Assembly (NCBI GenBank): GCA_009712635.1 | Contig: WASS01000015.1 | Coordinates: 744,001 to 808,000 of the forward strand | Direction: 5' to 3' | Length of the DNA stretch: 64,000 bases | DNA from: Hungatella sp. | GTDB taxonomy: Bacteria; Bacillota; Clostridia; Lachnospirales; Lachnospiraceae | Shown: positions 1 to 64,000 of the stretch, one piece after another | Numbering within the stretch: the stretch's first letter is position 1 | Layout: the number at the start of each line of letters is the position of its first letter | The notes under the pieces: model-generated | The model's input: only the letters and a program-made list of their open reading frames with translations | Told to the model about the DNA's origin: nothing | Database searches by the model: none | Position numbers and translations under genes: made by a program

Positions 1-1
1 A

Positions 2-484
2 GAAAAAAATTATTTCTGGTATTTTATTGTACGGTTCCTGGCTGCAACAGGCGCGCGGGTCAGTGAACTGATTCAGATAAAAGAGGAGCATTTAAAGCTT
101 GGTTATCTGGATCTCTATTCCAAGGGAGGAAAGATACGCCGAATTTACTTTCCCGATTCCCTCTGTGAAGAGGCACTGGCATGGTGCCAGGAGCGTGGAG
201 TAGAAAGCGGTTTTCTGTTTTTAAATAAAGCCGGACATTTAATTACCCCCCGTGGTATTAATTACCAGCTAAAACATCTGGCCAGCCGTTATGGAATAAA
301 TCCGGATACCGTCTACCCTCATTCTTTCCGGCATCGTTTTGCAAAGAATTTTTTAGCCCGCAACAATGACATATCGCTGCTTGCAGATTTATTGGGACAT
401 GAGAGCATTGAAACTACAAGAATCTACCTCACCCGCTCCAGCGAGGAGCAGCAACAGTTACTTGACGAAATTATCACATGGTAA
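2..484 (+). CDS. Tyrosine recombinase/integrase, C-terminal part (cut by window edge)
   Basis: Reading from base 2 gives about 160 residues of the catalytic domain of a tyrosine site-specific recombinase; the N-terminal DNA-binding arm lies outside the window. The catalytic set is visible in order: Arg in ATGARVSEL, Lys in SKGGKIRRIY, His-x-x-Arg in HSFRHRF, His in LGHESIETT and the nucleophile Tyr in TRIYLT. The domain therefore looks intact and active. Such enzymes act as Xer-type dimer resolvases or as integrases; without the N-terminus and any visible attachment site I cannot say which. It stops 72 bases before the AAA ATPase gene, on the same strand. The family is certain, the exact role is not. 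Confidence 0.88.
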   Translation, partial: EKNYFWYFIVRFLAATGARVSELIQIKEEHLKLGYLDLYSKGGKIRRIYFPDSLCEEALAWCQERGVESGFLFLNKAGHLITPRGINYQLKHLASRYGINPDTVYPHSFRHRFAKNFLARNNDISLLADLLGHESIETTRIYLTRSSEEQQQLLDEIITW

Positions 485-556
485 GCGTATTTTTTTATTA
501 TTTCATGTTTCTTTTTTCTGATTTCTGAGATATAATTTCAAAAAGGAGGATAATAC

Positions 557-1780
557 GTGATGCTAATCTCTTTTCGATTTAAGAACTTCCGTTCCTTTTT
601 GGACGAGACATATGTTAATATGAAGGCGGTCACCTACAAAGAACTTCCTGACCATCTGATTTCATTTGACAACCAGAAGCTGATAAAGACACTGGCTGTC
701 TATGGACCTAATTCAAGCGGGAAAACCAATATTTTTCTTGCCTTTGCCAGTTTTCACTCTCTGATTTTCTGGCAGCTGTTTCCTTCCCAGGCATCTTATA
801 AAAACCGCTTTATTAATCTTTTGCAGCTGAATTCCATGGACAAGATTGTACCCTTTGAACGGGGTGAGCCAGAGACTCCCCCAACTGAAATGGAAGTATC
901 TTTTATAAGCGGCAACAGGATTTATGAGTATGGGATCTCCATCTGTTCCCAGAACATCCTGACGGAACACTTAACCGTCGATCATCACCTGGTATTTTCG
1001 CGTACTGCAACTGAACTTTCCTACGGTCGTTTCTATGAAAAATGCATGCGTTCCAAATCGGGGATCCGCCCTCATGACAACCGGTTGTTTTGTTCCATTC
1101 TGTCATCTATGGATATTCCCGAAATAAATGCAATTATGAAGCCTTTTGAGAACTTTTTCTCCAGTAAAATTCATTATTATTTTGACGATCTGGAGATGTT
1201 TCAAATTCTTGGCAACACTTTGATGGATGGAAAGTTATTTAAAGTCCTGGAAAATCCGGAGGCGATCAATTTCGGACTGAGTCAGCTTCGCAAACTGGGG
1301 ATTCCTGTAGAAGACATTATAATTGAAAACGGGATTCCAAAACTGGGATATCTTACTAAATCCCGGTTAAGCGGTCAGTCATTTATCAAATATATGAATA
1401 TTACGGATATCTCCTCCGGCACTCTTAAAAATCTGTTTATGTTTTTAAGAATCTTTGAACTGAGCAAAAACGGAGGTATTCTGATGGTTGACAGCATTTC
1501 CGGTGAATTTCATCCTACTGTCATCAAGTTTATTGTTGATTCATTTCAGCAGGAGATGAACAAGAATATACAGCTTATTTTCTCAACTCACGACATCTCC
1601 ATTTTGAATAATCAGCAGTTTCGACGTGATGAGGTAGCCTTTGTAGACATGAATGAATACGGAGAATCCAGACTCTATACCCTTGCTGATATCAAAGTCC
1701 GGTCTGATGCCAGCTTTTCCAAGGATTACCTTCTTGGTAAATACGGGGCAATTCCCCTAGTCAAGGATACGATCTTTTGA
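557..1780 (+). CDS. AbiL/RloA-like AAA family ATPase
   Basis: A 407-residue ATPase of the SMC/OLD-like AAA group that includes AbiLi and RloA proteins. Visible are the Walker A GPNSSGKT (about residues 50-57), an ABC-signature-like SSGT (287-290), the His-Pro that follows Walker B (319-320), a switch His in FSTHD, and the family C-terminal pattern KDYLLGKYGAIP. The Walker B segment reads LMVDSISGEFHP: the Asp is kept but the usual next Glu is Ser, so hydrolysis may be weak. Relatives often act in phage defence with a downstream RloB-like partner; here a terminator follows directly and no partner is seen. GTG 557 and ATG 560 are both possible starts behind AAGGAGG; the spacing slightly favours GTG. 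Confidence 0.75.
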   Translation: MMLISFRFKNFRSFLDETYVNMKAVTYKELPDHLISFDNQKLIKTLAVYGPNSSGKTNIFLAFASFHSLIFWQLFPSQASYKNRFINLLQLNSMDKIVPFERGEPETPPTEMEVSFISGNRIYEYGISICSQNILTEHLTVDHHLVFSRTATELSYGRFYEKCMRSKSGIRPHDNRLFCSILSSMDIPEINAIMKPFENFFSSKIHYYFDDLEMFQILGNTLMDGKLFKVLENPEAINFGLSQLRKLGIPVEDIIIENGIPKLGYLTKSRLSGQSFIKYMNITDISSGTLKNLFMFLRIFELSKNGGILMVDSISGEFHPTVIKFIVDSFQQEMNKNIQLIFSTHDISILNNQQFRRDEVAFVDMNEYGESRLYTLADIKVRSDASFSKDYLLGKYGAIPLVKDTIF

Positions 1781-1783
1781 TGC

Positions 1784-1813
1784 AAAAAAAAGACACACTA
1801 TGTGTCTTTTTTT
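1784..1813. terminator. Bidirectional intrinsic terminator
   Basis: AGACACA and TGTGTCT (1791-1797 and 1801-1807) pair around a 3-base loop, flanked by an A-run on the left and a T-run on the right. It sits between two convergent genes and can end both transcripts. Confidence 0.85.
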
Positions 1814-2258
1814 AACTCAGAAGATGAATACTTGCAGTATCTTTAGAACATACCTCAAGCACAATATTGCATTCTGAAACATGCTGGTAATTAATATCCA
1901 GAGAATAATCCACCTGAACTTTCAGACGATCCTCTTCCTCCGCAATCCTGATATCGTTGGTTCTGATCCCGATCATCAGCTCTCCAAATGGCGTTGCATA
2001 ACAGGAAATGTTTTTCTTTTCCTTTTCAAAGGTCATATGAACACTGGTGCTGCCTCTTTTTATGATATCCATTCCTGCCGGATGGATCTTTATGGTGTTT
2101 CTGGTCACACCATCTACCCCTTCCTGAACTTCATCATAAAGAATATAATGGTTGCCGTTTTTCAAAAAATAATCTCCTCTTGTGATCATTTCCACAGCCT
2201 GATTATCATCTTCCACGATTTGTGCACCGCTGATACTGATCAGAACATCTCTCGTCAT
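1812..2258 (-). CDS. DUF1934 (YwiB-like) beta-barrel protein
   Basis: A 148-residue protein with the DUF1934 pattern: N-terminal VLISISGAQIVEDD, then alternating short beta strands (YFLKNGNHYILYDE, TRNTIKIHPAG) and GELMIGIRTNDI near residue 90. DUF1934 proteins are predicted small calycin-like barrels of unknown function in Firmicutes. There is no signal peptide, so it should be cytoplasmic. It is the last gene of ddl-murI-DUF1934, 14 bases after murI, with a good GAGGAG site. The context suggests co-expression with cell-wall amino-acid enzymes but no tested role. Confidence 0.8.
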   Translation of the reverse strand: MTRDVLISISGAQIVEDDNQAVEMITRGDYFLKNGNHYILYDEVQEGVDGVTRNTIKIHPAGMDIIKRGSTSVHMTFEKEKKNISCYATPFGELMIGIRTNDIRIAEEEDRLKVQVDYSLDINYQHVSECNIVLEVCSKDTASIHLLS

Positions 2259-2272
2259 AGTTTATAACTCCT

Positions 2273-3091
2273 CTAGTACTCTTCTATATTTATTTGTCTC
2301 GTCTCTTTCACCTGACCCGGAAGAATGGAGGCAGCAAAGCTTGTGAACTTTTCTGCCAGATCACTGACATAGAAATGATATTTATCAATGCTGCTGCCGT
2401 CCTGATCACTGATCAGCCCATTTTCCTCCAGAACCTGCTTTAATTCCAGAGCTGTCTCATAAGCCGGATTGACCAGAGTCACTTCCGGACCCATCAGCCT
2501 GCCTACTGTGGAGCGCAGAAGTGGGTAATGGGTGCATCCTAATATCAGTGTATCAATGTATTTACCTTTTAATTCGCTTAAATACCTGGATGCAATTTCA
2601 TCTGTTACGGAATCGTGAAGCAGTCCTTCCTCAACCAGGGGCACCAGAAGAGGACAGGGTTTTCCAGTCACTTCTATGTCTTCCCGCATTTCTTTTATTA
2701 CCCGTGTGTATACACCGCTTCTTATGGTTCCTTCGGTCCCAATAATTCCGATCTTACCATTCTTGGTTGATTCAATTGCAGTTCTTGCACCTGCGTGAAT
2801 AACTCCGATGATAGGGATATCCAGATCATGTTCTACTGTCTCCAGCGCACAGGCAGTGGCCGTATTACAGGCAATTACAATTGCTTTCACATCCTGGGTC
2901 ATAAGAAAACGAATGATCTGTCTGGTAAAACGGATGACCGTGTTGCAGGATTTGTTCCCATAAGGAACCCTCGCTGTATCACCAAAATAAACAATCCTTT
3001 CATCCGGCATCTGCCTCATGATTTCTCTTGCAACCGTAAGTCCGCCTACGCCGGAATCAAACACTCCAATGGGAGAATTTCTATCTGCCAT
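2273..3091 (-). CDS. murI: Glutamate racemase
   Basis: MurI interconverts L- and D-glutamate and supplies D-Glu for peptidoglycan. The 272-residue protein has the N-terminal GVFDSGVGGLTV motif and both catalytic cysteines: Cys75 in IACNTATA and Cys186 in LGCTHYPLL. Length is normal for the family. It is cytoplasmic and starts 12 bases after ddl, so the two D-amino-acid enzymes for wall synthesis share an operon. Nothing is missing or unusual. Confidence 0.96.
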   Translation of the reverse strand: MADRNSPIGVFDSGVGGLTVAREIMRQMPDERIVYFGDTARVPYGNKSCNTVIRFTRQIIRFLMTQDVKAIVIACNTATACALETVEHDLDIPIIGVIHAGARTAIESTKNGKIGIIGTEGTIRSGVYTRVIKEMREDIEVTGKPCPLLVPLVEEGLLHDSVTDEIASRYLSELKGKYIDTLILGCTHYPLLRSTVGRLMGPEVTLVNPAYETALELKQVLEENGLISDQDGSSIDKYHFYVSDLAEKFTSFAASILPGQVKETRQINIEEY

Positions 3092-3103
3092 AATATCTGC
3101 TCC

Positions 3104-4168
3104 TTAATCGTCAAACCGGCTCAAAGCGTCTTCCATGAGACAATTAACGAGCTGATCCTTGCTTATTCCCGCTGCTTCCCAAAGCATGGGATACATGCTG
3201 ATTGCCGTAAATCCCGGCATGGTATTAATCTCATTAAATACAACTGTTCCATCACTCTTAACAAAGAAATCCACTCTTGCAAGCCCACGGCCGTCCACTG
3301 CCTGGAATACAGCTTTTGCTGCTTCTCTCACACGTTCAGCAGCGCCACCCGGCAATTGGGGATCGATTACTGTTTTTGAATCCGCATTGTTATACTTTGC
3401 ATCGAAGTCATAAAATTCAGCCGCTGCAAGAATCTCACCTACACCAGAGGCCTTAACCGGCTGATTGCCGCCGCCTAAAACAGCACATTCTATCTCTCTG
3501 CCAACGATCATCTCTTCTACCAGAATCTTACGGTCATATCTGGCTGCCTCAAGTAATGCTGTCTCCAGCTCCTTTTTATCTTCCGCCCGGCTCACGCCCT
3601 TGGAAGACCCGGCATTGGATGGCTTTACAAATACGGGATAATCAAACCGTTCTTCTACTCTGGCGATTACCTGCTCCATATTCTTTAACTGATGGCGCAT
3701 GACTGGTACATAAGCCGCCTGACGCACACCAAGATCATCAACAATAATCTTTGTATATAATTTATCCATGGAAACAGCAGAAGAAAGTACGCCGCATCCC
3801 ACATATGGAATCCGGGAAAGCTCCAGCAGCCCCTGGACGGTTCCATCTTCGCCCAGCAGACCGTGGAGTACGGGGAATACCACATCTGCCTTAACAAGTT
3901 CTGACTTCGTTCCATTAAGTAATATGACAGCCCCCATACCAGCATCAGGAGAAAGAATTGCACGAACACTTCCCTCTCTCCAGGTATCGTCTTTGATTTC
4001 CTTTACAGACTCCGTTTTAATCCAGTGTCCTTCCTCAGTGATTCCGATCAAAAGCAGATCATATTTATCTTTATTTATATGGTCTATCACATTGACAACT
4101 GACATACAGGAAACGACGTGCTCCGATGACTGTCCGCCAAATAATACAACCGCAGTTTTCTTACTCAT
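3104..4168 (-). CDS. ddl: D-alanine--D-alanine ligase
   Basis: An ATP-grasp ligase that joins two D-alanines for the peptidoglycan stem peptide. The 354-residue protein starts with MSKKTAVVLFGGQSSEH, the typical Ddl N-terminus, and has the ATP-grasp segments FVKPSNAGSSKGV, EMIVGREIECAVLG and the metal-binding NEINTMPGFT near the C-terminus. The reading frame extends 17 codons further upstream, but ATG 4168 has AAGGAG at proper spacing and places the Rossmann motif at the start. It is the first gene of ddl-murI-DUF1934 and is divergent from spoIIR with 95 bases between. Confidence 0.95.
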   Translation of the reverse strand: MSKKTAVVLFGGQSSEHVVSCMSVVNVIDHINKDKYDLLLIGITEEGHWIKTESVKEIKDDTWREGSVRAILSPDAGMGAVILLNGTKSELVKADVVFPVLHGLLGEDGTVQGLLELSRIPYVGCGVLSSAVSMDKLYTKIIVDDLGVRQAAYVPVMRHQLKNMEQVIARVEERFDYPVFVKPSNAGSSKGVSRAEDKKELETALLEAARYDRKILVEEMIVGREIECAVLGGGNQPVKASGVGEILAAAEFYDFDAKYNNADSKTVIDPQLPGGAAERVREAAKAVFQAVDGRGLARVDFFVKSDGTVVFNEINTMPGFTAISMYPMLWEAAGISKDQLVNCLMEDALSRFDD

Positions 4169-4263
4169 TCCAATCTCCTTAATAAATTCTTGATTTACAG
4201 CGTTTATATTATAGCACATATGGTTACAATTACAAATAGATTCCAGAAAAAAGGAGGTACTCT

Positions 4264-4914
4264 ATGAAACAGAAACGTGATTTATTCTTATGTATTACCT
4301 GTCTGCTCATTGCTTTTTTACTGACACTGGCAAATGACAGATCAAGCGACGAAGCCCTTGCCGCCAGGATCGCCCCCGAAATCCTGCGGTTTCATGTTCT
4401 TGCAAACAGTAACAGCACTGGGGACCAGAATTTAAAATTAAAAGTACGCACCATGCTTCTCAATTCAATATATGAAGACCTTGGTGAAAATGCATCCCTG
4501 GAAGACACAAAAACCTATATACGCTCCCACGAATCTATTCTGGAGAAAAAAGCAGAAAACTACATGAAGAACCTGGGATATGATTATCCCGCACATATGG
4601 AACTGACCAATTGCTACTTTCCCACCAAAACCTACGGAGATATGGTATTTCCCTGCGGAACTTACGAAGCAGTAAGGGTAAAAATTGGCGAAGGAAAAGG
4701 ACGCAACTGGTGGTGCGTCCTCTATCCCCCGCTATGCTTTACCGATTCTTCCTATGCAGTCGTTCCGGATACCTCAAAAGAGATCCTGCGCCACTCCATG
4801 GATGAATCTGATTATTTAAAATTAAGAAAAGAACCTGTGAAAATCCATGTAAAGCTTAAAGTTTTGGATCTGCTGCCTGTTCATAAAAAAGCAGTTACTT
4901 CGCAGAATCCATGA
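4264..4914 (+). CDS. spoIIR: Stage II sporulation protein R
   Basis: SpoIIR is made in the forespore under sigma-F, is secreted into the intermembrane space and triggers SpoIIGA processing of pro-sigma-E. The 216-residue protein has an N-terminal membrane/secretion segment (residues 8-23), then the family pattern APEILRFHVLANSNSTGDQ...LKLKVR, and a C-terminal half with GTYEAVRVKIGEG and the NWWCVLYPPLCF block. AAAAGGAGG lies just upstream. Its last 20 bases overlap the convergent TolC-like gene. This is the clearest sign that the organism forms endospores. Confidence 0.95.
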   Translation: MKQKRDLFLCITCLLIAFLLTLANDRSSDEALAARIAPEILRFHVLANSNSTGDQNLKLKVRTMLLNSIYEDLGENASLEDTKTYIRSHESILEKKAENYMKNLGYDYPAHMELTNCYFPTKTYGDMVFPCGTYEAVRVKIGEGKGRNWWCVLYPPLCFTDSSYAVVPDTSKEILRHSMDESDYLKLRKEPVKIHVKLKVLDLLPVHKKAVTSQNP

Positions 4915-6097
4915 TAATACCCTGAATGGCCCACTGGTACGTGTTATATGCCTGATAGTAAGTATTATACGCACTGTCTTTTTCGCCCTGTGCCTTTAAG
5001 TAGGCCATCTGTGCCTGAAGATACTGGATTTTACTGATCATCTTCAGGTTAAAGGAACGGTCTGCCTTATCCTTTTCCAGAGTTGCTTTCTGGAATGCGG
5101 TATTTGCAGCTTCGTAAGCAGATTTTGACTGCAGGATACCCTGATAATAGGCCTGCATGGTTATCTTTACATTCTGCTCTGCATCTGAAACATTTTGATC
5201 CTTATTTTTCATTCCAGTCGTGGTTTTACCGGAAGAATCATGACGTGCAGAAATAACATCGTAATTGTTGGAAACTGCTTTGTCAGAATCGGCTTCCAGA
5301 TTAAGGGCTGCTATCATCTCATCAGTAAGCTGTGGAAGACCACCGATAGAGGGAGCAGAATCTGAAGAATATCCCGTCATCAGGCAGAGGGATCGGCTTA
5401 AATTGTCAATGGTGCTGTTGATCTTTATCAGCGATCCTTTGGCAGACAACAGATCCTTTTGGGCGGATAGAACATCTGCTTCTGTAGCCATGCCTACCCC
5501 TAAACTTAAACTCTGAGCTTCATAAGCAGCATTACTTAACTCCACCACTTTTTCAACCATAGCGCGGCTAGCCTGAGCACTATTGAACCCAATCATCGTC
5601 TGGTTCGCATAATAAGTGTATGTTTTGACACCCCGGTTTATATCAGATCTTGCTGATGAATCCATACGATTCATATAGTCGATGGATCGCTGTTGTTGAT
5701 CTGCTGCTACCTTTAGCTGTTTAATTGCAGAATTTAACGCACCGTACTGCTCTGCTCCAGTTGGAGTGTTCAATGCACCAGACTTTTTTGCTTCATCTGC
5801 ATCAGTCTGCAGATCCTTAACCTGACGTCTCATCTTATCAATAATATATTGATAATCATCTAAAGCAGTTGAAAAAGAAGTTTCTGCATTCTTCATAGCA
5901 GGATTAAAGTACCTTATCAGATCTGGCAATTCATCAAATTCAATGGTCTGATCATTTAACCGATCCCACTTCTCCTGTGTCACTTCTTGGGGTATGGGAT
6001 TTTCTACCTGACCAGGACCTGCAGCAAAAGCAGGAAACGCCGTGCAGGTAGTGATCATCGCAGCAATGAAAATCGGTAGACTCCATTTTTTTCTCAT
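4895..6097 (-). CDS. TolC-like outer-membrane-efflux-family protein 1
   Basis: A 400-residue secreted protein: signal peptide MRKKWSLPIFIAAMITT...AFA, then long amphipathic helices rich in Ala/Gln/Lys with the duplicated helix-hairpin pattern of TolC relatives (LSLGVGMATEADVLSAQKDLLSAKGSL, later KATLEKDKADRSFNLKMIS). It is the last gene of the tetR-HlyD-RND-TolC-TolC operon, 4 bases after its paralogue. ATG 6097 is chosen over an upstream in-frame start because GGGAGG precedes it and the signal peptide then begins at residue 1. In a single-membraned cell it cannot form an outer-membrane channel; it may span the wall or act as an extracellular tether. The family is likely, the role unknown. 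Confidence 0.8.
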   Translation of the reverse strand: MRKKWSLPIFIAAMITTCTAFPAFAAGPGQVENPIPQEVTQEKWDRLNDQTIEFDELPDLIRYFNPAMKNAETSFSTALDDYQYIIDKMRRQVKDLQTDADEAKKSGALNTPTGAEQYGALNSAIKQLKVAADQQQRSIDYMNRMDSSARSDINRGVKTYTYYANQTMIGFNSAQASRAMVEKVVELSNAAYEAQSLSLGVGMATEADVLSAQKDLLSAKGSLIKINSTIDNLSRSLCLMTGYSSDSAPSIGGLPQLTDEMIAALNLEADSDKAVSNNYDVISARHDSSGKTTTGMKNKDQNVSDAEQNVKITMQAYYQGILQSKSAYEAANTAFQKATLEKDKADRSFNLKMISKIQYLQAQMAYLKAQGEKDSAYNTYYQAYNTYQWAIQGIIMDSAK

Positions 6098-6101
6098 ATC
6101 A

Positions 6102-7256
6102 TCAGCCTCCCGTCGAAGCCAGGCCACTCACTGCATTATTATAGGTCTGAACCGATTGAAATAATGTAAGCTCTGCAGTTTTCACTCCATTGGTTTTTGT
6201 AATCAGAGCATTTTTCTGTTTTCTGTAATCCAGTCCGCTCATTTTACCCACCTGAGTTTTTCTTTCAGCAGTATCCATATTTTTAGTTTCCAGATTATAT
6301 TCTGCAACTGCCTGATCATACGCCGCCTTTGCCTGCAGAACTTCCTGATAGCTCTTTACCAGATCTGTGCCAATATTCTGCTCATTGCTTGCGATTGTCC
6401 GCTTAAGGGTTTCCTTTGTGACGTCCGCAGATGCATTGGTAAGCTTTCTTTTATTAATTTTCAATGTATAGTTGTTGTTTAAGGCTGCTTCCATATCTGT
6501 ATCAGGATTCATGGCATCGATCCGTGCCATATCCACTGCAGGAATATCTTTGATTTCAGGTGTATCGTTATATTTCCACCCCAGCATTACGCACAGCTTC
6601 TGTCTGGTTTGTTCGATGGTTCCAGTCAGTTTATCAATGGATGTTTGTGTATTCTGTATGTTCTCCAGCGCACCAAGCACATCGGTCTGCGTTGCCATTC
6701 CAGCACTCTGCTTAACCAGTACCGATTGATGCACTGCATTTAAAAGTTCCAGGCTATCTTTTAAAGTTTCCAGCTCATATTTTTGCTGAAAATAAGTAAT
6801 CATCGAGACTTGAGCCGTAGCCACAAGCGTTGCTTCTTCCTGATCATTGGTCAGCTGGTCTACTCCCAAATCCTCGACATTTCTATCTGCATTCTCATCT
6901 GCCTGCCTGGCACTCACTGCATTCCTCGCATCGTTAACCTCATTACCATCTTCACCGGTAATATTGTTTCTTGCCTTATCAGCTGCATCCCGGTAATACC
7001 TGGCATACTCATCGCTGGTAACCCGGTCCTTGCCCTTTTTATCACTGATATCAAGCTGGTTTTTCTGTACCTTAATGTTGTACTCATGTATCAGGTCTTT
7101 CAGCTCACCATACTCCATTGTATTATCTCTAAGCTTTGCCCACTCCTCAGCAGTCCTTGAAAACTCCGGACTTCCAGCCCAGACAGTCGATGCCGGTCCG
7201 GAGAAGGTCATCACTGCTGCAAGAGTAAATGCGCCAATCTGTTTCCACTTTCTCAT
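6102..7256 (-). CDS. TolC-like outer-membrane-efflux-family protein 2
   Basis: A 384-residue paralogue of the next gene: signal peptide MRKWKQIGAFTLAAVMTFSG...VWAG, an EWAKLRDNTMEYGELKDLIHEYN segment that matches the other protein's N-terminal block, and long helical hairpins (VKQSAGMATQTDVLGALENIQNTQTSI). Two tandem copies suggest duplication and perhaps hetero-oligomers. It has AAGGAGG and a possible promoter of its own in the 124 bases after the pump gene. The helix-hairpin pattern supports the OEP family; no hydrophobic beta barrel was confirmed by eye. Confidence 0.8.
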   Translation of the reverse strand: MRKWKQIGAFTLAAVMTFSGPASTVWAGSPEFSRTAEEWAKLRDNTMEYGELKDLIHEYNIKVQKNQLDISDKKGKDRVTSDEYARYYRDAADKARNNITGEDGNEVNDARNAVSARQADENADRNVEDLGVDQLTNDQEEATLVATAQVSMITYFQQKYELETLKDSLELLNAVHQSVLVKQSAGMATQTDVLGALENIQNTQTSIDKLTGTIEQTRQKLCVMLGWKYNDTPEIKDIPAVDMARIDAMNPDTDMEAALNNNYTLKINKRKLTNASADVTKETLKRTIASNEQNIGTDLVKSYQEVLQAKAAYDQAVAEYNLETKNMDTAERKTQVGKMSGLDYRKQKNALITKTNGVKTAELTLFQSVQTYNNAVSGLASTGG

Positions 7257-7293
7257 CCTAAATCCTCCTTAACTGGGATTTTTATACTTCATT

Positions 7294-7321
7294 CTTATAT
7301 TATCATATCACATGCTGTCAA
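7294..7321 (-). promoter_or_regulatory. Candidate internal promoter for the TolC-like pair
   Basis: On the minus strand TTGACA (7321-7316), a 16-base spacer and TATAAG (7299-7294) precede the first TolC-like gene. This could make the pair partly independent of the tetR promoter. Only sequence similarity supports it. Confidence 0.5.
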
Positions 7322-7380
7322 AAAGAGCCAAGCCACATTCTTCCATATCAATTAAATAATATTTTTTATTACTGCCGGTA

Positions 7381-10300
7381 TTAATCCGGCAGCTGTGTTT
7401 TATCTGTTTTTCCACTCATCAGAGAATAATAGACAGGCAGCATAAGCATTGATAATATGGTTGATGCAGTAAGACCTCCCACATTAACAAGCGCAAGTCC
7501 CTGCATTGTCTCAGTATTCGTTCCGATCCCCAACGCCATGGGTACCATGGATACAATGGTGGTAAGGGTGGTCATGAGAATCGGCCGAAGTCTGGTAGCA
7601 CCTGCTTCAACCAAGGCGGTTCGTTTATCCATGGAGGCACGATACTGGTTAACCGTATCTACATAAAGAATTCCTGAGTTAACAACCGTACCGATTAACA
7701 TCAGAAAGCCCAGCATGGAAGGCATACTGATTGCAACATCCGCTGCCAGCAAACAGCCAAAGGATCCAATTAAACTGAATGGAATGGTGGTCATAACCAT
7801 AAGGGAAAATTTGAAGGATTCAAACTGAGCCGCCATTACTACAAACACCAGGAATGTAGCAATTAAAATGGCTTTCATAAGATTTCCCAACTCTTCCTGC
7901 ATAGAGGCATCTTCACTGTTTTTCGCCCTTGTTACACTGTCATTTAAGTATTTACCAGTAACTTTACTGTCTAGTTCCTTTATTGCTGCCGCCTTATCTT
8001 TCTTATTCTTCACGGCATCTGTAAATGATCCTGTTATGGTAACCAGATACTGCTTATTCTTTCTATTGATGGCTGTTGGGCTGTCTTCGTAGCCAATCTT
8101 AGCGATATCAGTCAGTGCCACAGATCCACCCAGGTTATTCGGAACAAGAACACCTTCCACCTTTTCCAGTGTATTATAGGCGTCATCCGGATACTGTACT
8201 TTAACATCCACGTTCTGACCATTTACATCCATGGTCATCGCTTTCACACCGCTTAACATTCCGTTCAGCATTCCTCCAACTGCCGCAGGGCTGATACCCT
8301 CCGCCGCTGCCTGAATGGGATCTACACGTACTTTGATAACTGGTGCTGCATTTTCCAGATCGGAATGTACTTTGATCATCTCCGGACGGGCGCTTAATTC
8401 ATTTACCATCTGGTCAGAGACCTGTTTTAACTGATCTAACTGAGCACTTTGAAGAATAACTTCATAGTCGGACTTATTGCCTCCTCCCATATCACTGACA
8501 CTGGAGGTTGATTTCACAGTCACATTACAATCAGGAACCTGGTTCATCATTTTTTTCCATTTATTAACTACCTGATCCGTTGTAAGCTTTCTATCTTTTT
8601 TCAGATAGGCTGTTACAGTTCCGTTGGTTCCTCCGGAAAAGCTTAAAGCCTGCCCGCCATAACTAACCATATATGATTTTAAATCTTCTTCACTGGTGAC
8701 AATTCCCTCCAGTTTTTTTAATATCTTATCGGCTTCTTCTACTTTAATTCCTGGCTTCATCTGAGCTGTGACAGTAATGGTTCCCTGATCCACGGTAGGC
8801 ATCAGTTCAAATCCCAGTTTTGATGCAAAGCCAAAAGATGCCAATAATAACAGCACTGATATTACCATAACCAGAGCACGCCTATTTAAAAGCTTATCAA
8901 CAATCTTTCTGTAGATACTCTGAAGACCCCTTACAAATCCTCCCATTGGAGAATGCTGCCGTTCCACCGGGCGGAACCTGGAGTAACATAATGGAACAAT
9001 GGTAATGGCAGAGAAAAAGGATGCCATAATACAAAATACAATTGTAAATCCGAGGGGCTTAAATAACTGACCGGTCAGACCTGCTAAAAACGCCAGAGGA
9101 ATAAACACTACGCACGTAGTCAGAGTACCGCCAAGAACGGACTGCATTACAACGCCGGTTCCCTCTAATGCCGCACTCATATATTCCCTGAAACCAGTCC
9201 CCTTCTGCGATCGGAAACAACTTTCCAGTACTACGATGGAGTTATCCACCATCATTCCGACTCCCAATACAATACTGCTCATGGTAATAACGTTTAAAGA
9301 AAATCCCATGGCTGCCATCATAATAAGAGAAACAAGAATGGAAACCGGGATAGAGGTTCCTACGATCAGGGAAGCTTTAATATCTCCAAAGAAAAGGAAA
9401 ATAATAACCATGGAAATAATAACTGCTGCGATCATGGTATCTTTTACACTGCCAAGAGCAGTGGTAATCTGGTCACTGGTATCATCCACAACTACTACCT
9501 GCAGTTTCGGATAATCCTTTTCCAGAGATTCAATGGTTTTCTTTACTGCCCTTGAAACATCAACTGCACTGTTTTTCTGCTGCTTACTAAGGGATAAGGT
9601 GATCGTGTCATCTCCGTTATACCGGCCTATGGCAGTCTGCTTCTGATTGGCTTCTGAAATATCCGCAATATCTTCCATGTATATGGTTTTTCCCTGACTG
9701 GCCACAATGGGAACCTTTCTTAAGGCTTCCACCGTCTTTACCTCTACACCGGTACTAACAGATAAATCCCGATTCCCCACTTCTGTTTTGCCAGCGGGAT
9801 ATGTAAAATCAGCTGCTTTAATCGCCTGGCTGATGGAGTCCATATTAAGATGATACTGCTTCATCTTCTCAGGTATCAGATTAACTCTTACATAACCTTC
9901 CTGGCCGCCGCTGATATTGACACTGGCGACGGAAGTAATTTTCTCAAATTCAGGAACAATCTTGTCATTTACATAATTGTAAAGATTGTTTTGAGATGGA
10001 TCTTTGATGGAAAGTGTTATAGATGGCATATCATTAATGTTAAATTCCATAATGGAGGGCTTCTCTACTTCCTTGGGAAGATCCAGACTGTCCATTTTCT
10101 TTTTTAAATCATTGTATGCCTTATTCATATCGGTACCGTAATTATATTCCATGTACACGATAGAAATATTCTGCTGAGAGCTGGACTGAATATTTTTAAC
10201 ACCGGAAAGAGTACCTACGGACTCTTCGATTGGTTTGGTAACCAGATCGTTAATATCCTCCGGGCTTGCTCCTGCATAGGTAGTTGTTACTAAAAGCATG

Positions 10301-10428
10301 GGGAAATTCATCTCCGGTGTCAATTCCAGTTTGGAAGAAAAAACGGAGGATAAACCAAATACAAGAAGGCATAAAACTGCTAATATGGCAGTTATGGGCC
10401 GCTTTAATACAAATTTTGTCATTCCCAT
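7381..10428 (-). CDS. RND family efflux transporter (AcrB/SwrC-like)
   Basis: A 1015-residue inner-membrane proton-driven exporter of the ACR_tran family. TM1 (KFVLKRPITAILAVLCLLVFGL) is followed by the first large extracytoplasmic porter region (to about 320), a block of helices with the proton-relay segment GVGMMVDNSIVVLESCF near residue 400, a second porter region (about 540-830) and a last helix block with FLMLIGTVVNSGILYVDTVNQYR. The length fits monoderm RND proteins such as SwrC. It lies 12 bases after the HlyD-like adaptor gene in one operon. The substrate is unknown; TetR control suggests drugs, detergents or a lipid-like compound. A second ATG (10422) is also possible. Confidence 0.93.
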   Translation of the reverse strand: MGMTKFVLKRPITAILAVLCLLVFGLSSVFSSKLELTPEMNFPMLLVTTTYAGASPEDINDLVTKPIEESVGTLSGVKNIQSSSQQNISIVYMEYNYGTDMNKAYNDLKKKMDSLDLPKEVEKPSIMEFNINDMPSITLSIKDPSQNNLYNYVNDKIVPEFEKITSVASVNISGGQEGYVRVNLIPEKMKQYHLNMDSISQAIKAADFTYPAGKTEVGNRDLSVSTGVEVKTVEALRKVPIVASQGKTIYMEDIADISEANQKQTAIGRYNGDDTITLSLSKQQKNSAVDVSRAVKKTIESLEKDYPKLQVVVVDDTSDQITTALGSVKDTMIAAVIISMVIIFLFFGDIKASLIVGTSIPVSILVSLIMMAAMGFSLNVITMSSIVLGVGMMVDNSIVVLESCFRSQKGTGFREYMSAALEGTGVVMQSVLGGTLTTCVVFIPLAFLAGLTGQLFKPLGFTIVFCIMASFFSAITIVPLCYSRFRPVERQHSPMGGFVRGLQSIYRKIVDKLLNRRALVMVISVLLLLASFGFASKLGFELMPTVDQGTITVTAQMKPGIKVEEADKILKKLEGIVTSEEDLKSYMVSYGGQALSFSGGTNGTVTAYLKKDRKLTTDQVVNKWKKMMNQVPDCNVTVKSTSSVSDMGGGNKSDYEVILQSAQLDQLKQVSDQMVNELSARPEMIKVHSDLENAAPVIKVRVDPIQAAAEGISPAAVGGMLNGMLSGVKAMTMDVNGQNVDVKVQYPDDAYNTLEKVEGVLVPNNLGGSVALTDIAKIGYEDSPTAINRKNKQYLVTITGSFTDAVKNKKDKAAAIKELDSKVTGKYLNDSVTRAKNSEDASMQEELGNLMKAILIATFLVFVVMAAQFESFKFSLMVMTTIPFSLIGSFGCLLAADVAISMPSMLGFLMLIGTVVNSGILYVDTVNQYRASMDKRTALVEAGATRLRPILMTTLTTIVSMVPMALGIGTNTETMQGLALVNVGGLTASTILSMLMLPVYYSLMSGKTDKTQLPD

Positions 10429-10440
10429 TTTACCGCCCCC

Positions 10441-11568
10441 TTATTGTGCAGAAGCAGAAGTTTCTACCTCGGTCCCATTCTCTTGTGTCGTCTCGGTTTC
10501 CGCAGCAGTTTCGGCCAGAGTTACTTTTGAGCCGTCGTATAATTCGCTGGTCCATGTGGTGACTACCTGATCATCTGCGCCAATACCAGACTGAACCTCT
10601 GCAAATTCATTATTTGCAAGTCCGATGGTAACTGCATTCTTTTTCAATGTTCCACTGGAATATGTATAAATAAATGGATTTCCTGCCTCGTAATAAACAC
10701 TGTCAACAGGAACCGTAAGTACATTTTCTGCCTTCTGAGCCGTTACATAAAGCTTCACAGAGGTTCCTGTAGCAAGTGAATCTCCGGAAGGAACAGAAGC
10801 TTTTACTTTAAATAATCCGCTTCCGCTGTCAACCATGGTACTTACTTCCGTTATGGCTGCTTCATGATCTGTACCGTTTTTCTCTATCCGGATAATATCA
10901 CCGGCTTTCAATCCGTTTATAATCCGCTCAGAAACATAAAAGGTAAGGGACTTTCCGCCATCACCTGATATCACACAGATTGTTGTCTGGGGAGAAATCA
11001 TATCGTGAAGGCTGATATTAAAACTTTCCACCTTACCTGAAATGGGGGCAGTCACCTGGCTGCTCTCCATCTGGATATTATAGGCAATTTTTGCATTCTC
11101 ATATTGAAGCCTGGCCATTTCCACCTGACCTGCGGTATTCTGATAGTCGGCATCCGCCACATCTCCTGCTGCATGAAGTACGGTTAAGCGGTCCAGATTT
11201 TTCTTTGCATCCCCGTAAGTAATTTTGGCAGTTTCCATGGCAATCCGTGTACTTTCTACCTGTTTTGTATCAATCACACAAAGCAGCTGCCCTGCTGTCA
11301 CGGTGTCTCCTGTTTTCACAGCTACATTGGTCACTTCCCCTGCGCCAAGAGGTGTAACATGAACAATGCTGTCCGGTTCAATGGTGCCAATCAGTTCATT
11401 ATTAATTTCAATTGTCCGGATCTCCGGCTTCTGGGCGGTTACTACTGGAGGCGCTTCAGCTACCAGCTCTTCCTTACCCCTATTAAGAATCTTAGGAAGC
11501 ATAAGCCCTGCGAGAACAGCCACAACTACAACAGTCCCTGCAATTATAAATACTTTTTTCTTTGTCAT
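10441..11568 (-). CDS. RND efflux adaptor (HlyD/MFP family)
   Basis: A 375-residue periplasmic-adaptor-type protein anchored by one N-terminal membrane segment (residues 6-24). It shows the lipoyl half-motifs GAGEVTNVAVKTGDTVTAGQLLCVID and VTAPISGKVESFNISLHDMISPQ, separated by an alpha hairpin (VESTRIAMETAKITYGDAK), then a beta-barrel region and a Thr/Glu-rich tail. It should link the RND pump to the TolC-like proteins. It sits between tetR and the pump in the operon. No lipobox is present, so it is an anchored rather than lipidated adaptor. Confidence 0.92.
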   Translation of the reverse strand: MTKKKVFIIAGTVVVVAVLAGLMLPKILNRGKEELVAEAPPVVTAQKPEIRTIEINNELIGTIEPDSIVHVTPLGAGEVTNVAVKTGDTVTAGQLLCVIDTKQVESTRIAMETAKITYGDAKKNLDRLTVLHAAGDVADADYQNTAGQVEMARLQYENAKIAYNIQMESSQVTAPISGKVESFNISLHDMISPQTTICVISGDGGKSLTFYVSERIINGLKAGDIIRIEKNGTDHEAAITEVSTMVDSGSGLFKVKASVPSGDSLATGTSVKLYVTAQKAENVLTVPVDSVYYEAGNPFIYTYSSGTLKKNAVTIGLANNEFAEVQSGIGADDQVVTTWTSELYDGSKVTLAETAAETETTQENGTEVETSASAQ

Positions 11569-11613
11569 ATCAAGCTCCTTATTATCTTCTCTGTCATAAT
11601 ATGATTTTAATTA

Positions 11614-12222
11614 TTATTTTCGAATTCCATACTGTAAAATGTCTAATTTTTCCTGAAAAATTTTCTTAATTTTTTCTTCATCTTCTGGATGATGGTAATA
11701 CCAGCCCATACAGCGGGCCAGTTCAAAAAGGATCATGGAAACAAGTCTGCCAAAGGTATCAATATCCGTATATCTGAAATTTGACATATCAGTGCAATGA
11801 TACATTACCTCACGCAATTCAGTCTGTTTATCCTTTTTCTCATGGCACAAATTATGAACGACTCCGAAAAGTTTTTCACTATCCAGGATATTTTCAGCCA
11901 GCCTTAAGACCTTTTCTTCGGTATTATTAATGGAATATTGTAGAAATGTCTCCGCTGTCTTCCATAAATCACCATTACTTTTCTGTGCACAACTGACCCA
12001 GGACTCCTGAAAATTATCTCCGGCTTCTTCAAAAATATATCCCAGCACATCCCGCTTATCAACAAAATAAGTATAAAAACTTCCTCTAGAAATTCCTGCG
12101 CTCTGTATTATCTTATTAATTGAAGCCTTATCAAAGGGCACTCTGATAAATTCCTCGGTTGCAGCATCCCGTATTATTTTCTTTTTCTCCGCCGGAAGAT
12201 TATAAAACCGCTCCGTTGGCAT
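11614..12222 (-). CDS. TetR family transcriptional regulator of the efflux operon
   Basis: A 202-residue repressor. The N-terminal helix-turn-helix reads ATEEFIRVPFDKASINKII then SAGISRGSFYTYFVDKRDVL (about residues 20-60), the standard TetR DNA-binding pattern; the remainder is a helical ligand-binding domain. It is the first gene of the efflux operon and follows a promoter with two perfect palindromes, so autoregulation and control of the pump are likely. The inducer is unknown. Confidence 0.92.
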   Translation of the reverse strand: MPTERFYNLPAEKKKIIRDAATEEFIRVPFDKASINKIIQSAGISRGSFYTYFVDKRDVLGYIFEEAGDNFQESWVSCAQKSNGDLWKTAETFLQYSINNTEEKVLRLAENILDSEKLFGVVHNLCHEKKDKQTELREVMYHCTDMSNFRYTDIDTFGRLVSMILFELARCMGWYYHHPEDEEKIKKIFQEKLDILQYGIRK

Positions 12223-12277
12223 CCTTACACCTCATTTCTATTATTTTTTCCGCATGACTTTGTATAAAATTAAAAGG

Positions 12278-12290
12278 TGACAACATGTCA
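12278..12290. promoter_or_regulatory. TetR-type operator 1
   Basis: Perfect palindrome TGACA-ACA-TGTCA just downstream of the -10 box, near the expected transcription start of tetR. It is identical in arms and spacing to the second site at 12301-12313, with centres 23 bases apart. Confidence 0.75.
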
Positions 12291-12293
12291 TTT

Positions 12294-12322
12294 ATTATAA
12301 TGACACCCTGTCACCCTGTCAA
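12294..12322 (-). promoter_or_regulatory. Consensus promoter of the tetR-efflux operon
   Basis: On the minus strand TTGACA (12322-12317), exactly 17 bases, then TATAAT (12299-12294): a perfect match to the vegetative consensus. The spacer contains operator 2 and the start region contains operator 1. A promoter this strong under a repressor implies tight repression and a large response to the inducer. Confidence 0.88.
12301..12313. promoter_or_regulatory. TetR-type operator 2
   Basis: Perfect palindrome TGACA-CCC-TGTCA inside the -35/-10 spacer. A further half-site TGTCA (12317-12321) follows after CCC and overlaps the -35 box, giving a third possible contact. Confidence 0.75.
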
Positions 12323-12359
12323 CAAAGGTTATACTTATTTAATAAATTTCTGATTAAGT

Positions 12360-12551
12360 TTATTTATTCCTGTCCAGATATTCTTTTAACGCTTCATCAC
12401 TTTCCTCAATCCATAAGTCCTCTTCCTCTTCATTGAGTCCCAGGAAAGTAGCAAGCGTGTCTGATATTGTGCTGTTGTTCCATTCGTCAATATAATCATC
12501 GATTGCCTCAAAATCGATTTCACCAGCCAGATATTTTTCTTTAAATGTCAT
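12360..12551 (-). CDS. Small acidic protein of unknown function
   Basis: A 63-residue, strongly acidic protein with no membrane segment or cysteine. It has an aromatic/acidic N-terminal half (YLAGEIDFEAIDDYIDEWNN), a central LATFLGLNEEEEDLWIEE and a helical end. The start has AGAGG at good spacing and the gene follows the GntR gene by 13 bases on the same strand, so it looks real. I recognise the general style of small conserved Firmicute proteins ending in a GLxxEEExxW helix but cannot name the family. Confidence 0.6.
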   Translation of the reverse strand: MTFKEKYLAGEIDFEAIDDYIDEWNNSTISDTLATFLGLNEEEEDLWIEESDEALKEYLDRNK

Positions 12552-12564
12552 ATCAAACCTCTTT

Positions 12565-13239
12565 CTATTCCTGTCCCTTAATGTTTTTGGATACTGTAAT
12601 TTCCTGATTATCGATATGTTCCCGCATAGCTACCTTAGCTTCATCCACTCTGCGCTGTCTTACTGCTTTTAATATGTTGTCATGCTCTAATAAAAGCACC
12701 TGACGTTTATCTTCATCTTTAATATATTCCAGTCGATACCGGTACATCTGCTCTCTTAAATTATTGATCATCTGTATCAGTCTGTCGTTACAGGTACCTC
12801 TGTAGATCACATCATGATAAGCCTCATCAGTCTCGGCAATATCCATAGGTCTTCCTTTCAGCACTGCATTCCGAAACTGATCCTGCTTCAGCTCCAGTTC
12901 AGCAACAGCCTCCGGTGTCATACGCTGACAGGCGAGTTCAATCGCCAGCTCTTCCAATGAACGGCGCACCTCCAACACATCTCTTAAGCTTTTCTCAGAA
13001 ATTTTAGCCACTTCGGCACCTTTTCTCGGAATCATGAGAACCAGACCTTCCAGTTCCAGCTTACGGATTGCTTCCCTGATGGGCGTACGGCTGACCCCGA
13101 GACGCTCGGCCAGCTGGATTTCCATCAGACGTTCCCCTGGTGCCAGCTCTCCTTTTAGTATAGCCTGCCTTAAGGTATTAAATACCACGTCACGAAGCGG
13201 CAGATATTCATTCATATTGACTTTTAAATCATTACCCAT
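12565..13239 (-). CDS. GntR family regulator (FadR subfamily)
   Basis: A 224-residue regulator with an N-terminal winged helix (LRQAILKGELAPGERLMEIQLAERLGVSRTPIREAIRKLELEGLV, about residues 18-65) and a C-terminal all-helical FCD domain (from about 85, with EAYHDVIYRGTCNDRLI and a late HDNIL...AMREHI). FCD domains bind small organic acids with a metal. Its start ATG overlaps the ispE stop by 8 bases (13232-13239) behind AAGGAGG, so it is translationally coupled to ispE. The target genes are unknown. Confidence 0.9.
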   Translation of the reverse strand: MGNDLKVNMNEYLPLRDVVFNTLRQAILKGELAPGERLMEIQLAERLGVSRTPIREAIRKLELEGLVLMIPRKGAEVAKISEKSLRDVLEVRRSLEELAIELACQRMTPEAVAELELKQDQFRNAVLKGRPMDIAETDEAYHDVIYRGTCNDRLIQMINNLREQMYRYRLEYIKDEDKRQVLLLEHDNILKAVRQRRVDEAKVAMREHIDNQEITVSKNIKGQE

Positions 13240-14134
13240 TGGGTACCTCCTTGGTATTATAAAAATTCGTTAAATAAACTTGTTTCGCCAGATTCCTGCA
13301 TTCTCCATACCGCAGTTCTTCATATGCTCTGCCTGCAGCGATCGGATTAGTAAAGATTCCAAAAACCGTAGGGCCACTTCCGCTCATCAGTGCATTAACC
13401 GCGCCCAGCTCCTTCAGTTTTTCTTTTATGTCCGCTATCACGGGATATTCCGGGATAGTTACCGTCTCTAATACATTACCAAGGCGCTCTGACACCTTGT
13501 AAATGTCACGGCTTTTAATCGCCTCGATCATGCCGTCAATATCGGGATGATCTTCCTTTTTTAGTCCAGCCAGATTCAGATGCTCATAAACGAACTTGGT
13601 GGAAACGCTTACGGAAGGCTTTGCAATCAGCACCTGACACTGGGGCATATCTGTCAGAGGGGTGAGTATTTCTCCGATACCTTCCGATAAAGCGGTTCCT
13701 CTCATAATACAATAAGGAACATCTGCTCCAATCTTTACGCCACGGTTCATCAATTCTTCCCTTGTAAGACCAAGCTGAAACATCTTATTTACCCCAAACA
13801 GCACTGCGGCAGCATCGCTGCTTCCTCCCGCCATGCCTGCGGAAACCGGGATAAATTTTTTTAAATGAATCCGGATCCCATGTGGAACATGAAATTCATC
13901 CATAAGAAGCTTTGCCGCTTTGTAAACAAGATTATTTTCATTCACCGGCAGATAGTATAAATTTGTAACGACTTCAATCCCAGGTGTTTCTTTTAAATAT
14001 ATATCAATCTTATCATATAGACCCACAGTCTGCATGATCATCCGAACTTCATGGTAACCATCATCCCGCTTTCTTAACACGTCTAAACCCAGATTAATCT
14101 TTCCATAGGCCTTTAATCCCAGATGTCTTATCAT
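13232..14134 (-). CDS. ispE: 4-diphosphocytidyl-2-C-methyl-D-erythritol kinase
   Basis: IspE phosphorylates CDP-methylerythritol in the non-mevalonate isoprenoid pathway. The 300-residue GHMP kinase has the N-terminal LKAYGKINLGLDVLRKRDDGYHEV, the ATP-binding glycine-rich loop VSAGMAGGSSDAAAVL (about residues 95-110) and a C-terminal LMSGSGPTVFGIF. ATG 14134 was chosen; a TTG two codons upstream at 14140 is also possible. The next gene on the strand, the GntR regulator, overlaps its end. Confidence 0.95.
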   Translation of the reverse strand: MIRHLGLKAYGKINLGLDVLRKRDDGYHEVRMIMQTVGLYDKIDIYLKETPGIEVVTNLYYLPVNENNLVYKAAKLLMDEFHVPHGIRIHLKKFIPVSAGMAGGSSDAAAVLFGVNKMFQLGLTREELMNRGVKIGADVPYCIMRGTALSEGIGEILTPLTDMPQCQVLIAKPSVSVSTKFVYEHLNLAGLKKEDHPDIDGMIEAIKSRDIYKVSERLGNVLETVTIPEYPVIADIKEKLKELGAVNALMSGSGPTVFGIFTNPIAAGRAYEELRYGECRNLAKQVYLTNFYNTKEVPNG

Positions 14135-14319
14135 AAGCAAACATCCCTCACTTTTCGGTTTTCGGATTGTATTTTTCTATTTTTTTGTATACAGTATTTA
14201 TTATATACCCAAGTACATAAAAGCACAAGTGTTTTATATTCTTTTGTCCATCCTTTCTTCTATTAAAATTTTGTTAACTTTTCATAAATTTCTATAGTGT
14301 TGTTGTTAAAATTTTATAT

Positions 14320-14347
14320 TTGACATTCTCCAGTATCCATGTATAAT
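14320..14347 (+). promoter_or_regulatory. glnK promoter
   Basis: TTGACA (14320-14325), 16 bases, TATAAT (14342-14347). The predicted start near 14354 puts the leader hairpins at the very 5' end of the transcript. Confidence 0.82.
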
Positions 14348-14358
14348 GTTGTTATAAC

Positions 14359-14395
14359 GAACGAGGGCGTTCCATAAGCGGAACTGCTCTTTTTT
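14359..14395 (+). promoter_or_regulatory. glnK leader: competing hairpins with intrinsic terminator
   Basis: Two hairpins share bases and cannot coexist. Hairpin 1 pairs GAACG (14359-14363) with CGTTC (14368-14372). Hairpin 2 pairs GTTCC (14369-14373) with GGAAC (14380-14384) around the six-base loop ATAAGC, can extend through GAG/CTC, and is followed by a T-run to 14395. Hairpin 2 looks like an intrinsic terminator and hairpin 1 like the antiterminating form. The same GAAC...GGCGTTC core occurs upstream of glnN. Attenuation by an ANTAR-type protein is an inference. Confidence 0.6.
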
Positions 14396-14424
14396 GTGTT
14401 ATCAACTTAAGGAGGTAGTGCTGT

Positions 14425-14763
14425 ATGAAAAAATTGGAAATTATTATCAAGCCGGAAAAGCTTGAAAACCTGAAAGCAGTACTGGAAGGCTGTAAAGTTA
14501 ACGGGCTTATGATCAGCAATGTCATGGGTTATGGAAATCAGAAAGGCTATACTCAGATGTACCGTGGTACCAAGTATAATGTAAATCTGCTCCCTAAAGT
14601 TAAAGTTGAGACAGTCGTACCAAAAGAACTGGCTGATCCAATTATTGACGCAGTCGTGGAAGAAATTAATACCGGTACATTTGGAGACGGTAAAATATTC
14701 GTCTACGATGTTCAGGATGCAGTACGAATCCGAACTGGTGAACACGGCCGGGAGGCTTTGTAG
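14425..14763 (+). CDS. glnK: PII nitrogen regulatory protein
   Basis: PII trimers sense 2-oxoglutarate and ATP/ADP and plug the ammonium channel when nitrogen is plentiful. The 112-residue protein has the T-loop YRGTKYNVNLLPKVKVE with the conserved Tyr51, the B-loop TGTFGDGKIFV and the C-terminal IRTGE. The start follows AAGGAGG. The ammonium transporter gene is next on the same strand, the usual glnK-amtB pairing. Expression is likely set by the leader hairpins at 14359-14395. Confidence 0.95.
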   Translation: MKKLEIIIKPEKLENLKAVLEGCKVNGLMISNVMGYGNQKGYTQMYRGTKYNVNLLPKVKVETVVPKELADPIIDAVVEEINTGTFGDGKIFVYDVQDAVRIRTGEHGREAL

Positions 14764-14813
14764 AAAAAACGGAAAGATATCAACTGAATATGGAATGAAT
14801 ATAAATTATCGAT

Positions 14814-14856
14814 GAGGATAATTGCCTTTAGAAAGGCAGTTATCCTCTTTTATTTT
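14814..14856 (+). terminator. Strong hairpin between glnK and amtB
   Basis: A 15-base-pair stem (14814-14828 with 14833-14847, one G-U pair) closed by the tetraloop TAGA and followed by TTTTATTTT. It should end most glnK transcripts or set a glnK-to-amtB ratio. A weak TTTACA...TATAAA pair further on could give amtB its own promoter. Confidence 0.8.
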
Positions 14857-14901
14857 ACATTCCGTGCTAATCCATTATAAAATTCAGGAGGAGTTATAAT
14901 T

Positions 14902-16113
14902 ATGGAAAATACAACTTTATTACTAAACATTATATGGACTATGCTGGGTGCTATTTTAGTCTACTTTATGCAGGCAGGTTTCGCATTGGTTGAGACTGGT
15001 TTTACAAGGGCCAAGAACGCAGGAAATATTTGTATGAAGAACATGATGGACTTTGTTCTTGGTTCCCTTTTCTTCTTCATTTTAGGCTTTCCCCTTATGT
15101 TTGGAAACAACATCGGAGGAATCCTGGGTGGATCCGGTTTTTTTAATCCTTATTCTCTTGCAGATTCCGACGGACTTTTCAATGGTCTTCCCATTGCCGT
15201 ATTTATGATCTTTCATACGGTTTTCTGTGCCACATCTGCTACAATCGTTTCCGGTGCAATGGCAGAACGTACTAAATTTTCTTCCTATTTAGTCTATTCC
15301 GCTTGTATCAGCGTTTTTATCTATCCCATTACCGGTCACTGGATCTGGGGCGGCGGCTGGCTGTCAAGTATCGGTTTCCATGATTTCGCAGGTTCTACAG
15401 CCGTTCATATGGTAGGCGGTATATGCGCGCTGGTCGGAGCAAAGATTGTGGGTCCCCGTCTCGGAAAATATAATGAGGACGGAACTCCCAATGCAATTCC
15501 GGGACACAATATTCCTTTGGGTGTACTTGGTGTATTTATTCTCTGGTTCTGCTGGTTCGGTTTTAACTGCGGTTCAACAACTGCAGCCACCACAACTCTT
15601 GGAGATATTGCCATGACCACAAACCTGGCGGCGGCAGCTTCTACTCTGGCTACTCTTTTATTTACCTGGAAACGTTACGGCAAGCCAGATGTATCCATGA
15701 CTCTTAACGGTTCTTTAGCTGGTCTGGTAGCAATTACAGCGGGCTGTGACATAGTCACTCCTTATGAAGCAATTATCATTGGTGCCATTGCTGGTGTGTT
15801 TATTGTCTTAGCCATAGAATTTGTTGATAAAGTTCTAAGAGTTGATGATCCGGTTGGAGCCATTGGCGTACACGGCGGCTGCGGACTTCTTGGGACTCTG
15901 CTTGCAGGTGTATTTGGAGAAGGAGCAAATTTCCTTACCCAGCTCATTGGGGTTTCAGTGGTATTTATTTATACAGGCTTCATGGCATTTATCATCTTCA
16001 CCATACTTAAGAAAACCATCGGCTTACGGGTATCTGATCAGGAACAGTCAGATGGTCTGGACCTTCACGAACACGGAATGACTGCTTATGCCGGTTTCCG
16101 TATCGACAAATAA
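14902..16113 (+). CDS. amtB: Ammonium transporter
   Basis: A 403-residue Amt/MEP/Rh channel protein that conducts ammonium into the cell. Eleven hydrophobic segments can be counted; hallmark pieces are MQAGFALVETGFTRAKNAGNI near the N-terminus, the GHWIWGGGWL and FAGSTAVHMVGG blocks with the first pore His, and GVHGGCGLLGTLLAGVF with the second. The C-terminal tail has the regulatory EHGMTAYAGF segment that contacts PII. AGGAGG precedes the ATG. Confidence 0.95.
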   Translation: MENTTLLLNIIWTMLGAILVYFMQAGFALVETGFTRAKNAGNICMKNMMDFVLGSLFFFILGFPLMFGNNIGGILGGSGFFNPYSLADSDGLFNGLPIAVFMIFHTVFCATSATIVSGAMAERTKFSSYLVYSACISVFIYPITGHWIWGGGWLSSIGFHDFAGSTAVHMVGGICALVGAKIVGPRLGKYNEDGTPNAIPGHNIPLGVLGVFILWFCWFGFNCGSTTAATTTLGDIAMTTNLAAAASTLATLLFTWKRYGKPDVSMTLNGSLAGLVAITAGCDIVTPYEAIIIGAIAGVFIVLAIEFVDKVLRVDDPVGAIGVHGGCGLLGTLLAGVFGEGANFLTQLIGVSVVFIYTGFMAFIIFTILKKTIGLRVSDQEQSDGLDLHEHGMTAYAGFRIDK

Positions 16114-16149
16114 TTGCTTTCCCTCATATTTTTATATATCAGACTTCCG

Positions 16150-16180
16150 AAAAACCCCGGCAGAACACCGCCGGGTTTTT
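16150..16180 (+). terminator. amtB terminator
   Basis: AAAAACCCCGGC and GCCGGGTTTTT pair with one bulged C, with a final T-run. It lies between convergent amtB and the alarmone synthetase gene and may serve both. Confidence 0.85.
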
Positions 16181-16188
16181 CCTTGCTG

Positions 16189-16773
16189 TCAATCTGATAA
16201 AAACCCTTCCATCTCTTCCTCCATCTGTTTTAAAGCAGCACTATAGTTGATAAACTCTGCAGCTGCCTCATCCTTTTTTTCCCCTTTATAACAGATCCGA
16301 TGCTCCATGCTGGCCCACAGATCCATGGACATGGTTCGAAGCTGAACTTCTACGGGATAATACTCCATGCCATCTGTGTGATAAACCGGAACTCCGAACA
16401 CAATGTGATAGCTTCTGTATCCGTTTCCTTTTGGTGTCCTGATATAATCGCTTTCCTTTATAACTACAATGTCTGTCTGCTTTCGCAGCAAATCTACAAT
16501 CCCATAGATATCTCTGACAAAATAACAGATCACCCGGATTCCTCCAATATCAGTCAGACAGTTTCTGGCTGCATCCGTGGTTGTATCATTTCCGCATTTG
16601 GTTAATTTATTTTCAATGCTTTCTTTCTGTTTTATCCGGTACTGCACATGATGAATGGGATAATTCAGCTGTTTCCTCCTGTAATCCTTATTCAGCACAT
16701 CGATCCTGACCTGTATGTTATTCAGCGCATCTTCGTAGGGCTGAATGAAACTTAAGTATTCTTCTTCGGTCAT
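16189..16773 (-). CDS. Small alarmone synthetase (RelA/SpoT domain)
   Basis: A 194-residue single-domain (p)ppGpp synthetase of the RelP/RelQ type, lacking the hydrolase and regulatory domains of long RelA. Motifs: DIGGIRVICYFVRDIYGI (substrate Arg/Asp region), GYRSYHIVFGVPV and VEVQLRTMSMDLWASMEHR with the catalytic Glu. ATG 16773 is preferred to an upstream in-frame start because GGAGG lies six bases before it. Small synthetases usually respond to wall stress through transcription. It follows the DUF624 gene but is separated from it by a terminator. Confidence 0.92.
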   Translation of the reverse strand: MTEEEYLSFIQPYEDALNNIQVRIDVLNKDYRRKQLNYPIHHVQYRIKQKESIENKLTKCGNDTTTDAARNCLTDIGGIRVICYFVRDIYGIVDLLRKQTDIVVIKESDYIRTPKGNGYRSYHIVFGVPVYHTDGMEYYPVEVQLRTMSMDLWASMEHRICYKGEKKDEAAAEFINYSAALKQMEEEMEGFLSD

Positions 16774-16864
16774 ATTCTGCCTCCAAAACATTTCTCGTAT
16801 CAGTCTCAAGTATATCGTTTTTTTGTGTCCATAGCGTGTCCAAACTTTGAACGATCATGTATAC

Positions 16865-16896
16865 GAAAAAAGGTCCCCTTGGGACTTCCAGGGGAC
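16865..16896 (-). terminator. Terminator of the DUF624 gene
   Basis: GGTCCCC and GGGGACC arms (16871-16877 and 16890-16896) form a GC-rich hairpin, and the minus strand runs into six T residues (16870-16865). Confidence 0.85.
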
Positions 16897-16913
16897 CGGT
16901 GTAATCTGTCTCT

Positions 16914-17687
16914 TTACTCTGTTCTGTCATTGTCTGTAAGTTTCAGGTCGTCAGTCTTCTTCTCCGCTTCATCACCTTTTGCCATCAGAATACTGCTTAC
17001 AGGCTCACTGTCATCGGAAAATAACGGTCTTAGTCCTTCTTCCTCTGCCCGCTCTTCCTTTGGCATATAAATGTTAAATACCGGTGATAAGATATAAGAA
17101 TTAATAAATGCCAAAAGCGGAAAACCGAACAGCATAAAAATCATCAGTACAGGCGGAATCATAAATACAAAACCGGCAGCGATCAGCACACCATCTATGA
17201 CGATCATACCAATTGTCCGGAATAAATGGCGGATGGACATAAAGAATGCATTAAAAAATGTACGTTTAAGTGGATTATAAAATCTGGACTGAAGCGGGAA
17301 AATATACATGGCTACAGCAGCATAGATTAAAGCCATGGCCAGAAATACAGTAAGCATAACCGTCTTAACCGTGGAAGAACCATTAAAAAGCCGGGCAAAG
17401 AAATATAAATCCACGCCCAGAATGGCTCCTGCCAGGAGAAGGATCAGCCATATTATGGTAGACTGCTTGAAATTCTCTTTAAAGGATTTAAAAAAGGAGC
17501 GGATCGTATAGCCGTCATCATCTCTTGCAAGTTTCAGCGTCACGTAATACACTGCAGTTGTAGAAGCTCCTATGGTGAAAATCGGGAGACTGCAGACCAG
17601 CCATAAAACATTTAAAATAATTAAATCTCCGAACTTGCCGATAAAACGCCAGACCGGATTATCATAATTAAAAAATCCAGATAACAT
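16914..17687 (-). CDS. DUF624 (YesL-like) membrane protein
   Basis: A 257-residue protein with about five membrane helices and the DUF624 start: FFNYDNPVWRFIGKFGDLIILNVLWLVCSLPIFTIGAS (residues 5-42), then YYVTLKLARDDDGYTIRSFFKSFKENFKQST. YesL-type proteins often accompany sugar ABC transporters and have no assigned function. The tail is charged and cytoplasmic. No sugar transporter is nearby; the only neighbour of possible relevance is the divergent membrane-anchored protein at 17863. Confidence 0.88.
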   Translation of the reverse strand: MLSGFFNYDNPVWRFIGKFGDLIILNVLWLVCSLPIFTIGASTTAVYYVTLKLARDDDGYTIRSFFKSFKENFKQSTIIWLILLLAGAILGVDLYFFARLFNGSSTVKTVMLTVFLAMALIYAAVAMYIFPLQSRFYNPLKRTFFNAFFMSIRHLFRTIGMIVIDGVLIAAGFVFMIPPVLMIFMLFGFPLLAFINSYILSPVFNIYMPKEERAEEEGLRPLFSDDSEPVSSILMAKGDEAEKKTDDLKLTDNDRTE

Positions 17688-17862
17688 ATGTCATTCCCCT
17701 TCTCTCGTTAACGTCAAAAATTATTATAGCGGATTTATTTTTAAAAAGCAAACATTCTCCCCCATTTCATCAATTTTTTATAATTATATATGGAGGAAAT
17801 TTGTTAAATCTGTGATATAATCATAAAAGTATCCGGATTAAGAACAGAAAGAGGCGTATGAT

Positions 17863-18564
17863 ATGACCCCCTATGAAGACAAAACTTTAAAAGATTCATT
17901 GCAGGAAGAAAAGAATAAGTTAAAGAATATGAGCTTAAAGGACAGACTATGGTACATCTGGGAATACTATAAGATACCCATAATCGGAACTGTAGTAGCT
18001 GTTTTCCTTATTTTCTCTATTTTCTCTGCCGTACACAATAACCGGTTTGAAACTGCTCTTTCCTGCGTCATTTTAAACAGTCAGCCTGACAGTGAAAAGG
18101 ACCTGGTAAGCGAATACTTTGACCAGGGTTTTCGCGAGTACCTGGGTCTGAACGATGAGACCAAGATTGATGTGGACCATTCCATGTCCATAAGTTTTGA
18201 CAATTCCAATATGACTGAATTCACCTATGCAGAGCTGGCAAAGCTGTCTGCCCTGATCTCCAGCAAAGAGCTGGACGTAATGATCGCAAGAAAGGACAGC
18301 ATCGACCACTTTGGTGAGATGGGCGGCTTTTTAGACTTAAAGGAGGTTCTCCCCCCTGACGTCTACGACCAGGTAAAGGATCAGCTCTATGAGGTCACCA
18401 ATTCAGAGACTGGTGAGACAATCGCCTGTGGAATTAAAATCGGTAATACAGATTTCCTGAAGAAGACAGGATTAACCATGAATGATCCGATTTTAGGCAT
18501 TATCAGCAATTCCACTCGTACAGACACTGCGGTGAAGCTGATCCGCTATGTGTACGGGCTGTAA
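17863..18564 (+). CDS. Membrane-anchored protein of unknown function
   Basis: A 233-residue protein with a charged cytoplasmic N-terminus (1-38), one membrane helix (about 41-60) and an extracellular domain. The outer part contains ELDVMIARKDSIDHFGEMGGFLDLKEVLPP, which resembles solute-binding proteins, but the domain is too short for a full one. I do not recognise a family. Its last 62 bases overlap the convergent acetyltransferase gene. GAAAGAGG precedes the start. Confidence 0.7.
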   Translation: MTPYEDKTLKDSLQEEKNKLKNMSLKDRLWYIWEYYKIPIIGTVVAVFLIFSIFSAVHNNRFETALSCVILNSQPDSEKDLVSEYFDQGFREYLGLNDETKIDVDHSMSISFDNSNMTEFTYAELAKLSALISSKELDVMIARKDSIDHFGEMGGFLDLKEVLPPDVYDQVKDQLYEVTNSETGETIACGIKIGNTDFLKKTGLTMNDPILGIISNSTRTDTAVKLIRYVYGL

Positions 18565-19249
18565 GGTGAAATCCCAGACTTTTTAAAAGGCTGACAGAGG
18601 CACGGTTTTCTTCCAGAACTCTGGCATAGATCCTGTCTGTCAGGGAAGAGGCTGCATATGTTAGAATCGCCTGGCATGCTTCTTTTGCATATCCCTGGCG
18701 CCTGTAAGGTGTAAAAATATGATATCCCAGTTCCAGCGGGGTATCATTTTTTTTCATGAAGGAGTACAATTCCTCATTTTCTCCAGGATCAAAATTAAAC
18801 AGCCCTGCTTTTCCCACAATGACCTTTTTTTCCCGGTCATAGAGAGCCCATATTCCATATTCGTAAAAACCATACTGCTGCCTGATGTAGCTCTCTAATG
18901 TGTTTCTGCTATAAAAAAGGGCTCCATTCTCTCCTCCGTCCGGCTCTTTTGGTATATCATCTGCATCAGCCGTCACAAACTCCCGGATCAGAAGACGTCT
19001 GGTGTCTGTTATATTCCAGGGCATCCCCTCTTTTCTCCGGACCACGCGTTCCATAAGTTCCGATGTAATATCTTCATAAGATTCTACCAGATAGGAAGCT
19101 GGCGAGAGACACTGATCCGTCCGATTTCGGTCCCATAAACCAATAACAGCCCTGCCTTCTGCAAAAGCAGAGCGCAGGGCTTCATATTCGTCTGATATGG
19201 TAACCTGGAAATTCTTCCCTTCAATGGTAATCTCCCGTTCCCACACCAT
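18503..19249 (-). CDS. GNAT family N-acetyltransferase
   Basis: A 248-residue protein with a C-terminal GNAT fold: ESYIRQQYGFYEYGIWALY (strands 2-3), PLELGYHIFTPYRRQGYAKEACQAIL with the acetyl-CoA loop RRQGYA (about residues 190-205), and RVLEENRASVSLLKSLGF. The N-terminal 100 residues are an extra domain not recognised. The pattern is close to RimJ/RimL-type acetyltransferases; the substrate is unknown. The gene starts 3 bases after the cyclophilin stop and shares its last 62 bases, antisense, with the gene at 17863. Confidence 0.85.
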   Translation of the reverse strand: MVWEREITIEGKNFQVTISDEYEALRSAFAEGRAVIGLWDRNRTDQCLSPASYLVESYEDITSELMERVVRRKEGMPWNITDTRRLLIREFVTADADDIPKEPDGGENGALFYSRNTLESYIRQQYGFYEYGIWALYDREKKVIVGKAGLFNFDPGENEELYSFMKKNDTPLELGYHIFTPYRRQGYAKEACQAILTYAASSLTDRIYARVLEENRASVSLLKSLGFHLTARTHSGSASPQCLYEWNC

Positions 19250-19252
19250 AAT

Positions 19253-19771
19253 TTATAAAGTCTCCGGTTCCTGATACTCTTCACCGAAGGTATCTACTGA
19301 CATAGACTGTATCTTCTGCTCAGCCATCGGACGGTCATTGTAATCGGTTTTCACATCTGCTATCTTATTGACAATATCCATGCCTTCGATTACTTTTCCA
19401 AATGCAGCATAAGCACCATCTAAATGAGGAGCTGCCTTATGCATAATAAAGAACTGTGAGCCTGCTGAATCCGGATTCATGGCTCTTGCCATGGAAAGAA
19501 CTCCTTCAGAATGCACTAAGGTGTTAGTAACTCCATTCTGGCTGAATTCACCCTTAATGGAATAGCCAGGGCCGCCGGTTCCGGTTCCCTGTGGGCATCC
19601 GCCCTGAATCATAAATCCGTTGATGACTCTGTGGAAAATCAGTCCGTCATAATAGCCTTTTTTTACAAGACTGATAAAATTGTTCACTGTATTTGGTGCA
19701 ATTTCAGGGTAAAGCTCAGCTTTTATCACATCACCGTTCTCCATTGTAATTGTAATAACAGGATTTTTCAT
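19253..19771 (-). CDS. ppiB: Peptidyl-prolyl cis-trans isomerase (cyclophilin)
   Basis: A 172-residue cytoplasmic cyclophilin that speeds proline isomerisation during folding. The active-site blocks are present: FHRVINGFMIQGG (catalytic Arg and Phe), SMARAMNPDSAGSQFFI and HLDGAYAAFGKVIEGMDIV. There is no signal peptide. It precedes the GNAT gene by 3 bases, forming a two-gene operon. Confidence 0.95.
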   Translation of the reverse strand: MKNPVITITMENGDVIKAELYPEIAPNTVNNFISLVKKGYYDGLIFHRVINGFMIQGGCPQGTGTGGPGYSIKGEFSQNGVTNTLVHSEGVLSMARAMNPDSAGSQFFIMHKAAPHLDGAYAAFGKVIEGMDIVNKIADVKTDYNDRPMAEQKIQSMSVDTFGEEYQEPETL

Positions 19772-19926
19772 GTTTTTTCCCTTTCTTGTATAAAGTTTAA
19801 CATATGTGTGTATTTTATCAAATCATTAAGTTTTTGTCTAGCTGTTCATACTTTGTTTCAATTTCATTCAAAAATCTTTTACACAAACAACATGATTTCT
19901 TCATGTTTCATGGTTATACTAAAACT

Positions 19927-20045
19927 GTAAATTAAATATGTTTATAAGATTTTTTTCATAATACTTGAGCTGATAATCCTGTTATCAGCTCTCCTCCCTT
20001 TTTGAAACAACTTTTAAGGAACTGCTGGTCGGCAGTTCCTTTTTT
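19927..20045 (+). ncRNA. Candidate small RNA with anti-Shine-Dalgarno segment
   Basis: This 300-base gap (19772-20071) has no gene but does have RNA structure. A perfect 10-base-pair hairpin (GAGCTGATAA 19967-19976 with TTATCAGCTC 19982-19991) is followed by single-stranded CTCCTCCC and then a terminator hairpin, AAGGAACTGC (20016-20025) with GCAGTTCCTT (20032-20041), and a T-run. A TATACT (19915-19920) could be its -10 box; the -35 is poor. No plus-strand gene ends here, so the terminator must belong to an unannotated transcript. The 5' end is a guess. Confidence 0.5.
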
Positions 20046-20071
20046 ATTATTCCCTTTGAAAATTTTCGTAT

Positions 20072-21031
20072 TCATCTAAGATGTACCGGTTGCATGATAT
20101 CCATATTATTTTCAAATAATCCCGCTGCACAAACCTGCAGACTATCATAGGTTTTAAAATAATACTCACATGTGGCAGTATTTAAAAATGCTGTATATTT
20201 TGTGTAATCAAAAGAACCACGGCTTGTCATAACTGCTCCTTTTGGAATAGTCACCCCTTCCATAATGTGAAAACAGGATACCACAGCTTCTTTCCGATTC
20301 TGAGGCACTGGAAGAAATGATTTCAAATATGCTGTCCGGACGAAACGGTCGGGTGAGGTAAAGCCTCCCGGAAGTGCTCTTGTTCCTCCTGCCTGACCGA
20401 ATGGAGTAAGCTTTATTCCGCTCCAGCTGGCTTCTTCCATTTGTTCAGGGCTTGCCTCCATATAATTTCTTAAATTAGTCATATGCCAGGGAAGATCCGG
20501 GCTATTTGCCAGAACACCGATGGGATTATCAAAAATAACCAGACCTTTACTGGTTAGTTCAATTACAGTACAGGCACCGGTCTGGTCTGTTGCAATCCAG
20601 TGAAGAGGTGCTGCCGATCCAGTAACTGGGTCTTCCATACCAATGATAGAAACCTGCATTGCCAGTGTTTTTAGTTCCTGGACCGACCTGCATTTTCCCA
20701 ATATATAATGAAGAAATTCAAAAGAAGCAATGGGAAACCGATTTTCTGACTTTCCCATTTCTTCATATCTGGCATAACCTGCAAAGTAAAGAGCTGCCGC
20801 TGCAAACCCTCTTTCATTTACTCCGTCAAAGAACCCCAAAAGTCCGTCTGTCTCCTGTCCAATTCCTATAAAGCTATAATCATCCTGCATCCTGGCACCA
20901 GTAAGAGCATTGATCCATTGATAGCTTTTAGGAACTTTGAAAAAGTGAGGATCTATTTCAAAGGAAAAATCCATATTTCTTCCGAAAAAAACTTCCCCTT
21001 CTTTCGTCTGCAATGTCATAGCCGTACACAT
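20072..21031 (-). CDS. Choloylglycine-hydrolase-family amidase (bile salt hydrolase/penicillin V acylase-like)
   Basis: A 319-residue N-terminal-nucleophile hydrolase that cleaves linear amide bonds, such as conjugated bile salts, penicillin V or N-acyl signals. ATG 21031 is chosen because it makes the nucleophile Cys2 and sits 7 bases after AGGGG; the upstream ATG 21037 has no room for the site. Catalytic residues fit the family: Cys2, Arg18 and Asp21 in GRNMDF, an Asn in LANSPDLPWH, and the late Arg in ALPGGFTSPDRFVR. There is no signal peptide. The substrate is uncertain. It follows the broken YyaL-like gene on the same strand. Confidence 0.88.
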   Translation of the reverse strand: MCTAMTLQTKEGEVFFGRNMDFSFEIDPHFFKVPKSYQWINALTGARMQDDYSFIGIGQETDGLLGFFDGVNERGFAAAALYFAGYARYEEMGKSENRFPIASFEFLHYILGKCRSVQELKTLAMQVSIIGMEDPVTGSAAPLHWIATDQTGACTVIELTSKGLVIFDNPIGVLANSPDLPWHMTNLRNYMEASPEQMEEASWSGIKLTPFGQAGGTRALPGGFTSPDRFVRTAYLKSFLPVPQNRKEAVVSCFHIMEGVTIPKGAVMTSRGSFDYTKYTAFLNTATCEYYFKTYDSLQVCAAGLFENNMDIMQPVHLR

Positions 21032-21084
21032 TGTCATTCCCCTGGTTTTGATTATTTAGTTATATATATGGCTGACGGTTCGAT

Positions 21085-23131
21085 TTATGATGATATGGAT
21101 TCAATTGCTTCTTTTAATTGTGTAATACAATCCACTGGTTTTAAACACGTTCCATTTTTGCAAAGATAGAACTGACTTTTTAGAGAATCTACGGGATAAT
21201 CTTTTGTAAATGGAGCTATTTTTGAAAGAAGCCCTTCATTTTCTGGATTTTTAAATATAATATCGATATCAGTCAGAACTTCCCTTTTTAAACCGGCAAG
21301 TTCTTTCTCTATTCCAGGCTGGGACGATACTGCGACCAGCTGTGTATGAGAATAGAGGACCGTCTGAAACGCCAGGAGTGTAAAACTATGATTCGCGGGA
21401 CTGGTCTGGGCTTCTCTTCCCATCCATTTTAACTGTTTTTTTAATATTTCCTGCCACGTAATTTCACCGGTCAAATGATAAAGCTTCCCAATCACATAGG
21501 CAGCCACTGAATTGCCTGAAGGCAAAGCACCGTCATACAGTTCTTTAGGACGGCTGATCAGTTTTTCTCTGTCATGTGCATACATATAAAATCCGCCATT
21601 TTCCTCATCAAAAAACAGACCAGTCATTTTCTCACAAATGCTGACTGCTTTTTGAAGATAGGATACCTCAAAGCATGCCTGATACAGTTCCAACAGTCCG
21701 AATGCGTAAAAAGCATAATCATCCAGTTGTCCATCATGTCCGGTTTCCCCATCCCGGTAGCGGATAAATAGTCTGCCATCCGTGTTGGTCAGTGTTTCTT
21801 CAATAAAAGCCTGTGCATTTCTGGCTGTCTGTAAATATAAATCATCCAGAAGAATCTGATACCCCTTTGCCATCCCTGCAATCATCAGACCATTCCAGGA
21901 TGTCAGAATTTTATCATCCTTATGAAGCTTAGTCCTCTTAAGACGATAATCGTAAAGTTTCCTGCTAAGCGTGATGATTTTCTCATCTTTTTTTTCATAA
22001 TCATGATTATTAATAAGATTTAAAATATTTTTTCCTTCAAAATTGCCTTCTTTTGTAATTCCAAACCACTGACAGTAGAATGAGGCATCTTCTTTTAGAA
22101 TCTGTGTGATTTCATCCCGGTCAAAAACGTAGAACTTTCCTTCTACCCCTTCGCTGTCTGCATCCTCTCCACAATAAAATCCACCGTCTTTATCCGTAAG
22201 GGTTTCTATAATGTAGCTGAGTATTCCTCTGGCTGCTGATTGGTAAAATGGTTCTCTGGTTATTTTATAAGCTTCCAGATAGGCATAAGAGAGCAGGGCA
22301 TTATCATAAAGCATTTTTTCAAAATGAGGAACCAGCCACTTTTCATCGGTAGAGTAACGGGAAAACCCTCCCCCAACATGATCATAAATTCCCCCCCCGA
22401 TACATATGCCTTAAAGTTGATTCACATATATCTCTGGCAGACTCGTCCTTTTCATAGACGGAGTGACGAAGGAGAAAAATCAGATTATGGGGCATGGGGA
22501 ACTTTGGTGCTCTCCCAAATCCACCCCATGTTTTATCATAGGAGCGCTTTAACTGTGTGGCAGCCGTTAAGAATAATTCCTTACCGGGATCATCCTTACT
22601 GCCATCACTGCTATTTTCCTCTCCATTTAGATACCGGGTTATTTCTTCTCCGGCCTGCAGCACCTTTTTCCTGTCGTTTTTCCAAAGTCCGTCTATGGCA
22701 TTTAAAACCTCAATCAGTCCGGTATTCCCCCATCTGCTGTGCTTCGGGAGATAAGTGGCTGCATAAAAAGGCTTCTGATCCGGAGTCATAATAATTGTCA
22801 GAGGCCAGCCGCCTGAACCTGTAAGTGCCTGGCAGACCGACATGTAAACCGAATCAATATCAGGGCGTTCCTCACGGTCTACTTTAATTGAAACATAATT
22901 TTCGTTTAACAGGCCTGCCGCCTCCTGATCCTCAAAGGACTCATGAGCCATGACATGGCACCAGTGACAGGTCGAATAGCCGATGGATAAAAAAATTGGT
23001 TTGTCTTCTGCTTTTGCTTTCGCAAATGCCTGTTCACACCAAGGCCACCAGTCAACTGGATTATTAGCGTGTTGAAGTAGATAAGGACTTTTTTCATGTA
23101 TTAATCGATTGGATATTTTACTGGTAGTCAT
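21085..23131 (-). pseudogene. YyaL-type thioredoxin-domain (DUF255) protein, frameshifted in a G8 tract
   Basis: Two frames together make one YyaL/SPATA20-like protein of about 680 residues. The first (23131-22382) holds the thioredoxin-like domain with [18 protein letters not shown] (Cys55, Cys58) and stops just after RHMYRGG. The second (to 21085) holds the (alpha/alpha)6-barrel part, starting in effect at the GGGFSRYSTDEKWLVPHFEKM region. The break is a run of eight G on the minus strand (22398-22391 on plus as C); seven would restore the usual MYRGGIYDH reading. It may be a real loss, a phase-variable switch or a sequencing error. ATG 23131 follows AAGGAGG. Confidence 0.88.
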
Positions 23132-23166
23132 AGGGCATTTCCTCCTTAAATAAACATACAGCCTTA

Positions 23167-23997
23167 TTATACCCACTTATATAAACGAATAAGATCCTTT
23201 ACAAATATTTCTTCGTTTGTAAATTGAATTTTATTATTGTTTAACAATCCATCCAATGACTGTATTGTTTTTTCGATCATAGAAATTTTCCACCTCTTGC
23301 TTAAATCTTTTTTAAAGCAGATATAAATTTCATTTTTTATTACCTCATATACGATTGAACACAGTGTATTCTCCTGACTGGTTTTACTTAAAACTTCAAA
23401 GGCTTCATTAATTCCAAAGCTGTGAATATTATTATGAATATATTCATGAGCACAAATATATCGATCAGCACCTATTCCATATACTTTATTATAATCAGTT
23501 CCTTTAAAATCCCCATTTGGAAAATTAGTCATAACAATAAAATCATTGTGAATCGGACTTATTATATTTGTTTCATTTCCTTCTTCCAGAATAAATGCAT
23601 CACCGGTTTTATCAGCAATCATAGTATGTAACCCTAAATCTGGATACAATGGATTTCTAGGATACGAGATTACTCTTTTATTAAGTATGTCATAAAATTC
23701 AGATGCTTTTTTTGTTTTTTTCAGCGCCTCGTCAAAAGTATCAAAAGCAAACCAATCATTTTCGTCACAGCTTGATTTAAAACCCGTATTATATTGGACT
23801 GCCTGAGTACATATAAAAAGACCCTCACTATTAAATCCGGCGATATTCCTGTATTGGTTTTCTACTAAGCCTGAAAAGTAAAATGAGTTTATATCATTAT
23901 AACTACTGACTTTTAGTTTTAAATCAATATCATCAGTATCGAAATTCATACCATAAACAGCTTTTTTTTGACCGTATACCGCAAAACTTGTACACAT
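23167..23997 (-). CDS. C45/linear-amide hydrolase-like Ntn protein
   Basis: A 276-residue Ntn-hydrolase-like protein. ATG 23997 (GGAGGG upstream) makes Cys2 the second residue in MCTSFAVYG, as in choloylglycine hydrolases and the C45 acyltransferase group. Later patterns fit C45: [10 protein letters not shown], a [12 protein letters not shown] segment and [20 protein letters not shown]. The position of the usual catalytic Arg is Met17 (GMNFD, against GRNMD in the gene at 20072). The gene is visibly AT-richer than its neighbours and uses many ATA and TTA codons, suggesting transfer. Activity and substrate are unknown. Confidence 0.7.
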
Positions 23998-24141
23998 TTT
24001 GGAACCCTCCATTCATATATAATTCTGTCATATAATATGCTTTAGCTATATTATTATTGGCTTCACTACTTTCTTAAACTTCCATCCACATAATAGCACC
24101 TTGCACCTGGAGGATTCAACCTGCAACATTTTTCCGTATCA

Positions 24142-24180
24142 AAAATGCGCCAGTCAGGCTTATGCTTTATGGCGCATTTT
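24142..24180. terminator. Bidirectional terminator after the AGCS symporter gene
   Basis: AAAATGCGCCA (24142-24152) pairs with TGGCGCATTTT (24170-24180) around a 17-base loop, giving a T-run on either strand. It lies 24 bases past the stop of the symporter gene. Confidence 0.8.
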
Positions 24181-24204
24181 GATATTCGCTGTATGTTTCC
24201 ATTC

Positions 24205-25557
24205 TTATTCCGGAACTCTTACTTCTTTCATTAAAAAAATGAGCGCGACAATATTGGGAACTGCCATCAGTCCATTCCAGATATCGGAGAATTCCCAAAC
24301 AGTTTCCAGCTTCGCCAGGCATCCCACAAATACTGCGCACAGATAGAGAAGTGTATAGATCTTACCTCTTAAAATACGCTGCAGCAGATAAAGAATATTT
24401 CGCTTTTTCAGGCTTTCCGCCAGATATCCTGCAGCCTGCTTTCCAAGATAATACCAGGCAATTATGGTTGCAAATGCAAATACCAGCATGGAACCGGATA
24501 CTACGTATTCCCCCAGTCCCCCCAGTCGTTTGGAAAAGCTGAATGCGGTAAGGGCCGCGCCGTCATAACCGGAGCCTGCCGCGTCCCCTTCTGTCATACA
24601 CAAAATCACAAACGCGGTCATGGTACAAATAATAATAGTATCAAAGAAAACTTCAAACATTGCCCACATTCCCTGTTTTTCAGGCGTGGTATTTTCGGCT
24701 GCTCCATGTAAAACGGCCATACTGCCAAGACCGGCTTCATTAGAGAAAACACCTCTTGAAATGCCATATTGAAGGCTTTTACTGATCCCAAATCCAGCTG
24801 CTCCTGAAAAAACAGATACCGGCTGGAATGCATCCTGAAAAATAACATGAAAAATATATGGAATTTTATCATAACAGGACATAATAACAACCATGGAGAA
24901 CAGCATATAAATTCCGGAGGCAACGGGAATCATACGTTCCGAAACAAAAGCGATCCGGCTGATCCCGCCAAGAACAACCAGGCATACCAGTCCGGTCAGA
25001 AAAATCCCCACTAACCCAGTTGGAACCTGAAAGGAGTATTTAAGAGTTTCCGCAATGGAGTTGGACTGAACCATACTTCCCATTCCAAGGGATACCATGA
25101 TGCAGAGAAAGCTGTAAATCATTCCAAGGGCCGGCAGTTTCAATCCTCTTTCCAGATATACCATAGGCCCGCAGACCCATGCTCCGTTCTGGTCTTTGTA
25201 CCGGTACCGGATTCCTAACATGGTTTCTGCATATCCTGTCATCATACCGATTACAGCAGATACCCACATCCAGAAGATGGCTCCAGGTCCTCCGGCTGTC
25301 AAAGCAGTAGCCACACCCACAATATTTCCAGTCCCTATTGTTGCTGCAAGAGCCGTACAGGCGGTCTGAAATCTGGTCACATCTCCTTTGTCTCCCTCTT
25401 CGTCTTCCTCCTGTATGCTCCCAATGGTCTGTTTCCACCAATAGGCAAGCTTCCTGATTTGAAAAAATCCGGTTTTTACCGAATAGATGATCCCAATTCC
25501 CAGAAACAGGATTAACAGCCAGGGTCCCCATACCATTTCATGTATGTAATGAATCAT
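24205..25557 (-). CDS. Sodium:alanine/glycine symporter (AGCS family)
   Basis: A 450-residue membrane protein of the AlsT/DagA type with 10-11 hydrophobic helices. Signatures: TACTALAATIGTGNIVGVATALTAGGPGAIFWMW (about residues 65-100), YAETMLGIRYR, and GISRGVFSNEAGLGSMAVLHGAA near residue 270. It imports alanine, glycine or a related amino acid with sodium. It is a single-gene unit with GGGAG before the start and its own terminator. Confidence 0.93.
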   Translation of the reverse strand: MIHYIHEMVWGPWLLILFLGIGIIYSVKTGFFQIRKLAYWWKQTIGSIQEEDEEGDKGDVTRFQTACTALAATIGTGNIVGVATALTAGGPGAIFWMWVSAVIGMMTGYAETMLGIRYRYKDQNGAWVCGPMVYLERGLKLPALGMIYSFLCIMVSLGMGSMVQSNSIAETLKYSFQVPTGLVGIFLTGLVCLVVLGGISRIAFVSERMIPVASGIYMLFSMVVIMSCYDKIPYIFHVIFQDAFQPVSVFSGAAGFGISKSLQYGISRGVFSNEAGLGSMAVLHGAAENTTPEKQGMWAMFEVFFDTIIICTMTAFVILCMTEGDAAGSGYDGAALTAFSFSKRLGGLGEYVVSGSMLVFAFATIIAWYYLGKQAAGYLAESLKKRNILYLLQRILRGKIYTLLYLCAVFVGCLAKLETVWEFSDIWNGLMAVPNIVALIFLMKEVRVPE

Positions 25558-25705
25558 TCCTTGTGCTCCCTTATGTCCTCTTTATCACATATTCGTGGCG
25601 GAATGATTGTATGAAAATTTCCATTCATTTTTATACAAATTTAACTTTACTATGATATAATCTTTTTATGTGCTGAATTTAAACAACTAACGCGAGGTGA
25701 ATAAT

Positions 25706-26689
25706 ATGCCCGGTTTTACTACCCACTACTTATTAGGCGTTAAAGCATATAACAATATGCCAAACACTCCTTTAAAACGAATCATTTCCAAATATCGCTG
25801 GCTCTATCAGCTGGGTCTTCAGGGTCCGGATATATTTTTTTATAATATCCCCATTCTTCGTCACAGGGATTACCGAAATGTAGGTTCCTATATGCATGAA
25901 AATCACGTAAACAGCTTTTTCGTTACCTGTTTAAATCATATCGGAGCCATTGAATCAAGGCAGCAGCGTGAGCAGGCCATCGCATACATGAGCGGTTACT
26001 TCTGTCACTATATTGGAGATTCCATCTGCCATCCTTATGTATATGGCAGGATCGAATACGATATCAAAAACTCCGGAAACTATCACCATGGGCTTCATGC
26101 CATGCTTGAGAATGATATAGATGCTCTGTTACTCATGATTTATAAGCAAAAAAAGCCTTCTCAGTTTAACCAGGCTGCAACCATTTGCTTAAACGGTCAG
26201 GAAATGCAGTTTATTTCCGGTTTTTTATCATCCTGCATCAATGAAACATACTATCCCTTAAATTATCGGAATAATTATCAGGTTACCGCCCGTATGGTAT
26301 CCCGATCCATCCTGGCGATGCGTCTGGGCTGCCGGACACTTGCGGATCCAAACAGCAGGAAGAAAAACAGCATTGAATTTGTGGAATCCTTATTCCTTAA
26401 AAATCCTGTTGCTTCCCGTAAGCTGGTTACCGATATAACCTCTGATCCTGTTGTAACATTTAATCTTAACCATGATACGTGGTGCAATCCCTGGGACCGA
26501 AGGCTTGCTTCTAAAGCTTCCTTTCCTGAACTGTTCCATCAGTCCATGTCCAAATGCGGAAATGTTTTTTTCCGGTTAAATGAAGAACTCACGTCTCCTG
26601 TTCCGTTAAACAGCCTGGATCACAACAAACTGCTGCGGGAACTGGGAAATTATTCGTATCACAGCGGACTGGCTGTTGATTCCAACTGA
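25706..26689 (+). CDS. Zinc-dependent phospholipase C-like protein
   Basis: A 327-residue protein with the N-terminal fold of zinc-dependent phospholipase C/S1-P1-like proteins: FTTHYLLGVKAYNNMP, LGLQGPDIFFYN, and HxxxD-type metal ligands in YFCHYIGDSICHPYVYGRIEY and HHGLHAMLENDIDALL (about residues 110-155). There is no signal peptide, so it appears cytoplasmic. ATG 25706 is taken as the start because GAGGTGA lies six bases upstream; a GTG at 25697 overlaps that site. The substrate is unknown. Confidence 0.8.
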   Translation: MPGFTTHYLLGVKAYNNMPNTPLKRIISKYRWLYQLGLQGPDIFFYNIPILRHRDYRNVGSYMHENHVNSFFVTCLNHIGAIESRQQREQAIAYMSGYFCHYIGDSICHPYVYGRIEYDIKNSGNYHHGLHAMLENDIDALLLMIYKQKKPSQFNQAATICLNGQEMQFISGFLSSCINETYYPLNYRNNYQVTARMVSRSILAMRLGCRTLADPNSRKKNSIEFVESLFLKNPVASRKLVTDITSDPVVTFNLNHDTWCNPWDRRLASKASFPELFHQSMSKCGNVFFRLNEELTSPVPLNSLDHNKLLRELGNYSYHSGLAVDSN

Positions 26690-26707
26690 TTTTTATATTC
26701 TTATATT

Positions 26708-26752
26708 AAAAAAGCATGGATCTTAAAACGCCTCGCGTTTATCCATGCTTTT
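26708..26752. terminator. Bidirectional terminator between convergent genes
   Basis: AAAAGCATGGAT and ATCCATGCTTTT arms enclose a second stem AAACG/CGTTT. It serves the phospholipase-like gene and the lipoprotein gene. Confidence 0.85.
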
Positions 26753-26762
26753 CATACATTCT

Positions 26763-27371
26763 TTACTTGGAAGCCTGTGTCTGCTCTGCTTCTGTTTCAT
26801 CTGGTGCTTCTGTGTCATCTGCTTCTTCCGTATCATCAGCTGCGGTTGTTTCCATCACAACTGCACCTTCCTTCGGTACAATCTTCTCGTCAGAGCCTTT
26901 GGGAATATCCATATCCACCAGCCAGTACTGCTTCTCTTTCATTGTATAATCCGGCATAACAATTAAGTGCAGATCATAGTCCTTAAAAAAACCGCCGTAA
27001 GAAGTCTCACTTGATTTCTCAAAGCTAAAATCCTGATCTGCTGCCACATCATTTAAATAACGGACTGCGGCATTTGCAAATGTAACTGCTTCTTCCGGAG
27101 TCGTCCCTGCTTTAACAACCAGATTCAAATCAAGTTTTTTCTCCTTCGGATCCATGCTGTAGTTTACACTGAGAGCCATAGGATATTCTTTATTATCCAC
27201 AAACTCTTCATCCATATCATTTCCAATCTGAGTCCAGTCCAATACGATTCCCTGCTGCGTTTCAAAGACAGGTTCTGCAGGGCCACCGCTTGCAAGAATA
27301 TGGCTCTGGGTACAGCCCGTTAACAGCATCACTGATACGGCACATATCATTAGCACTTTGTTCCTCATCAT
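26763..27371 (-). CDS. Lipoprotein of unknown function
   Basis: A 202-residue secreted lipoprotein: signal MMRNKVLMICAVSVMLLTGC with the lipobox LLTG-Cys20. The mature part has DWTQIGNDMDEEFVDNKEYPMALSV, then mixed strands and helices, and ends in an acidic Thr/Ala/Glu-rich low-complexity tail from about residue 175. ATG 27371 is chosen over an upstream frame because AAGGAGG lies five bases before it. No family recognised. It faces the BCCT gene across a 284-base gap with a large inverted repeat. Confidence 0.8.
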   Translation of the reverse strand: MMRNKVLMICAVSVMLLTGCTQSHILASGGPAEPVFETQQGIVLDWTQIGNDMDEEFVDNKEYPMALSVNYSMDPKEKKLDLNLVVKAGTTPEEAVTFANAAVRYLNDVAADQDFSFEKSSETSYGGFFKDYDLHLIVMPDYTMKEKQYWLVDMDIPKGSDEKIVPKEGAVVMETTAADDTEEADDTEAPDETEAEQTQASK

Positions 27372-27432
27372 AATATCCTCCTTAATGAACATCACCATTA
27401 TATCCGATCCTGTCCTTTTTTTGTAGTGCTTT

Positions 27433-27479
27433 CAGCAAAAAGTCAGAAAAACTTCACAATTGCGTTAGACTTTTTGCTG
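27433..27479. repeat. 12-base inverted repeat upstream of the BCCT transporter gene
   Basis: CAGCAAAAAGTC (27433-27444) and GACTTTTTGCTG (27468-27479) are exact inverse copies 23 bases apart, in the divergent region between the lipoprotein and BCCT genes. It could be an operator bound by a dimer or a hairpin. No other feature is seen in this gap apart from AAAGGAG before the BCCT start. Confidence 0.65.
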
Positions 27480-27655
27480 GTATTAATGGCTTGCTTTTCC
27501 TCTATATTAAAGGCTGACTTGATAAAACAGATTCAAGTGCTGTATTTTAAATACATAAATTTATATGATTCAGCCTTGCATTTTTTAATAGACCGTGGTA
27601 TCATGTTCAATATCAAGATATAAACATTATTTTTGAACTATAAAGGAGCCATGTC

Positions 27656-29179
27656 ATGAACAACAAAGAGAAAATATCATTGATAAAAAAGCTGGATATT
27701 ATGACCACCCTGGTACCGTTTACAGCAATCATCTTATTATGTATCCTGTTTCTTACATATCCGGAGGCATCTGGTGCTGTGCTGGCATCTATACGGTCAT
27801 TTCTTGGAAATGAGCTGGGCAGCTACTACCTGATCATAGGACTATTCACATTAATCTGCTCCCTTTACATGGCCTTTTCCAGATATGGAGCGATCAGACT
27901 GGGAGACTGTGAGAAACCTCAATATTCAAATTTCAAATGGGGAGCCATGATGTTTACCGCAGGTCTGGCAGCTGACATTTTATTTTATTCTCTTTGTGAA
28001 TGGCTGCTCTACGCAGGAGAGCCCCACATAAAAGATATGGGTTCTGTACAGGACTGGGCTTCCACCTATCCTCTGTTTCACTGGGGTCCAATTCCATGGA
28101 GCTTCTATCTGGTTTTAGCCGTTGCATTTGGCTTTATGCTTCATGTTAAGAAACGGACAAAGCAAAAGTACTCAGAGGCCTGCCGTCCAATCCTTGGTAA
28201 ACTGGTAGACGGGCCAGCGGGGAAATTCATTGATTTAATTGCTGTTTTCGCTTTACTGGCAGGAACTGCTACCACATTTTCTCTCGCAACGCCCCTTCTT
28301 TCCATGGCAGTCAGCCGGGTGACCGGACTGCCTGAATCCAGATTTTTAACTATAGCAATCCTGATCATTATCTGCGCAGTATATACGTTTACAGTATATT
28401 TCGGCATGAAGGGAATTTCAAAGCTTGCTGATTCCTGTACCTACTTGTTCTTCGGACTTCTCCTTTACGTACTCATTGGCGGAGGTCAGGCGAGATATAC
28501 CATCGAAACAGGAATAACAGCAATCGGTAACCTGACGCAAAACTTCATCAGTCTGTCCACCTGGACTGACGCACTTCGCACCTCTTCCTTTCCTCAGAAC
28601 TGGACCATCTTTTACTGGGCATACTGGATGGTATGGTGTGTTGCCACTCCGTTTTTTATCGGTGCCATCAGCAAAGGGCGGACGATCAAACAGACTGTTC
28701 TGGGGGGATACTTCTTTGGTTTGTCAGGAACGTTTACTTCTTTTATTATATTAGGTAACTACAGTCTTGCTCTTCAGACAAAGGGTATTCTTGATGTTAT
28801 GGGCATCTATCAGGCTACACAAAACCTTTATCAGACTATTATGGCTATTTTAGAAACACTTCCATTTTTTAAGATGGGTCTGGTGCTTTTAGCTCTTACC
28901 ATGATTGCTTTTTATGCCACCTCCTTCGATGCACTCACACTGGTTGCCGCTTCCTATTCCTATAAGGAGCTGCCGGAAGATGAAGAGCCTCACAAACACG
29001 TAAAGCTGTTTTGGGCTATCCTTCTGATGCTTTTCCCCATTGCACTTATTTTCTCAGAGAATTCAATGGCTAATTTACAGACTGTATCCATCATTGCCGC
29101 TTTCCCCATCGGCATTATCATTCTTCTGATTATCTTCAGCTTCTTTCGGGATGCAAAGGAATATTTAGATCATTCCTGA
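27656..29179 (+). CDS. BCCT family transporter (betaine/choline/carnitine type)
   Basis: A 507-residue transporter with 12 predicted membrane helices. The family's Trp-rich segments are visible: WASTYPLFHWGPIPWSFYL (about residues 125-145) and NWTIFYWAYWMVWCVATPFFIGAISKGRTIKQ (about 315-346). Members import quaternary amines, often with sodium or by exchange with products such as gamma-butyrobetaine. The substrate cannot be told from sequence. It converges on the licD gene, sharing a terminator. Confidence 0.92.
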   Translation: MNNKEKISLIKKLDIMTTLVPFTAIILLCILFLTYPEASGAVLASIRSFLGNELGSYYLIIGLFTLICSLYMAFSRYGAIRLGDCEKPQYSNFKWGAMMFTAGLAADILFYSLCEWLLYAGEPHIKDMGSVQDWASTYPLFHWGPIPWSFYLVLAVAFGFMLHVKKRTKQKYSEACRPILGKLVDGPAGKFIDLIAVFALLAGTATTFSLATPLLSMAVSRVTGLPESRFLTIAILIIICAVYTFTVYFGMKGISKLADSCTYLFFGLLLYVLIGGGQARYTIETGITAIGNLTQNFISLSTWTDALRTSSFPQNWTIFYWAYWMVWCVATPFFIGAISKGRTIKQTVLGGYFFGLSGTFTSFIILGNYSLALQTKGILDVMGIYQATQNLYQTIMAILETLPFFKMGLVLLALTMIAFYATSFDALTLVAASYSYKELPEDEEPHKHVKLFWAILLMLFPIALIFSENSMANLQTVSIIAAFPIGIIILLIIFSFFRDAKEYLDHS

Positions 29180-29216
29180 AAAAAGACTGCTGCAAAATCT
29201 GCAGCAGTCTTTTTTT
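29180..29216. terminator. Bidirectional terminator after BCCT and licD genes
   Basis: AAAAAGACTGCTGCA and TGCAGCAGTCTTTTT form a perfect stem with a 5-base loop, with A- and T-runs on both sides, between convergent genes. Confidence 0.9.
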
Positions 29217-30054
29217 ATTCATAAATCTGGATTTCCGTACTGGAGTGAGATGGTACCTGCTTCTCCTTTGGAGGAAGTTGCTTATAATCTCCATAAATCC
29301 AGGTAAGGACTTCATGCCAGCCTTTGGGAGCCATCAATTTCGTATCTTCAAATTCCAGATCCACAGTTTCTTCACACCATTCTTTCTTTAAAGTCACATA
29401 TAAATAATCCGGCTGATAATTACTGTAGTAGCGCAGTCTGCTTTTCTTCTTCCGGTCTTTCACAGCTGCCCAGTATTGAAGTTTTCTTAAAACTCCCATG
29501 GGAATTAACTTGCCAATCAGCGCCAGAATTCCGACGCATATTCCATTTAACAGACTGTACTTTCTTAAATCAAGCTTATATCGGTGTCCCATGGAAAGTC
29601 CATAGATAACGGTATGAAGCAGCAAAGTTACAGTTGATGAAACCTTGTTTTCCGGCAATTCATCAATGGTAAATAAATCTACCCACAGATGATTCAGCCT
29701 GCCTTCATAATATTTCATCTCAGCAGTATCTTCATGGGTTCTGCTTTTCTTATAAATAATTCTGGCTGTGAAATCGTAAAAGGCCTTTCCTCTTCGCAGA
29801 TCCTTTGGTTCAAGAAGTTCCATGTCATCCGGCAGTTCCGACCGCACCACCTGCAAAAATGCCTCATAATTGGTACGGGTAAATGCTACATCTGCATCAT
29901 CATCCCAGGGAATAAATCCTTTGTGTCTGACTGCACCCAGAAGTGTCCCGGCATCCAGCAAATATTGGATCCCATGTTTACGGCAAATCCGGTCAATCTC
30001 TTTTAAAATGCCCAGATTCGCCTGATGCACCTTGGTCAAATCATACTCCTTCAT
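29215..30054 (-). CDS. LicD family phosphotransferase
   Basis: A 279-residue protein of the LicD group, which transfers phosphocholine or other phospho-ligands onto cell-surface glycans. The nucleotidyltransferase-like core is clear: YLLDAGTLLGAVRHKGFIPWDDDADVAF (about residues 31-58) with the metal-binding Asp cluster. The rest has conserved LWVDLFTIDELPE. It is the last gene of the rfb-type operon. No licA, licB or licC is present, so phosphocholine itself is only one possibility. Confidence 0.88.
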   Translation of the reverse strand: MKEYDLTKVHQANLGILKEIDRICRKHGIQYLLDAGTLLGAVRHKGFIPWDDDADVAFTRTNYEAFLQVVRSELPDDMELLEPKDLRRGKAFYDFTARIIYKKSRTHEDTAEMKYYEGRLNHLWVDLFTIDELPENKVSSTVTLLLHTVIYGLSMGHRYKLDLRKYSLLNGICVGILALIGKLIPMGVLRKLQYWAAVKDRKKKSRLRYYSNYQPDYLYVTLKKEWCEETVDLEFEDTKLMAPKGWHEVLTWIYGDYKQLPPKEKQVPSHSSTEIQIYE

Positions 30055-30090
30055 AATTCCTCCATTCTGACTGAAACAGGAAAACGGAAC

Positions 30091-31437
30091 TTAAGCCTGC
30101 TGGTTTAAGCCTTCTTTTATGGTTTTCGCCATGTAGTCGATCATCTCATCGGTCATACCCGGATAAACTCCAATCCAGAATGTATCCTGCATAATACGGT
30201 CTGTATTCTTCAGTTCACCTACAACCCGGTATCCGGTTCCTGATTCCCGCATCTGATTGAAGCATGGATGCTTGGTTAAATTGCCTGCAAAGAGCATTCT
30301 GGTCTGCACACCTTTTGATTCCACATACTGAACCAGCTGATTTCTGTCAACGCCCTCTTTACAGGTAATAAGAAAGCCAAACCAGCTTGGTCTTGATCCA
30401 GGACAGGCCTCCGGAAGAATCAGTTTTCCCTCTGTATCTTTTAATGCCTCGTAAAGACGGCTGAAATTATGGCGTCTGCGCTCAACAAAGGCTGGAAACT
30501 TTTCAATCTGCGCACAACCAATGGAAGCCTGCATATCCGTTGCCTTTAAATTATAACCGAAATGAGAGTAAACGTACTTATGGTCATATCCCAGAGGAAG
30601 TTCGCCGTACTGGCGGTCAAACCGGTGTCCGCATAAATTGTCTGTACCAGAAGGACATACACAATCACGTCCCCAATCCCGTAAAGAACGGATAATCCGG
30701 TTTAACAGGGAATCGTTGGTGTAAACAGCTCCGCCCTCTCCCATGGTCATGTGGTGAGGCGGGTAAAAACTGGAGGTTCCAATATCTCCGATGGTACCTG
30801 AGAAATGCTCTTTCCCATCTAAGGTATAAACGGTGCCCAGTGCATCACAGTTATCTTCCACAAGCCATAAATTATATTTATCGCAGAATGCCTTAACTGC
30901 CGTTAAATCATAAGGATTACCAAGTGTATGGGCGATCATGACTGCCTTTGTCTTCTCAGAGCGGGCTGCCTCCAACATGGTAACATCGATGTTATACTGG
31001 GGAATGGTCACGTCAACAAATACCGGTACTGCCCCATATTGAATCATTGGCGTTACTGTTGTGGGGAATCCTGCCGCTACTGTAATTACTTCATCTCCTC
31101 TTTTGATCTGACGCTCTTTTAAAAGCGGGGAAGTAAGTGCCATAAATGCCAGTAAATTTGCTGATGATCCCGAATTGACCAGGGAACAAAATCTTACATT
31201 TAAATATTTAGAGAATTTCTTCTCAAATTCATCGGTATAGCGTCCTGAGGTAAGCCAGAACTCCAGCGAACTGTCTACCAGATTAACCATTTCCTTACTG
31301 TCATATACTCTGGACGCATAGGATATTCTGTCACCGGCTTCAAACGGTTTCTTCTGATTGTGATACGTATCACAGTATTCCTTTACAAGTGCAAGGATTT
31401 CTTCCCTTGCTTCTTTTTCTGTTTTTTTATCAAACAT
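30091..31437 (-). CDS. rfbH: CDP-4-dehydro-6-deoxy-D-glucose 3-dehydratase (lipopolysaccharide biosynthesis protein RfbH/E1)
   Basis: RfbH/E1 is a PMP-dependent iron-sulfur enzyme that removes the 3-hydroxyl of CDP-4-keto-6-deoxyglucose en route to 3,6-dideoxyhexoses. The 448-residue protein has the aminotransferase-like fold with His228-His229 in SFYPPHHMTMGEGG instead of the usual PLP-binding Lys, as expected for this family, and a 2Fe-2S-type cluster of Cys259, Cys261 and Cys269. It sits 21 bases after rfbG. The reductase partner (RfbI/ddhD) is not in the window. Confidence 0.94.
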   Translation of the reverse strand: MFDKKTEKEAREEILALVKEYCDTYHNQKKPFEAGDRISYASRVYDSKEMVNLVDSSLEFWLTSGRYTDEFEKKFSKYLNVRFCSLVNSGSSANLLAFMALTSPLLKERQIKRGDEVITVAAGFPTTVTPMIQYGAVPVFVDVTIPQYNIDVTMLEAARSEKTKAVMIAHTLGNPYDLTAVKAFCDKYNLWLVEDNCDALGTVYTLDGKEHFSGTIGDIGTSSFYPPHHMTMGEGGAVYTNDSLLNRIIRSLRDWGRDCVCPSGTDNLCGHRFDRQYGELPLGYDHKYVYSHFGYNLKATDMQASIGCAQIEKFPAFVERRRHNFSRLYEALKDTEGKLILPEACPGSRPSWFGFLITCKEGVDRNQLVQYVESKGVQTRMLFAGNLTKHPCFNQMRESGTGYRVVGELKNTDRIMQDTFWIGVYPGMTDEMIDYMAKTIKEGLNQQA

Positions 31438-31458
31438 AGAATTGTTTCCTCTCTTAAT

Positions 31459-32538
31459 CTATTGGTTAAAAAATTCTTCGATCTGCCGGTCCATTACAAA
31501 AATCATATCTGCTCCGGCCAGATATTCTCTGGTCCATTCCACGGTCTTTTCCACGGCTTCCTTCACTCCATACCTGGGTGTCCAGCCAAATACCTTTTTG
31601 ACCTTTGAACAGTCCAGCTTTAAAAAGTTGGCTTCATGAGGTCCTCCATCGTGTGTGACGGACCAGGTAATCCCCTGCCCCCATGCTTCACAGAATAAAT
31701 TAGTTAATTCTCCGGTTGTGACACAGTCCTTATCATCGGGTCCCACATTATAGTATCCCTGATAGGAAGAATCCTCATACTGCTTCATGGCAATTGTCAT
31801 ATATACAGCCAGAGGCTCTAAGACATGCTGGTAAGGTCTTGTAGAATCAGGATTTCTAAGTACGATCTCCTGGTTTCTCATGGCAGACCGGATGCAGTCC
31901 GGTATAATTCTGTCATTTGCAAAATCTCCCCCTCCTATGACATTGCCAGCTCTTGAAGTGGAGATCGCTGTTCTGCCCTGGGAAAAGAAAGACTTGGCAT
32001 AGCTGTGGGTCACCAGTTCTGAACAGGATTTACTGTTGGAGTATGGGTCATAGCCATCTAAGGGGTCACATTCCCGGTAACCATATTCCCATTCCTTATT
32101 TTCATATACTTTATCGGTTGTTATATTGAGAAAAGAACGGACCGTCTCAGTAAGGCGGATGCATTCTAAAATATTCACCGTGCCCATTACATTGGTCTCA
32201 TAGGTGTAAACCGGATCCTTATAGGAATCTCTTACAATGGGCTGCGCTGCTAAATGAAAAACAATCTCCGGTTTTGCCATTTCAAAAACAGTTTTTAAAT
32301 GATTTAAATCCCGGATATCTCCAATGACTGAATTCATCTGTCCGGATATATCTGCCACTTCAAACAGAGCGGGATCCGTTGGTGACTGGAGTGAGTACCC
32401 AGTTACCTCTGCTCCTGCTTTTATCAGCATACGGCTGAGCCATGCTCCTTTAAAACCGGTATGCCCGGTAAGAAGAACTCTCTTTCCTTTGTAAAATTCA
32501 GAAAATTCCTTCCAGCGGTCATTTGTTTTTTTCGTCAT
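31459..32538 (-). CDS. rfbG: CDP-glucose 4,6-dehydratase
   Basis: An NAD-dependent short-chain dehydrogenase-type enzyme that converts CDP-glucose to CDP-4-keto-6-deoxyglucose. The 359-residue protein has the dinucleotide loop LLTGHTGFKGAWL (residues 20-32), the substrate region DKVYENKEWEYGYRECDPL and the catalytic Tyr-x-x-x-Lys in YDPYSNSKSCSEL. It begins one base after the rfbF stop, so it is tightly coupled. It forms the middle step of the rfbF-rfbG-rfbH chain. Confidence 0.95.
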   Translation of the reverse strand: MTKKTNDRWKEFSEFYKGKRVLLTGHTGFKGAWLSRMLIKAGAEVTGYSLQSPTDPALFEVADISGQMNSVIGDIRDLNHLKTVFEMAKPEIVFHLAAQPIVRDSYKDPVYTYETNVMGTVNILECIRLTETVRSFLNITTDKVYENKEWEYGYRECDPLDGYDPYSNSKSCSELVTHSYAKSFFSQGRTAISTSRAGNVIGGGDFANDRIIPDCIRSAMRNQEIVLRNPDSTRPYQHVLEPLAVYMTIAMKQYEDSSYQGYYNVGPDDKDCVTTGELTNLFCEAWGQGITWSVTHDGGPHEANFLKLDCSKVKKVFGWTPRYGVKEAVEKTVEWTREYLAGADMIFVMDRQIEEFFNQ

Positions 32539-32539
32539 A

Positions 32540-33316
32540 TTAATTCTCCCATATCTTCCAGGGTGCTTTCCCGGACTGCCATAGTTCTTCCAGCTTCTTC
32601 ATCTCTCTCTGGGTATCCATGCACTGCCAGAAGCCGGTGTGATGGAAGCTCATCAGTTCTCCTTCTGCAGCCAGTCTCTGTAATGGCTTCTGCTCCAGAA
32701 CTGTGGAATCATCTTCCAGATAAGAAAAAATCTCAGGGTTAAATACCATAAAACCGCCGTTGATCAGGCTGGCATCCGTCTCGTCCTTTTCCCGGAAGGA
32801 ACGCACAACATCGCCTTCATCAATATCTAAAACTCCCTTTAACTGGGCAATATTAACCGTTGTCATGCTTGCAATTTTCCCGTGGCTTTCATGAAATTTT
32901 AAAAGTGCGTTTAAGTCTACATCACAGACTCCGTCTCCATAGGTAAGCATAAACGGTTCCTCTCCTATAAAGGGCTGTATCCGTTTGACTCTTCCGCCAG
33001 TCATGGTATTGAGTCCCGTGTCCACAAGGGTTACCTTCCACGGTTCGGAATAATTATTATGTACCTCCATGCTGTTGTTGGCAAGGTCAAACGTCACATC
33101 GGAGGTATGAAGAAAATAATCTGCAAAAAATTCTTTCACTACATACTGCTTGTATCCCAGACAAATCACAAAATCATGGAATCCAAACTGAGAATAATAT
33201 TTCATTATATGCCATAAAATGGGCTTTTCACCGATCTCGATCATTGGCTTTGGTTTTAAATGACTTTCCTCACTGATTCTCGTTCCAAGACCCCCTGCTA
33301 ATAATACAACCTTCAT
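32540..33316 (-). CDS. rfbF: Glucose-1-phosphate cytidylyltransferase
   Basis: Makes CDP-glucose from CTP and glucose-1-phosphate. The 258-residue protein opens with the nucleotidyltransferase motif MKVVLLAGGLGTRISEESHL, followed by KPMIEIGEKPILWHIM and FMLTYGDGVCDVDL (metal-binding Asp). ATG 33316 follows AGGAGG by seven bases; a further upstream ATG in frame lacks such a site. It is the committing step of the dideoxysugar route in this operon. Confidence 0.95.
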   Translation of the reverse strand: MKVVLLAGGLGTRISEESHLKPKPMIEIGEKPILWHIMKYYSQFGFHDFVICLGYKQYVVKEFFADYFLHTSDVTFDLANNSMEVHNNYSEPWKVTLVDTGLNTMTGGRVKRIQPFIGEEPFMLTYGDGVCDVDLNALLKFHESHGKIASMTTVNIAQLKGVLDIDEGDVVRSFREKDETDASLINGGFMVFNPEIFSYLEDDSTVLEQKPLQRLAAEGELMSFHHTGFWQCMDTQREMKKLEELWQSGKAPWKIWEN

Positions 33317-33338
33317 CCTGCTTCCTCCTGACATTCTC

Positions 33339-34121
33339 TTATTCATATTCGTGGTATGCCTTCCGGTAAAAATGCATCAGCACCTTTACAACTGGTCCCG
33401 GCCACATCTTTTTAAACATCTCTGTCTCTTCTTTAATACGGCTGTTATCCTCTATGGCTGCCTTTGTTGCTGCTTCGTCATGGACCCGATAATAAAGAAT
33501 GGGTTTCTCCACACAGATAAAACGTCCTGGCAGCTTAGACAGCTCATAAAGCGTATCCCAGTCCAGGGCAAAATGATAGGGGGAGGTAAAGAGTGGTTCC
33601 CCCAATTGTTCCTTATTATATGCACATGCAGGACAGCATATGGAATTTCCAAAAAACAGGACACTTTTTTTAACCCAGGCCAGATGACTGAGGGAGCGCA
33701 GCCTTAAAGGCAGACGTAAAATCCGCTTGATAAATTCAACCGGCTCAAAAGCTGCCAGCTTGTCCTTCTTCACAACAACATAACCGCCGGTAAATAAAGT
33801 CATGTCCGGATAACGTCCATAACAATTCAGCAGATTTTTTACATAGTCTTTCTGATACAGATCATCCTGATGGGCAATGGTCACAAATGTGGCATCTGCC
33901 ATGTTATAGGCAAAATTCCAGTCATCCCGGATACTGCTTTTCTCGTGTCTGATAAAAAGGGGAATCCCATACTGATCAGCCAGACCGCTTATATAGGTAC
34001 TTGGCGTGGACGTACACAATATCACATCGGATTCCACACTTTGGGTTTTAATCGATCGGATACAGGATTCCAGATAAGGCGAATCCTTATATGCACAGAT
34101 TGCAAATGTATGTGGTTTCAT
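33339..34121 (-). CDS. Family 2-like glycosyltransferase
   Basis: A 260-residue GT-A-type glycosyltransferase without membrane anchors. The N-terminal fold reads FAICAYKDSPYLESCIRSIKTQS, then FVTIAHQDDLYQKDYVKNLL with the metal-binding HQDD (about residue 87), and ALDWDTLYELSKLPGRF later. It is the first gene of the surface-glycan operon and may add the dideoxysugar or a neighbouring residue. Donor and acceptor are unknown. Upstream lies the hsp20 promoter on the other strand. Confidence 0.85.
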   Translation of the reverse strand: MKPHTFAICAYKDSPYLESCIRSIKTQSVESDVILCTSTPSTYISGLADQYGIPLFIRHEKSSIRDDWNFAYNMADATFVTIAHQDDLYQKDYVKNLLNCYGRYPDMTLFTGGYVVVKKDKLAAFEPVEFIKRILRLPLRLRSLSHLAWVKKSVLFFGNSICCPACAYNKEQLGEPLFTSPYHFALDWDTLYELSKLPGRFICVEKPILYYRVHDEAATKAAIEDNSRIKEETEMFKKMWPGPVVKVLMHFYRKAYHEYE

Positions 34122-34251
34122 TCTTTACCTCAAAATACGTTTGTTTTTGTCTGGCTATGATTATATCATAAAAACAATAAAACATACTACCATATTCATT
34201 ATTTTGAAAGAATTTGGGGGCATAACTGCAAAAAATAAATTTTTTATTAAA

Positions 34252-34278
34252 TTAGCACTCACCTGTTGACAGTGCTAA
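34252..34278. promoter_or_regulatory. CIRCE element (HrcA operator)
   Basis: TTAGCACTC, nine bases, CAGTGCTAA: the CIRCE heat-shock operator with one mismatch in the right arm (the consensus begins with G). The right arm overlaps the -35 region of the hsp20 promoter, so HrcA should block it at normal temperature. Confidence 0.93.
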
Positions 34279-34294
34279 TAATGCGTGTTATATT
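34266..34294 (+). promoter_or_regulatory. hsp20 promoter
   Basis: TTGACA (34266-34271), 17 bases, TATATT (34289-34294), overlapping the CIRCE element. The transcript would have a leader of about 45 bases. Confidence 0.82.
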
Positions 34295-34343
34295 ACATAT
34301 ATAACAAATAAATCATTTAATCATTGGAAAGGAGATATGACCT

Positions 34344-34766
34344 ATGATGATGCCTAGCATTTTTGGTGAGAGTTTATTGAGTAACTGGATGGATTTCCCC
34401 TTTGACCGTTCCTTTTTCGGTGCAAAAGAAAGTATGAAAACTGATGTGAAGGAAGTTGATAACGGCTATGAACTGGATATCGATCTTCCAGGATTTCAAA
34501 AGGATGATATCAAAGCCCGGCTCACAGACGGCTATTTAACCATAACTGCATCAAAAGGAGAGAATAAGGAAGAAAAAGACAAGGATGGCCGTTATATCCG
34601 CCGGGAACGTTATTCCGGTAGCATGAGCCGTAGTTTCTATGTAGGCAATGCTGTAAAAGAGGAAGATATACGTGCTAAATTTGAAAATGGAATTCTGAAG
34701 CTGTCTGTTCCAAAGAATAAGAAAGCTGAGATAGAACAGAATAATTACATCTCCATAGAAGGCTGA
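34344..34766 (+). CDS. Small heat-shock protein, Hsp20 family
   Basis: A 140-residue alpha-crystallin-domain holdase that binds unfolding proteins. The alpha-crystallin domain (about residues 33-130) contains KTDVKEVDNGYELDIDLPGF, YLTITASKGE and the conserved end FENGILKLSVPK; a short C-terminal tail follows. GGAGA precedes three possible ATGs; the first at 34344 is taken. A CIRCE element upstream predicts HrcA-controlled heat induction. The gene stands alone. Confidence 0.95.
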   Translation: MMMPSIFGESLLSNWMDFPFDRSFFGAKESMKTDVKEVDNGYELDIDLPGFQKDDIKARLTDGYLTITASKGENKEEKDKDGRYIRRERYSGSMSRSFYVGNAVKEEDIRAKFENGILKLSVPKNKKAEIEQNNYISIEG

Positions 34767-34803
34767 AAAAAGGAGGTCCTACCCACAGGACCTCCCTTTT
34801 TTA
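34766..34803. terminator. Bidirectional terminator after hsp20
   Basis: GGAGGTCCT (34772-34780) pairs with AGGACCTCC (34787-34795); A-run before and T-run after. It also lies at the 3' end of the convergent M42 peptidase gene. Confidence 0.88.
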
Positions 34804-35832
34804 TATCAGTTCTATATAAGCCTCAATCAGCTTTAATGTCTGTTCCATTCCGTTCACATGGGTCCGCTCTGTTCCATGGGAAGCATGTACGCCCTGTCCG
34901 ATCAGTGCTGCCCTGATGTTATGTCCGCCACGGATGGCTGCCCCGGCGTCAGAACCGTAATGCGGGAATACATCCACAGCATAATCAATTTTTTTCTCCT
35001 TTGCCAGGGAAATGAGACGGTTGGTCATTTCATAATCATAAGGTCCGGAGGAGTCCAGGGCACAGATCGATACCTTCCGTTCGTCTCCTGATAAATCATC
35101 TCCAAGAGCTCCCATATCCACTGCAATAAACTCTTCAATGTCTTCCGGTATCCAGCTTGCGCCAAATCCCACCTCTTCATAATTACTGATTGCAATTTTT
35201 AACGTCTTTTTCGGCTTTCTCCCTGATTCACTGATGTCTTTTAAAACCCCTAAAAGAACTGCCACTGAGGCCTTGTCATCTAAGTGCCGAGACTTAATAT
35301 AACCGCTATTCGTATGATCATACATAGGATCGAAACTGATATAATCACCTTGTGATATCTCCAGCTTTCTCACATCTTCTTCACTGTCAACCATCTCATC
35401 TAATCGCACTTCCATATTCTTTGGCTTTCTTTCCAAAGTTCTGGCGTCGTCATAAGTATGAACAGAAGGCTCTTTGGTAAGTATGGTACCGGTATAAGTC
35501 TTTCCGGTTCTGGTATGAACCTTGCAGTACATTCCCTCTATGGACTCCATCATAAATCCGCCGACTGGAACCATAATGAGCATCCCTTTTGAGGTAATGG
35601 AACGCACCATGGCGCCCAACGTATCAACATGGGCGGATAATCCAAGAACTTCCTTTTCTTCACCTGGAACTTCAATAATCAGTCCGCCTTTTTTATTATA
35701 ACAGGAAGCATATCCAAACCCTGCAGCTTCCTTCTCCACTGCCTTTAACACTTCTTTGGTGTATCCGCTGGGACTTGGAATATTCACGATTTTTTCCAAT
35801 ATGGTTGTTACATATGTCATTGTTTCCATCAT
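34801..35832 (-). CDS. M42 family metallo-aminopeptidase
   Basis: A 343-residue cytoplasmic di-metal aminopeptidase related to PepA/FrvX and TET complexes. Metal ligands and catalytic residues are visible: GLSAHVDTLGAMV (first His/Asp), SRHLDDKASVAVLL (bridging Asp), NYEEVGFGAS (catalytic Glu-Glu), AVDMGALGDD and HASHGTERTH. It probably trims peptides during nitrogen recycling. It lies between hsp20 and glnN with terminators on both sides, so it is its own unit. Confidence 0.92.
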   Translation of the reverse strand: MMETMTYVTTILEKIVNIPSPSGYTKEVLKAVEKEAAGFGYASCYNKKGGLIIEVPGEEKEVLGLSAHVDTLGAMVRSITSKGMLIMVPVGGFMMESIEGMYCKVHTRTGKTYTGTILTKEPSVHTYDDARTLERKPKNMEVRLDEMVDSEEDVRKLEISQGDYISFDPMYDHTNSGYIKSRHLDDKASVAVLLGVLKDISESGRKPKKTLKIAISNYEEVGFGASWIPEDIEEFIAVDMGALGDDLSGDERKVSICALDSSGPYDYEMTNRLISLAKEKKIDYAVDVFPHYGSDAGAAIRGGHNIRAALIGQGVHASHGTERTHVNGMEQTLKLIEAYIELI

Positions 35833-35898
35833 ATTTGCCTTCTTTTCTGGTTTTTTTCTATTTTAGCAGATCTTATAACGGAAATCCAGTGAAATACG

Positions 35899-35943
35899 AA
35901 AAAGGCTGGAAAGCCATCCGGGTTACCGGTTTGCTTTCCAGCC
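35899..35943 (-). terminator. glnN terminator
   Basis: GGCTGGAAAGC (35904-35914) and GCTTTCCAGCC (35933-35943) form an 11-base-pair stem; the minus strand then runs into T residues (35903-35899). It lies 16 bases past the glnN stop. Confidence 0.88.
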
Positions 35944-35958
35944 AGTCATCACTTTTTA

Positions 35959-38076
35959 TTATACTTCAAAAATCAGATCGCCGTAGCTTGGAAGTGGCCA
36001 TAAATCCTTATCTACAATCATTTCCAGTTTATCTGCCGGCTCACGAAGAGCTGCCATTGCAGGTACTACTTCACTGTGGTAAGCAGCTGCCTGTTCTTTG
36101 TTTTCTCCAATTGCTGCACATTTGTCAGTAATATCAATGAGAGCGGAAAGTGCTACCTTCATATCAGAAAGATATGCGCTCACCTCGGTGAGAAGCTCTT
36201 CCTGTACACTGGTATCAGCAGACGGACATGCTGACTTAACCTTTCCTAAAGAATCTGCAAGAACGGTTGTATATTTCACAACTGCCGGAATCAACTGCTT
36301 TCCTGCCATATCAATCATGGTTCTTGCTTCAATATTAATGGCTTTTGAATAGGTCTCATATTCGATCTCAACACGGGACTCTAACTCAGCCTTTGTAAAT
36401 ACCTTGAATTCTTCAAACATGCTGATTGATTTTTCTTTTGTAAGTGCAGGGATTGCATCAACCATTGCTTTGATGTTTGGAAGTCCTCTTCTCTCTGCTT
36501 CTTCTACCCATGCATCAGAATAACCATTGCCGTTAAAGATTACTCTCCTATGTGCTGCCAGCTGTTCTTTAATCATATCATGGACTGCCGTATCAAAGTC
36601 TTCTGCTTTCTCAAGTATATCAGCCGCTTCCTTAAATGCCTCTGCTGTAATGGTATTTAATACAACGTTAGGTGATGAGATGGAATCAGAAGAACCTACC
36701 ATACGGAATTCAAATTTATTACCGGTGAATGCAAATGGTGAAGTTCTGTTTCTGTCAGTTGCATCTTTAAATAAATCTGGCAGAGTCTTAACGCCTGTCT
36801 TTAAGGTACCGCCTGACTTGGAGTGAGTTGCTTCACCTGTGCTGCAAAGCTGATCCACTACGTCCTCAAGCTGTTCGCCGATGAATACGGAAATAATTGC
36901 AGGAGGTGCCTCGTTTGCACCAAGTCTGTGATCGTTTCCAACATCTGCTGCAGACTGACGGAGGAGATCGGCGTGCTTATCAACTGCCTTTAAGATACAG
37001 GATAATACCAGTAAGAACTGAATGTTCTCATGTGGTGTTTCGCCTGGATTTAATAAATTAATACCGTCATCACTGGTTAAGGACCAGTTGTTATGCTTAC
37101 CGGAACCATTAACACCTGCAAATGGCTTCTCATGAAGCAGACAGTTTAATCCATGACGGCCTGCAACCTTCTTTAAGGTTTCCATAACAATATGATTGTG
37201 ATCAACTGCCACATTGGCCTGCTCATAGATTGGTGCCAGCTCATGCTGAGCCGGTGCAACCTCATTGTGCTGGGTCTTTGCAGGTACGCCAAGCTTCCAG
37301 AGTTCTTCATTTACTTCCTTCATATAAGCTGCAATTCTCTCACGAATGGAACCAAAGTAATGGTCTTCCATTTCCTGTCCCTTAGGAGGCATTGCACCGA
37401 ATAAGGTTCTTCCGGCGTAAATTAAGTCTTTTCTCTGTAAATATTTTTCATGATCAACAATGAAATATTCCTGCTCCGGTCCAACGGAAGGAGTTACTCT
37501 CTTTGAAGTGGTGTTGCCAAACAGTCTTAAGATTCTTAAAGCCTGCTCATCAACTGCTTCCATGGATCTTAAGAGAGGAGTTTTTTTATCGAGCGCTTCT
37601 CCTGTATAAGAACAGAAAGCAGTAGGAATACAAAGTGTAACACCAATTGCATCTTCTCTTAAAAACGCAGGTGAGGTACAATCCCATGCAGTATAACCTC
37701 TTGCTTCAAAGGTCGCTCTTAATCCACCGGAAGGGAAGGAAGAGGCATCTGGCTCGCCTTTTACCAGCTCTTTACCGGAAAACTCCATGATTACCTTACC
37801 TTCTGATGTGGGAGAGGAGATGAAGGAGTCATGCTTCTCGGCAGTAATGCCTGTCAGCGGCTGGAACCAGTGTGTATAGTGAGTTGCGCCTCTCTCAATT
37901 GCCCAATCCTTCATTGCATGAGCTACTACATCTGCAATGGAAGGATCCAGTTCTGCACCGTCTTCAATTGTTTTCTTTAATTTCTTGAAAACGCTTTTAG
38001 GCAGACGCTCTCTCATAACGGTCTCGTTAAATACATTCTTACCGAACAGCTCGGCTACATTCACAACTTCGCTCAT
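35959..38076 (-). CDS. glnN: Glutamine synthetase type III
   Basis: Makes glutamine from glutamate, ammonium and ATP, the main ammonium-assimilating step. The 705-residue length identifies the type III family. Conserved blocks include [46 protein letters not shown] and [23 protein letters not shown]. The first bases of the predicted transcript form a leader hairpin related to that of glnK. Near 24 kb from glnK-amtB, it completes the nitrogen-capture set: transporter, sensor and synthetase. Confidence 0.96.
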
Positions 38077-38171
38077 AAATTTTCCATCCTCTCATATTAA
38101 TTTCCACTTAATAAAATTAAGTCTGATTGTTATATTAGTCTCCTCATTATCTGAATATGCGCATAAATCAG

Positions 38172-38210
38172 AAAAGGCGCCCTCCTATCATAAGGAGAAC
38201 GCCATTGTTC
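38172..38210 (-). promoter_or_regulatory. glnN leader: antiterminator/terminator pair
   Basis: On the minus strand a hairpin pairs GAAC (38210-38207) with GTTC (38200-38197) around AATGGC, whose first A and fourth G fit the ANTAR-target hexaloop rule. The next hairpin, CTCCT with AGGAG around TATGAT, can extend into GGCGTTCTCCT/AGGAGGGCGCC (38203-38176) plus TTTT, an intrinsic terminator that consumes the first hairpin. A weak TTGATT-17-TATTTT promoter (38245-38217) would start RNA right at this element. ANTAR binding is inferred. Confidence 0.62.
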
Positions 38211-38280
38211 TTAATTAAAATAAACCATTTTCCTAAAAAAATCAAGTACTTTTTTCAAAAATATTTTTTTTAGAAGGTTT

Positions 38281-39144
38281 TTAAGCTTTTCCAACAGAAC
38301 CGAATAACTCCATCTTCTCTTTTACAGTCGCTTTAATAGCATCCGTTCCTGGTGCAAGAAGCTTACGAGGATCAAATCCCTTACCCTCTAAATCTTTGCC
38401 TGCTTCAATATACTTACGGGTTGCTTCTGCAAAGGTAAGCTGGCATTCTGTGTTAACGTTGATCTTTGCTACGCCAAGGCTGATGGCCTTTTTAATCTGG
38501 TCTTCGGGAATACCTGTCCCACCATGAAGAACAAGAGGCATACCGCCTACTTTATCTTTTACAGCTGCCAGAGTATCAAAGCTTAAACCTGCCCAGTTTG
38601 CCGGATATTTTCCATGAATGTTGCCAATTCCTGCTGCCAGCATGGTTACGCCTAAATCAGCGATCTGCTTGCACTCATCAGGATCTGCACACTCACCCAT
38701 ACCAACTACTCCGTCTTCCTCGCCGCCGATGGAGCCAACTTCTGCTTCGATGGAAAGACCCTTTTCATTACAAACCTTTACAAGTTCAGTTGTCTTTTCC
38801 ACATTCTCAGCGATTGGATAATGGGAACCATCAAACATGATGGAAGAAAAACCTGCCTCGATGCACTTATAACAGCCTTCATAAGAACCGTGATCCAGAT
38901 GAAGTGCCACTGGAACGCTGATCTTTAATTCCTCTATCATGGCTTTCACCATAGCTGTTACAGTTTTATAACCTGTCATGTATTTGCCAGCGCCTTCGGA
39001 AACTCCCAGAATAACCGGGGATTTCAGTTCTTCGGCTGTCAGTAATACAGCCTTTGTCCACTCAAGGTTGTTGATGTTGAACTGTCCAACTGCGTATTTT
39101 CCATCTCTTGCTTTTTCAAGCATCTCTTTTGCTGAAACTAACAT
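38281..39144 (-). CDS. fba: Class II fructose-bisphosphate aldolase
   Basis: Zinc-dependent glycolytic/gluconeogenic enzyme that splits fructose-1,6-bisphosphate. The 287-residue protein has VPVALHLDHGSYEGC (catalytic Asp and zinc His), GNIHGKYPANWAG, and LVLHGGTGIPEDQIKKAI with the third zinc His. Length and motifs are those of the shorter class II form. ATG 39144 has GGAGG eight bases upstream, unlike an in-frame ATG five codons earlier. A TATAAT lies at 39190-39185. It lies upstream of glnN but each has its own promoter. Confidence 0.96.
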   Translation of the reverse strand: MLVSAKEMLEKARDGKYAVGQFNINNLEWTKAVLLTAEELKSPVILGVSEGAGKYMTGYKTVTAMVKAMIEELKISVPVALHLDHGSYEGCYKCIEAGFSSIMFDGSHYPIAENVEKTTELVKVCNEKGLSIEAEVGSIGGEEDGVVGMGECADPDECKQIADLGVTMLAAGIGNIHGKYPANWAGLSFDTLAAVKDKVGGMPLVLHGGTGIPEDQIKKAISLGVAKINVNTECQLTFAEATRKYIEAGKDLEGKGFDPRKLLAPGTDAIKATVKEKMELFGSVGKA

Positions 39145-39273
39145 ATCACAGACCTCCATATTATTTATTGTCTTACATTTTTTTATTATAACCTATTTTA
39201 ACTTATTTGGAAAGTTTATTTTTTCAAAGATTGTTTTTTTTATAACAAAGTTACATTTACTTTCAAAACTATT

Positions 39274-40758
39274 TTAAGCTAAAAAGCTCATAACTGCCTC
39301 TTTCATTTTATCCTTGTCACACTCACTCTGATGAAGGACAGGAGCCGTGCGGATTTCTTCAACTGCCTGGGGAATCTGGGTTCCTGATACGTCCGATAAA
39401 CGGTCAATGATCTTAAATTCATCTTCCTCTGACTTCGTCCCTTCCAGAGCCTCTAAAACGCTTCCGGAAAACTTATATGGGCTGGCTGTGGAGGCAATTA
39501 CTGTTTTTGTCTCATCAGCCGTCTGATTCTTATACTGATGGTAAACAGATGCTGCCACCCCTGTATGGGTATCAATCAGATAACCGGTACTGTCAAACAG
39601 CGCCTTAATGGTTGTCTGATTTTCTGTTTCCTCTGCAAATCCGCCCACAAAATCTTCCATGAACTTTTTCATGTCTGGTGTGACGGTATAGCTTCCTGTT
39701 TCACTAAGTTCCTTCATCAGTCCTGCATTTACCGCTGCATCGCTGCCGGTGCTTAAATAGATGAGACGTTCTAAGTTACTGGAGATCAGGATGTCCATAG
39801 ATGGAGAACTGGTGAGAATAAACTCTCTGTTTCTGTCATAGGTTCCAGATTGAAAGAAATCATAGAGAACTTTATTTTCATTGGAAGCACAGATTAATTT
39901 ATCAATAGGAGCTCCCATCTGCTTGGCTATATAAGCAGCCAGAATGTTTCCAAAGTTACCTGTGGGAACTGCCACATTGATCCGTTCTCCATCAGATATC
40001 TCTCCGCCTGACAGCAGCTTCCCATATGCATAGACATAATAAACTACCTGAGGAACCAGTCTTCCTATATTGATTGAATTAGCGGAAGACAGCTGATATC
40101 CCTTCTCTTCCAACTGATCAGCAAATTCCTGATCACCGAAGATTTTTTTCACACCAGTCTGGGCGTCATCAAAATTCCCATGTATGGCTGCTACGTGGGT
40201 ATTCTTTCCTTTTTGTGTTAACATCTGAAGTTCCTGGACACGGCTCACTCCGTTTTTCGGATAGAAAACAATAATCTCCGTTCCTTCCACATCGGCAAAT
40301 CCAGCCATGGCTGCTTTCCCCGTATCTCCGGAGGTTGCCGTCAGTATCACGATCTTATTCTTTACCTGATTCTTTTTAGCAGCAACAGTCATCAGGTGGG
40401 GAAGTATGGAAAGTGCCATATCTTTAAACGCAATGGTACTGCCATGGTATAGCTCCAGATAGTATGCACCATCCGCTTTGGCAAGAGGGGCAATTTCTTC
40501 CGTATCAAACTTGCTGTCATAGGCTCGGTTAATACAGCTTTTTAATTCCTCCTCTGTGTAATCGGTGAGAAACAGCTTCATGACTTCATAAGCAGTTTCC
40601 TGATATGTCAATGTAGAAAGTTCTTTCATGGTCTTGTCTAGCTTCGGGATAAAGCTTGGCATAAACAACCCGCCATCTGCTGCCAGCCCTTTTAAAATTG
40701 CCTGGGAAGCCGTCACATTGGCTTCTTTGCCTCTGGTACTCTGATAGGATAATTCCAT
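39274..40758 (-). CDS. thrC: Threonine synthase
   Basis: PLP enzyme that converts O-phosphohomoserine to threonine. The 494-residue protein begins ELSYQSTRGKEANVTASQAILKGLAADGGLF and has the PLP lysine in YHGSTIAFKDMALSILP (about residue 112) and the phosphate-binding ATSGDTGKAA. The length matches the long (yeast/E. coli-like) form. It is a single gene with a good promoter at 40846-40818; no T-box or peptide leader was found. Confidence 0.95.
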   Translation of the reverse strand: MELSYQSTRGKEANVTASQAILKGLAADGGLFMPSFIPKLDKTMKELSTLTYQETAYEVMKLFLTDYTEEELKSCINRAYDSKFDTEEIAPLAKADGAYYLELYHGSTIAFKDMALSILPHLMTVAAKKNQVKNKIVILTATSGDTGKAAMAGFADVEGTEIIVFYPKNGVSRVQELQMLTQKGKNTHVAAIHGNFDDAQTGVKKIFGDQEFADQLEEKGYQLSSANSINIGRLVPQVVYYVYAYGKLLSGGEISDGERINVAVPTGNFGNILAAYIAKQMGAPIDKLICASNENKVLYDFFQSGTYDRNREFILTSSPSMDILISSNLERLIYLSTGSDAAVNAGLMKELSETGSYTVTPDMKKFMEDFVGGFAEETENQTTIKALFDSTGYLIDTHTGVAASVYHQYKNQTADETKTVIASTASPYKFSGSVLEALEGTKSEEDEFKIIDRLSDVSGTQIPQAVEEIRTAPVLHQSECDKDKMKEAVMSFLA

Positions 40759-40817
40759 GGTATCGCGTTCCTTTCCTGCTCTCTCTTAATAAGTGTGATT
40801 GAAAAAACCTTGCCAGC

Positions 40818-40846
40818 ATTGTAGCACACTTTAAACCCCGGTGCAA
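40818..40846 (-). promoter_or_regulatory. thrC promoter
   Basis: On the minus strand TTGCAC (40846-40841), 17 bases, TACAAT (40823-40818), about 60 bases before the thrC start. Confidence 0.7.
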
Positions 40847-40975
40847 GAAAAACAGGCAAAAAAGTTTTCTTATTGCGGACATATGTTCTTGTATAGAGGA
40901 CATTTTTCTAATTTGCATCTCCTGCAATGATGTGGTAAGATACTGTCAGAAATGCAGAAAGGAGTCACTGACACA

Positions 40976-41713
40976 TTGAACTATCCTAATATTGTAAAAG
41001 GCAGTTTTATTAACCGCCCAAACCGCTTTATCGCTTATGTGCAGATTTTATCAGGGGACGGTGAAGTAAAAACCGTAATCTGCCATGTTAAAAATACAGG
41101 CCGCTGCAAAGAACTTCTGCTGCCGGGCGTTACAGTACTCCTTCAGTATCATCCCGAAGCTTCTGTCCTCGGCAGGAAAACAGAATACTCTCTGATTGGG
41201 GTGTATAAAAAAAGAGAAGAAGACACGCTGTTAATCAATATGGATTCCCAGGCTCCTAATTTAGCAGCTTATGAATGGATTATTGGATCTGAGTCAGTTT
41301 GTGATGTGAAAAGAGAGGTCACCTACGGTCAATCCAGATTCGATCTGGCTTTTCAGTTAATCGGCAAAGATGAGTCTGGATGTGTAACCCACACGCCTGC
41401 ATTCATGGAGGTAAAAGGGGTGACCTTGGAAAATAACAACCATGCTCTATTTCCTGATGCTCCCACAATACGGGGTATCAAGCATATTGAAGAACTGATT
41501 CATGCAAAAAATGACGGATATGAAGCCTATCTCCTGTTCGTAATCCAGATGAAAGGAATGACCGGCTTTTCTCCCAACGAAGAAACCCAGCCCGAATTTA
41601 AAGAAGCTTTAAAAAAGGCCTTAGCTGCAGGAGTTCACATCCTGGCATATGACTGTCAGATTACGGAGAACTCCATGATTGTGGACCAGCCGGTACCTTT
41701 GATTCTGGACTAA
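40976..41713 (+). CDS. sfsA: SfsA DNA/RNA nuclease-like protein
   Basis: SfsA-family protein, first named for a sugar-fermentation effect in E. coli, with a nuclease-like core. The 245-residue reading shows NIVKGSFINRPNRFIAYVQI, CHVKNTGRCKELLLPG and AFMEVKGVTLENNNHALFPDAPT RGIKH pieces typical of the family. The start chosen is TTG 40976, 11 bases after AAAGGAG; an ATG at 40952 lies before that site and would add eight residues. Convergent with the Crp/Fnr gene. Confidence 0.9.
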   Translation: MNYPNIVKGSFINRPNRFIAYVQILSGDGEVKTVICHVKNTGRCKELLLPGVTVLLQYHPEASVLGRKTEYSLIGVYKKREEDTLLINMDSQAPNLAAYEWIIGSESVCDVKREVTYGQSRFDLAFQLIGKDESGCVTHTPAFMEVKGVTLENNNHALFPDAPTIRGIKHIEELIHAKNDGYEAYLLFVIQMKGMTGFSPNEETQPEFKEALKKALAAGVHILAYDCQITENSMIVDQPVPLILD

Positions 41714-41728
41714 CCGGATCATTCTTCC

Positions 41729-42388
41729 TCACTCCAGATAGAAATCCGGTGTGCGGGATAAAAGCTCCCTGCGGTCTGCAATCCGGTATACCCTGTTTTC
41801 CTTTCTTATAACACCGTCCCTGCAAAGCATGTTCATAACACGGAATGTCTGGCGGTAGCTGGCTCCAATGGATTTTGACGTATCTGCCAGTGTCTCCAGG
41901 AAAATTCCTTCCTGTTCCGCAAACAGAATAAACGCACAAAGCCGTTCTTCGCAGGTATGAAGGGCGGTAATCACACTCTTTTTGGAGCTTCTAATCAGCT
42001 TTGATGCCAGTTCTCTCCCAATGTCATTGACAAAGTGGAGATTTTGTTTTAATTTCTCTTCGTACTTTTTATAGGGAAGGCCGATGCAGATAAACTCTGT
42101 CACTGCACTGATGGTAGCGTTTGCAATATGGGAACCCGTCATTAACTCCACATCCCCAATAATCCCTTCTGAAATATAATAGCAAAGCAAAAGATCCTTT
42201 CCATTGGCAGAGGCAGAACAGACCTTTGCTTTTCCAGAAACAACCAGAAGAAAATATTCCATCTCCATACCTTCCTGCAAGATCAGCTCTCCCGGCGCAA
42301 ACCGAAGCAAAGCAGAATCACCAAGATCCATATCTGATAAATGAAACTGTAAAAATATATTTCTGATCCTCTGTTCCGTGATATTCAT
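41729..42388 (-). CDS. Crp/Fnr family transcriptional regulator
   Basis: A 219-residue regulator: N-terminal cyclic-nucleotide-binding fold (LRFAPGELILQEGMEMEYFLLVVSGKAKVCS, about residues 27-58) and a C-terminal winged helix with TLADTSKSIGASYRQTFRVMNMLCRDGVIRKE (about 165-196). No Fnr-type N-terminal cysteine cluster is seen. ATG 42388 is set by AAGGAGG. A perfect palindrome between it and the divergent exporter gene suggests it controls both. The signal it senses is unknown. Confidence 0.9.
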   Translation of the reverse strand: MNITEQRIRNIFLQFHLSDMDLGDSALLRFAPGELILQEGMEMEYFLLVVSGKAKVCSASANGKDLLLCYYISEGIIGDVELMTGSHIANATISAVTEFICIGLPYKKYEEKLKQNLHFVNDIGRELASKLIRSSKKSVITALHTCEERLCAFILFAEQEGIFLETLADTSKSIGASYRQTFRVMNMLCRDGVIRKENRVYRIADRRELLSRTPDFYLE

Positions 42389-42419
42389 CTGCAAAGCCTC
42401 CTTCCTTTCTCTTTCTGGA

Positions 42420-42437
42420 GTATGACATATGTCATAC
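42420..42437. promoter_or_regulatory. Candidate Crp/Fnr-type operator
   Basis: Perfect 18-base palindrome GTATGACATATGTCATAC in the divergent region. On the minus strand it overlaps the -10 region of the regulator gene's promoter, whose TTGACA is at 42448-42443 (autorepression). On the plus strand it lies about 38-41 bases upstream of a start set by TATGAT (42454-42459), suitable for activation of the exporter gene. Confidence 0.72.
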
Positions 42438-42489
42438 CGTCTTGTCAACGGGGTATGATATGCTTGGAATCGAAATCGGAGGTGATTTT

Positions 42490-43404
42490 ATGTATAATTT
42501 TCTTTCACTCCTTGCCGGCGTAATTATATCCATCATGATTGCGATCAACGGAGGGCTGACAGCACAATACGGGGTATTTGGAGCGGCTGTTATTATTCAT
42601 ATCGTAGGTGTTTTATTTGCATTCCTTCTGCTTCAGTTTCTTCGTGACTCCAGTCAGAAGTCAGAAGAAAAACTCCCCTGGTGGCTATACACCGGCGGAA
42701 TCATCGGAGTGCTGACGACTGCATTTAGCAATTTCGCATACGGGAAAATCAGTATAACAGGAATCATTGCCTTAGGACTTCTGGGACAGGCAATGGCTTC
42801 CCTTGTCATAGACTGGCTGGGACTTTTTGGAATGACAGCATATCCGCCTAAAAAGCACACGCTGGCCGGGCTGATCCTGGCGTTTCTTGGCATTGTTGTC
42901 ATGCTGAACCATTCGTTCTACGGAACAGCATTCCCGGTTCTGATCTCTCTTCTAAGCGGGATTACCATTGTTCTCTCCCGCACGGTCAACGCTGGTTTGT
43001 CGAAACACACCGGAGCTCTTAAGGGTTCCTTTATCAATCATCTGACTGGACTTCCGGTAACACTGATTCTTCTGTTTCTTTTTGGAAGAAATGAACCGGT
43101 ATTTAATAGTTTTATTCTTTCCCCCCATGTCTGGATCTACCTTGGAGGAACATTAGGAGTTATCACTGTTTTACTTTTCAATATAACAGTTCCCAAAATC
43201 CCTTCATTCAGACTTACGCTTCTATCCTTTACCGGACAGATTTTTACCGGTATCATACTGGATCTGATTACCAGGAAAGGCTTTACTATGGCAACCTTTT
43301 CAGGTGGTCTTCTGGTTGCCGCAGGGGTTGGGATCTCCATGGCTGGAGAACGATTCGCTTTGCTGTTTAGGAATAAATGTCCCGTACCAGACGAAACTTT
43401 ATAA
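42490..43404 (+). CDS. YdcZ-like (DMT superfamily) membrane protein
   Basis: A 304-residue membrane protein with ten hydrophobic helices made of two five-helix halves, each starting with a similar block (LLAGVIISIMIAINGGLTAQYG; LLSGITIVLSRTVNAGLSKHTG). This internal repeat is typical of YdcZ/DUF606 proteins, here fused into one chain. Function is probably export or uptake of a small molecule, unknown. GGAGGTGA precedes ATG 42490; an earlier in-frame start is less likely. Divergent from the Crp/Fnr gene. Confidence 0.85.
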   Translation: MYNFLSLLAGVIISIMIAINGGLTAQYGVFGAAVIIHIVGVLFAFLLLQFLRDSSQKSEEKLPWWLYTGGIIGVLTTAFSNFAYGKISITGIIALGLLGQAMASLVIDWLGLFGMTAYPPKKHTLAGLILAFLGIVVMLNHSFYGTAFPVLISLLSGITIVLSRTVNAGLSKHTGALKGSFINHLTGLPVTLILLFLFGRNEPVFNSFILSPHVWIYLGGTLGVITVLLFNITVPKIPSFRLTLLSFTGQIFTGIILDLITRKGFTMATFSGGLLVAAGVGISMAGERFALLFRNKCPVPDETL

Positions 43405-43410
43405 GATTAA

Positions 43411-43474
43411 AAAACAGGATAGAAGCTGAAAAGGCTGGGATGTATACAGCGTTTCAGACTTCTGTCCTGTTTTA
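43411..43474. terminator. Bidirectional terminator
   Basis: AAAACAGGATAGAAG (43411-43425) and CTTCTGTCCTGTTTT pair over 15 bases with one G-U pair, with an inner CTGAAA/TTTCAG stem. It separates the exporter gene from the TPM gene. Confidence 0.82.
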
Positions 43475-44359
43475 AAATTTCCTTCCCCCGCCCCCCATGG
43501 TACGGCCGGAATTTGTATGAACAGTGCTTTGACCCCCAGAAGACATGCCTCCGCCTCCAGATGAGCGGTTGCTTCCCCCAGTATCACGGGGTATGATCAC
43601 ATGGGTCACAACACTATTCACTAAATTGTCATTTTGCCGTGAATAACGAAACTCACAGTCTGCCCGGTAAGCTAAAAGGGAGTTAGCCGCTCTTCCTCTC
43701 TCTTTCGTCATGGAATACTGACTTTTCACACCACCGCATACAGCTGCGGCTGCCGCTGCCGCCACTAATATTGCCAACGCAGCTTCATACCACTCTATAT
43801 TTCGGTAAACACTGATCTCTCCTGTATCGGTATTGTAATTATACTGGCCTCCCGGTATTCCTGCCCGGTAATATTTGGTCACTCCCGACAGATAAGTCCT
43901 GGCACAGGCTGCATAATCACCCTGGCTGATCTCTTTATATGCATCATCAAGAATTGCGTTCCATCTGTTGTCAGTCAGAAACCGGTTCATCTTACCTACA
44001 GGCAGTATATACATCTCCCTGTTATCCATATCAATTAAAAATAAGACACCCCGGTAATCACTTCCCACTCCAAATTTTCTTTCAATATAGAAGTTTTCCG
44101 CATATTCTTTCGCAGTTTTTCCACTGGTGTTATCAGAGGTTACTATCACCACATCCATATTCATCTCTTTTTTCATAGACTGGATGGTAGTTTCAAATTC
44201 CTCCTTCTCATCTGTTGTGAAAAGACCTGCATCATCATAAACCCTTGCTTCGTTCCCATTCTGATTCTGCATCGCGAAAGCAACTGGCATCTTTCCAGAC
44301 AGCAGGAGTACAGATATCAGGAATATTAATATGCCAGAAAATAGTTTTATTATTCTCAT
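43472..44359 (-). CDS. TPM-domain membrane protein (YdjH-like)
   Basis: A 295-residue protein: N-terminal signal or anchor helix (4-26), an extracellular TPM_phosphatase domain (ARVYDDAGLFTTDEKEEFETTIQSM...VVIVTSDNTSGKTAKEYAENFY, about residues 38-170), a second membrane helix (AALAILVAAAAAAAVCGG, near 197) and a Gly/Ser-rich tail. B. subtilis YdjH is alike and works with YdjG and PspA in membrane stress. ATG 44359 overlaps the previous stop as ATGA, so translation is coupled. Confidence 0.85.
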   Translation of the reverse strand: MRIIKLFSGILIFLISVLLLSGKMPVAFAMQNQNGNEARVYDDAGLFTTDEKEEFETTIQSMKKEMNMDVVIVTSDNTSGKTAKEYAENFYIERKFGVGSDYRGVLFLIDMDNREMYILPVGKMNRFLTDNRWNAILDDAYKEISQGDYAACARTYLSGVTKYYRAGIPGGQYNYNTDTGEISVYRNIEWYEAALAILVAAAAAAAVCGGVKSQYSMTKERGRAANSLLAYRADCEFRYSRQNDNLVNSVVTHVIIPRDTGGSNRSSGGGGMSSGGQSTVHTNSGRTMGGGGRKF

Positions 44360-45381
44360 ATAAAATACCCCACAAGTAGCATAAGCAGACACACAGGGAT
44401 GAATACTTTTGCAAAGAGAACCATCAGCTTCCCTTTGTCTACCGGGATCTCGCCGCATACCTTTCCTGTTTGTCCATTAATGGTGAAATAATAAATCCGA
44501 TTTTTACTTTCATCATTATAAGTAAGCGTCCACACAGGAAGAAGGGCATATTCCCATGTCTCGTCCTCTAACTTTATATCCTGATTTTCAACCCTTACAG
44601 AGTCATAAGACGAGATGCTGTTACGCAGTGTGTCAGCTGCAAAATTTCTGATTTCAGACTTTACCTCATCTGTATATTCCTGGTTTTCCATATCTCTTCG
44701 CTCTGCTACAAAACCGGAGAGATATCCCATTGTAAAAGGTTCTAATTTGTCTGTCTGAAATGGAAGTACACCCTCCACCAGTTTACGGTTTGCCTTCTTT
44801 AATGCATTGCGTGGCACAAATTTTACCGGCATGGTTCCGGACCGATTAACTTCATATGTCTTAGTCTCTGTATACCTTCTGTCACCACTTTGCCATACCC
44901 GGATCCGCTCCGCTCTCGCTTCCAGACTTCCCTGAGTGGTACAGCTATATAGAAGATAGGGAAAATAGACGCCTGTGATCTTTTCAATCTGATCCTCACT
45001 GTAAAATGCCTTGGGAATATATCGTTTCTTTTTCAGCCAGTCCCGAAAGATAGCGGTAGCTTCTTTCTTATCATAAGAAAATGGAATCACATAATCCGGA
45101 TGAAATTCCCCGCTCAGCCGCCGGGATAAGATAACCGGATTATGGCAGTAATAGCAAAAAGACGCTGCTGTGGTGCTGTCTGTTACAAGTTCAGCACCGC
45201 AGCTGGGACAAGTGTATAATAAAGTCTCTGGTTGATCCGCTGACTCTTTCTTTTCTTCCTGCATCTTTTCTTCCTGTGAAAATTCAGACAAACAGTATTC
45301 ACAGGTATACCTCTGCTTTTGAGGATTAAACTTTAACGGCCCCCCGCAGTTGGGACACTTATAAGAAATAATCCCACTCAT
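44356..45381 (-). CDS. Zinc-ribbon membrane protein (YdjG-like)
   Basis: A 341-residue protein with two N-terminal zinc ribbons: YKCPNCGGPLKF...YTCEYCLSEF (residues 7-36) and YTCPSCGAELVTDSTTAASFCYYCHN (about 56-81). A long soluble region follows and the chain ends in one membrane helix (KLMVLFAKVFIPVCLLMLLVGYFI). The layout matches B. subtilis YdjG. Its ATG overlaps the SPFH stop and its stop overlaps the TPM start, both as ATGA. It likely forms a complex with both neighbours. Confidence 0.85.
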   Translation of the reverse strand: MSGIISYKCPNCGGPLKFNPQKQRYTCEYCLSEFSQEEKMQEEKKESADQPETLLYTCPSCGAELVTDSTTAASFCYYCHNPVILSRRLSGEFHPDYVIPFSYDKKEATAIFRDWLKKKRYIPKAFYSEDQIEKITGVYFPYLLYSCTTQGSLEARAERIRVWQSGDRRYTETKTYEVNRSGTMPVKFVPRNALKKANRKLVEGVLPFQTDKLEPFTMGYLSGFVAERRDMENQEYTDEVKSEIRNFAADTLRNSISSYDSVRVENQDIKLEDETWEYALLPVWTLTYNDESKNRIYYFTINGQTGKVCGEIPVDKGKLMVLFAKVFIPVCLLMLLVGYFI

Positions 45382-46547
45382 GGCCTTGGCTTTCCGCATT
45401 CGGAGCAAAACTTACCGGTATTAACCGCTCCGCATCCACAGGTCCATGGGCCTTCCGGCTTTTTACTGCCGCAATCCGGACAGAATTTTCCTGTGTTAAC
45501 GCTGCCGCAGCTGCAGGTCCATGTTTCCTGTGTGCCTGCATTCTTTGCTGCCTGATTCATCTGCATCTGATTTGCATTGGCTGCGGAAGCAGCTCCCATA
45601 AAACCACCTGCAGTATTCATTCCCATACCCATGCCCATGAATCCTGCCAGTGAGCCATTGGCATTGCTTCCCGCTGCTTCGATTCCTCTGGCTGCCGCGC
45701 CTTGAACATAACCTTCCCGTATGCCCGGGTCACTGAGCATTGCTCCCTGATTTCTCATCTGGATTAATGATTTGGATTCTTCGTCATAGGAGATGCTTGC
45801 AATTCCCACAGACTGGATTTCAATTCCTCTACCGGCTCTCCACTGGTCATCTAACACATCTGACATGTACTGTCCCAGTTCTCTGCCCTTGGAAGCTACA
45901 TAAGAAATCCGGATTCCATCGGCAGACATCTGATTAATGGAAGACTGGAGGGCTTCTAAAAATTCCGATAAATACTGCCCGTTAATATCCTCCACCTCAA
46001 TGTGATCTGCATTCTTTGGTACAGCCTCTGCATAGAAAAGAATGGGGTCTGCTATTTTTATGGAATAAGTGCCATGAGCCCTTAAAAACAGCTCTGCATT
46101 ATAAAACTGATCGAAATAATTAATGGGATTGGGTGTGCCAAACTTGATTCCCTTGATTTCCTGCAGATTTATGAAGTAAACCTTCTGGGCAGTGGGTGTC
46201 TGACCTCCAAATCGGATCCGGTCAAAGGATTCGCTGACTGCTTCCTTTAACTGACCATTAAAAAGAGAGGGCATGGAGGAATTCTTAACGGTAAAGTATC
46301 CAGGCTCCCCTGTATAGTCAATTACCTTTCCCCCGTCAACCAGAAGCATAAACTGGTTTGGGTAAACATGAATGACGGAACCGTCTGATACCGTATTATC
46401 AGTTCCTTTTGTATTGGACCCTTTCCGAACCTTTACACCGCTGGTAAACAGGGTCTGATCTCCCATATTGCCTGCCTCTATCACTTCCAGCCACTGGTCA
46501 GCCAGTGAGCCTCCGATTGCTGAAGTCAACGCTTTTACAATTCCCAT
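45378..46547 (-). CDS. SPFH-domain protein with C-terminal zinc ribbons (YdjI-like)
   Basis: A 389-residue cytoplasmic protein: an SPFH/virion-core-like domain (about residues 25-250, with GSVIHVYPNQFMLLVDGGKVIDYTGEPG), a Gly/Met/Ala-rich linker (GFMGMGMGMNTAGGFMGA), and two CxC...CxxC zinc ribbons (TCSCGSVNTGKFCPDCG; TCGCGAVNTGKFCSECG). B. subtilis YdjI is the closest known type; it binds PspA at the membrane. It is the first gene of the three-gene coupled operon; a TATAAT lies in the 56 bases upstream. Confidence 0.88.
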   Translation of the reverse strand: MGIVKALTSAIGGSLADQWLEVIEAGNMGDQTLFTSGVKVRKGSNTKGTDNTVSDGSVIHVYPNQFMLLVDGGKVIDYTGEPGYFTVKNSSMPSLFNGQLKEAVSESFDRIRFGGQTPTAQKVYFINLQEIKGIKFGTPNPINYFDQFYNAELFLRAHGTYSIKIADPILFYAEAVPKNADHIEVEDINGQYLSEFLEALQSSINQMSADGIRISYVASKGRELGQYMSDVLDDQWRAGRGIEIQSVGIASISYDEESKSLIQMRNQGAMLSDPGIREGYVQGAAARGIEAAGSNANGSLAGFMGMGMGMNTAGGFMGAASAANANQMQMNQAAKNAGTQETWTCSCGSVNTGKFCPDCGSKKPEGPWTCGCGAVNTGKFCSECGKPRP

Positions 46548-46603
46548 TCCGATTCCTCCTTTAGATTTTTATTACATATTATACTGCACAGATGATGTCT
46601 TGG

Positions 46604-47431
46604 CTATCCCCTGCCCCGCATCATGGCAATTTCTTTTGCATATCCAGGTAAATCATTGGGTGTTTCCAGATAAAAAGGCAGATTCTTAAGACTGGGATGT
46701 TCTACGATCCGTTTTAACGCATCAAATCCAATCATTCCCTCTCCAATTGCTGCATGCCGGTCCTTATGGGAACCAAGGGGGTTTAAACTGTCATTTAGAT
46801 GTATGGCTTTCAGCCTGGAAAGGCCGATGATCCGGTCAAATTCATTTAAAACTCCATCTAAATCTCCGGCAATATCATAACCTGCGTCCCAGACATGGCA
46901 GGTATCCAGACAGACTCCCATGCATTCTTTTAACTCAACCTGATTAAGAATTTCCCGAAGCTCTTCAAACGTTCGTCCCACTTCGCTGCCTTTTCCCGAC
47001 ATGGTCTCCAAAAGAACCGTGGTTTTCTGGTCTGGTCTTAAAATCTGATTCAGCATATGGGAGATATAACGGATTCCTGTTTCTGCTCCCTGACCAGTAT
47101 GGCTTCCGGGATGAAAATTATAACAATTACCAGGAATATATTCCATTCGATCCAAATCATCTTTCATGGTATCTCTGGCCAGTTCCCTTAACCCTTCGTC
47201 CGCAGAGCATGCATTGAGGGTGTAGGGAGCGTGGGCAAGAATCCGGTTAATTTCATGCTCTTTCGCAAAAGAGAGAAAACGCCCGATATCTTCAGGATCA
47301 AGTTTTTTGGCTTTCGTTCCTCTGGGGTTTCTTGAAAAAAACTGAAATGTATCCGCACCGATCTTTACGGCTTCTTTGCCCATGGCAAGAAATCCTTTGG
47401 ATGAAGATAAGTGACAGCCGATTGTTAGCAT
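46604..47431 (-). CDS. nfo: Endonuclease IV
   Basis: Apurinic/apyrimidinic endonuclease that cuts 5' of abasic sites in base-excision repair. The 275-residue TIM-barrel protein has the trinuclear zinc ligands: [66 protein letters not shown] 47431 follows AAGGAG; an earlier in-frame start is unlikely. It ends the two-component/ABC operon and is 13 bases after the permease gene, an unexpected partner. Confidence 0.95.
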
Positions 47432-47444
47432 AAAGATCTCCTTC

Positions 47445-48356
47445 TTATTTTTTTCTGATTCTTCTTCTCTTGGACTGACTGACACCCTTAATGGCTATCA
47501 GAATAAATATGGCTGCCAGAATAAGCTGAATCAGGATGCTTAACAGCACCCAGTTATCCATGATAAAGTTATCGGGGTGAGGTCCAAACCAGTTATTTAA
47601 ACTGCTTATCACCGGATTAACCCCCGCCTGCTTGTTGATCATCACATAAAAGGTTGCAACTGGATTTAACAATAGTAAATACAGGCAGGGACCGGAGTTT
47701 GCCTGATCTGTCACTCCATTGATACTGGAAGCATAAGAGCTGTCCATATTCATTCTTGCCATGGAAAGCATAAATATATTGACTGCATAAGTTCCTGCTG
47801 CTATAAAAACCAATACCCCGTAGCTCACCACGGTGGCTACAGTAGATCGTTTAAAAAGAGAGGAAAAACAAATTCCCATACTTCCGCAAAGAAGTGCTAC
47901 GGTCAGATAACAAAGCAGCAGCAGAAGCACATCATGAATCATTACTCCGCCATACACAAAGGAAACCGCAAGCAGAGGGAAGCTGGAAACCACCATGAGA
48001 AACATGGTACTGAAAGAAGATAAAAGCTTTCCCCATATGATTTCTGATGGCTTCATGGTTGTGGTCAGTAAAATATCAAGGGTCTGGCGTTCCCGTTCAC
48101 CGCTTATACTCCCTGCAGTGAGTGCAGGCATAATAAACATCAGCATAACAAATTCCACAACTGCCACAAATACATATAAAGTGGTAAAGGATGAATACTG
48201 GATCTCAGCTGTCAGCTTTACCCGTTCTACTACGGAATACATATTAAGCAGAATTACCAGCGCCAGTATGGAATTAAAAATCACCAGAATCAGTGCCAGC
48301 CGGAAACTTCTGGCACTGACCATAGTCTCCCGCTTATAAACCGGATTCGTTTTCAT
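47445..48356 (-). CDS. ABC-2 type transporter permease
   Basis: A 303-residue permease with about six membrane helices. It starts [29 protein letters not shown] and has the ABC-2 block [39 protein letters not shown] (about residues 75-113). It ends in a basic tail [13 protein letters not shown] 48356 lies inside the ATPase gene, overlapping it by 23 bases. It pairs with the ATPase to move an unknown substrate, probably outward. Confidence 0.88.
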
Positions 48357-49299
48357 GTACAAGCACCGCCTTTTCTTTATCAGGATCTGTAATCTGCATA
48401 AATAAGGATTCCAGACTCCCCTGTTCCCTGCTGAATCCATGTACCATTACTTCCGCATCAATCAGCTGCTGAAGCAAAATGGCCTCATCCTGCTGGTCTC
48501 CGATAAAATTCACCCGGATATCCCCTTCCTTGACTGCAATCGTCTGCACACAGGGCTGGCTTTTTAAAATAGTAAGGGCTTTTTCCTTACTGCCCAGAAT
48601 GGAAATAACCAGAGGATTCGTAGCATTTACCCTCCTTAAAATCTCTTCCATGCTTCCGCTTAAAACCATCTTTCCCTGGTCAATGATTCCGATATCAGTA
48701 CACAGTTCAGAAAGTTCAGACAGAACATGGGAGCTGATAAAAATAGTCTTTCCCTGTTCTCTCAGTTCTTTTAGAATCTCCTTAAACTCAAACCGCGTTC
48801 TTGGATCCAGACCTGAGGCAGGCTCATCAAGTACCAGCAGGTGAGGATCATGAATCAGGGCTCTGGCCAGACAGAGGCGCTGCTTCATGCCTCTTGATAA
48901 ACTGTCTACATAGAAATCTGATTTATCCTCCAGCCCTACCTGTTCCAAAAGAGTCATATACCGGCTTCTGGCTTTTAGACCATTAATTCCGTAACAGGAA
49001 GCAAAAAACTCCATGTATTCATTGACCTTTAAGTTATCATATACTCCAAAAAAATCAGGTACATAACCGATTTCCTGCTTAAGTATATTCAAACCGTCAG
49101 ACACATCTGTCCCGTTAATTAAGACCTGACCGCTGTCTGCAAATAAAAGGCCTGTCATAATCTTAATAGCAGTGGTCTTTCCCGCACCATTGGGTCCTAC
49201 AAAACCATACAGGGATCCTTCAGGAATCATTATGTCAAGTCCGTTTAAGGCATGAAATTTGCCGAATTTTTTCTTTAAATCTTTAATCTCTAATATCAT
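48334..49299 (-). CDS. ABC transporter ATP-binding protein
   Basis: A 321-residue ATPase. Walker A GPNGAGKT (35-42), Q-loop YVPDFFGVYDNL, signature LSRGMKQRLCLARAL (the second G of LSGGQ is replaced by R), Walker B LLVLDEPASGLDP and switch ISSHVLSEL. The C-terminal 90 residues form an extra domain common in exporters of this type. Its ATG overlaps the stop of the large protein gene by four bases (ATGA). Confidence 0.92.
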   Translation of the reverse strand: MILEIKDLKKKFGKFHALNGLDIMIPEGSLYGFVGPNGAGKTTAIKIMTGLLFADSGQVLINGTDVSDGLNILKQEIGYVPDFFGVYDNLKVNEYMEFFASCYGINGLKARSRYMTLLEQVGLEDKSDFYVDSLSRGMKQRLCLARALIHDPHLLVLDEPASGLDPRTRFEFKEILKELREQGKTIFISSHVLSELSELCTDIGIIDQGKMVLSGSMEEILRRVNATNPLVISILGSKEKALTILKSQPCVQTIAVKEGDIRVNFIGDQQDEAILLQQLIDAEVMVHGFSREQGSLESLFMQITDPDKEKAVLVHENESGL

Positions 49300-51788
49300 T
49301 TATCCCTCCCCAGAACCATCAGCATGGGCAGTGTCACATACCAGTTATTTTCTACGCTGTCCTCACAGACATATTTGACTGTCAGTGTATTACCCGGTGA
49401 TAAATATGAGACCAGTTCCTTTGCTGAATATTCTGTTTTACCTGGATCCATGAGATCGTAATTACCTGTATCGTGATTGTAAAAGTACATTTTTCCTTTA
49501 AATATATTGGTATAATTCGTACTCTGACTGTTTAAAAATTCTTCGGAAGGATTTTCAAATATCAGCTTCTCCACGCTCACATCATTACCCAGAGAATATT
49601 CCAGTGCAACCGGATCCACGCCGTAGATGGCATTGGTATCTGAATAATACTGCCCGCTTACTGTTGTAGGCATTCGCATCAGCGCAGACCTGTATGTCTC
49701 ATCATCCTTTTTCAAATTTACATTGATCGCAGAGGTATACATCGTTACCCCATAGGTCTCATATCCCCCGTTTACAAGGAACTGATTGTCCTTCTGATCC
49801 TCACTGAACGCTACAATCCGTGCTTCCTGGTTGTAAAATGAGGAATACCGGTCCAGATAAAAGCTTAAAATATTGGTTCTTGAAAGAGCAAGCATATAAT
49901 CCGGATCTTCTATATCCGCCTTTGAATACTGATAGCCTCCTGTTACCCGGGCAGATACCTGGAAGGAATTGTTGATGGGATAATTGATAACAGAAATCCC
50001 ATCCAGTTGTTTGGTCTCCCCAGGCTTTAGCTCATCAATGACAACCATCTTGCCATACATGAAAATTCCCACCTTTTCCACAGAAAAAGGATATTCATTG
50101 GTAACTGTTCCATATACACTTCCATTAAACAGGGTAATTTTTGCCCACAGACCCTTCCGGTTATCATTTGAAGTCCGTTTCTTCAGTGCATAGTATTTAG
50201 GCGAAAAAGCGGCTGCATTCTGAGCCGATACTCTTGTTCCGTCTTCCCCATAGCTGATCCTTATATTATAATCTTCACTACCTGTAAACTTGGGTACGGG
50301 AGCCCTTTCATAGGACTTGCTTCTGGTAATGGGGAGAAGGTTATAAGTGGGATCTAACAGTATGGAATAAGCTCTGTTATAAGGGGTTCTCATATTGATA
50401 TAGGTATATTCATCCTCATAATTTTCTGAGTTGTCAAATATTGTGGCATAGGTAAAAAAGGTATCCCGAAACCGGGTTTTTGCACCCATAAAGTAAACCA
50501 CCACAGTAAACAGAAGAGACACAGACACAATCGCTGTCCGGTAATAACGTCTCTTGTCTTTCCGTTTTAAAATCAGATAAGTGCCAGGTCCCACCAGCAC
50601 AATATAGGTTAAAATAACGATGGAATAGAACGCAAGACCTGGAAGCTTATCCACATCTCCAGTATTAAGCATGTTCTGAACGGACCAGAACTGGCTGGAA
50701 TTGCCGCTGTATAAATAAGAAGACAGATTATTTAATCTGGTTTCTCCAAGGAGAGCCGTAAACATCTTGTCAACGTAGGAACGCTGTGTTTCGCAAAACG
50801 GAGCAATATCAACAAAGTCATAGGCTGCAACACCGACTACTCCTTTTCCCCTGACAGCAGCTGTTAAAACAGGAAACTGATCATTTGAAAGGACACCGGT
50901 TCCTCCCTTTAAAGAGATATCGGCGCAGACAAGATTCATAAAGGAATCTCCAGGACCATTGGTGGCATACTCCACTCCCATGTCCACCGATTTTTCTGCA
51001 GGTACTTCATAATCTTCATTGAGTAGATCTGACCGGAACGCATACAGCGTATCATCTGCACGGGCGCCGGTTCCAAGAAGAAGGGTTCCTCCATCCTTTA
51101 CCCATTCCATAATGGCAGATATCTGATCCTTTGAAAGCTTTCTGGTATCATAATCGGTTATGACAAGCACATCAAGCAGATCCAGACCGATCACATGATC
51201 GGGCAGCTTCTCCGCCTGCATGGGGAATGTTTTTATTTTCACAGCGCTGTAATTGACTCCCACTCCCTCCATGTAGGACAGCTTCTCCGGTTCGTCGGAC
51301 AATATACCTGCATAAAGTTCTGCCACATCTGTGGGCACGTTCATCTTTAAGCGCTTACGTATCAGTTCTGTTCCCTGGGAATCTAACAGCTTCACATATA
51401 AAATATCCGCTCTTCCCACGGGAATATCCAGAGATTTCTCTGCAGATCCCATGGCATCCAGAGTAATGGGGTAATCGTATTGATAGATGTCATAGTCGGA
51501 TTCCATCGCCTCTACACGCACCGTACCGCTAAAGGGTGATGCAGACTGGCTTTTTAGTGAGAAATTCACGGGAACATAGCGGTCTGCCTTGGCGTTTCCA
51601 TCATATCCATATGTAACTTCCATGCCGATACCGGAAGTATTCTCACCGCCATATTCTTCAGAATAGGAACTTCCCCCATTCCCTCCATTCTCCGGGCCAT
51701 TTGCGGTCATGCCGAAAACAGGCAGCAATGAGCTGCCTGCCAACGTGAGCGCCATGGCACAAATCAGGGATATCTTTCTGAGTTTCAT
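49296..51788 (-). CDS. Large membrane-anchored protein with a glutamine-amidotransferase-like domain
   Basis: An 830-residue secreted and anchored protein: signal peptide (1-26), an acidic Gly-rich linker, beta-sandwich regions, then a segment like class I glutamine-amidotransferase folds (DVLVITDYDTRKLSKDQISAIMEWVKDGGTLLLGTGA, about residues 208-245), two membrane helices (about 378-405 and 417-432) and a long extracellular C-terminal part. Such proteins accompany ABC-2 transporters and may be their extracytoplasmic component. No catalytic Cys-His-Glu triad is recognisable. The function is unknown. Confidence 0.7.
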   Translation of the reverse strand: MKLRKISLICAMALTLAGSSLLPVFGMTANGPENGGNGGSSYSEEYGGENTSGIGMEVTYGYDGNAKADRYVPVNFSLKSQSASPFSGTVRVEAMESDYDIYQYDYPITLDAMGSAEKSLDIPVGRADILYVKLLDSQGTELIRKRLKMNVPTDVAELYAGILSDEPEKLSYMEGVGVNYSAVKIKTFPMQAEKLPDHVIGLDLLDVLVITDYDTRKLSKDQISAIMEWVKDGGTLLLGTGARADDTLYAFRSDLLNEDYEVPAEKSVDMGVEYATNGPGDSFMNLVCADISLKGGTGVLSNDQFPVLTAAVRGKGVVGVAAYDFVDIAPFCETQRSYVDKMFTALLGETRLNNLSSYLYSGNSSQFWSVQNMLNTGDVDKLPGLAFYSIVILTYIVLVGPGTYLILKRKDKRRYYRTAIVSVSLLFTVVVYFMGAKTRFRDTFFTYATIFDNSENYEDEYTYINMRTPYNRAYSILLDPTYNLLPITRSKSYERAPVPKFTGSEDYNIRISYGEDGTRVSAQNAAAFSPKYYALKKRTSNDNRKGLWAKITLFNGSVYGTVTNEYPFSVEKVGIFMYGKMVVIDELKPGETKQLDGISVINYPINNSFQVSARVTGGYQYSKADIEDPDYMLALSRTNILSFYLDRYSSFYNQEARIVAFSEDQKDNQFLVNGGYETYGVTMYTSAINVNLKKDDETYRSALMRMPTTVSGQYYSDTNAIYGVDPVALEYSLGNDVSVEKLIFENPSEEFLNSQSTNYTNIFKGKMYFYNHDTGNYDLMDPGKTEYSAKELVSYLSPGNTLTVKYVCEDSVENNWYVTLPMLMVLGRDK

Positions 51789-51792
51789 TTTG

Positions 51793-52929
51793 TCACCCTA
51801 TCTTTCCAAAGTTCTCTTTATTCACATCAAAATTAGTTTTCAGTTTTACCGTAAATACAGTTCCTGATAAGTCACTGGAGACATGAATGGTTCCCCCGTG
51901 CATATCCACAATGCTTTTGGATATGGCAAGGCCAAGCCCTGTTCCTCCTGTATTGGTGGAACGGGACTGCTCCACACGGTAAAACTTGTTGAAGATCAGA
52001 GGAAGTTCTTCTTCCGGTATGACATATCCGTAGTTTACCACCTGGATGGATACAAGATCTTCGCTTCCATGTACCTTAACCAGGATCCTTTTTCCATCTG
52101 CTCCGTATTTGATTGCATTATTAATGAGATTATCAAACAGACGGGCCAGAAGATTGGCGTCTGCTGAAACGATCTGGACGGGGACATTGCTTTGCAGCTC
52201 ATAGGAAAGGTTCTTATCCATAAAACTGGGATAAAACTCCTCCAGAAGCTGGCTTAAAAGTTTTATAACATCCACTTTTGAAACGTTCATTGAAATCTTT
52301 CCGTAATTAAGCTTGGTAAATCCAAACAGATCTTCAATCAGCTTTTCCAGCCGTTTTGTCTTTACGTATGCAATCCCTATGTACTTTTTTTGCAGTTCCT
52401 GGTCAATAACTCCATCTTTGGATAAGAGCTCCAGGTAACCGATGATGGAAGTAAGCGGTGTTCGCAGGTCATGGGCAATATTGGTAATCAATTCATTCTT
52501 TGTCCGCTCTGCTTCCCGCTCTTTATCCATTAAATCTCTTAAATCTCCAACCATCTTGTTTAAACTGGCTGCCATGACAGAGAACTCATCATCTCCTTCA
52601 AGATCCACCGTTATGTTTAAATCTCCTTCAGAAATCCTCTGCATGGCATCGGAGATTCTCCCGATGTAACGCATGGATTTTTCCTGAAGCAGGAGAAACG
52701 TCACTGCGAATATGCCGATTCCAAAAACAACATAGATAATTATCACCACCACATCAAATGAGGTGAGCATCTCAAGGAACGCATTGTCCTTTTGAGTGCT
52801 CCTCATATAAGATGCAATCAGCGATATATTGGTCACCAAAAATATTTCGATCAGAACCGTTACAATGGCACTGTAAAATATATTGGCAATGACCCGGGTA
52901 TGGAAACGATGATTGATATCATTTTTCAA
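51793..52929 (-). CDS. Sensor histidine kinase
   Basis: A 378-residue kinase with two membrane helices (about 15-40 and 60-82) enclosing a very short loop, a HAMP domain (83-135), the dimerisation helix with His153 in NIAHDLRTPLTSIIGYLELL, and the ATPase domain: NLINNAIKYG, IFNKFYRVEQSRS and GTGLGLAISKSIVDMHGG. The short loop suggests it senses the membrane or a partner, such as the neighbouring ABC system. It starts 11 bases inside the end of the response regulator gene. Confidence 0.93.
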   Translation of the reverse strand: MKNDINHRFHTRVIANIFYSAIVTVLIEIFLVTNISLIASYMRSTQKDNAFLEMLTSFDVVVIIIYVVFGIGIFAVTFLLLQEKSMRYIGRISDAMQRISEGDLNITVDLEGDDEFSVMAASLNKMVGDLRDLMDKEREAERTKNELITNIAHDLRTPLTSIIGYLELLSKDGVIDQELQKKYIGIAYVKTKRLEKLIEDLFGFTKLNYGKISMNVSKVDVIKLLSQLLEEFYPSFMDKNLSYELQSNVPVQIVSADANLLARLFDNLINNAIKYGADGKRILVKVHGSEDLVSIQVVNYGYVIPEEELPLIFNKFYRVEQSRSTNTGGTGLGLAISKSIVDMHGGTIHVSSDLSGTVFTVKLKTNFDVNKENFGKIG

Positions 52930-53626
52930 TTTTGTATCCTACCCCCCAAACAGTTGTGATGATCTTGTTCTGTCTGGTGTCTTCCTTCATCTTTCCTCTC
53001 AGACGCCGGATATGTACCATTACCGTGTTATTGGCTTCATAAACCTTTTCATTCCATACTTTTTCAAATATCTCATCTGTACTGAAAACTCTTCCCGGAT
53101 TGGAAGCCAGAAGATACAGGATATCAAATTCGATGGGGGTGAGCTTAATCTCTTCTCCATATACCGTCACCTTATGATTATCCTTATTGATGGTCAGTCC
53201 CCTGATCCCTATTTCATTCTTTGCCGATTCGTTTACCGCACTGTTGGGATTAAGCTGGGTATAACGGCGCAGCTGAGATTTGACTCTTGCAGTCAGTTCC
53301 AGTGGATTAAAGGGCTTTGTCACATAATCATCTGCACCGGTTCCAAGTCCTAAAATCTTGTCTAAATCGGTTGACTTGGCACTGAGCATAATAATCGGAA
53401 TGTTGTTAGTTTCCCTGATTTTCTTACACATGGTCAGACCGTCCATTCCAGGCATCATAATGTCTAAGAGCACCAGATGAATCTGAGTCTTTGTCAGAAC
53501 CTCCAGTCCTTCTTCTGCATTGTTAGCCTTGTATACTTTATATCCGTCACTGACCAGATAAATCTCCACCAGATCCGCAATCTCTTTCTCGTCATCCACA
53601 ACCAGAATGCTTATTGTCTCGGACAT
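52919..53626 (-). CDS. OmpR family response regulator
   Basis: A 235-residue regulator: receiver domain with acidic pair Asp11-Asp12, phosphorylation site Asp55 in VLLDIMMPGMDG and Lys in YVTKPFNPLEL, then a winged-helix domain (about 130-235) with KLTPIEFDILYLLASNPGRVFSTDEIFEKVW and VMVHIRRLRGKM. It heads the operon RR-HK-large protein-ABC ATPase-permease-nfo and probably controls it. An extended -10 TGGTAAAAT lies in the upstream gap. Confidence 0.94.
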   Translation of the reverse strand: MSETISILVVDDEKEIADLVEIYLVSDGYKVYKANNAEEGLEVLTKTQIHLVLLDIMMPGMDGLTMCKKIRETNNIPIIMLSAKSTDLDKILGLGTGADDYVTKPFNPLELTARVKSQLRRYTQLNPNSAVNESAKNEIGIRGLTINKDNHKVTVYGEEIKLTPIEFDILYLLASNPGRVFSTDEIFEKVWNEKVYEANNTVMVHIRRLRGKMKEDTRQNKIITTVWGVGYKIEK

Positions 53627-53772
53627 TGAAAAATACCTCCCTTGTCGTTATGTAAGCGGCGTTCTCAAATTGAAAAAGAAAAAGCCTGCATTCATTTTAC
53701 CACAAGAAAGGTATCTTTGCCTTACTATTTTCTTACAAAAAACCTATAAAACGGTAAATCAGGAACACCCTC

Positions 53773-55914
53773 TCATCCCTGACTTTCAGTCGGAATAAAC
53801 ACCCTGCTGCCAGCCGGATCCAGCCTGCCAAGTTCCGCCCTGACATACAGGGATGCCTCCTCGCAAAACTGATCCTGGCAGTTGATCAGGGTCTTTCCTC
53901 TTTTATCCGGCTTCTCCCATGTTCCGTCCGGCTGCAGAATATGAGTCTTAACATTGTCCTCTAATTGTATTTTCAGGACATGCATAATTCGTTCCAGGAG
54001 TTTCTCATCTTCCACAGGAAACATGATTTCCACCCGCTTATCTAAGTTTCTTGGCATCCAGTCGGCACTTCCAAGATAAAGCTCCGGACTTCCGTCATTT
54101 TCAAAATAGAAGATTCTGGCATGTTCCAGAAAATTACCTACAATGGAACGTACTGTAATTCTTTCACTTAAACCGGGAACACCCGCTTTTAAGCTGCAGA
54201 TGCCTCTGACAATCAGCTGTATGGTCACTCCGGCGCAGGATGCCTCGTACAGGGCAGCAATCACCTCTTTGTCGCACAGAGAGTTCATCTTGGCTATAAT
54301 ATGAGCTGGCTTGCCGGCCGCAGCATTCCTGGTTTCCCGGCGGATCATCTTTAAAAATCTGGCTCGCAGCCAGATGGGTGCCACAACCAGTTTATTCCAG
54401 TGAAGAGGCTCCGAATATCCGGAAAGCATGTTAAATACTGCAGTTGCATCCTCTCCGATCTGAGGGTTGCAGGTCATCAGTCCTAAGTCTGTATAGAGCC
54501 TGGCAGTGGAATCATTATAATTTCCCGTACCCAGATGAACGTAACGGCGGATGCCATCCTCTTCCCGGCGCACCACCAGGGTTATTTTACTGTGAGTCTT
54601 TAATCCTACCAGTCCATAAATTACGTGACAGCCGGCTTTTTCCAGTTTCTTTGCCCAGTTAATATTATTTTCCTCATCAAAACGGGCCTTCAGTTCCACC
54701 AGAACAGAAACCTGTTTCCTGTTGTCCGCAGCTTCCAGAAGAGCTGCAATGATTGGGGAATTTCCACTGACCCGGTAAAGAGTTTGTTTAATTGCCAGTA
54801 CCTCCGGGTCCTTTGCGGCGGTTTTTACAAACTGAACCACGGGATCAAAGGTCTGGTAGGGATGATGAAGCAAAATATCCCCCTTACGGATATTGGTAAA
54901 GATATCATCTTCATTCATCAGTTCAGGAACCTGCTGAGGGATGTAAGGGATTTCTTTTAAATGATCAAAGCCATTCAGTCCGTACATCTTCATAAGAAAG
55001 GTTAAATCTAAAGGACCGGCAATCTCAAATATGTCACTGGAGCTTATATTTAATTCTCTTTTTAAGGTCTTTAACAGGCGTTTATCTATTTTATCTTCCA
55101 CTTCCAGACGGATCGCCTCTCCCCACTGACGTTTTTTAAGCTGCTTTTCTATTTCTTCCAGAAGATCAACTGCTTCTTCTTCGTCAATGGTCAGATCGGC
55201 ATTTCTCATGACACGAAATGGATGGGTGGTGACAACGTTGTAATTCAGAAACAGACTTTCCATGTTCCGTTCAATAATCTGTTCCAGAAGGATAAAGGAC
55301 CGCTCCCCTGATTCATCGGCAGGAAGTTCCACAATTCTCGGAAGAACACTGGGAACCTGAACCATGGCAAACTCAAGTTCCTCTTCGCCGCTTTTCTTTT
55401 TGAGAAGTGCCGCGATGTTTAATGATTTATTTCGAATCAGAGGAAATGGTCTGGAGGAGTCCACAGCCATAGGAGTCAGCACCGGATAAACATCCCGGAT
55501 GAAATACGTATCTGCAAACCTGCCCTCTGCTTCACTTAAATCTTCGTGGCTGGAGATGACACGCAGTCCGTTCTGCTTCAAAGCAGGAAGGATGGAACGG
55601 TTATAGGTGGAATACTGCAAAGAAACAAGCTCATGGGTCTGTTCGCTGATCTTCTCTAACTGTTCATCTGCTTTCATCCCTGCTATATCCGGTTTGGTGT
55701 ATTTTGCATGAACCATATCCTTTAAGGAAGCCACACGCACCATATAAAATTCATCTAAATTAGAAGCTGTTATGCTTAAAAATTTTAACCGTTCAAAAAG
55801 AGGCAGGTTTTTATCTCTTGCCTCACTTAATACCCGGTAATCAAACTCGATCCAGCTCAGCTCTCGGTTTACATAATTATCCGGATTGTAATAAATATCA
55901 CTTATGTCTGCCAT
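53773..55914 (-). CDS. ppk: Polyphosphate kinase 1
   Basis: Makes polyphosphate from ATP. The 713-residue protein starts with YVNRELSWIEFDYRVL and has the two active-site histidines in YVHLGTGNYNDSTARLYTDLGL and EHARIFYF, the PLD-like catalytic halves of PPK1. Length and order are complete. The ATG shares one base with the stop of ppx (TGATG), so the synthetic and degradative enzymes are coupled. Confidence 0.96.
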   Translation of the reverse strand: MADISDIYYNPDNYVNRELSWIEFDYRVLSEARDKNLPLFERLKFLSITASNLDEFYMVRVASLKDMVHAKYTKPDIAGMKADEQLEKISEQTHELVSLQYSTYNRSILPALKQNGLRVISSHEDLSEAEGRFADTYFIRDVYPVLTPMAVDSSRPFPLIRNKSLNIAALLKKKSGEEELEFAMVQVPSVLPRIVELPADESGERSFILLEQIIERNMESLFLNYNVVTTHPFRVMRNADLTIDEEEAVDLLEEIEKQLKKRQWGEAIRLEVEDKIDKRLLKTLKRELNISSSDIFEIAGPLDLTFLMKMYGLNGFDHLKEIPYIPQQVPELMNEDDIFTNIRKGDILLHHPYQTFDPVVQFVKTAAKDPEVLAIKQTLYRVSGNSPIIAALLEAADNRKQVSVLVELKARFDEENNINWAKKLEKAGCHVIYGLVGLKTHSKITLVVRREEDGIRRYVHLGTGNYNDSTARLYTDLGLMTCNPQIGEDATAVFNMLSGYSEPLHWNKLVVAPIWLRARFLKMIRRETRNAAAGKPAHIIAKMNSLCDKEVIAALYEASCAGVTIQLIVRGICSLKAGVPGLSERITVRSIVGNFLEHARIFYFENDGSPELYLGSADWMPRNLDKRVEIMFPVEDEKLLERIMHVLKIQLEDNVKTHILQPDGTWEKPDKRGKTLINCQDQFCEEASLYVRAELGRLDPAGSRVFIPTESQG

Positions 55915-57482
55915 CAGGATAACCTCCTCTTCTGCCTCAGTACAGGCCTGATACCAAATATCTCTTCAAAAAAATCTGCCTTCTGATTAAACGATAATGC
56001 TTCCAGTGTCATATCTCCTTCATAAGAAGTGGTTACTGCAAGCTTCCCCTCCTTAACATTCATCCGGCTGTCTGATAATTTCTGTTTGTGGCTGCGGTCC
56101 ATGGAATTGGCAAGCCTTAATATGGCTGTCAGCTTTGCGATTAAAATGGTAATATCCTCATGAGACAATTCTCCCTTAGTATTACGGAATAATTCCTCAT
56201 TGAGCTGTACCCGGTTGTAATCAAAGTCCACACCGTTGTACCGCACTACATTGGCAATAATTTCCCTCTCCATATGGGACAGGCCGATTATTTCAGTTGA
56301 CATAATAATACTGTAAGCAGACTCACTTGGCTTTCTCATGCTGATAAATTTGCCGCATGCATGTAAAATGGCCGCAATCTGTAAAAGAAGCCGCTCCCGC
56401 TTGCCCATACCGTGATACTTCTTCATACTGTCAAAAATTCCAAGTACATACTTTTCCATGCAAACTGTATGAGGACCATGACACTTATAGCGCTTTGCCA
56501 TGTTCCTGGAGGCGGCCAGAATATCCTCAGAAAAATCATGATGAAATTTCACGGTCCTGGCTTCTTCTGCGTATTCTGCAGCAATGCTGTCACATAAGCG
56601 GATTCCTGGAATCCAGAACATCTCAGCTCCGGTCAGTTCCAAAACACGTTTAAAAATAATGGCGGCAGGAACTAAAAGAGCGGCGTATTCTGCATTGACA
56701 CCAAACCGGTCCTGAATCTGGTCAAGAGACATTAACTTGATCTTCTCATAAAAATTAATAAATTCTTCTGCAGTGATCCACTCTACCGGCTTTCCGCCAT
56801 GGCTTTCTCTTGAAAGATAAAGGATACTCTCCCCGATTCCGATGAGATTTTTAATCTCACGGTCTCTTAAATAAACCTTGCGGAAGGTGTTTAACTCATT
56901 GTCAACCATCTCTTCAATCAAGGTATTCTGCATCTGGGTACTCACCTGCATATCGCCCATCATCTCACGGATCCTCAATACTCCAAGCATCAGGTTCTGG
57001 GTGGATATAAGCGCGTCCTTATCAAATAAGGATACCTGCATACTGCCAAATCCTACATCTACGATAGCAGTTCCTTTTTGTATGATTTTATTAAATTCCG
57101 CATCTTTAGAGGCAATTGCCTTGTAACTGATAAAACGCTGCTCGGAATTACTGATAATCTGGACCTCAATGCCGGTCCTTACCCGGATCTGATCCAGTAC
57201 GATCTGACTGTTTTTCGCTTCCCGAAGTGCGCTGGTCGCATAGGCACGGTATCCTGTGACTTTATAGGACTGCATAATATCTGCAAAGTCTTCAATTACC
57301 TTACACATTTCGTCTACTAATTCGTAGCGGATTTTTCCGTTCTTATAGGTGTCCCTACCAAGGGCGATGACATGGCGGACATGATCAATCTTGCGGATTC
57401 CTGTTTTAGGGGAAATCTCATAGATGCCAAGTTCAAGTTCAAACGATCCCACATCAATAGCGGCAAATAATCTGATTGCCAT
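55914..57482 (-). CDS. ppx: Exopolyphosphatase/pppGpp phosphohydrolase
   Basis: A 522-residue Ppx/GppA enzyme that shortens polyphosphate or turns pppGpp to ppGpp. The ASKHA N-terminus reads FAAIDVGSFELELGIYEI, then AYATSALREAKN and IVDVGFGSMQVSLF (phosphate loop). The C-terminal half is an HD-domain region with LLLQIAAILHACGKF. ATG 57482 has GAGGAGG upstream. Together with the ppk gene and the alarmone synthetase at 16 kb it links polyphosphate and stringent control, by inference. Confidence 0.94.
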   Translation of the reverse strand: MAIRLFAAIDVGSFELELGIYEISPKTGIRKIDHVRHVIALGRDTYKNGKIRYELVDEMCKVIEDFADIMQSYKVTGYRAYATSALREAKNSQIVLDQIRVRTGIEVQIISNSEQRFISYKAIASKDAEFNKIIQKGTAIVDVGFGSMQVSLFDKDALISTQNLMLGVLRIREMMGDMQVSTQMQNTLIEEMVDNELNTFRKVYLRDREIKNLIGIGESILYLSRESHGGKPVEWITAEEFINFYEKIKLMSLDQIQDRFGVNAEYAALLVPAAIIFKRVLELTGAEMFWIPGIRLCDSIAAEYAEEARTVKFHHDFSEDILAASRNMAKRYKCHGPHTVCMEKYVLGIFDSMKKYHGMGKRERLLLQIAAILHACGKFISMRKPSESAYSIIMSTEIIGLSHMEREIIANVVRYNGVDFDYNRVQLNEELFRNTKGELSHEDITILIAKLTAILRLANSMDRSHKQKLSDSRMNVKEGKLAVTTSYEGDMTLEALSFNQKADFFEEIFGIRPVLRQKRRLS

Positions 57483-57579
57483 ACTTGTCCTCCTCACTGC
57501 CCTCTACAGGACAGTTTTTTACTATTCTACCTTATTTTATTTCCTTTTGTGTCAAATATCGGTAAAATTTGCTAAAAGA

Positions 57580-58863
57580 TTAATTATTTTTCTCTTTTGC
57601 CAAAAGATTGGTAATAAACTGGCTTGCTGTTCTTCCAGATAAACCGCCGTGGTTCAGTTCCCATATATTTGCTTTTTGATAAAGTTCTTCTAAGGGCATG
57701 GAAATCTGGCTGCGGGCCGCCAGCTGTTTTACAATCTCTTTAAATTCAGCTGGTTCCGGAGCACCATAATAAATGGTTACACCAAATCGTGCCACAAGGG
57801 AAAGCTTCTCCTGGACGGTATCATTATTATGTAATTCATCATCCAGTTGTCTCTTATCGCTGAATTTTTCACGAATTAAATGACGTCGGTTTGAGGTTGC
57901 ATAGATTAAAACATTGCCAGGCTTCTTTGCAAGCCCGCCCTCGATAATTGCCTTTAAATATTTATATTCCAGTTCCGTATCCTCAAAAGATAAATCATCC
58001 ATATAGATGATAAACTTATAATTTCTGTCTTTGATTTGTTCCTGTAATTTAGAAAGCGTATGAAACTGGTGCTTATATACTTCTATAATCCTCAGACCTC
58101 TATCATAATATTCATTTAAAATAGCTTTGATACTTGAAGATTTCCCGGTTCCGCTGTCGCCAAACAAGAGAACGTTATTGGCCGCCTTCCCATCTAAGAA
58201 TGCTTCCGTGTTCTCAATCAGCTTCTCCTTCTGCCTTTCATATCCCACAAGTTCGTTGAGATAGATATGATCCATGCTGGTAATGGGAATGATCTCAGGT
58301 TCCTGATCCGTCTCCTCCACACGAAACGCTTTATTCAAACCGAATTTTCCTACGCCGAAATTCTTATAGAATAAGGTTATTTTTTCTCCGAAGGTTTTCA
58401 CGTCCGGTGCTTCCTTTAACTCCACAGCAAGGGTTACGATCTGATCACGGATTCGTCTGTTATAAATTTTACTATTGCCGTTATTGGCATGGTAATCAGA
58501 AAGAGCGGACCAGATTCCCTCTTCTTCCCCGCAGTCCAATGCCCGTATGTCCTGATCAAACAGCTCCTTCATAATCTTAAAATCATGGGCAGCCAGCTGA
58601 TTTAATGTTCCCTGAATGGGACCTGTTATTTCGCAGGAGGTACTGTAAGCGTTTTCGTTATCTGCCAGGCACAATGCTAAAAAACAATGCCAGAGATTCC
58701 CCTCAAAGCCATAAGATGCTGCCAGCTCAATAAGCTGACCGGCACAGGCACAGGATTCCGGCATTGTTTCTGTATTTTTCTCCTGGATAAGAGTCAGCTG
58801 TCTTAACATCTGGTCAAAAAGTTTCTGATATTTTAAATCGCGGTATAAAATCAGTTCCTTCAC
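57580..58863 (-). CDS. DUF815 AAA+ ATPase
   Basis: A 427-residue AAA+ protein. The C-terminal half has Walker A GDSGTGKSS (about 235-243), Walker B IIYMDDLSFED (about 285) and the sensor region VLIYATSNRRHLIREKFSD. The N-terminal 190 residues are helical with no known motif. DUF815 proteins are widespread and uncharacterised; ATPase activity is likely, the client unknown. It lies between pheA and ppx on the same strand. Confidence 0.9.
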   Translation of the reverse strand: MKELILYRDLKYQKLFDQMLRQLTLIQEKNTETMPESCACAGQLIELAASYGFEGNLWHCFLALCLADNENAYSTSCEITGPIQGTLNQLAAHDFKIMKELFDQDIRALDCGEEEGIWSALSDYHANNGNSKIYNRRIRDQIVTLAVELKEAPDVKTFGEKITLFYKNFGVGKFGLNKAFRVEETDQEPEIIPITSMDHIYLNELVGYERQKEKLIENTEAFLDGKAANNVLLFGDSGTGKSSSIKAILNEYYDRGLRIIEVYKHQFHTLSKLQEQIKDRNYKFIIYMDDLSFEDTELEYKYLKAIIEGGLAKKPGNVLIYATSNRRHLIREKFSDKRQLDDELHNNDTVQEKLSLVARFGVTIYYGAPEPAEFKEIVKQLAARSQISMPLEELYQKANIWELNHGGLSGRTASQFITNLLAKEKNN

Positions 58864-58929
58864 GTTCCTTATTCCTCCCTGTGTAAACGGAAGTCCGGCC
58901 TTAATACAGGCCGAACCTCTCTAAATTGC

Positions 58930-60066
58930 TTAATAATTGCCCAGGACTCTCATATTGCGTCCCTCTTCTAAAATCCCCTTCAGCGCATTCTGAATGGAAC
59001 ATTCACTTAAATTCCCTTCCATATCTACAAAGAAGCGGTATTCCCAGTTTCTTCCTGGTATGGGTCTTGACTCAATCATAATCATGCTGACTCCGTTATA
59101 AATCATATTGCTCAGCATGTTATAAAGAGTACCGCTCTTATGAGGCAGTTCAAAGCTGATGCTGATTTTTTGTGCTTCCTCCCGGTAGATTCTTTTATTT
59201 GACAGGATAATAAACCGGGTGGTATTGGACTTATTATGATTGATGCAAGAATTAAGAACGTTCAGTCCATAAAGTCTGGCAGCGGTCTCACTGGCCACAG
59301 CAGCCTGAGTGGGATCTCCTTCTTCTATAATCTTTTTAGCAGCTGCTGCGGTATTCTCCACACTGATCTGCTTCCAGTTCCTGTTGGCATTTAAAAATTC
59401 CGAACACTGCATCAGTGCCTGCGGATGGCTGAATACAGTACGGATATCTTCCGGTCTTGAATCTTTCAGCCCTAACAGCGCATGATTCACGGTTAAAAAT
59501 GTCTCAGCCACTATATAATTGTTGTATTTCATCAACAGGTCATAGTTGTCGATCACAGCACCGGCAGAGGAGTTTTCAATGGGAAGCACCGCATAATCAG
59601 CACGTCCTGACTCCACTTCCTTCATGGCATCTTCAAAGGTAACCACATGATAACAGCTGATATCCGTTCCGAAATACTGGAGTGTGGCAGCGTGACTGTA
59701 TGCCCCCTCAACTCCCTGATAAACCACTTTTACCCCATCTGTAGGAATACTTTTTACCGGTTGAAAGGTGTCTTCCCCTTTCATTCCGTGCTCCGCCATC
59801 AGCTTGTACTGATAATGGCGGCTGATGGTCATCATCTGTGTAAACAGTTCACTGACAGCCTGTTTCATAAATGCATCTTCCACCATTCCGGTTACGGAAT
59901 CAATTTTCTGCGTTTCCCGTTCCTTATCATAAACAGGCTTTCCGGTTTCAATCTTAAATTCAGCCACCTCGCCGCTCAGTCTCATCCTCTTTTCGAACAG
60001 TTCCACGATTTCACGGTCAATGCTGTCTAACTGTCCTCTGATCTCAAGCAAGTCTAATTTTTTCAT
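58930..60066 (-). CDS. pheA: Bifunctional chorismate mutase/prephenate dehydratase
   Basis: A 378-residue P-protein for phenylalanine synthesis. Residues 1-90 are an AroQ chorismate mutase (IRGQLDSIDREIVELFEKRMRLSGEVAEFK), about 112-290 the prephenate dehydratase (VVYQGVEGAYSHAATLQYFG, NTTRFIILS with the catalytic Thr) and 298-378 an ACT domain (PHKSGTLYNMLSNM, ESRPIPGRNWEYRFFVD) for phenylalanine feedback inhibition. It is 29 bases after plsC; no leader attenuator is seen. Confidence 0.95.
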   Translation of the reverse strand: MKKLDLLEIRGQLDSIDREIVELFEKRMRLSGEVAEFKIETGKPVYDKERETQKIDSVTGMVEDAFMKQAVSELFTQMMTISRHYQYKLMAEHGMKGEDTFQPVKSIPTDGVKVVYQGVEGAYSHAATLQYFGTDISCYHVVTFEDAMKEVESGRADYAVLPIENSSAGAVIDNYDLLMKYNNYIVAETFLTVNHALLGLKDSRPEDIRTVFSHPQALMQCSEFLNANRNWKQISVENTAAAAKKIIEEGDPTQAAVASETAARLYGLNVLNSCINHNKSNTTRFIILSNKRIYREEAQKISISFELPHKSGTLYNMLSNMIYNGVSMIMIESRPIPGRNWEYRFFVDMEGNLSECSIQNALKGILEEGRNMRVLGNY

Positions 60067-60095
60067 ATGTCCATTCCTCTGCCTTATCTGTTGGT

Positions 60096-60839
60096 CTACT
60101 TTACCGGGGAAAGTTCTTCTTCCAGCATACTCTCAATCTGTTTTTTTACATAAGCACCGGGAAATTTTTTAGATTCCGGTTCCAGCTCTTTCACCAGGAA
60201 CGGCTCTCCAAATTCAATGGTTACTTTTGAAGACCGGATAAATGGTAAGTGCTTCTCAAATACCTCTGCCGTTCCGGTTATGGCAACCGGAACCACCGGG
60301 CAGCCGCTTTTTTCTGCTATTTTTAAGCTGCCTTCCTTAAAAGGGAGAAGTTCCATTATATCATTATTTGTGTTCCTGGTTCCTTCCGGAAAAATCCAGA
60401 CAGAAACTCCGTTTTTCACCTGCTCAATTCCCTGGAGAATGGTTTTTAACCCTTCTTTTACATTCTGTCTGTCTAAAAACAGGCAGTTTACATGCTTCAT
60501 CCAGCCGGAGAGCAGCGGGATTTTTTCCATCTCTTTTTTAGCCACAAATCCCACCAGACCAGGAACTGTGGTATAGCCAACAAGAATATCAAAATAGCTT
60601 CTATGATTTCCCACATACAGAACAGCCTGGTCAACTGGTATCTTTTCTTTTCCTTTTACTGTAATTTTAACTCCTGCAAAAAACAGGATAATCTTAAAGA
60701 TCCACCGGACGTTAGAAATACTTCGCTCATCGCTTGCACGAAGGTTCTTTTTACCAGCCCTGTTCTCAAAAATCAGAACCGGGATGCTTAAGATCAGATA
60801 AAATATAACGGATGCTGCTACAAGAATAAATCGAATCAT
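60096..60839 (-). CDS. plsC: 1-acyl-sn-glycerol-3-phosphate acyltransferase
   Basis: Adds the second acyl chain to lysophosphatidic acid in membrane lipid synthesis. The 247-residue protein has an N-terminal membrane helix, the acyltransferase box NHRSYFD (His-x4-Asp), FLDRQNVKEG and FPEGTRNTNNDIMELLPFKEGSLKIA, and GCPVVPVAITGT. ATG 60839 follows GGAGG. With cls and the CmpB-like gene upstream it marks a phospholipid group. Confidence 0.94.
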   Translation of the reverse strand: MIRFILVAASVIFYLILSIPVLIFENRAGKKNLRASDERSISNVRWIFKIILFFAGVKITVKGKEKIPVDQAVLYVGNHRSYFDILVGYTTVPGLVGFVAKKEMEKIPLLSGWMKHVNCLFLDRQNVKEGLKTILQGIEQVKNGVSVWIFPEGTRNTNNDIMELLPFKEGSLKIAEKSGCPVVPVAITGTAEVFEKHLPFIRSSKVTIEFGEPFLVKELEPESKKFPGAYVKKQIESMLEEELSPVK

Positions 60840-60893
60840 TGGTCTAATCCTCCATTCCATCTATTATATAGAATGGACTCTTTAATTACAATA

Positions 60894-61364
60894 CTACCTG
60901 CCTTTCTTTTTTGTAATTTGTTCGAACAATAATCCCGTAGCAAACCATAGCGGTGCAAAATCCAGACGGATCAGGCCGTCAATGTTGGTGCTCCTGCCGG
61001 TATAATCCCATGGGCAGATTCCCCTGCCCCGTAAAAGTGTTCCGGAGAAATACTCTGCCACGAAAATCAGCACCATATAAAGGAATCCATGACGAATGGC
61101 AATATCCGTCCGGGCAGCAGCCAGACCGGTTCTGGGATTGACCCAGCGGTCAATCATCATTCCAATTGGCGCCAGAAATGCTCCGCATCCATAAATAGGA
61201 AACATAAGAAGAGACGTCTGACCCATCAGACGCCAGTCATGGCGTAAGAAGGAGTCTGTTGCAGTAAACATAACTTCCAGGCACCAGCCTGTAACCCCGC
61301 ATTTACAAAAATTTAAGGGTAACTCTTTTAAGTTTAATTGTGATAGTATCTTCATAAGCATCAT
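60894..61364 (-). CDS. CmpB-like (putative ABC transporter permease) membrane protein
   Basis: A 156-residue protein with about four membrane helices and the motifs of the ABC_trans_CmpB family: GVTGWCLEVMFTATDSFLR, RLMGQTSLLMFPIYGCGAFL, LIFVAEYFSGTLL and the C-terminal RGICPWDYTGRSTNIDGLIRLDFAPLWFATGLL. Despite the family name a transport role is unproven. No ribosome site is clear before the ATG choices, so the start is uncertain. Confidence 0.75.
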   Translation of the reverse strand: MMLMKILSQLNLKELPLNFCKCGVTGWCLEVMFTATDSFLRHDWRLMGQTSLLMFPIYGCGAFLAPIGMMIDRWVNPRTGLAAARTDIAIRHGFLYMVLIFVAEYFSGTLLRGRGICPWDYTGRSTNIDGLIRLDFAPLWFATGLLFEQITKKKGR

Positions 61365-61408
61365 TATGTGCCGGACATGGAGATATTATGTTGTGCTGTA
61401 AAAGAATT

Positions 61409-62920
61409 CTATAAAAGAGGTGAGAGAAGTCTGCTGCCCTGTTCCTTGATCCGAATGAAGATGCTTCTGGCTTCATATCTCTCTGGTGTAATTTCTTCAC
61501 ATACCTTTAAATCTTCCAGGAATAACTCTTCTAATTTTCTGGTAGTCTCTTCATCATAGATCACTGCATTGACTTCGAAATTCAGTTCAAAGCTGCGGAT
61601 ATCCATATTGGCAGTCCCATAGGAACTGACTTTCCCGTCTGTCATCACTCCCTTTGAATGAAGAAATCCATTTTCATAGGTATAGCATCTGGCACCTTCG
61701 GATAAAAGATCTCCCACGTAGGAATAGGTGGCCCAGTAAACAAAGGGATGATCCGGTTTGCATGGTATCATGAGCCTGACATCCACGCCAGACCTGGCAG
61801 CTACCCTGAGGGCGGTAAGAACCGCATCATCGGGTACAAAATAGGGAGTCTGTATATAAATATGATGCTTTGCTTTTGAGAACAGCCGGATATAATTATC
61901 ACGGATCTGTCTGCTTCTGGCGTCAGGACCACTTGCAATAATCTGAATTCCAAGTTTTTTTTCTACCTGATTGATATCCACCACTCCCATATTATAAAGA
62001 CAGGCTCCATCCTCGTCTTCACAGAAGTAAGTCATATTTTTAAATAAGTTTTCCCCAACTGCATAATTCCAGTCCAGAGCAAAACGGATCTGAAGGCTTA
62101 AAACAGATCCACCCTGAAGTTTTAAATGAGTATCCCTCCAGTAACCAAACTTAGGGTCTTTGGAAATATATTCTCTTCCTATATTGAATCCGCCCACATA
62201 ACCAATCCGGTTATCAATAACAACAATTTTCCTGTGATTTCTATAGTTAATACGCAGGTGCAGCCTTCCAAGCACTGGCGGGAAGAAGATACCAACCTTA
62301 ACACCGCTTTCCTTTAATAAGTCCCATTTTGATTTGCGCATGAACCTTCCACCCATACCGTCACAGAGAATCCGGACCTCTACACCGGCCTTTGCCCGTT
62401 CAATTAATATGGGAATGATGGAGTCAAACAGTTCATCATTCTTAATAATATAATACTGCAGATGGATGAACCGGCTTGCTTTTGAAAGCTCTTCCCTGAG
62501 ATCCTGAAACTTTTTCTCTCCATCGGTAAAAATTTCAACGGTATTATCAACGGTGAGAACGGAACCTGAGGTTTCTAAATTGTACATGACCAGATCGGAA
62601 TAATCCCTTGCAAGAGAAGAATCCAGCCCGATATCATGACTTTTTAAAAACTCCTCCTGATTTCTGGCAGAGTAACGCATCCGGTCCTCCACTTCCTTAA
62701 CCCGGAACATCTTACCTTTTCTCATATCCTGCCCAAGTATTAGATAAAAGAGAAATCCGAATACGGGAATAAAATACAACGCTAAAAGCCAGGTCCAGAC
62801 TGCCTTTGGATCCCTCCTTTGAAAAAAAACAATGATAACAGAAAGAATCAGGTTTATATAGATTAAATGATCCATGAGCCATTTCCAGACTGCTATGCTC
62901 TGATTCCAGACAGCTTCCAT
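61409..62920 (-). CDS. cls: Cardiolipin synthase
   Basis: A 503-residue phospholipase-D-superfamily enzyme that joins two phosphatidylglycerols to cardiolipin. Two N-terminal membrane helices (about 13-60) precede two HKD motifs: NHRKIVVIDNRIGYVGGFNIG (about residue 222) and LHSKGVMTDGKVSSYGTANMD (about 400). ATG 62920 has AAGGAGG. It is the first gene of the run cls-CmpB-plsC-pheA-DUF815-ppx-ppk. Confidence 0.95.
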   Translation of the reverse strand: MEAVWNQSIAVWKWLMDHLIYINLILSVIIVFFQRRDPKAVWTWLLALYFIPVFGFLFYLILGQDMRKGKMFRVKEVEDRMRYSARNQEEFLKSHDIGLDSSLARDYSDLVMYNLETSGSVLTVDNTVEIFTDGEKKFQDLREELSKASRFIHLQYYIIKNDELFDSIIPILIERAKAGVEVRILCDGMGGRFMRKSKWDLLKESGVKVGIFFPPVLGRLHLRINYRNHRKIVVIDNRIGYVGGFNIGREYISKDPKFGYWRDTHLKLQGGSVLSLQIRFALDWNYAVGENLFKNMTYFCEDEDGACLYNMGVVDINQVEKKLGIQIIASGPDARSRQIRDNYIRLFSKAKHHIYIQTPYFVPDDAVLTALRVAARSGVDVRLMIPCKPDHPFVYWATYSYVGDLLSEGARCYTYENGFLHSKGVMTDGKVSSYGTANMDIRSFELNFEVNAVIYDEETTRKLEELFLEDLKVCEEITPERYEARSIFIRIKEQGSRLLSPLL

Positions 62921-63065
62921 ATTAAATCCCTCCTTTCTCTTTCTAACCGGTTTCATCGTTTCAAGTATTTCTACCTTCTACATGAAACAGTTTTCCTATT
63001 TTCTGCTCTTTCATTCTAATAATTTTATGGTGTGACTCCTACAAATAGTCTCAAATCTATTTTCC

Positions 63066-63098
63066 AAAAAGGGTCCCCGCAACTGCGACGACCCTTTT
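63066..63098 (-). terminator. Terminator of the DUF4250 gene
   Basis: AAAAGGGTC/GACCCTTTT arms with an inner stem form a hairpin that ends in T residues on the minus strand, just past the microprotein stop at 63112. Confidence 0.75.
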
Positions 63099-63111
63099 GT
63101 ATCCACTTCAT

Positions 63112-63291
63112 TTACAAAAACTGATTTTTTTCATTGTCATACCGGTAATCAATGGAGGCCAGTGACTTTACAATCTCTTCTTCCTCGATTCCCAGGCTCA
63201 GACAGCACTCACTTAAAGATGGATAATAATCTCTCAGCTGAGTATTCATGTAACTGAGCAGCATAACCGGATCTTTGGGTATATTAGCCAT
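63112..63291 (-). CDS. DUF4250 microprotein
   Basis: A 59-residue cytoplasmic protein starting MANIPKDPVMLLSYMNTQLRD and ending SIDYRYDNEKNQFL. The pattern PKDPVMLLSxxNTxLRDxYPSL...LASIDYxYDxxxNQF matches the DUF4250 family of small Clostridia proteins with no known function. GGAG precedes the ATG and a terminator follows. It is divergent from the asparaginase gene. Confidence 0.85.
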   Translation of the reverse strand: MANIPKDPVMLLSYMNTQLRDYYPSLSECCLSLGIEEEEIVKSLASIDYRYDNEKNQFL

Positions 63292-63419
63292 TCTATTATC
63301 TCCTGCACCTGTTTGTCCCTCATTTTAGCACAGATTTCTTTTATTTTCAAGAAATCACCTGTACGAATGGAAAAAGAAATGCTACAATCAGGTTCATAAT
63401 CCATCAGGAGGTACTTCAA

Positions 63420-64000
63420 ATGAAAAAAATAATGATGCTGGGAACCGGTGGTACGATTGCATGCAAAAGAGGAGATTCTGGTTTAAAGCCCCTTCTGACT
63501 TCAGACGAACTTCTCTCCTATGTTCCCGATGCGGCAGATTTCTGTCAGGTAGACAGTCTTCAGATATTCAATATAGACAGCACCAATATGCAGCCAAAGC
63601 ACTGGCTGGTAATTGCAAAAGCCATTGAAGATCATTACGATGCTTATGACGGCTTTGTTATCTGCCACGGCACGGATACCATGGCTTACACAGCAGCGGC
63701 TCTTTCCTATCTGGTGCAGAACTCCCCAAAGCCCATTGTCATAACCGGTGCCCAAAAACCCATTGACATGGAAAATACAGATGCAAGAACCAATTTATCT
63801 GACAGCCTTCGCTTTGCCAGTGATGACCGTTCCCATGATGTAAACATCGTTTTTGATGGAAAGGTTATTTCCGGTACAAGAGGGAAAAAGGAACGGACCA
63901 AAAGCTACAACGCATTTTCCAGCATTAATTTTCCCTATATTGCTACAATTCAGGATGGGCATGTGATCTTTTATCTGAATGACAAAAAAAATAACCGTTT
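63420..64000 (+). CDS. L-asparaginase, N-terminal part (cut by window edge)
   Basis: About 193 residues of a bacterial L-asparaginase, which hydrolyses asparagine to aspartate and ammonia. The catalytic threonines appear in MLGTGGTIACK (Thr12) and in ICHGTDTMAYTA together with its Asp; PIVITGAQKPIDMENTDARTNLSDSL follows. There is no signal peptide, so this is the cytoplasmic (type I, AnsA-like) form. AGGAGG lies eight bases before ATG 63420. Confidence 0.93.
   Translation, partial: MKKIMMLGTGGTIACKRGDSGLKPLLTSDELLSYVPDAADFCQVDSLQIFNIDSTNMQPKHWLVIAKAIEDHYDAYDGFVICHGTDTMAYTAAALSYLVQNSPKPIVITGAQKPIDMENTDARTNLSDSLRFASDDRSHDVNIVFDGKVISGTRGKKERTKSYNAFSSINFPYIATIQDGHVIFYLNDKKNNR

Follow-up and report, generated by a model that had tools for sequence, protein, structure and literature searches.

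The glnN gene of a Hungatella sp. genome of 5.6 Mb is preceded by a short leader in which two predicted hairpins overlap, and the question raised by this locus is whether that leader is a transcription attenuator worked by an ANTAR protein and, if so, whether one hexaloop or two is involved. The window, i.e. the whole stretch of DNA analysed here, comprises 64,000 nucleotides of contig WASS01000015.1 (assembly GCA_009712635.1). An initial annotation of the window had proposed an ANTAR-style switch for glnN; in our view this idea is well supported, and the leader probably acts mainly through one hexaloop. The features on which the argument turns are the following (positions are those of the window).

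38281..39159, minus strand: gene for a class II fructose-bisphosphate aldolase, on the upstream side of glnN
38240..38245, minus strand: -35-like hexamer TTGATT (4/6 consensus), read by eye and kept across the genus
38217..38222, minus strand: -10-like hexamer TATTTT (4/6 consensus), read by eye, after a 17-nt spacer and 6 nt 5' of the hairpin
38197..38210, minus strand: putative antiterminator hairpin P1, 14 nt, GAAC / loop AATGGC (A1, G4) / GTTC, based on the sequence, folding and family covariation
38176..38203, minus strand: terminator-like hairpin GGCGTTCTCCT-TATGAT-AGGAGGGCGCC, 11/11 pairs, based on the terminator scan, folding and covariation
38175..38186, minus strand: possible second A1/G4 hexaloop AGG-AGGGCG-CCT, 10 nt after P1 in the 3' arm of the terminator; doubtful, -0.8 kcal/mol
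38172..38175, minus strand: U run TTTT after the terminator stem; short (TTTTC)
38138..38171, minus strand: 34-nt block CTGATTTATGCGCATATTCAGATAATGAGGAGAC, 3' of the terminator, kept with changes in the genus
35959..38076, minus strand: glnN, type III glutamine synthetase of 705 aa (Pfam GSIII_N, 5e-83), the presumed controlled gene

The promoter-like pair TTGATT-17-TATTTT is weak by consensus (8/12), yet conserved in the genus; it was not reported by the automatic scan of the leader region. It sits between the aldolase gene and P1 and is followed 6 nt later by GAACAATGGCGTTC, which overlaps the terminator-like hairpin, and the transcript of glnN is predicted to start near 38210. Of the 12 loci with glnN matches of E = 0, 9 have the aldolase gene on the upstream side, in L044 at a distance of about 1 kb.

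The sequence confirms the P1 stem as first described, with the arms GAAC (38210-38207) and GTTC (38200-38197) enclosing the loop AATGGC (38206-38201) with A at position 1 and G at position 4. The stem CTCCT/AGGAG, which had been taken for a second element, is indeed part of the 11-bp terminator, but as the top of that structure and not as an element of its own. The terminator-like hairpin covers part of the loop and the 3' arm of P1, and since the two share the bases 38203-38197 they are mutually exclusive, as the initial annotation had supposed; both stems covary in the family (see below). In a scan of 601 bases, both strands included, 2 terminator-like sites were reported (shuffles: 0.4 +- 0.5). 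The folding energy of the terminator-like hairpin is -19.0 kcal/mol (z -6.2) and that of P1 alone -1.6 kcal/mol; the former is so much more stable that P1 needs help to win. Strong termination by the genus leaders is nonetheless uncertain, judging from the shortness of the U run, which moreover begins with A in 3 of 24 of them.

The 34-nt block at 38138-38171 contains an inner palindrome, TATGCGCATA, found in many genus leaders, and carries GAGGAGAC, which is able to pair with the 5' arm of the terminator (AGGAGA with UCUCCU). This pairing was considered as a protein-free antiterminator and rejected as not general, the AGGAGA block being missing at the sister-genus locus L029. A leader peptide starting at the ATG of the loop was also dropped, because by eye the reading frames differ among relatives.

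All 25 genomes of the genus possess glnN, and 24 of the leaders are readable, one being cut by a contig end. The alignment of orthologous leaders, which had been suggested as a check, revealed the element in 24/24, the window's own included, and thus it is not a product of chance; both hairpins and the promoter-like region are kept throughout. Covariation is not visible inside the genus (0/16 pairs), because the terminator stem hardly varies there; it appears across the family. Position 1 of the P1 loop is A in 8 of the 24 leaders (L003-L010) and G in 16 (L011 and L013-L027), G being found also in the sister-genus leader L029. The G1 form of P1 folds into five base pairs capped by a tetraloop, and the occurrence of A1 and G1 in sister species of one genus provides a natural experiment on the loop code of ANTAR proteins.

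Two covariance models were used to follow the element beyond the genus, with E-values that are rough in both cases. R1, built from the genus leader, matched 39/200 family genomes, before glnN and also before glnA, PII, ABC transporter and ATP-grasp genes, and all these loci have in common no more than the small hairpin and the terminator. The 25 rows of R2 were taken from 22 family loci, that of the window among them, and from 3 genus loci; 22 of the rows had been picked by a filter that demanded four P1 pairs, and the terminator was the sole structure of the model. R2 yielded 124 matches in 96/200 family genomes. The following gene is glnN in 44 cases, glnA in 24, PII in 9, amt, gltB and an amino-acid-type ABC transporter gene in 4 each, and asnB in 2, so that this nitrogen core stands behind 91/124 matches (70/102 outside the training rows) and the proposed link to nitrogen genes is borne out. 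The others are genes for circularly permuted (CP) ATP-grasp proteins (10), PPDK-N domain proteins (4), purF (2), LuxR-type regulators (2), lrp (1) and an argD-like gene (1), while 13 matches have no assignment. The downstream genes were called by tblastn in 88/124 cases and by sequence in 23, 22 of the latter being backed by Pfam matches and the remaining one (L128) by nothing but NCBIfam matches below the cut-off; the ABC gene at L107 matched in tblastn only the reference from its own locus, where the open reading frame (L048) is an ABC ATPase.

Several of these genes deserve comment on their own account. The recurrence of the CP-ATP-grasp genes (L050, L046, L081, L106, L118, L134 and others) and of the PPDK-N genes (L089, L128, L145, L148) behind a nitrogen leader suggests a link of both to nitrogen metabolism. 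Three ammonium transporters behind the leader (L142, L183, L188) are fused to a C-terminal PII domain according to Pfam, and purF, for the glutamine-consuming first step of purine synthesis, is preceded by the leader in two genera (L127, L186). Outside the motif, Rfam identified a TwoAYGGAY RNA (L190, 193-356, plus strand) and a c-di-GMP-I riboswitch (L071, 391-473, minus strand) near nitrogen loci.

The Rfam comparison that the initial annotation had recommended did not bear it out: there was no ANTAR match, and no family scored above its gathering score in the window or over the motif in 20 loci. The matches below that score (PyrR, RsaE and others) are weak and scattered, and we ascribe them to the composition of the AT-rich terminator region.

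In a sample of the whole class, R2 matched 14/341 genomes at E <= 1e-4. Eleven of these 14 matches are outside the family, and by eye 3 precede glnN, 3 a glnA-like gene and 1 amt, with 4 less clear; for two of the 3 glnA-like matches (G288, G512), an ANTAR match occurs ~1.8 kb downstream and on the same strand. A simple pattern scan returned at least 118 stretches, and among the 80 listed some are outside Clostridia (e.g. Verrucomicrobiales, Myxococcales, Balneatrix), which may be due to chance. A Clostridia-wide nitrogen regulon run by single-hexaloop attenuators, with the hexaloop at the 5' end of the RNA and no recruitment hairpin, is a tentative extension, to which we give somewhat less than an even chance.

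In the genome that harbours the window, glnN is the one strong R2 match (2.3e-9), the others scoring 0.0086, 0.037 (twice) and 0.065. The match at 0.0086 (L059, C8:120075-120111, minus strand) precedes a gene for an ABC solute-binding protein (SBP_bac_3), and that at 0.065 (L062, C29:3164-3206, minus strand) precedes an Lrp/AsnC-type gene and has the loop AAAAGC, without G4. Both may be real, since the same Pfam families stand behind the leaders L179 and L103 in other genera. A match on C26 (0.037) is attributed to chance, as its 14-mer is unable to form a four-pair stem and no open reading frame was found within 500 nt. The R2 search did not find the element in the leader of the genome's own glnA (L002, upstream of 7303, minus strand). 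That leader exhibits a strong promoter (TTGACA, TATATT) and, by eye, other terminator-like hairpins, and this glnA may have a different attenuator.

Across the family, 6 of the 11 pairs of the terminator stem show changes on both sides, and when the partner strand is slid the fraction of paired cells falls from 98% to 54-66%. The P1 stem carries more weight, since the first four bases of this stem stay unpaired when the terminator forms. An initial covariation test of P1 that included the R2 rows was biased by the training filter and was therefore repeated on the 102 other matches. In these, the outer pair is standard in 92/102 (1000 shuffles: mean 74, max 82), the third pair in 102/102 (mean 91, max 96), and the second pair in 101/102, which is little above the expectation (~100); the P1 pairs are not part of the R2 structure, though R2 scores the P1 sequence, and the shuffles ignore relatedness. 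The closing pair is an invariant C-G (124/124) and the pair adjoining it is A-U in 99/124. In the loop, G4 occurs in 124/124 family leaders and A1 in 106/124, the usual form being A-A-N-G-G-C/U, so the A1 emphasised in the initial annotation holds for the window and for most of the family, but only for the minority of the genus leaders given above.

The hairpin also tends to lie close to the predicted start of transcription. A -10-like box is present at a median distance of 10 nt 5' of the hairpin in 109/124 family leaders (81 expected in shuffled upstream DNA), and its gap is 5-13 nt in 66% of leaders against 30% in shuffles, such boxes being frequent in AT-rich DNA. A clear two-part promoter is recognizable in 75/124 leaders, the window's own falling below that threshold; in these 75 the RNA 5' of P1 would be 8 nt or shorter in 57 and 15 nt or longer in 9.

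A search for an ANTAR gene in the genome, likewise suggested by the initial annotation, identified a single PF03861 protein (1.1e-16) of 182 aa, encoded directly after glnA. The same arrangement is found for 22 of the 24 glnA matches of the family, 17 inside the fetched stretch and 5 by coordinates (G136, G206, G042, G091, G171), and at the remaining two (L121, L184) the contig breaks off. The RNA is present in 93/175 family genomes with an ANTAR gene and in 3/25 without one (Fisher p 6.8e-5, with 5 of the latter genomes entered by inference). Among the three exceptions, G161 has an 81% complete genome in which glnA reaches the end of its contig, and G138 and G221 stand on these data. In the class sample an ANTAR gene is found in 13/14 genomes with the RNA against 172/341 overall (p 8e-4), the exception being G506.

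The protein is 45-59% identical to 17 proteins encoded after leader-bearing glnA genes; these relatives align over the full length and, by eye, share a conserved tract of basic residues ahead of the ANTAR domain. The AlphaFold2 model (mean pLDDT 91) has Rv1626 and EutV as its best structural matches. The residues of EutV that contact the hexaloop have been named (PMC8934654), and we transferred their numbers to the alignment by matching the named residues to the chain sequence. K149, E160 and M172 are kept in 25/25 aligned proteins; R168 is Q in 25/25, R175 is G or S, Y164 is H in 20/25 and R177 is replaced. The position of the phosphate-accepting Asp54 is occupied by G (22), S (2) or T (1), which makes EutV-style phosphorylation unlikely; with a receiver-like domain that lacks the aspartate, the protein probably responds not to a kinase but to a partner or ligand, much as AmiC controls AmiR.

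Computation shows two mutually exclusive, covarying structures, a nitrogen gene context and a linked ANTAR gene, and from these we infer binding by the ANTAR protein, antitermination, a nitrogen signal and the sufficiency of one hexaloop. As regards the last, the loop TATGAT, which had been considered a partial second hexaloop, does not qualify: it is the apex of the terminator, which varies in size and sequence, it lacks A1, and 0/17 of the six-nt apical loops among the 124 leaders carry A1/G4. Nor are A1/G4 hexaloops enriched upstream of the hairpin (15/124 leaders against 13.9 in shuffles). By analogy with eut, the conserved hairpin would correspond to the antitermination hairpin P2 of EutV targets, and the recruitment hairpin, called P1 in that system, appears to be missing here.

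A more serious candidate is a mini-hairpin formed from the 3' arm of the terminator (AGG-AGGGCG-CCT in the window, the variant GGG-AGGGCG-CCT in some genus leaders, RAG-ARCGCC-YUU in glnA leaders), which would make the element a dual-hexaloop ANTAR target. The window leader passes the published rule (3 bp, A1/G4, linker of 10 nt), as do 15 other genus leaders (16/24), but the stem is lost in the remaining 8, is worth so little energy in the window, and would be complete only while the U run is being made; moreover, it lies in the 3' arm of the terminator and not at its 5' base as in eut. The glnA leaders may be partly of the dual kind, given that their loop, when placed by reference to the 3' arm, shows A1 in 22/24 and G4 in 24/24 and that an extra C able to close the stem follows the arm in 8/24 of them against 1/100 others. 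Some downstream A1/G4 hexaloop occurs in 50/124 leaders (25.5 +- 4.1 in shuffles), and 27 of the 183 possible hexaloop hairpins at linker 5-12 are A1/G4 where 14 are expected from the positions taken apart; on the other side, C1/C4 (41) and G1/C4 (36) loops are more numerous at these linkers, a purine-rich arm followed by U gives such stems by composition, and an A1/G4 hairpin at linker 5-12 is found in only 26/124 family leaders (12 of them before glnA) and is absent from 98/124. We therefore regard the dual-hexaloop explanation as unlikely for the element at large. Less likely still is a P1/terminator switch worked by a small molecule, as in a glutamine-type riboswitch, or by another RNA-binding protein: it would accommodate the three genomes without an ANTAR gene, the altered EutV contacts and the G1 loops common in genus glnN leaders, and the cyanobacterial glnA RNAs, found with similar genes, are riboswitch candidates (PMC2864571), but a hairpin of 14 nt offers little room for a ligand pocket, its loop fits the ANTAR code, an ANTAR gene stands behind nearly every leader-bearing glnA and co-occurs with the RNA, and G161 is an incomplete genome.

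That there is no switch at all, and that the structure serves just to terminate aldolase transcription or, as a 5' hairpin, to stabilise the glnN message, seems very improbable. The terminator stem does begin 77 nt after the aldolase stop codon and has a short, weak U run; yet this element also precedes glnA, PII, amt, gltB and others, a promoter-like pair intervenes between the aldolase gene and the hairpin, and covariation ties the four bases on the 5' side of the loop to the 5' arm of the terminator, for which a terminator has no need.

The reading that we accordingly prefer is ANTAR antitermination in a variant that relies mainly on a single hexaloop and is close to NitR of Clostridium. 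As long as no active regulator is present, the eleven bases that begin at loop position 4 would pair with the downstream arm, giving the terminator ahead of glnN; under nitrogen shortage, the product of the ANTAR gene that follows glnA would bind the hexaloop of the nascent 14-nt hairpin and hold GGCGUUC off the terminator, so that the polymerase could continue into glnN. Several observations were counted against this reading in setting our confidence in it: the need for both hexaloops in eut and the formal second hexaloop of the window leader, the prevalence of G1 in the genus, the changed EutV contacts and the short U run, the three genomes that have the RNA and no ANTAR gene, and the genome's own glnA without the element. 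If the Clostridia-wide single-hexaloop regulon suggested above is real, one hexaloop can suffice, against the model in which EutV-type proteins must meet two in succession, and the pseudo-receiver NitR-like protein with a conserved basic tract before its ANTAR domain would be adapted to a single hexaloop. The leaders would also represent a likely nitrogen-control circuit for Lachnospiraceae.

This bears directly on published models of ANTAR targets. A1 and G4 are the loop bases of the EutV, NasR and AmiR targets (PMC3369931), and Ramesh 2012 defined the motif as a dual hexaloop with both hairpins needed in eut (PMC3369931). According to Walshe 2022 (PMC8934654) the ANTAR dimer contacts one hexaloop at a time and the minimal site is redefined as one hexaloop, M172 being suggested to keep tetraloops out; both hexaloops are still considered necessary for antitermination, and the extent to which single ones serve ANTAR proteins is said to call for more bioinformatic and experimental study, with the expectation that they occur in settings free of the time limit that a transcribing polymerase imposes. 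The present leaders provide a large natural set for that question, as they are attenuators, in which time does limit, with paired genes and a linked regulator. We found no description of such a single-hexaloop leader RNA in the open-access literature, although the supplementary tables of Ramesh 2012 may already list some.

The eut leaders of Enterococcus faecalis share with the present element the A1/G4 hexaloop overlapping a terminator, and EutV shares with the protein described here the ANTAR fold and the contact residues K149, E160 and M172 named in PMC8934654. The eutP leader also has the same A-U and C-G pairs adjoining the loop, and changing them disrupted induction (PMC3369931), while Walshe sees only backbone contacts at these pairs (PMC8934654). 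The differences are that here no recruitment hairpin precedes the hexaloop, which lies at the predicted 5' end of the RNA, that a second hexaloop is lacking in most leaders and doubtful in the window, and that the protein has no phosphate-accepting aspartate and several changed contacts. NasR/nasF and AmiR/amiE are likewise cases of ANTAR antitermination of nitrogen-related operons, AmiR also having a pseudo-receiver (PMC8934654), but with dual hexaloops and at single loci (PMC3369931). The nitrogen regulons predicted by Ramesh 2012, e.g. in Desulfotomaculum, have motifs before PII, amt, and glutamate and glutamine synthase genes as here, but were found with a dual-hairpin model (PMC3369931). 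The cyanobacterial glnA RNA accompanies PII, glutamine synthetase, glutamate synthase and amt genes too, with another structure (PMC2864571).

The closest counterparts are two clostridial ANTAR proteins tied, as here, to glutamine synthetase genes: NitR of Clostridium saccharobutylicum, an antiterminator tied to the GS/GOGAT genes that acts on nitrogen limitation (PMC6316151), and Clo1313_2030 of C. thermocellum, proposed to be tied to the GS/GOGAT genes (PMC4676874). The likeness of our ANTAR protein to NitR is one of gene place. The available descriptions of NitR and Clo1313_2030 give no RNA target, whereas here the RNA is defined and extends to a broad set of genes that includes glnN.
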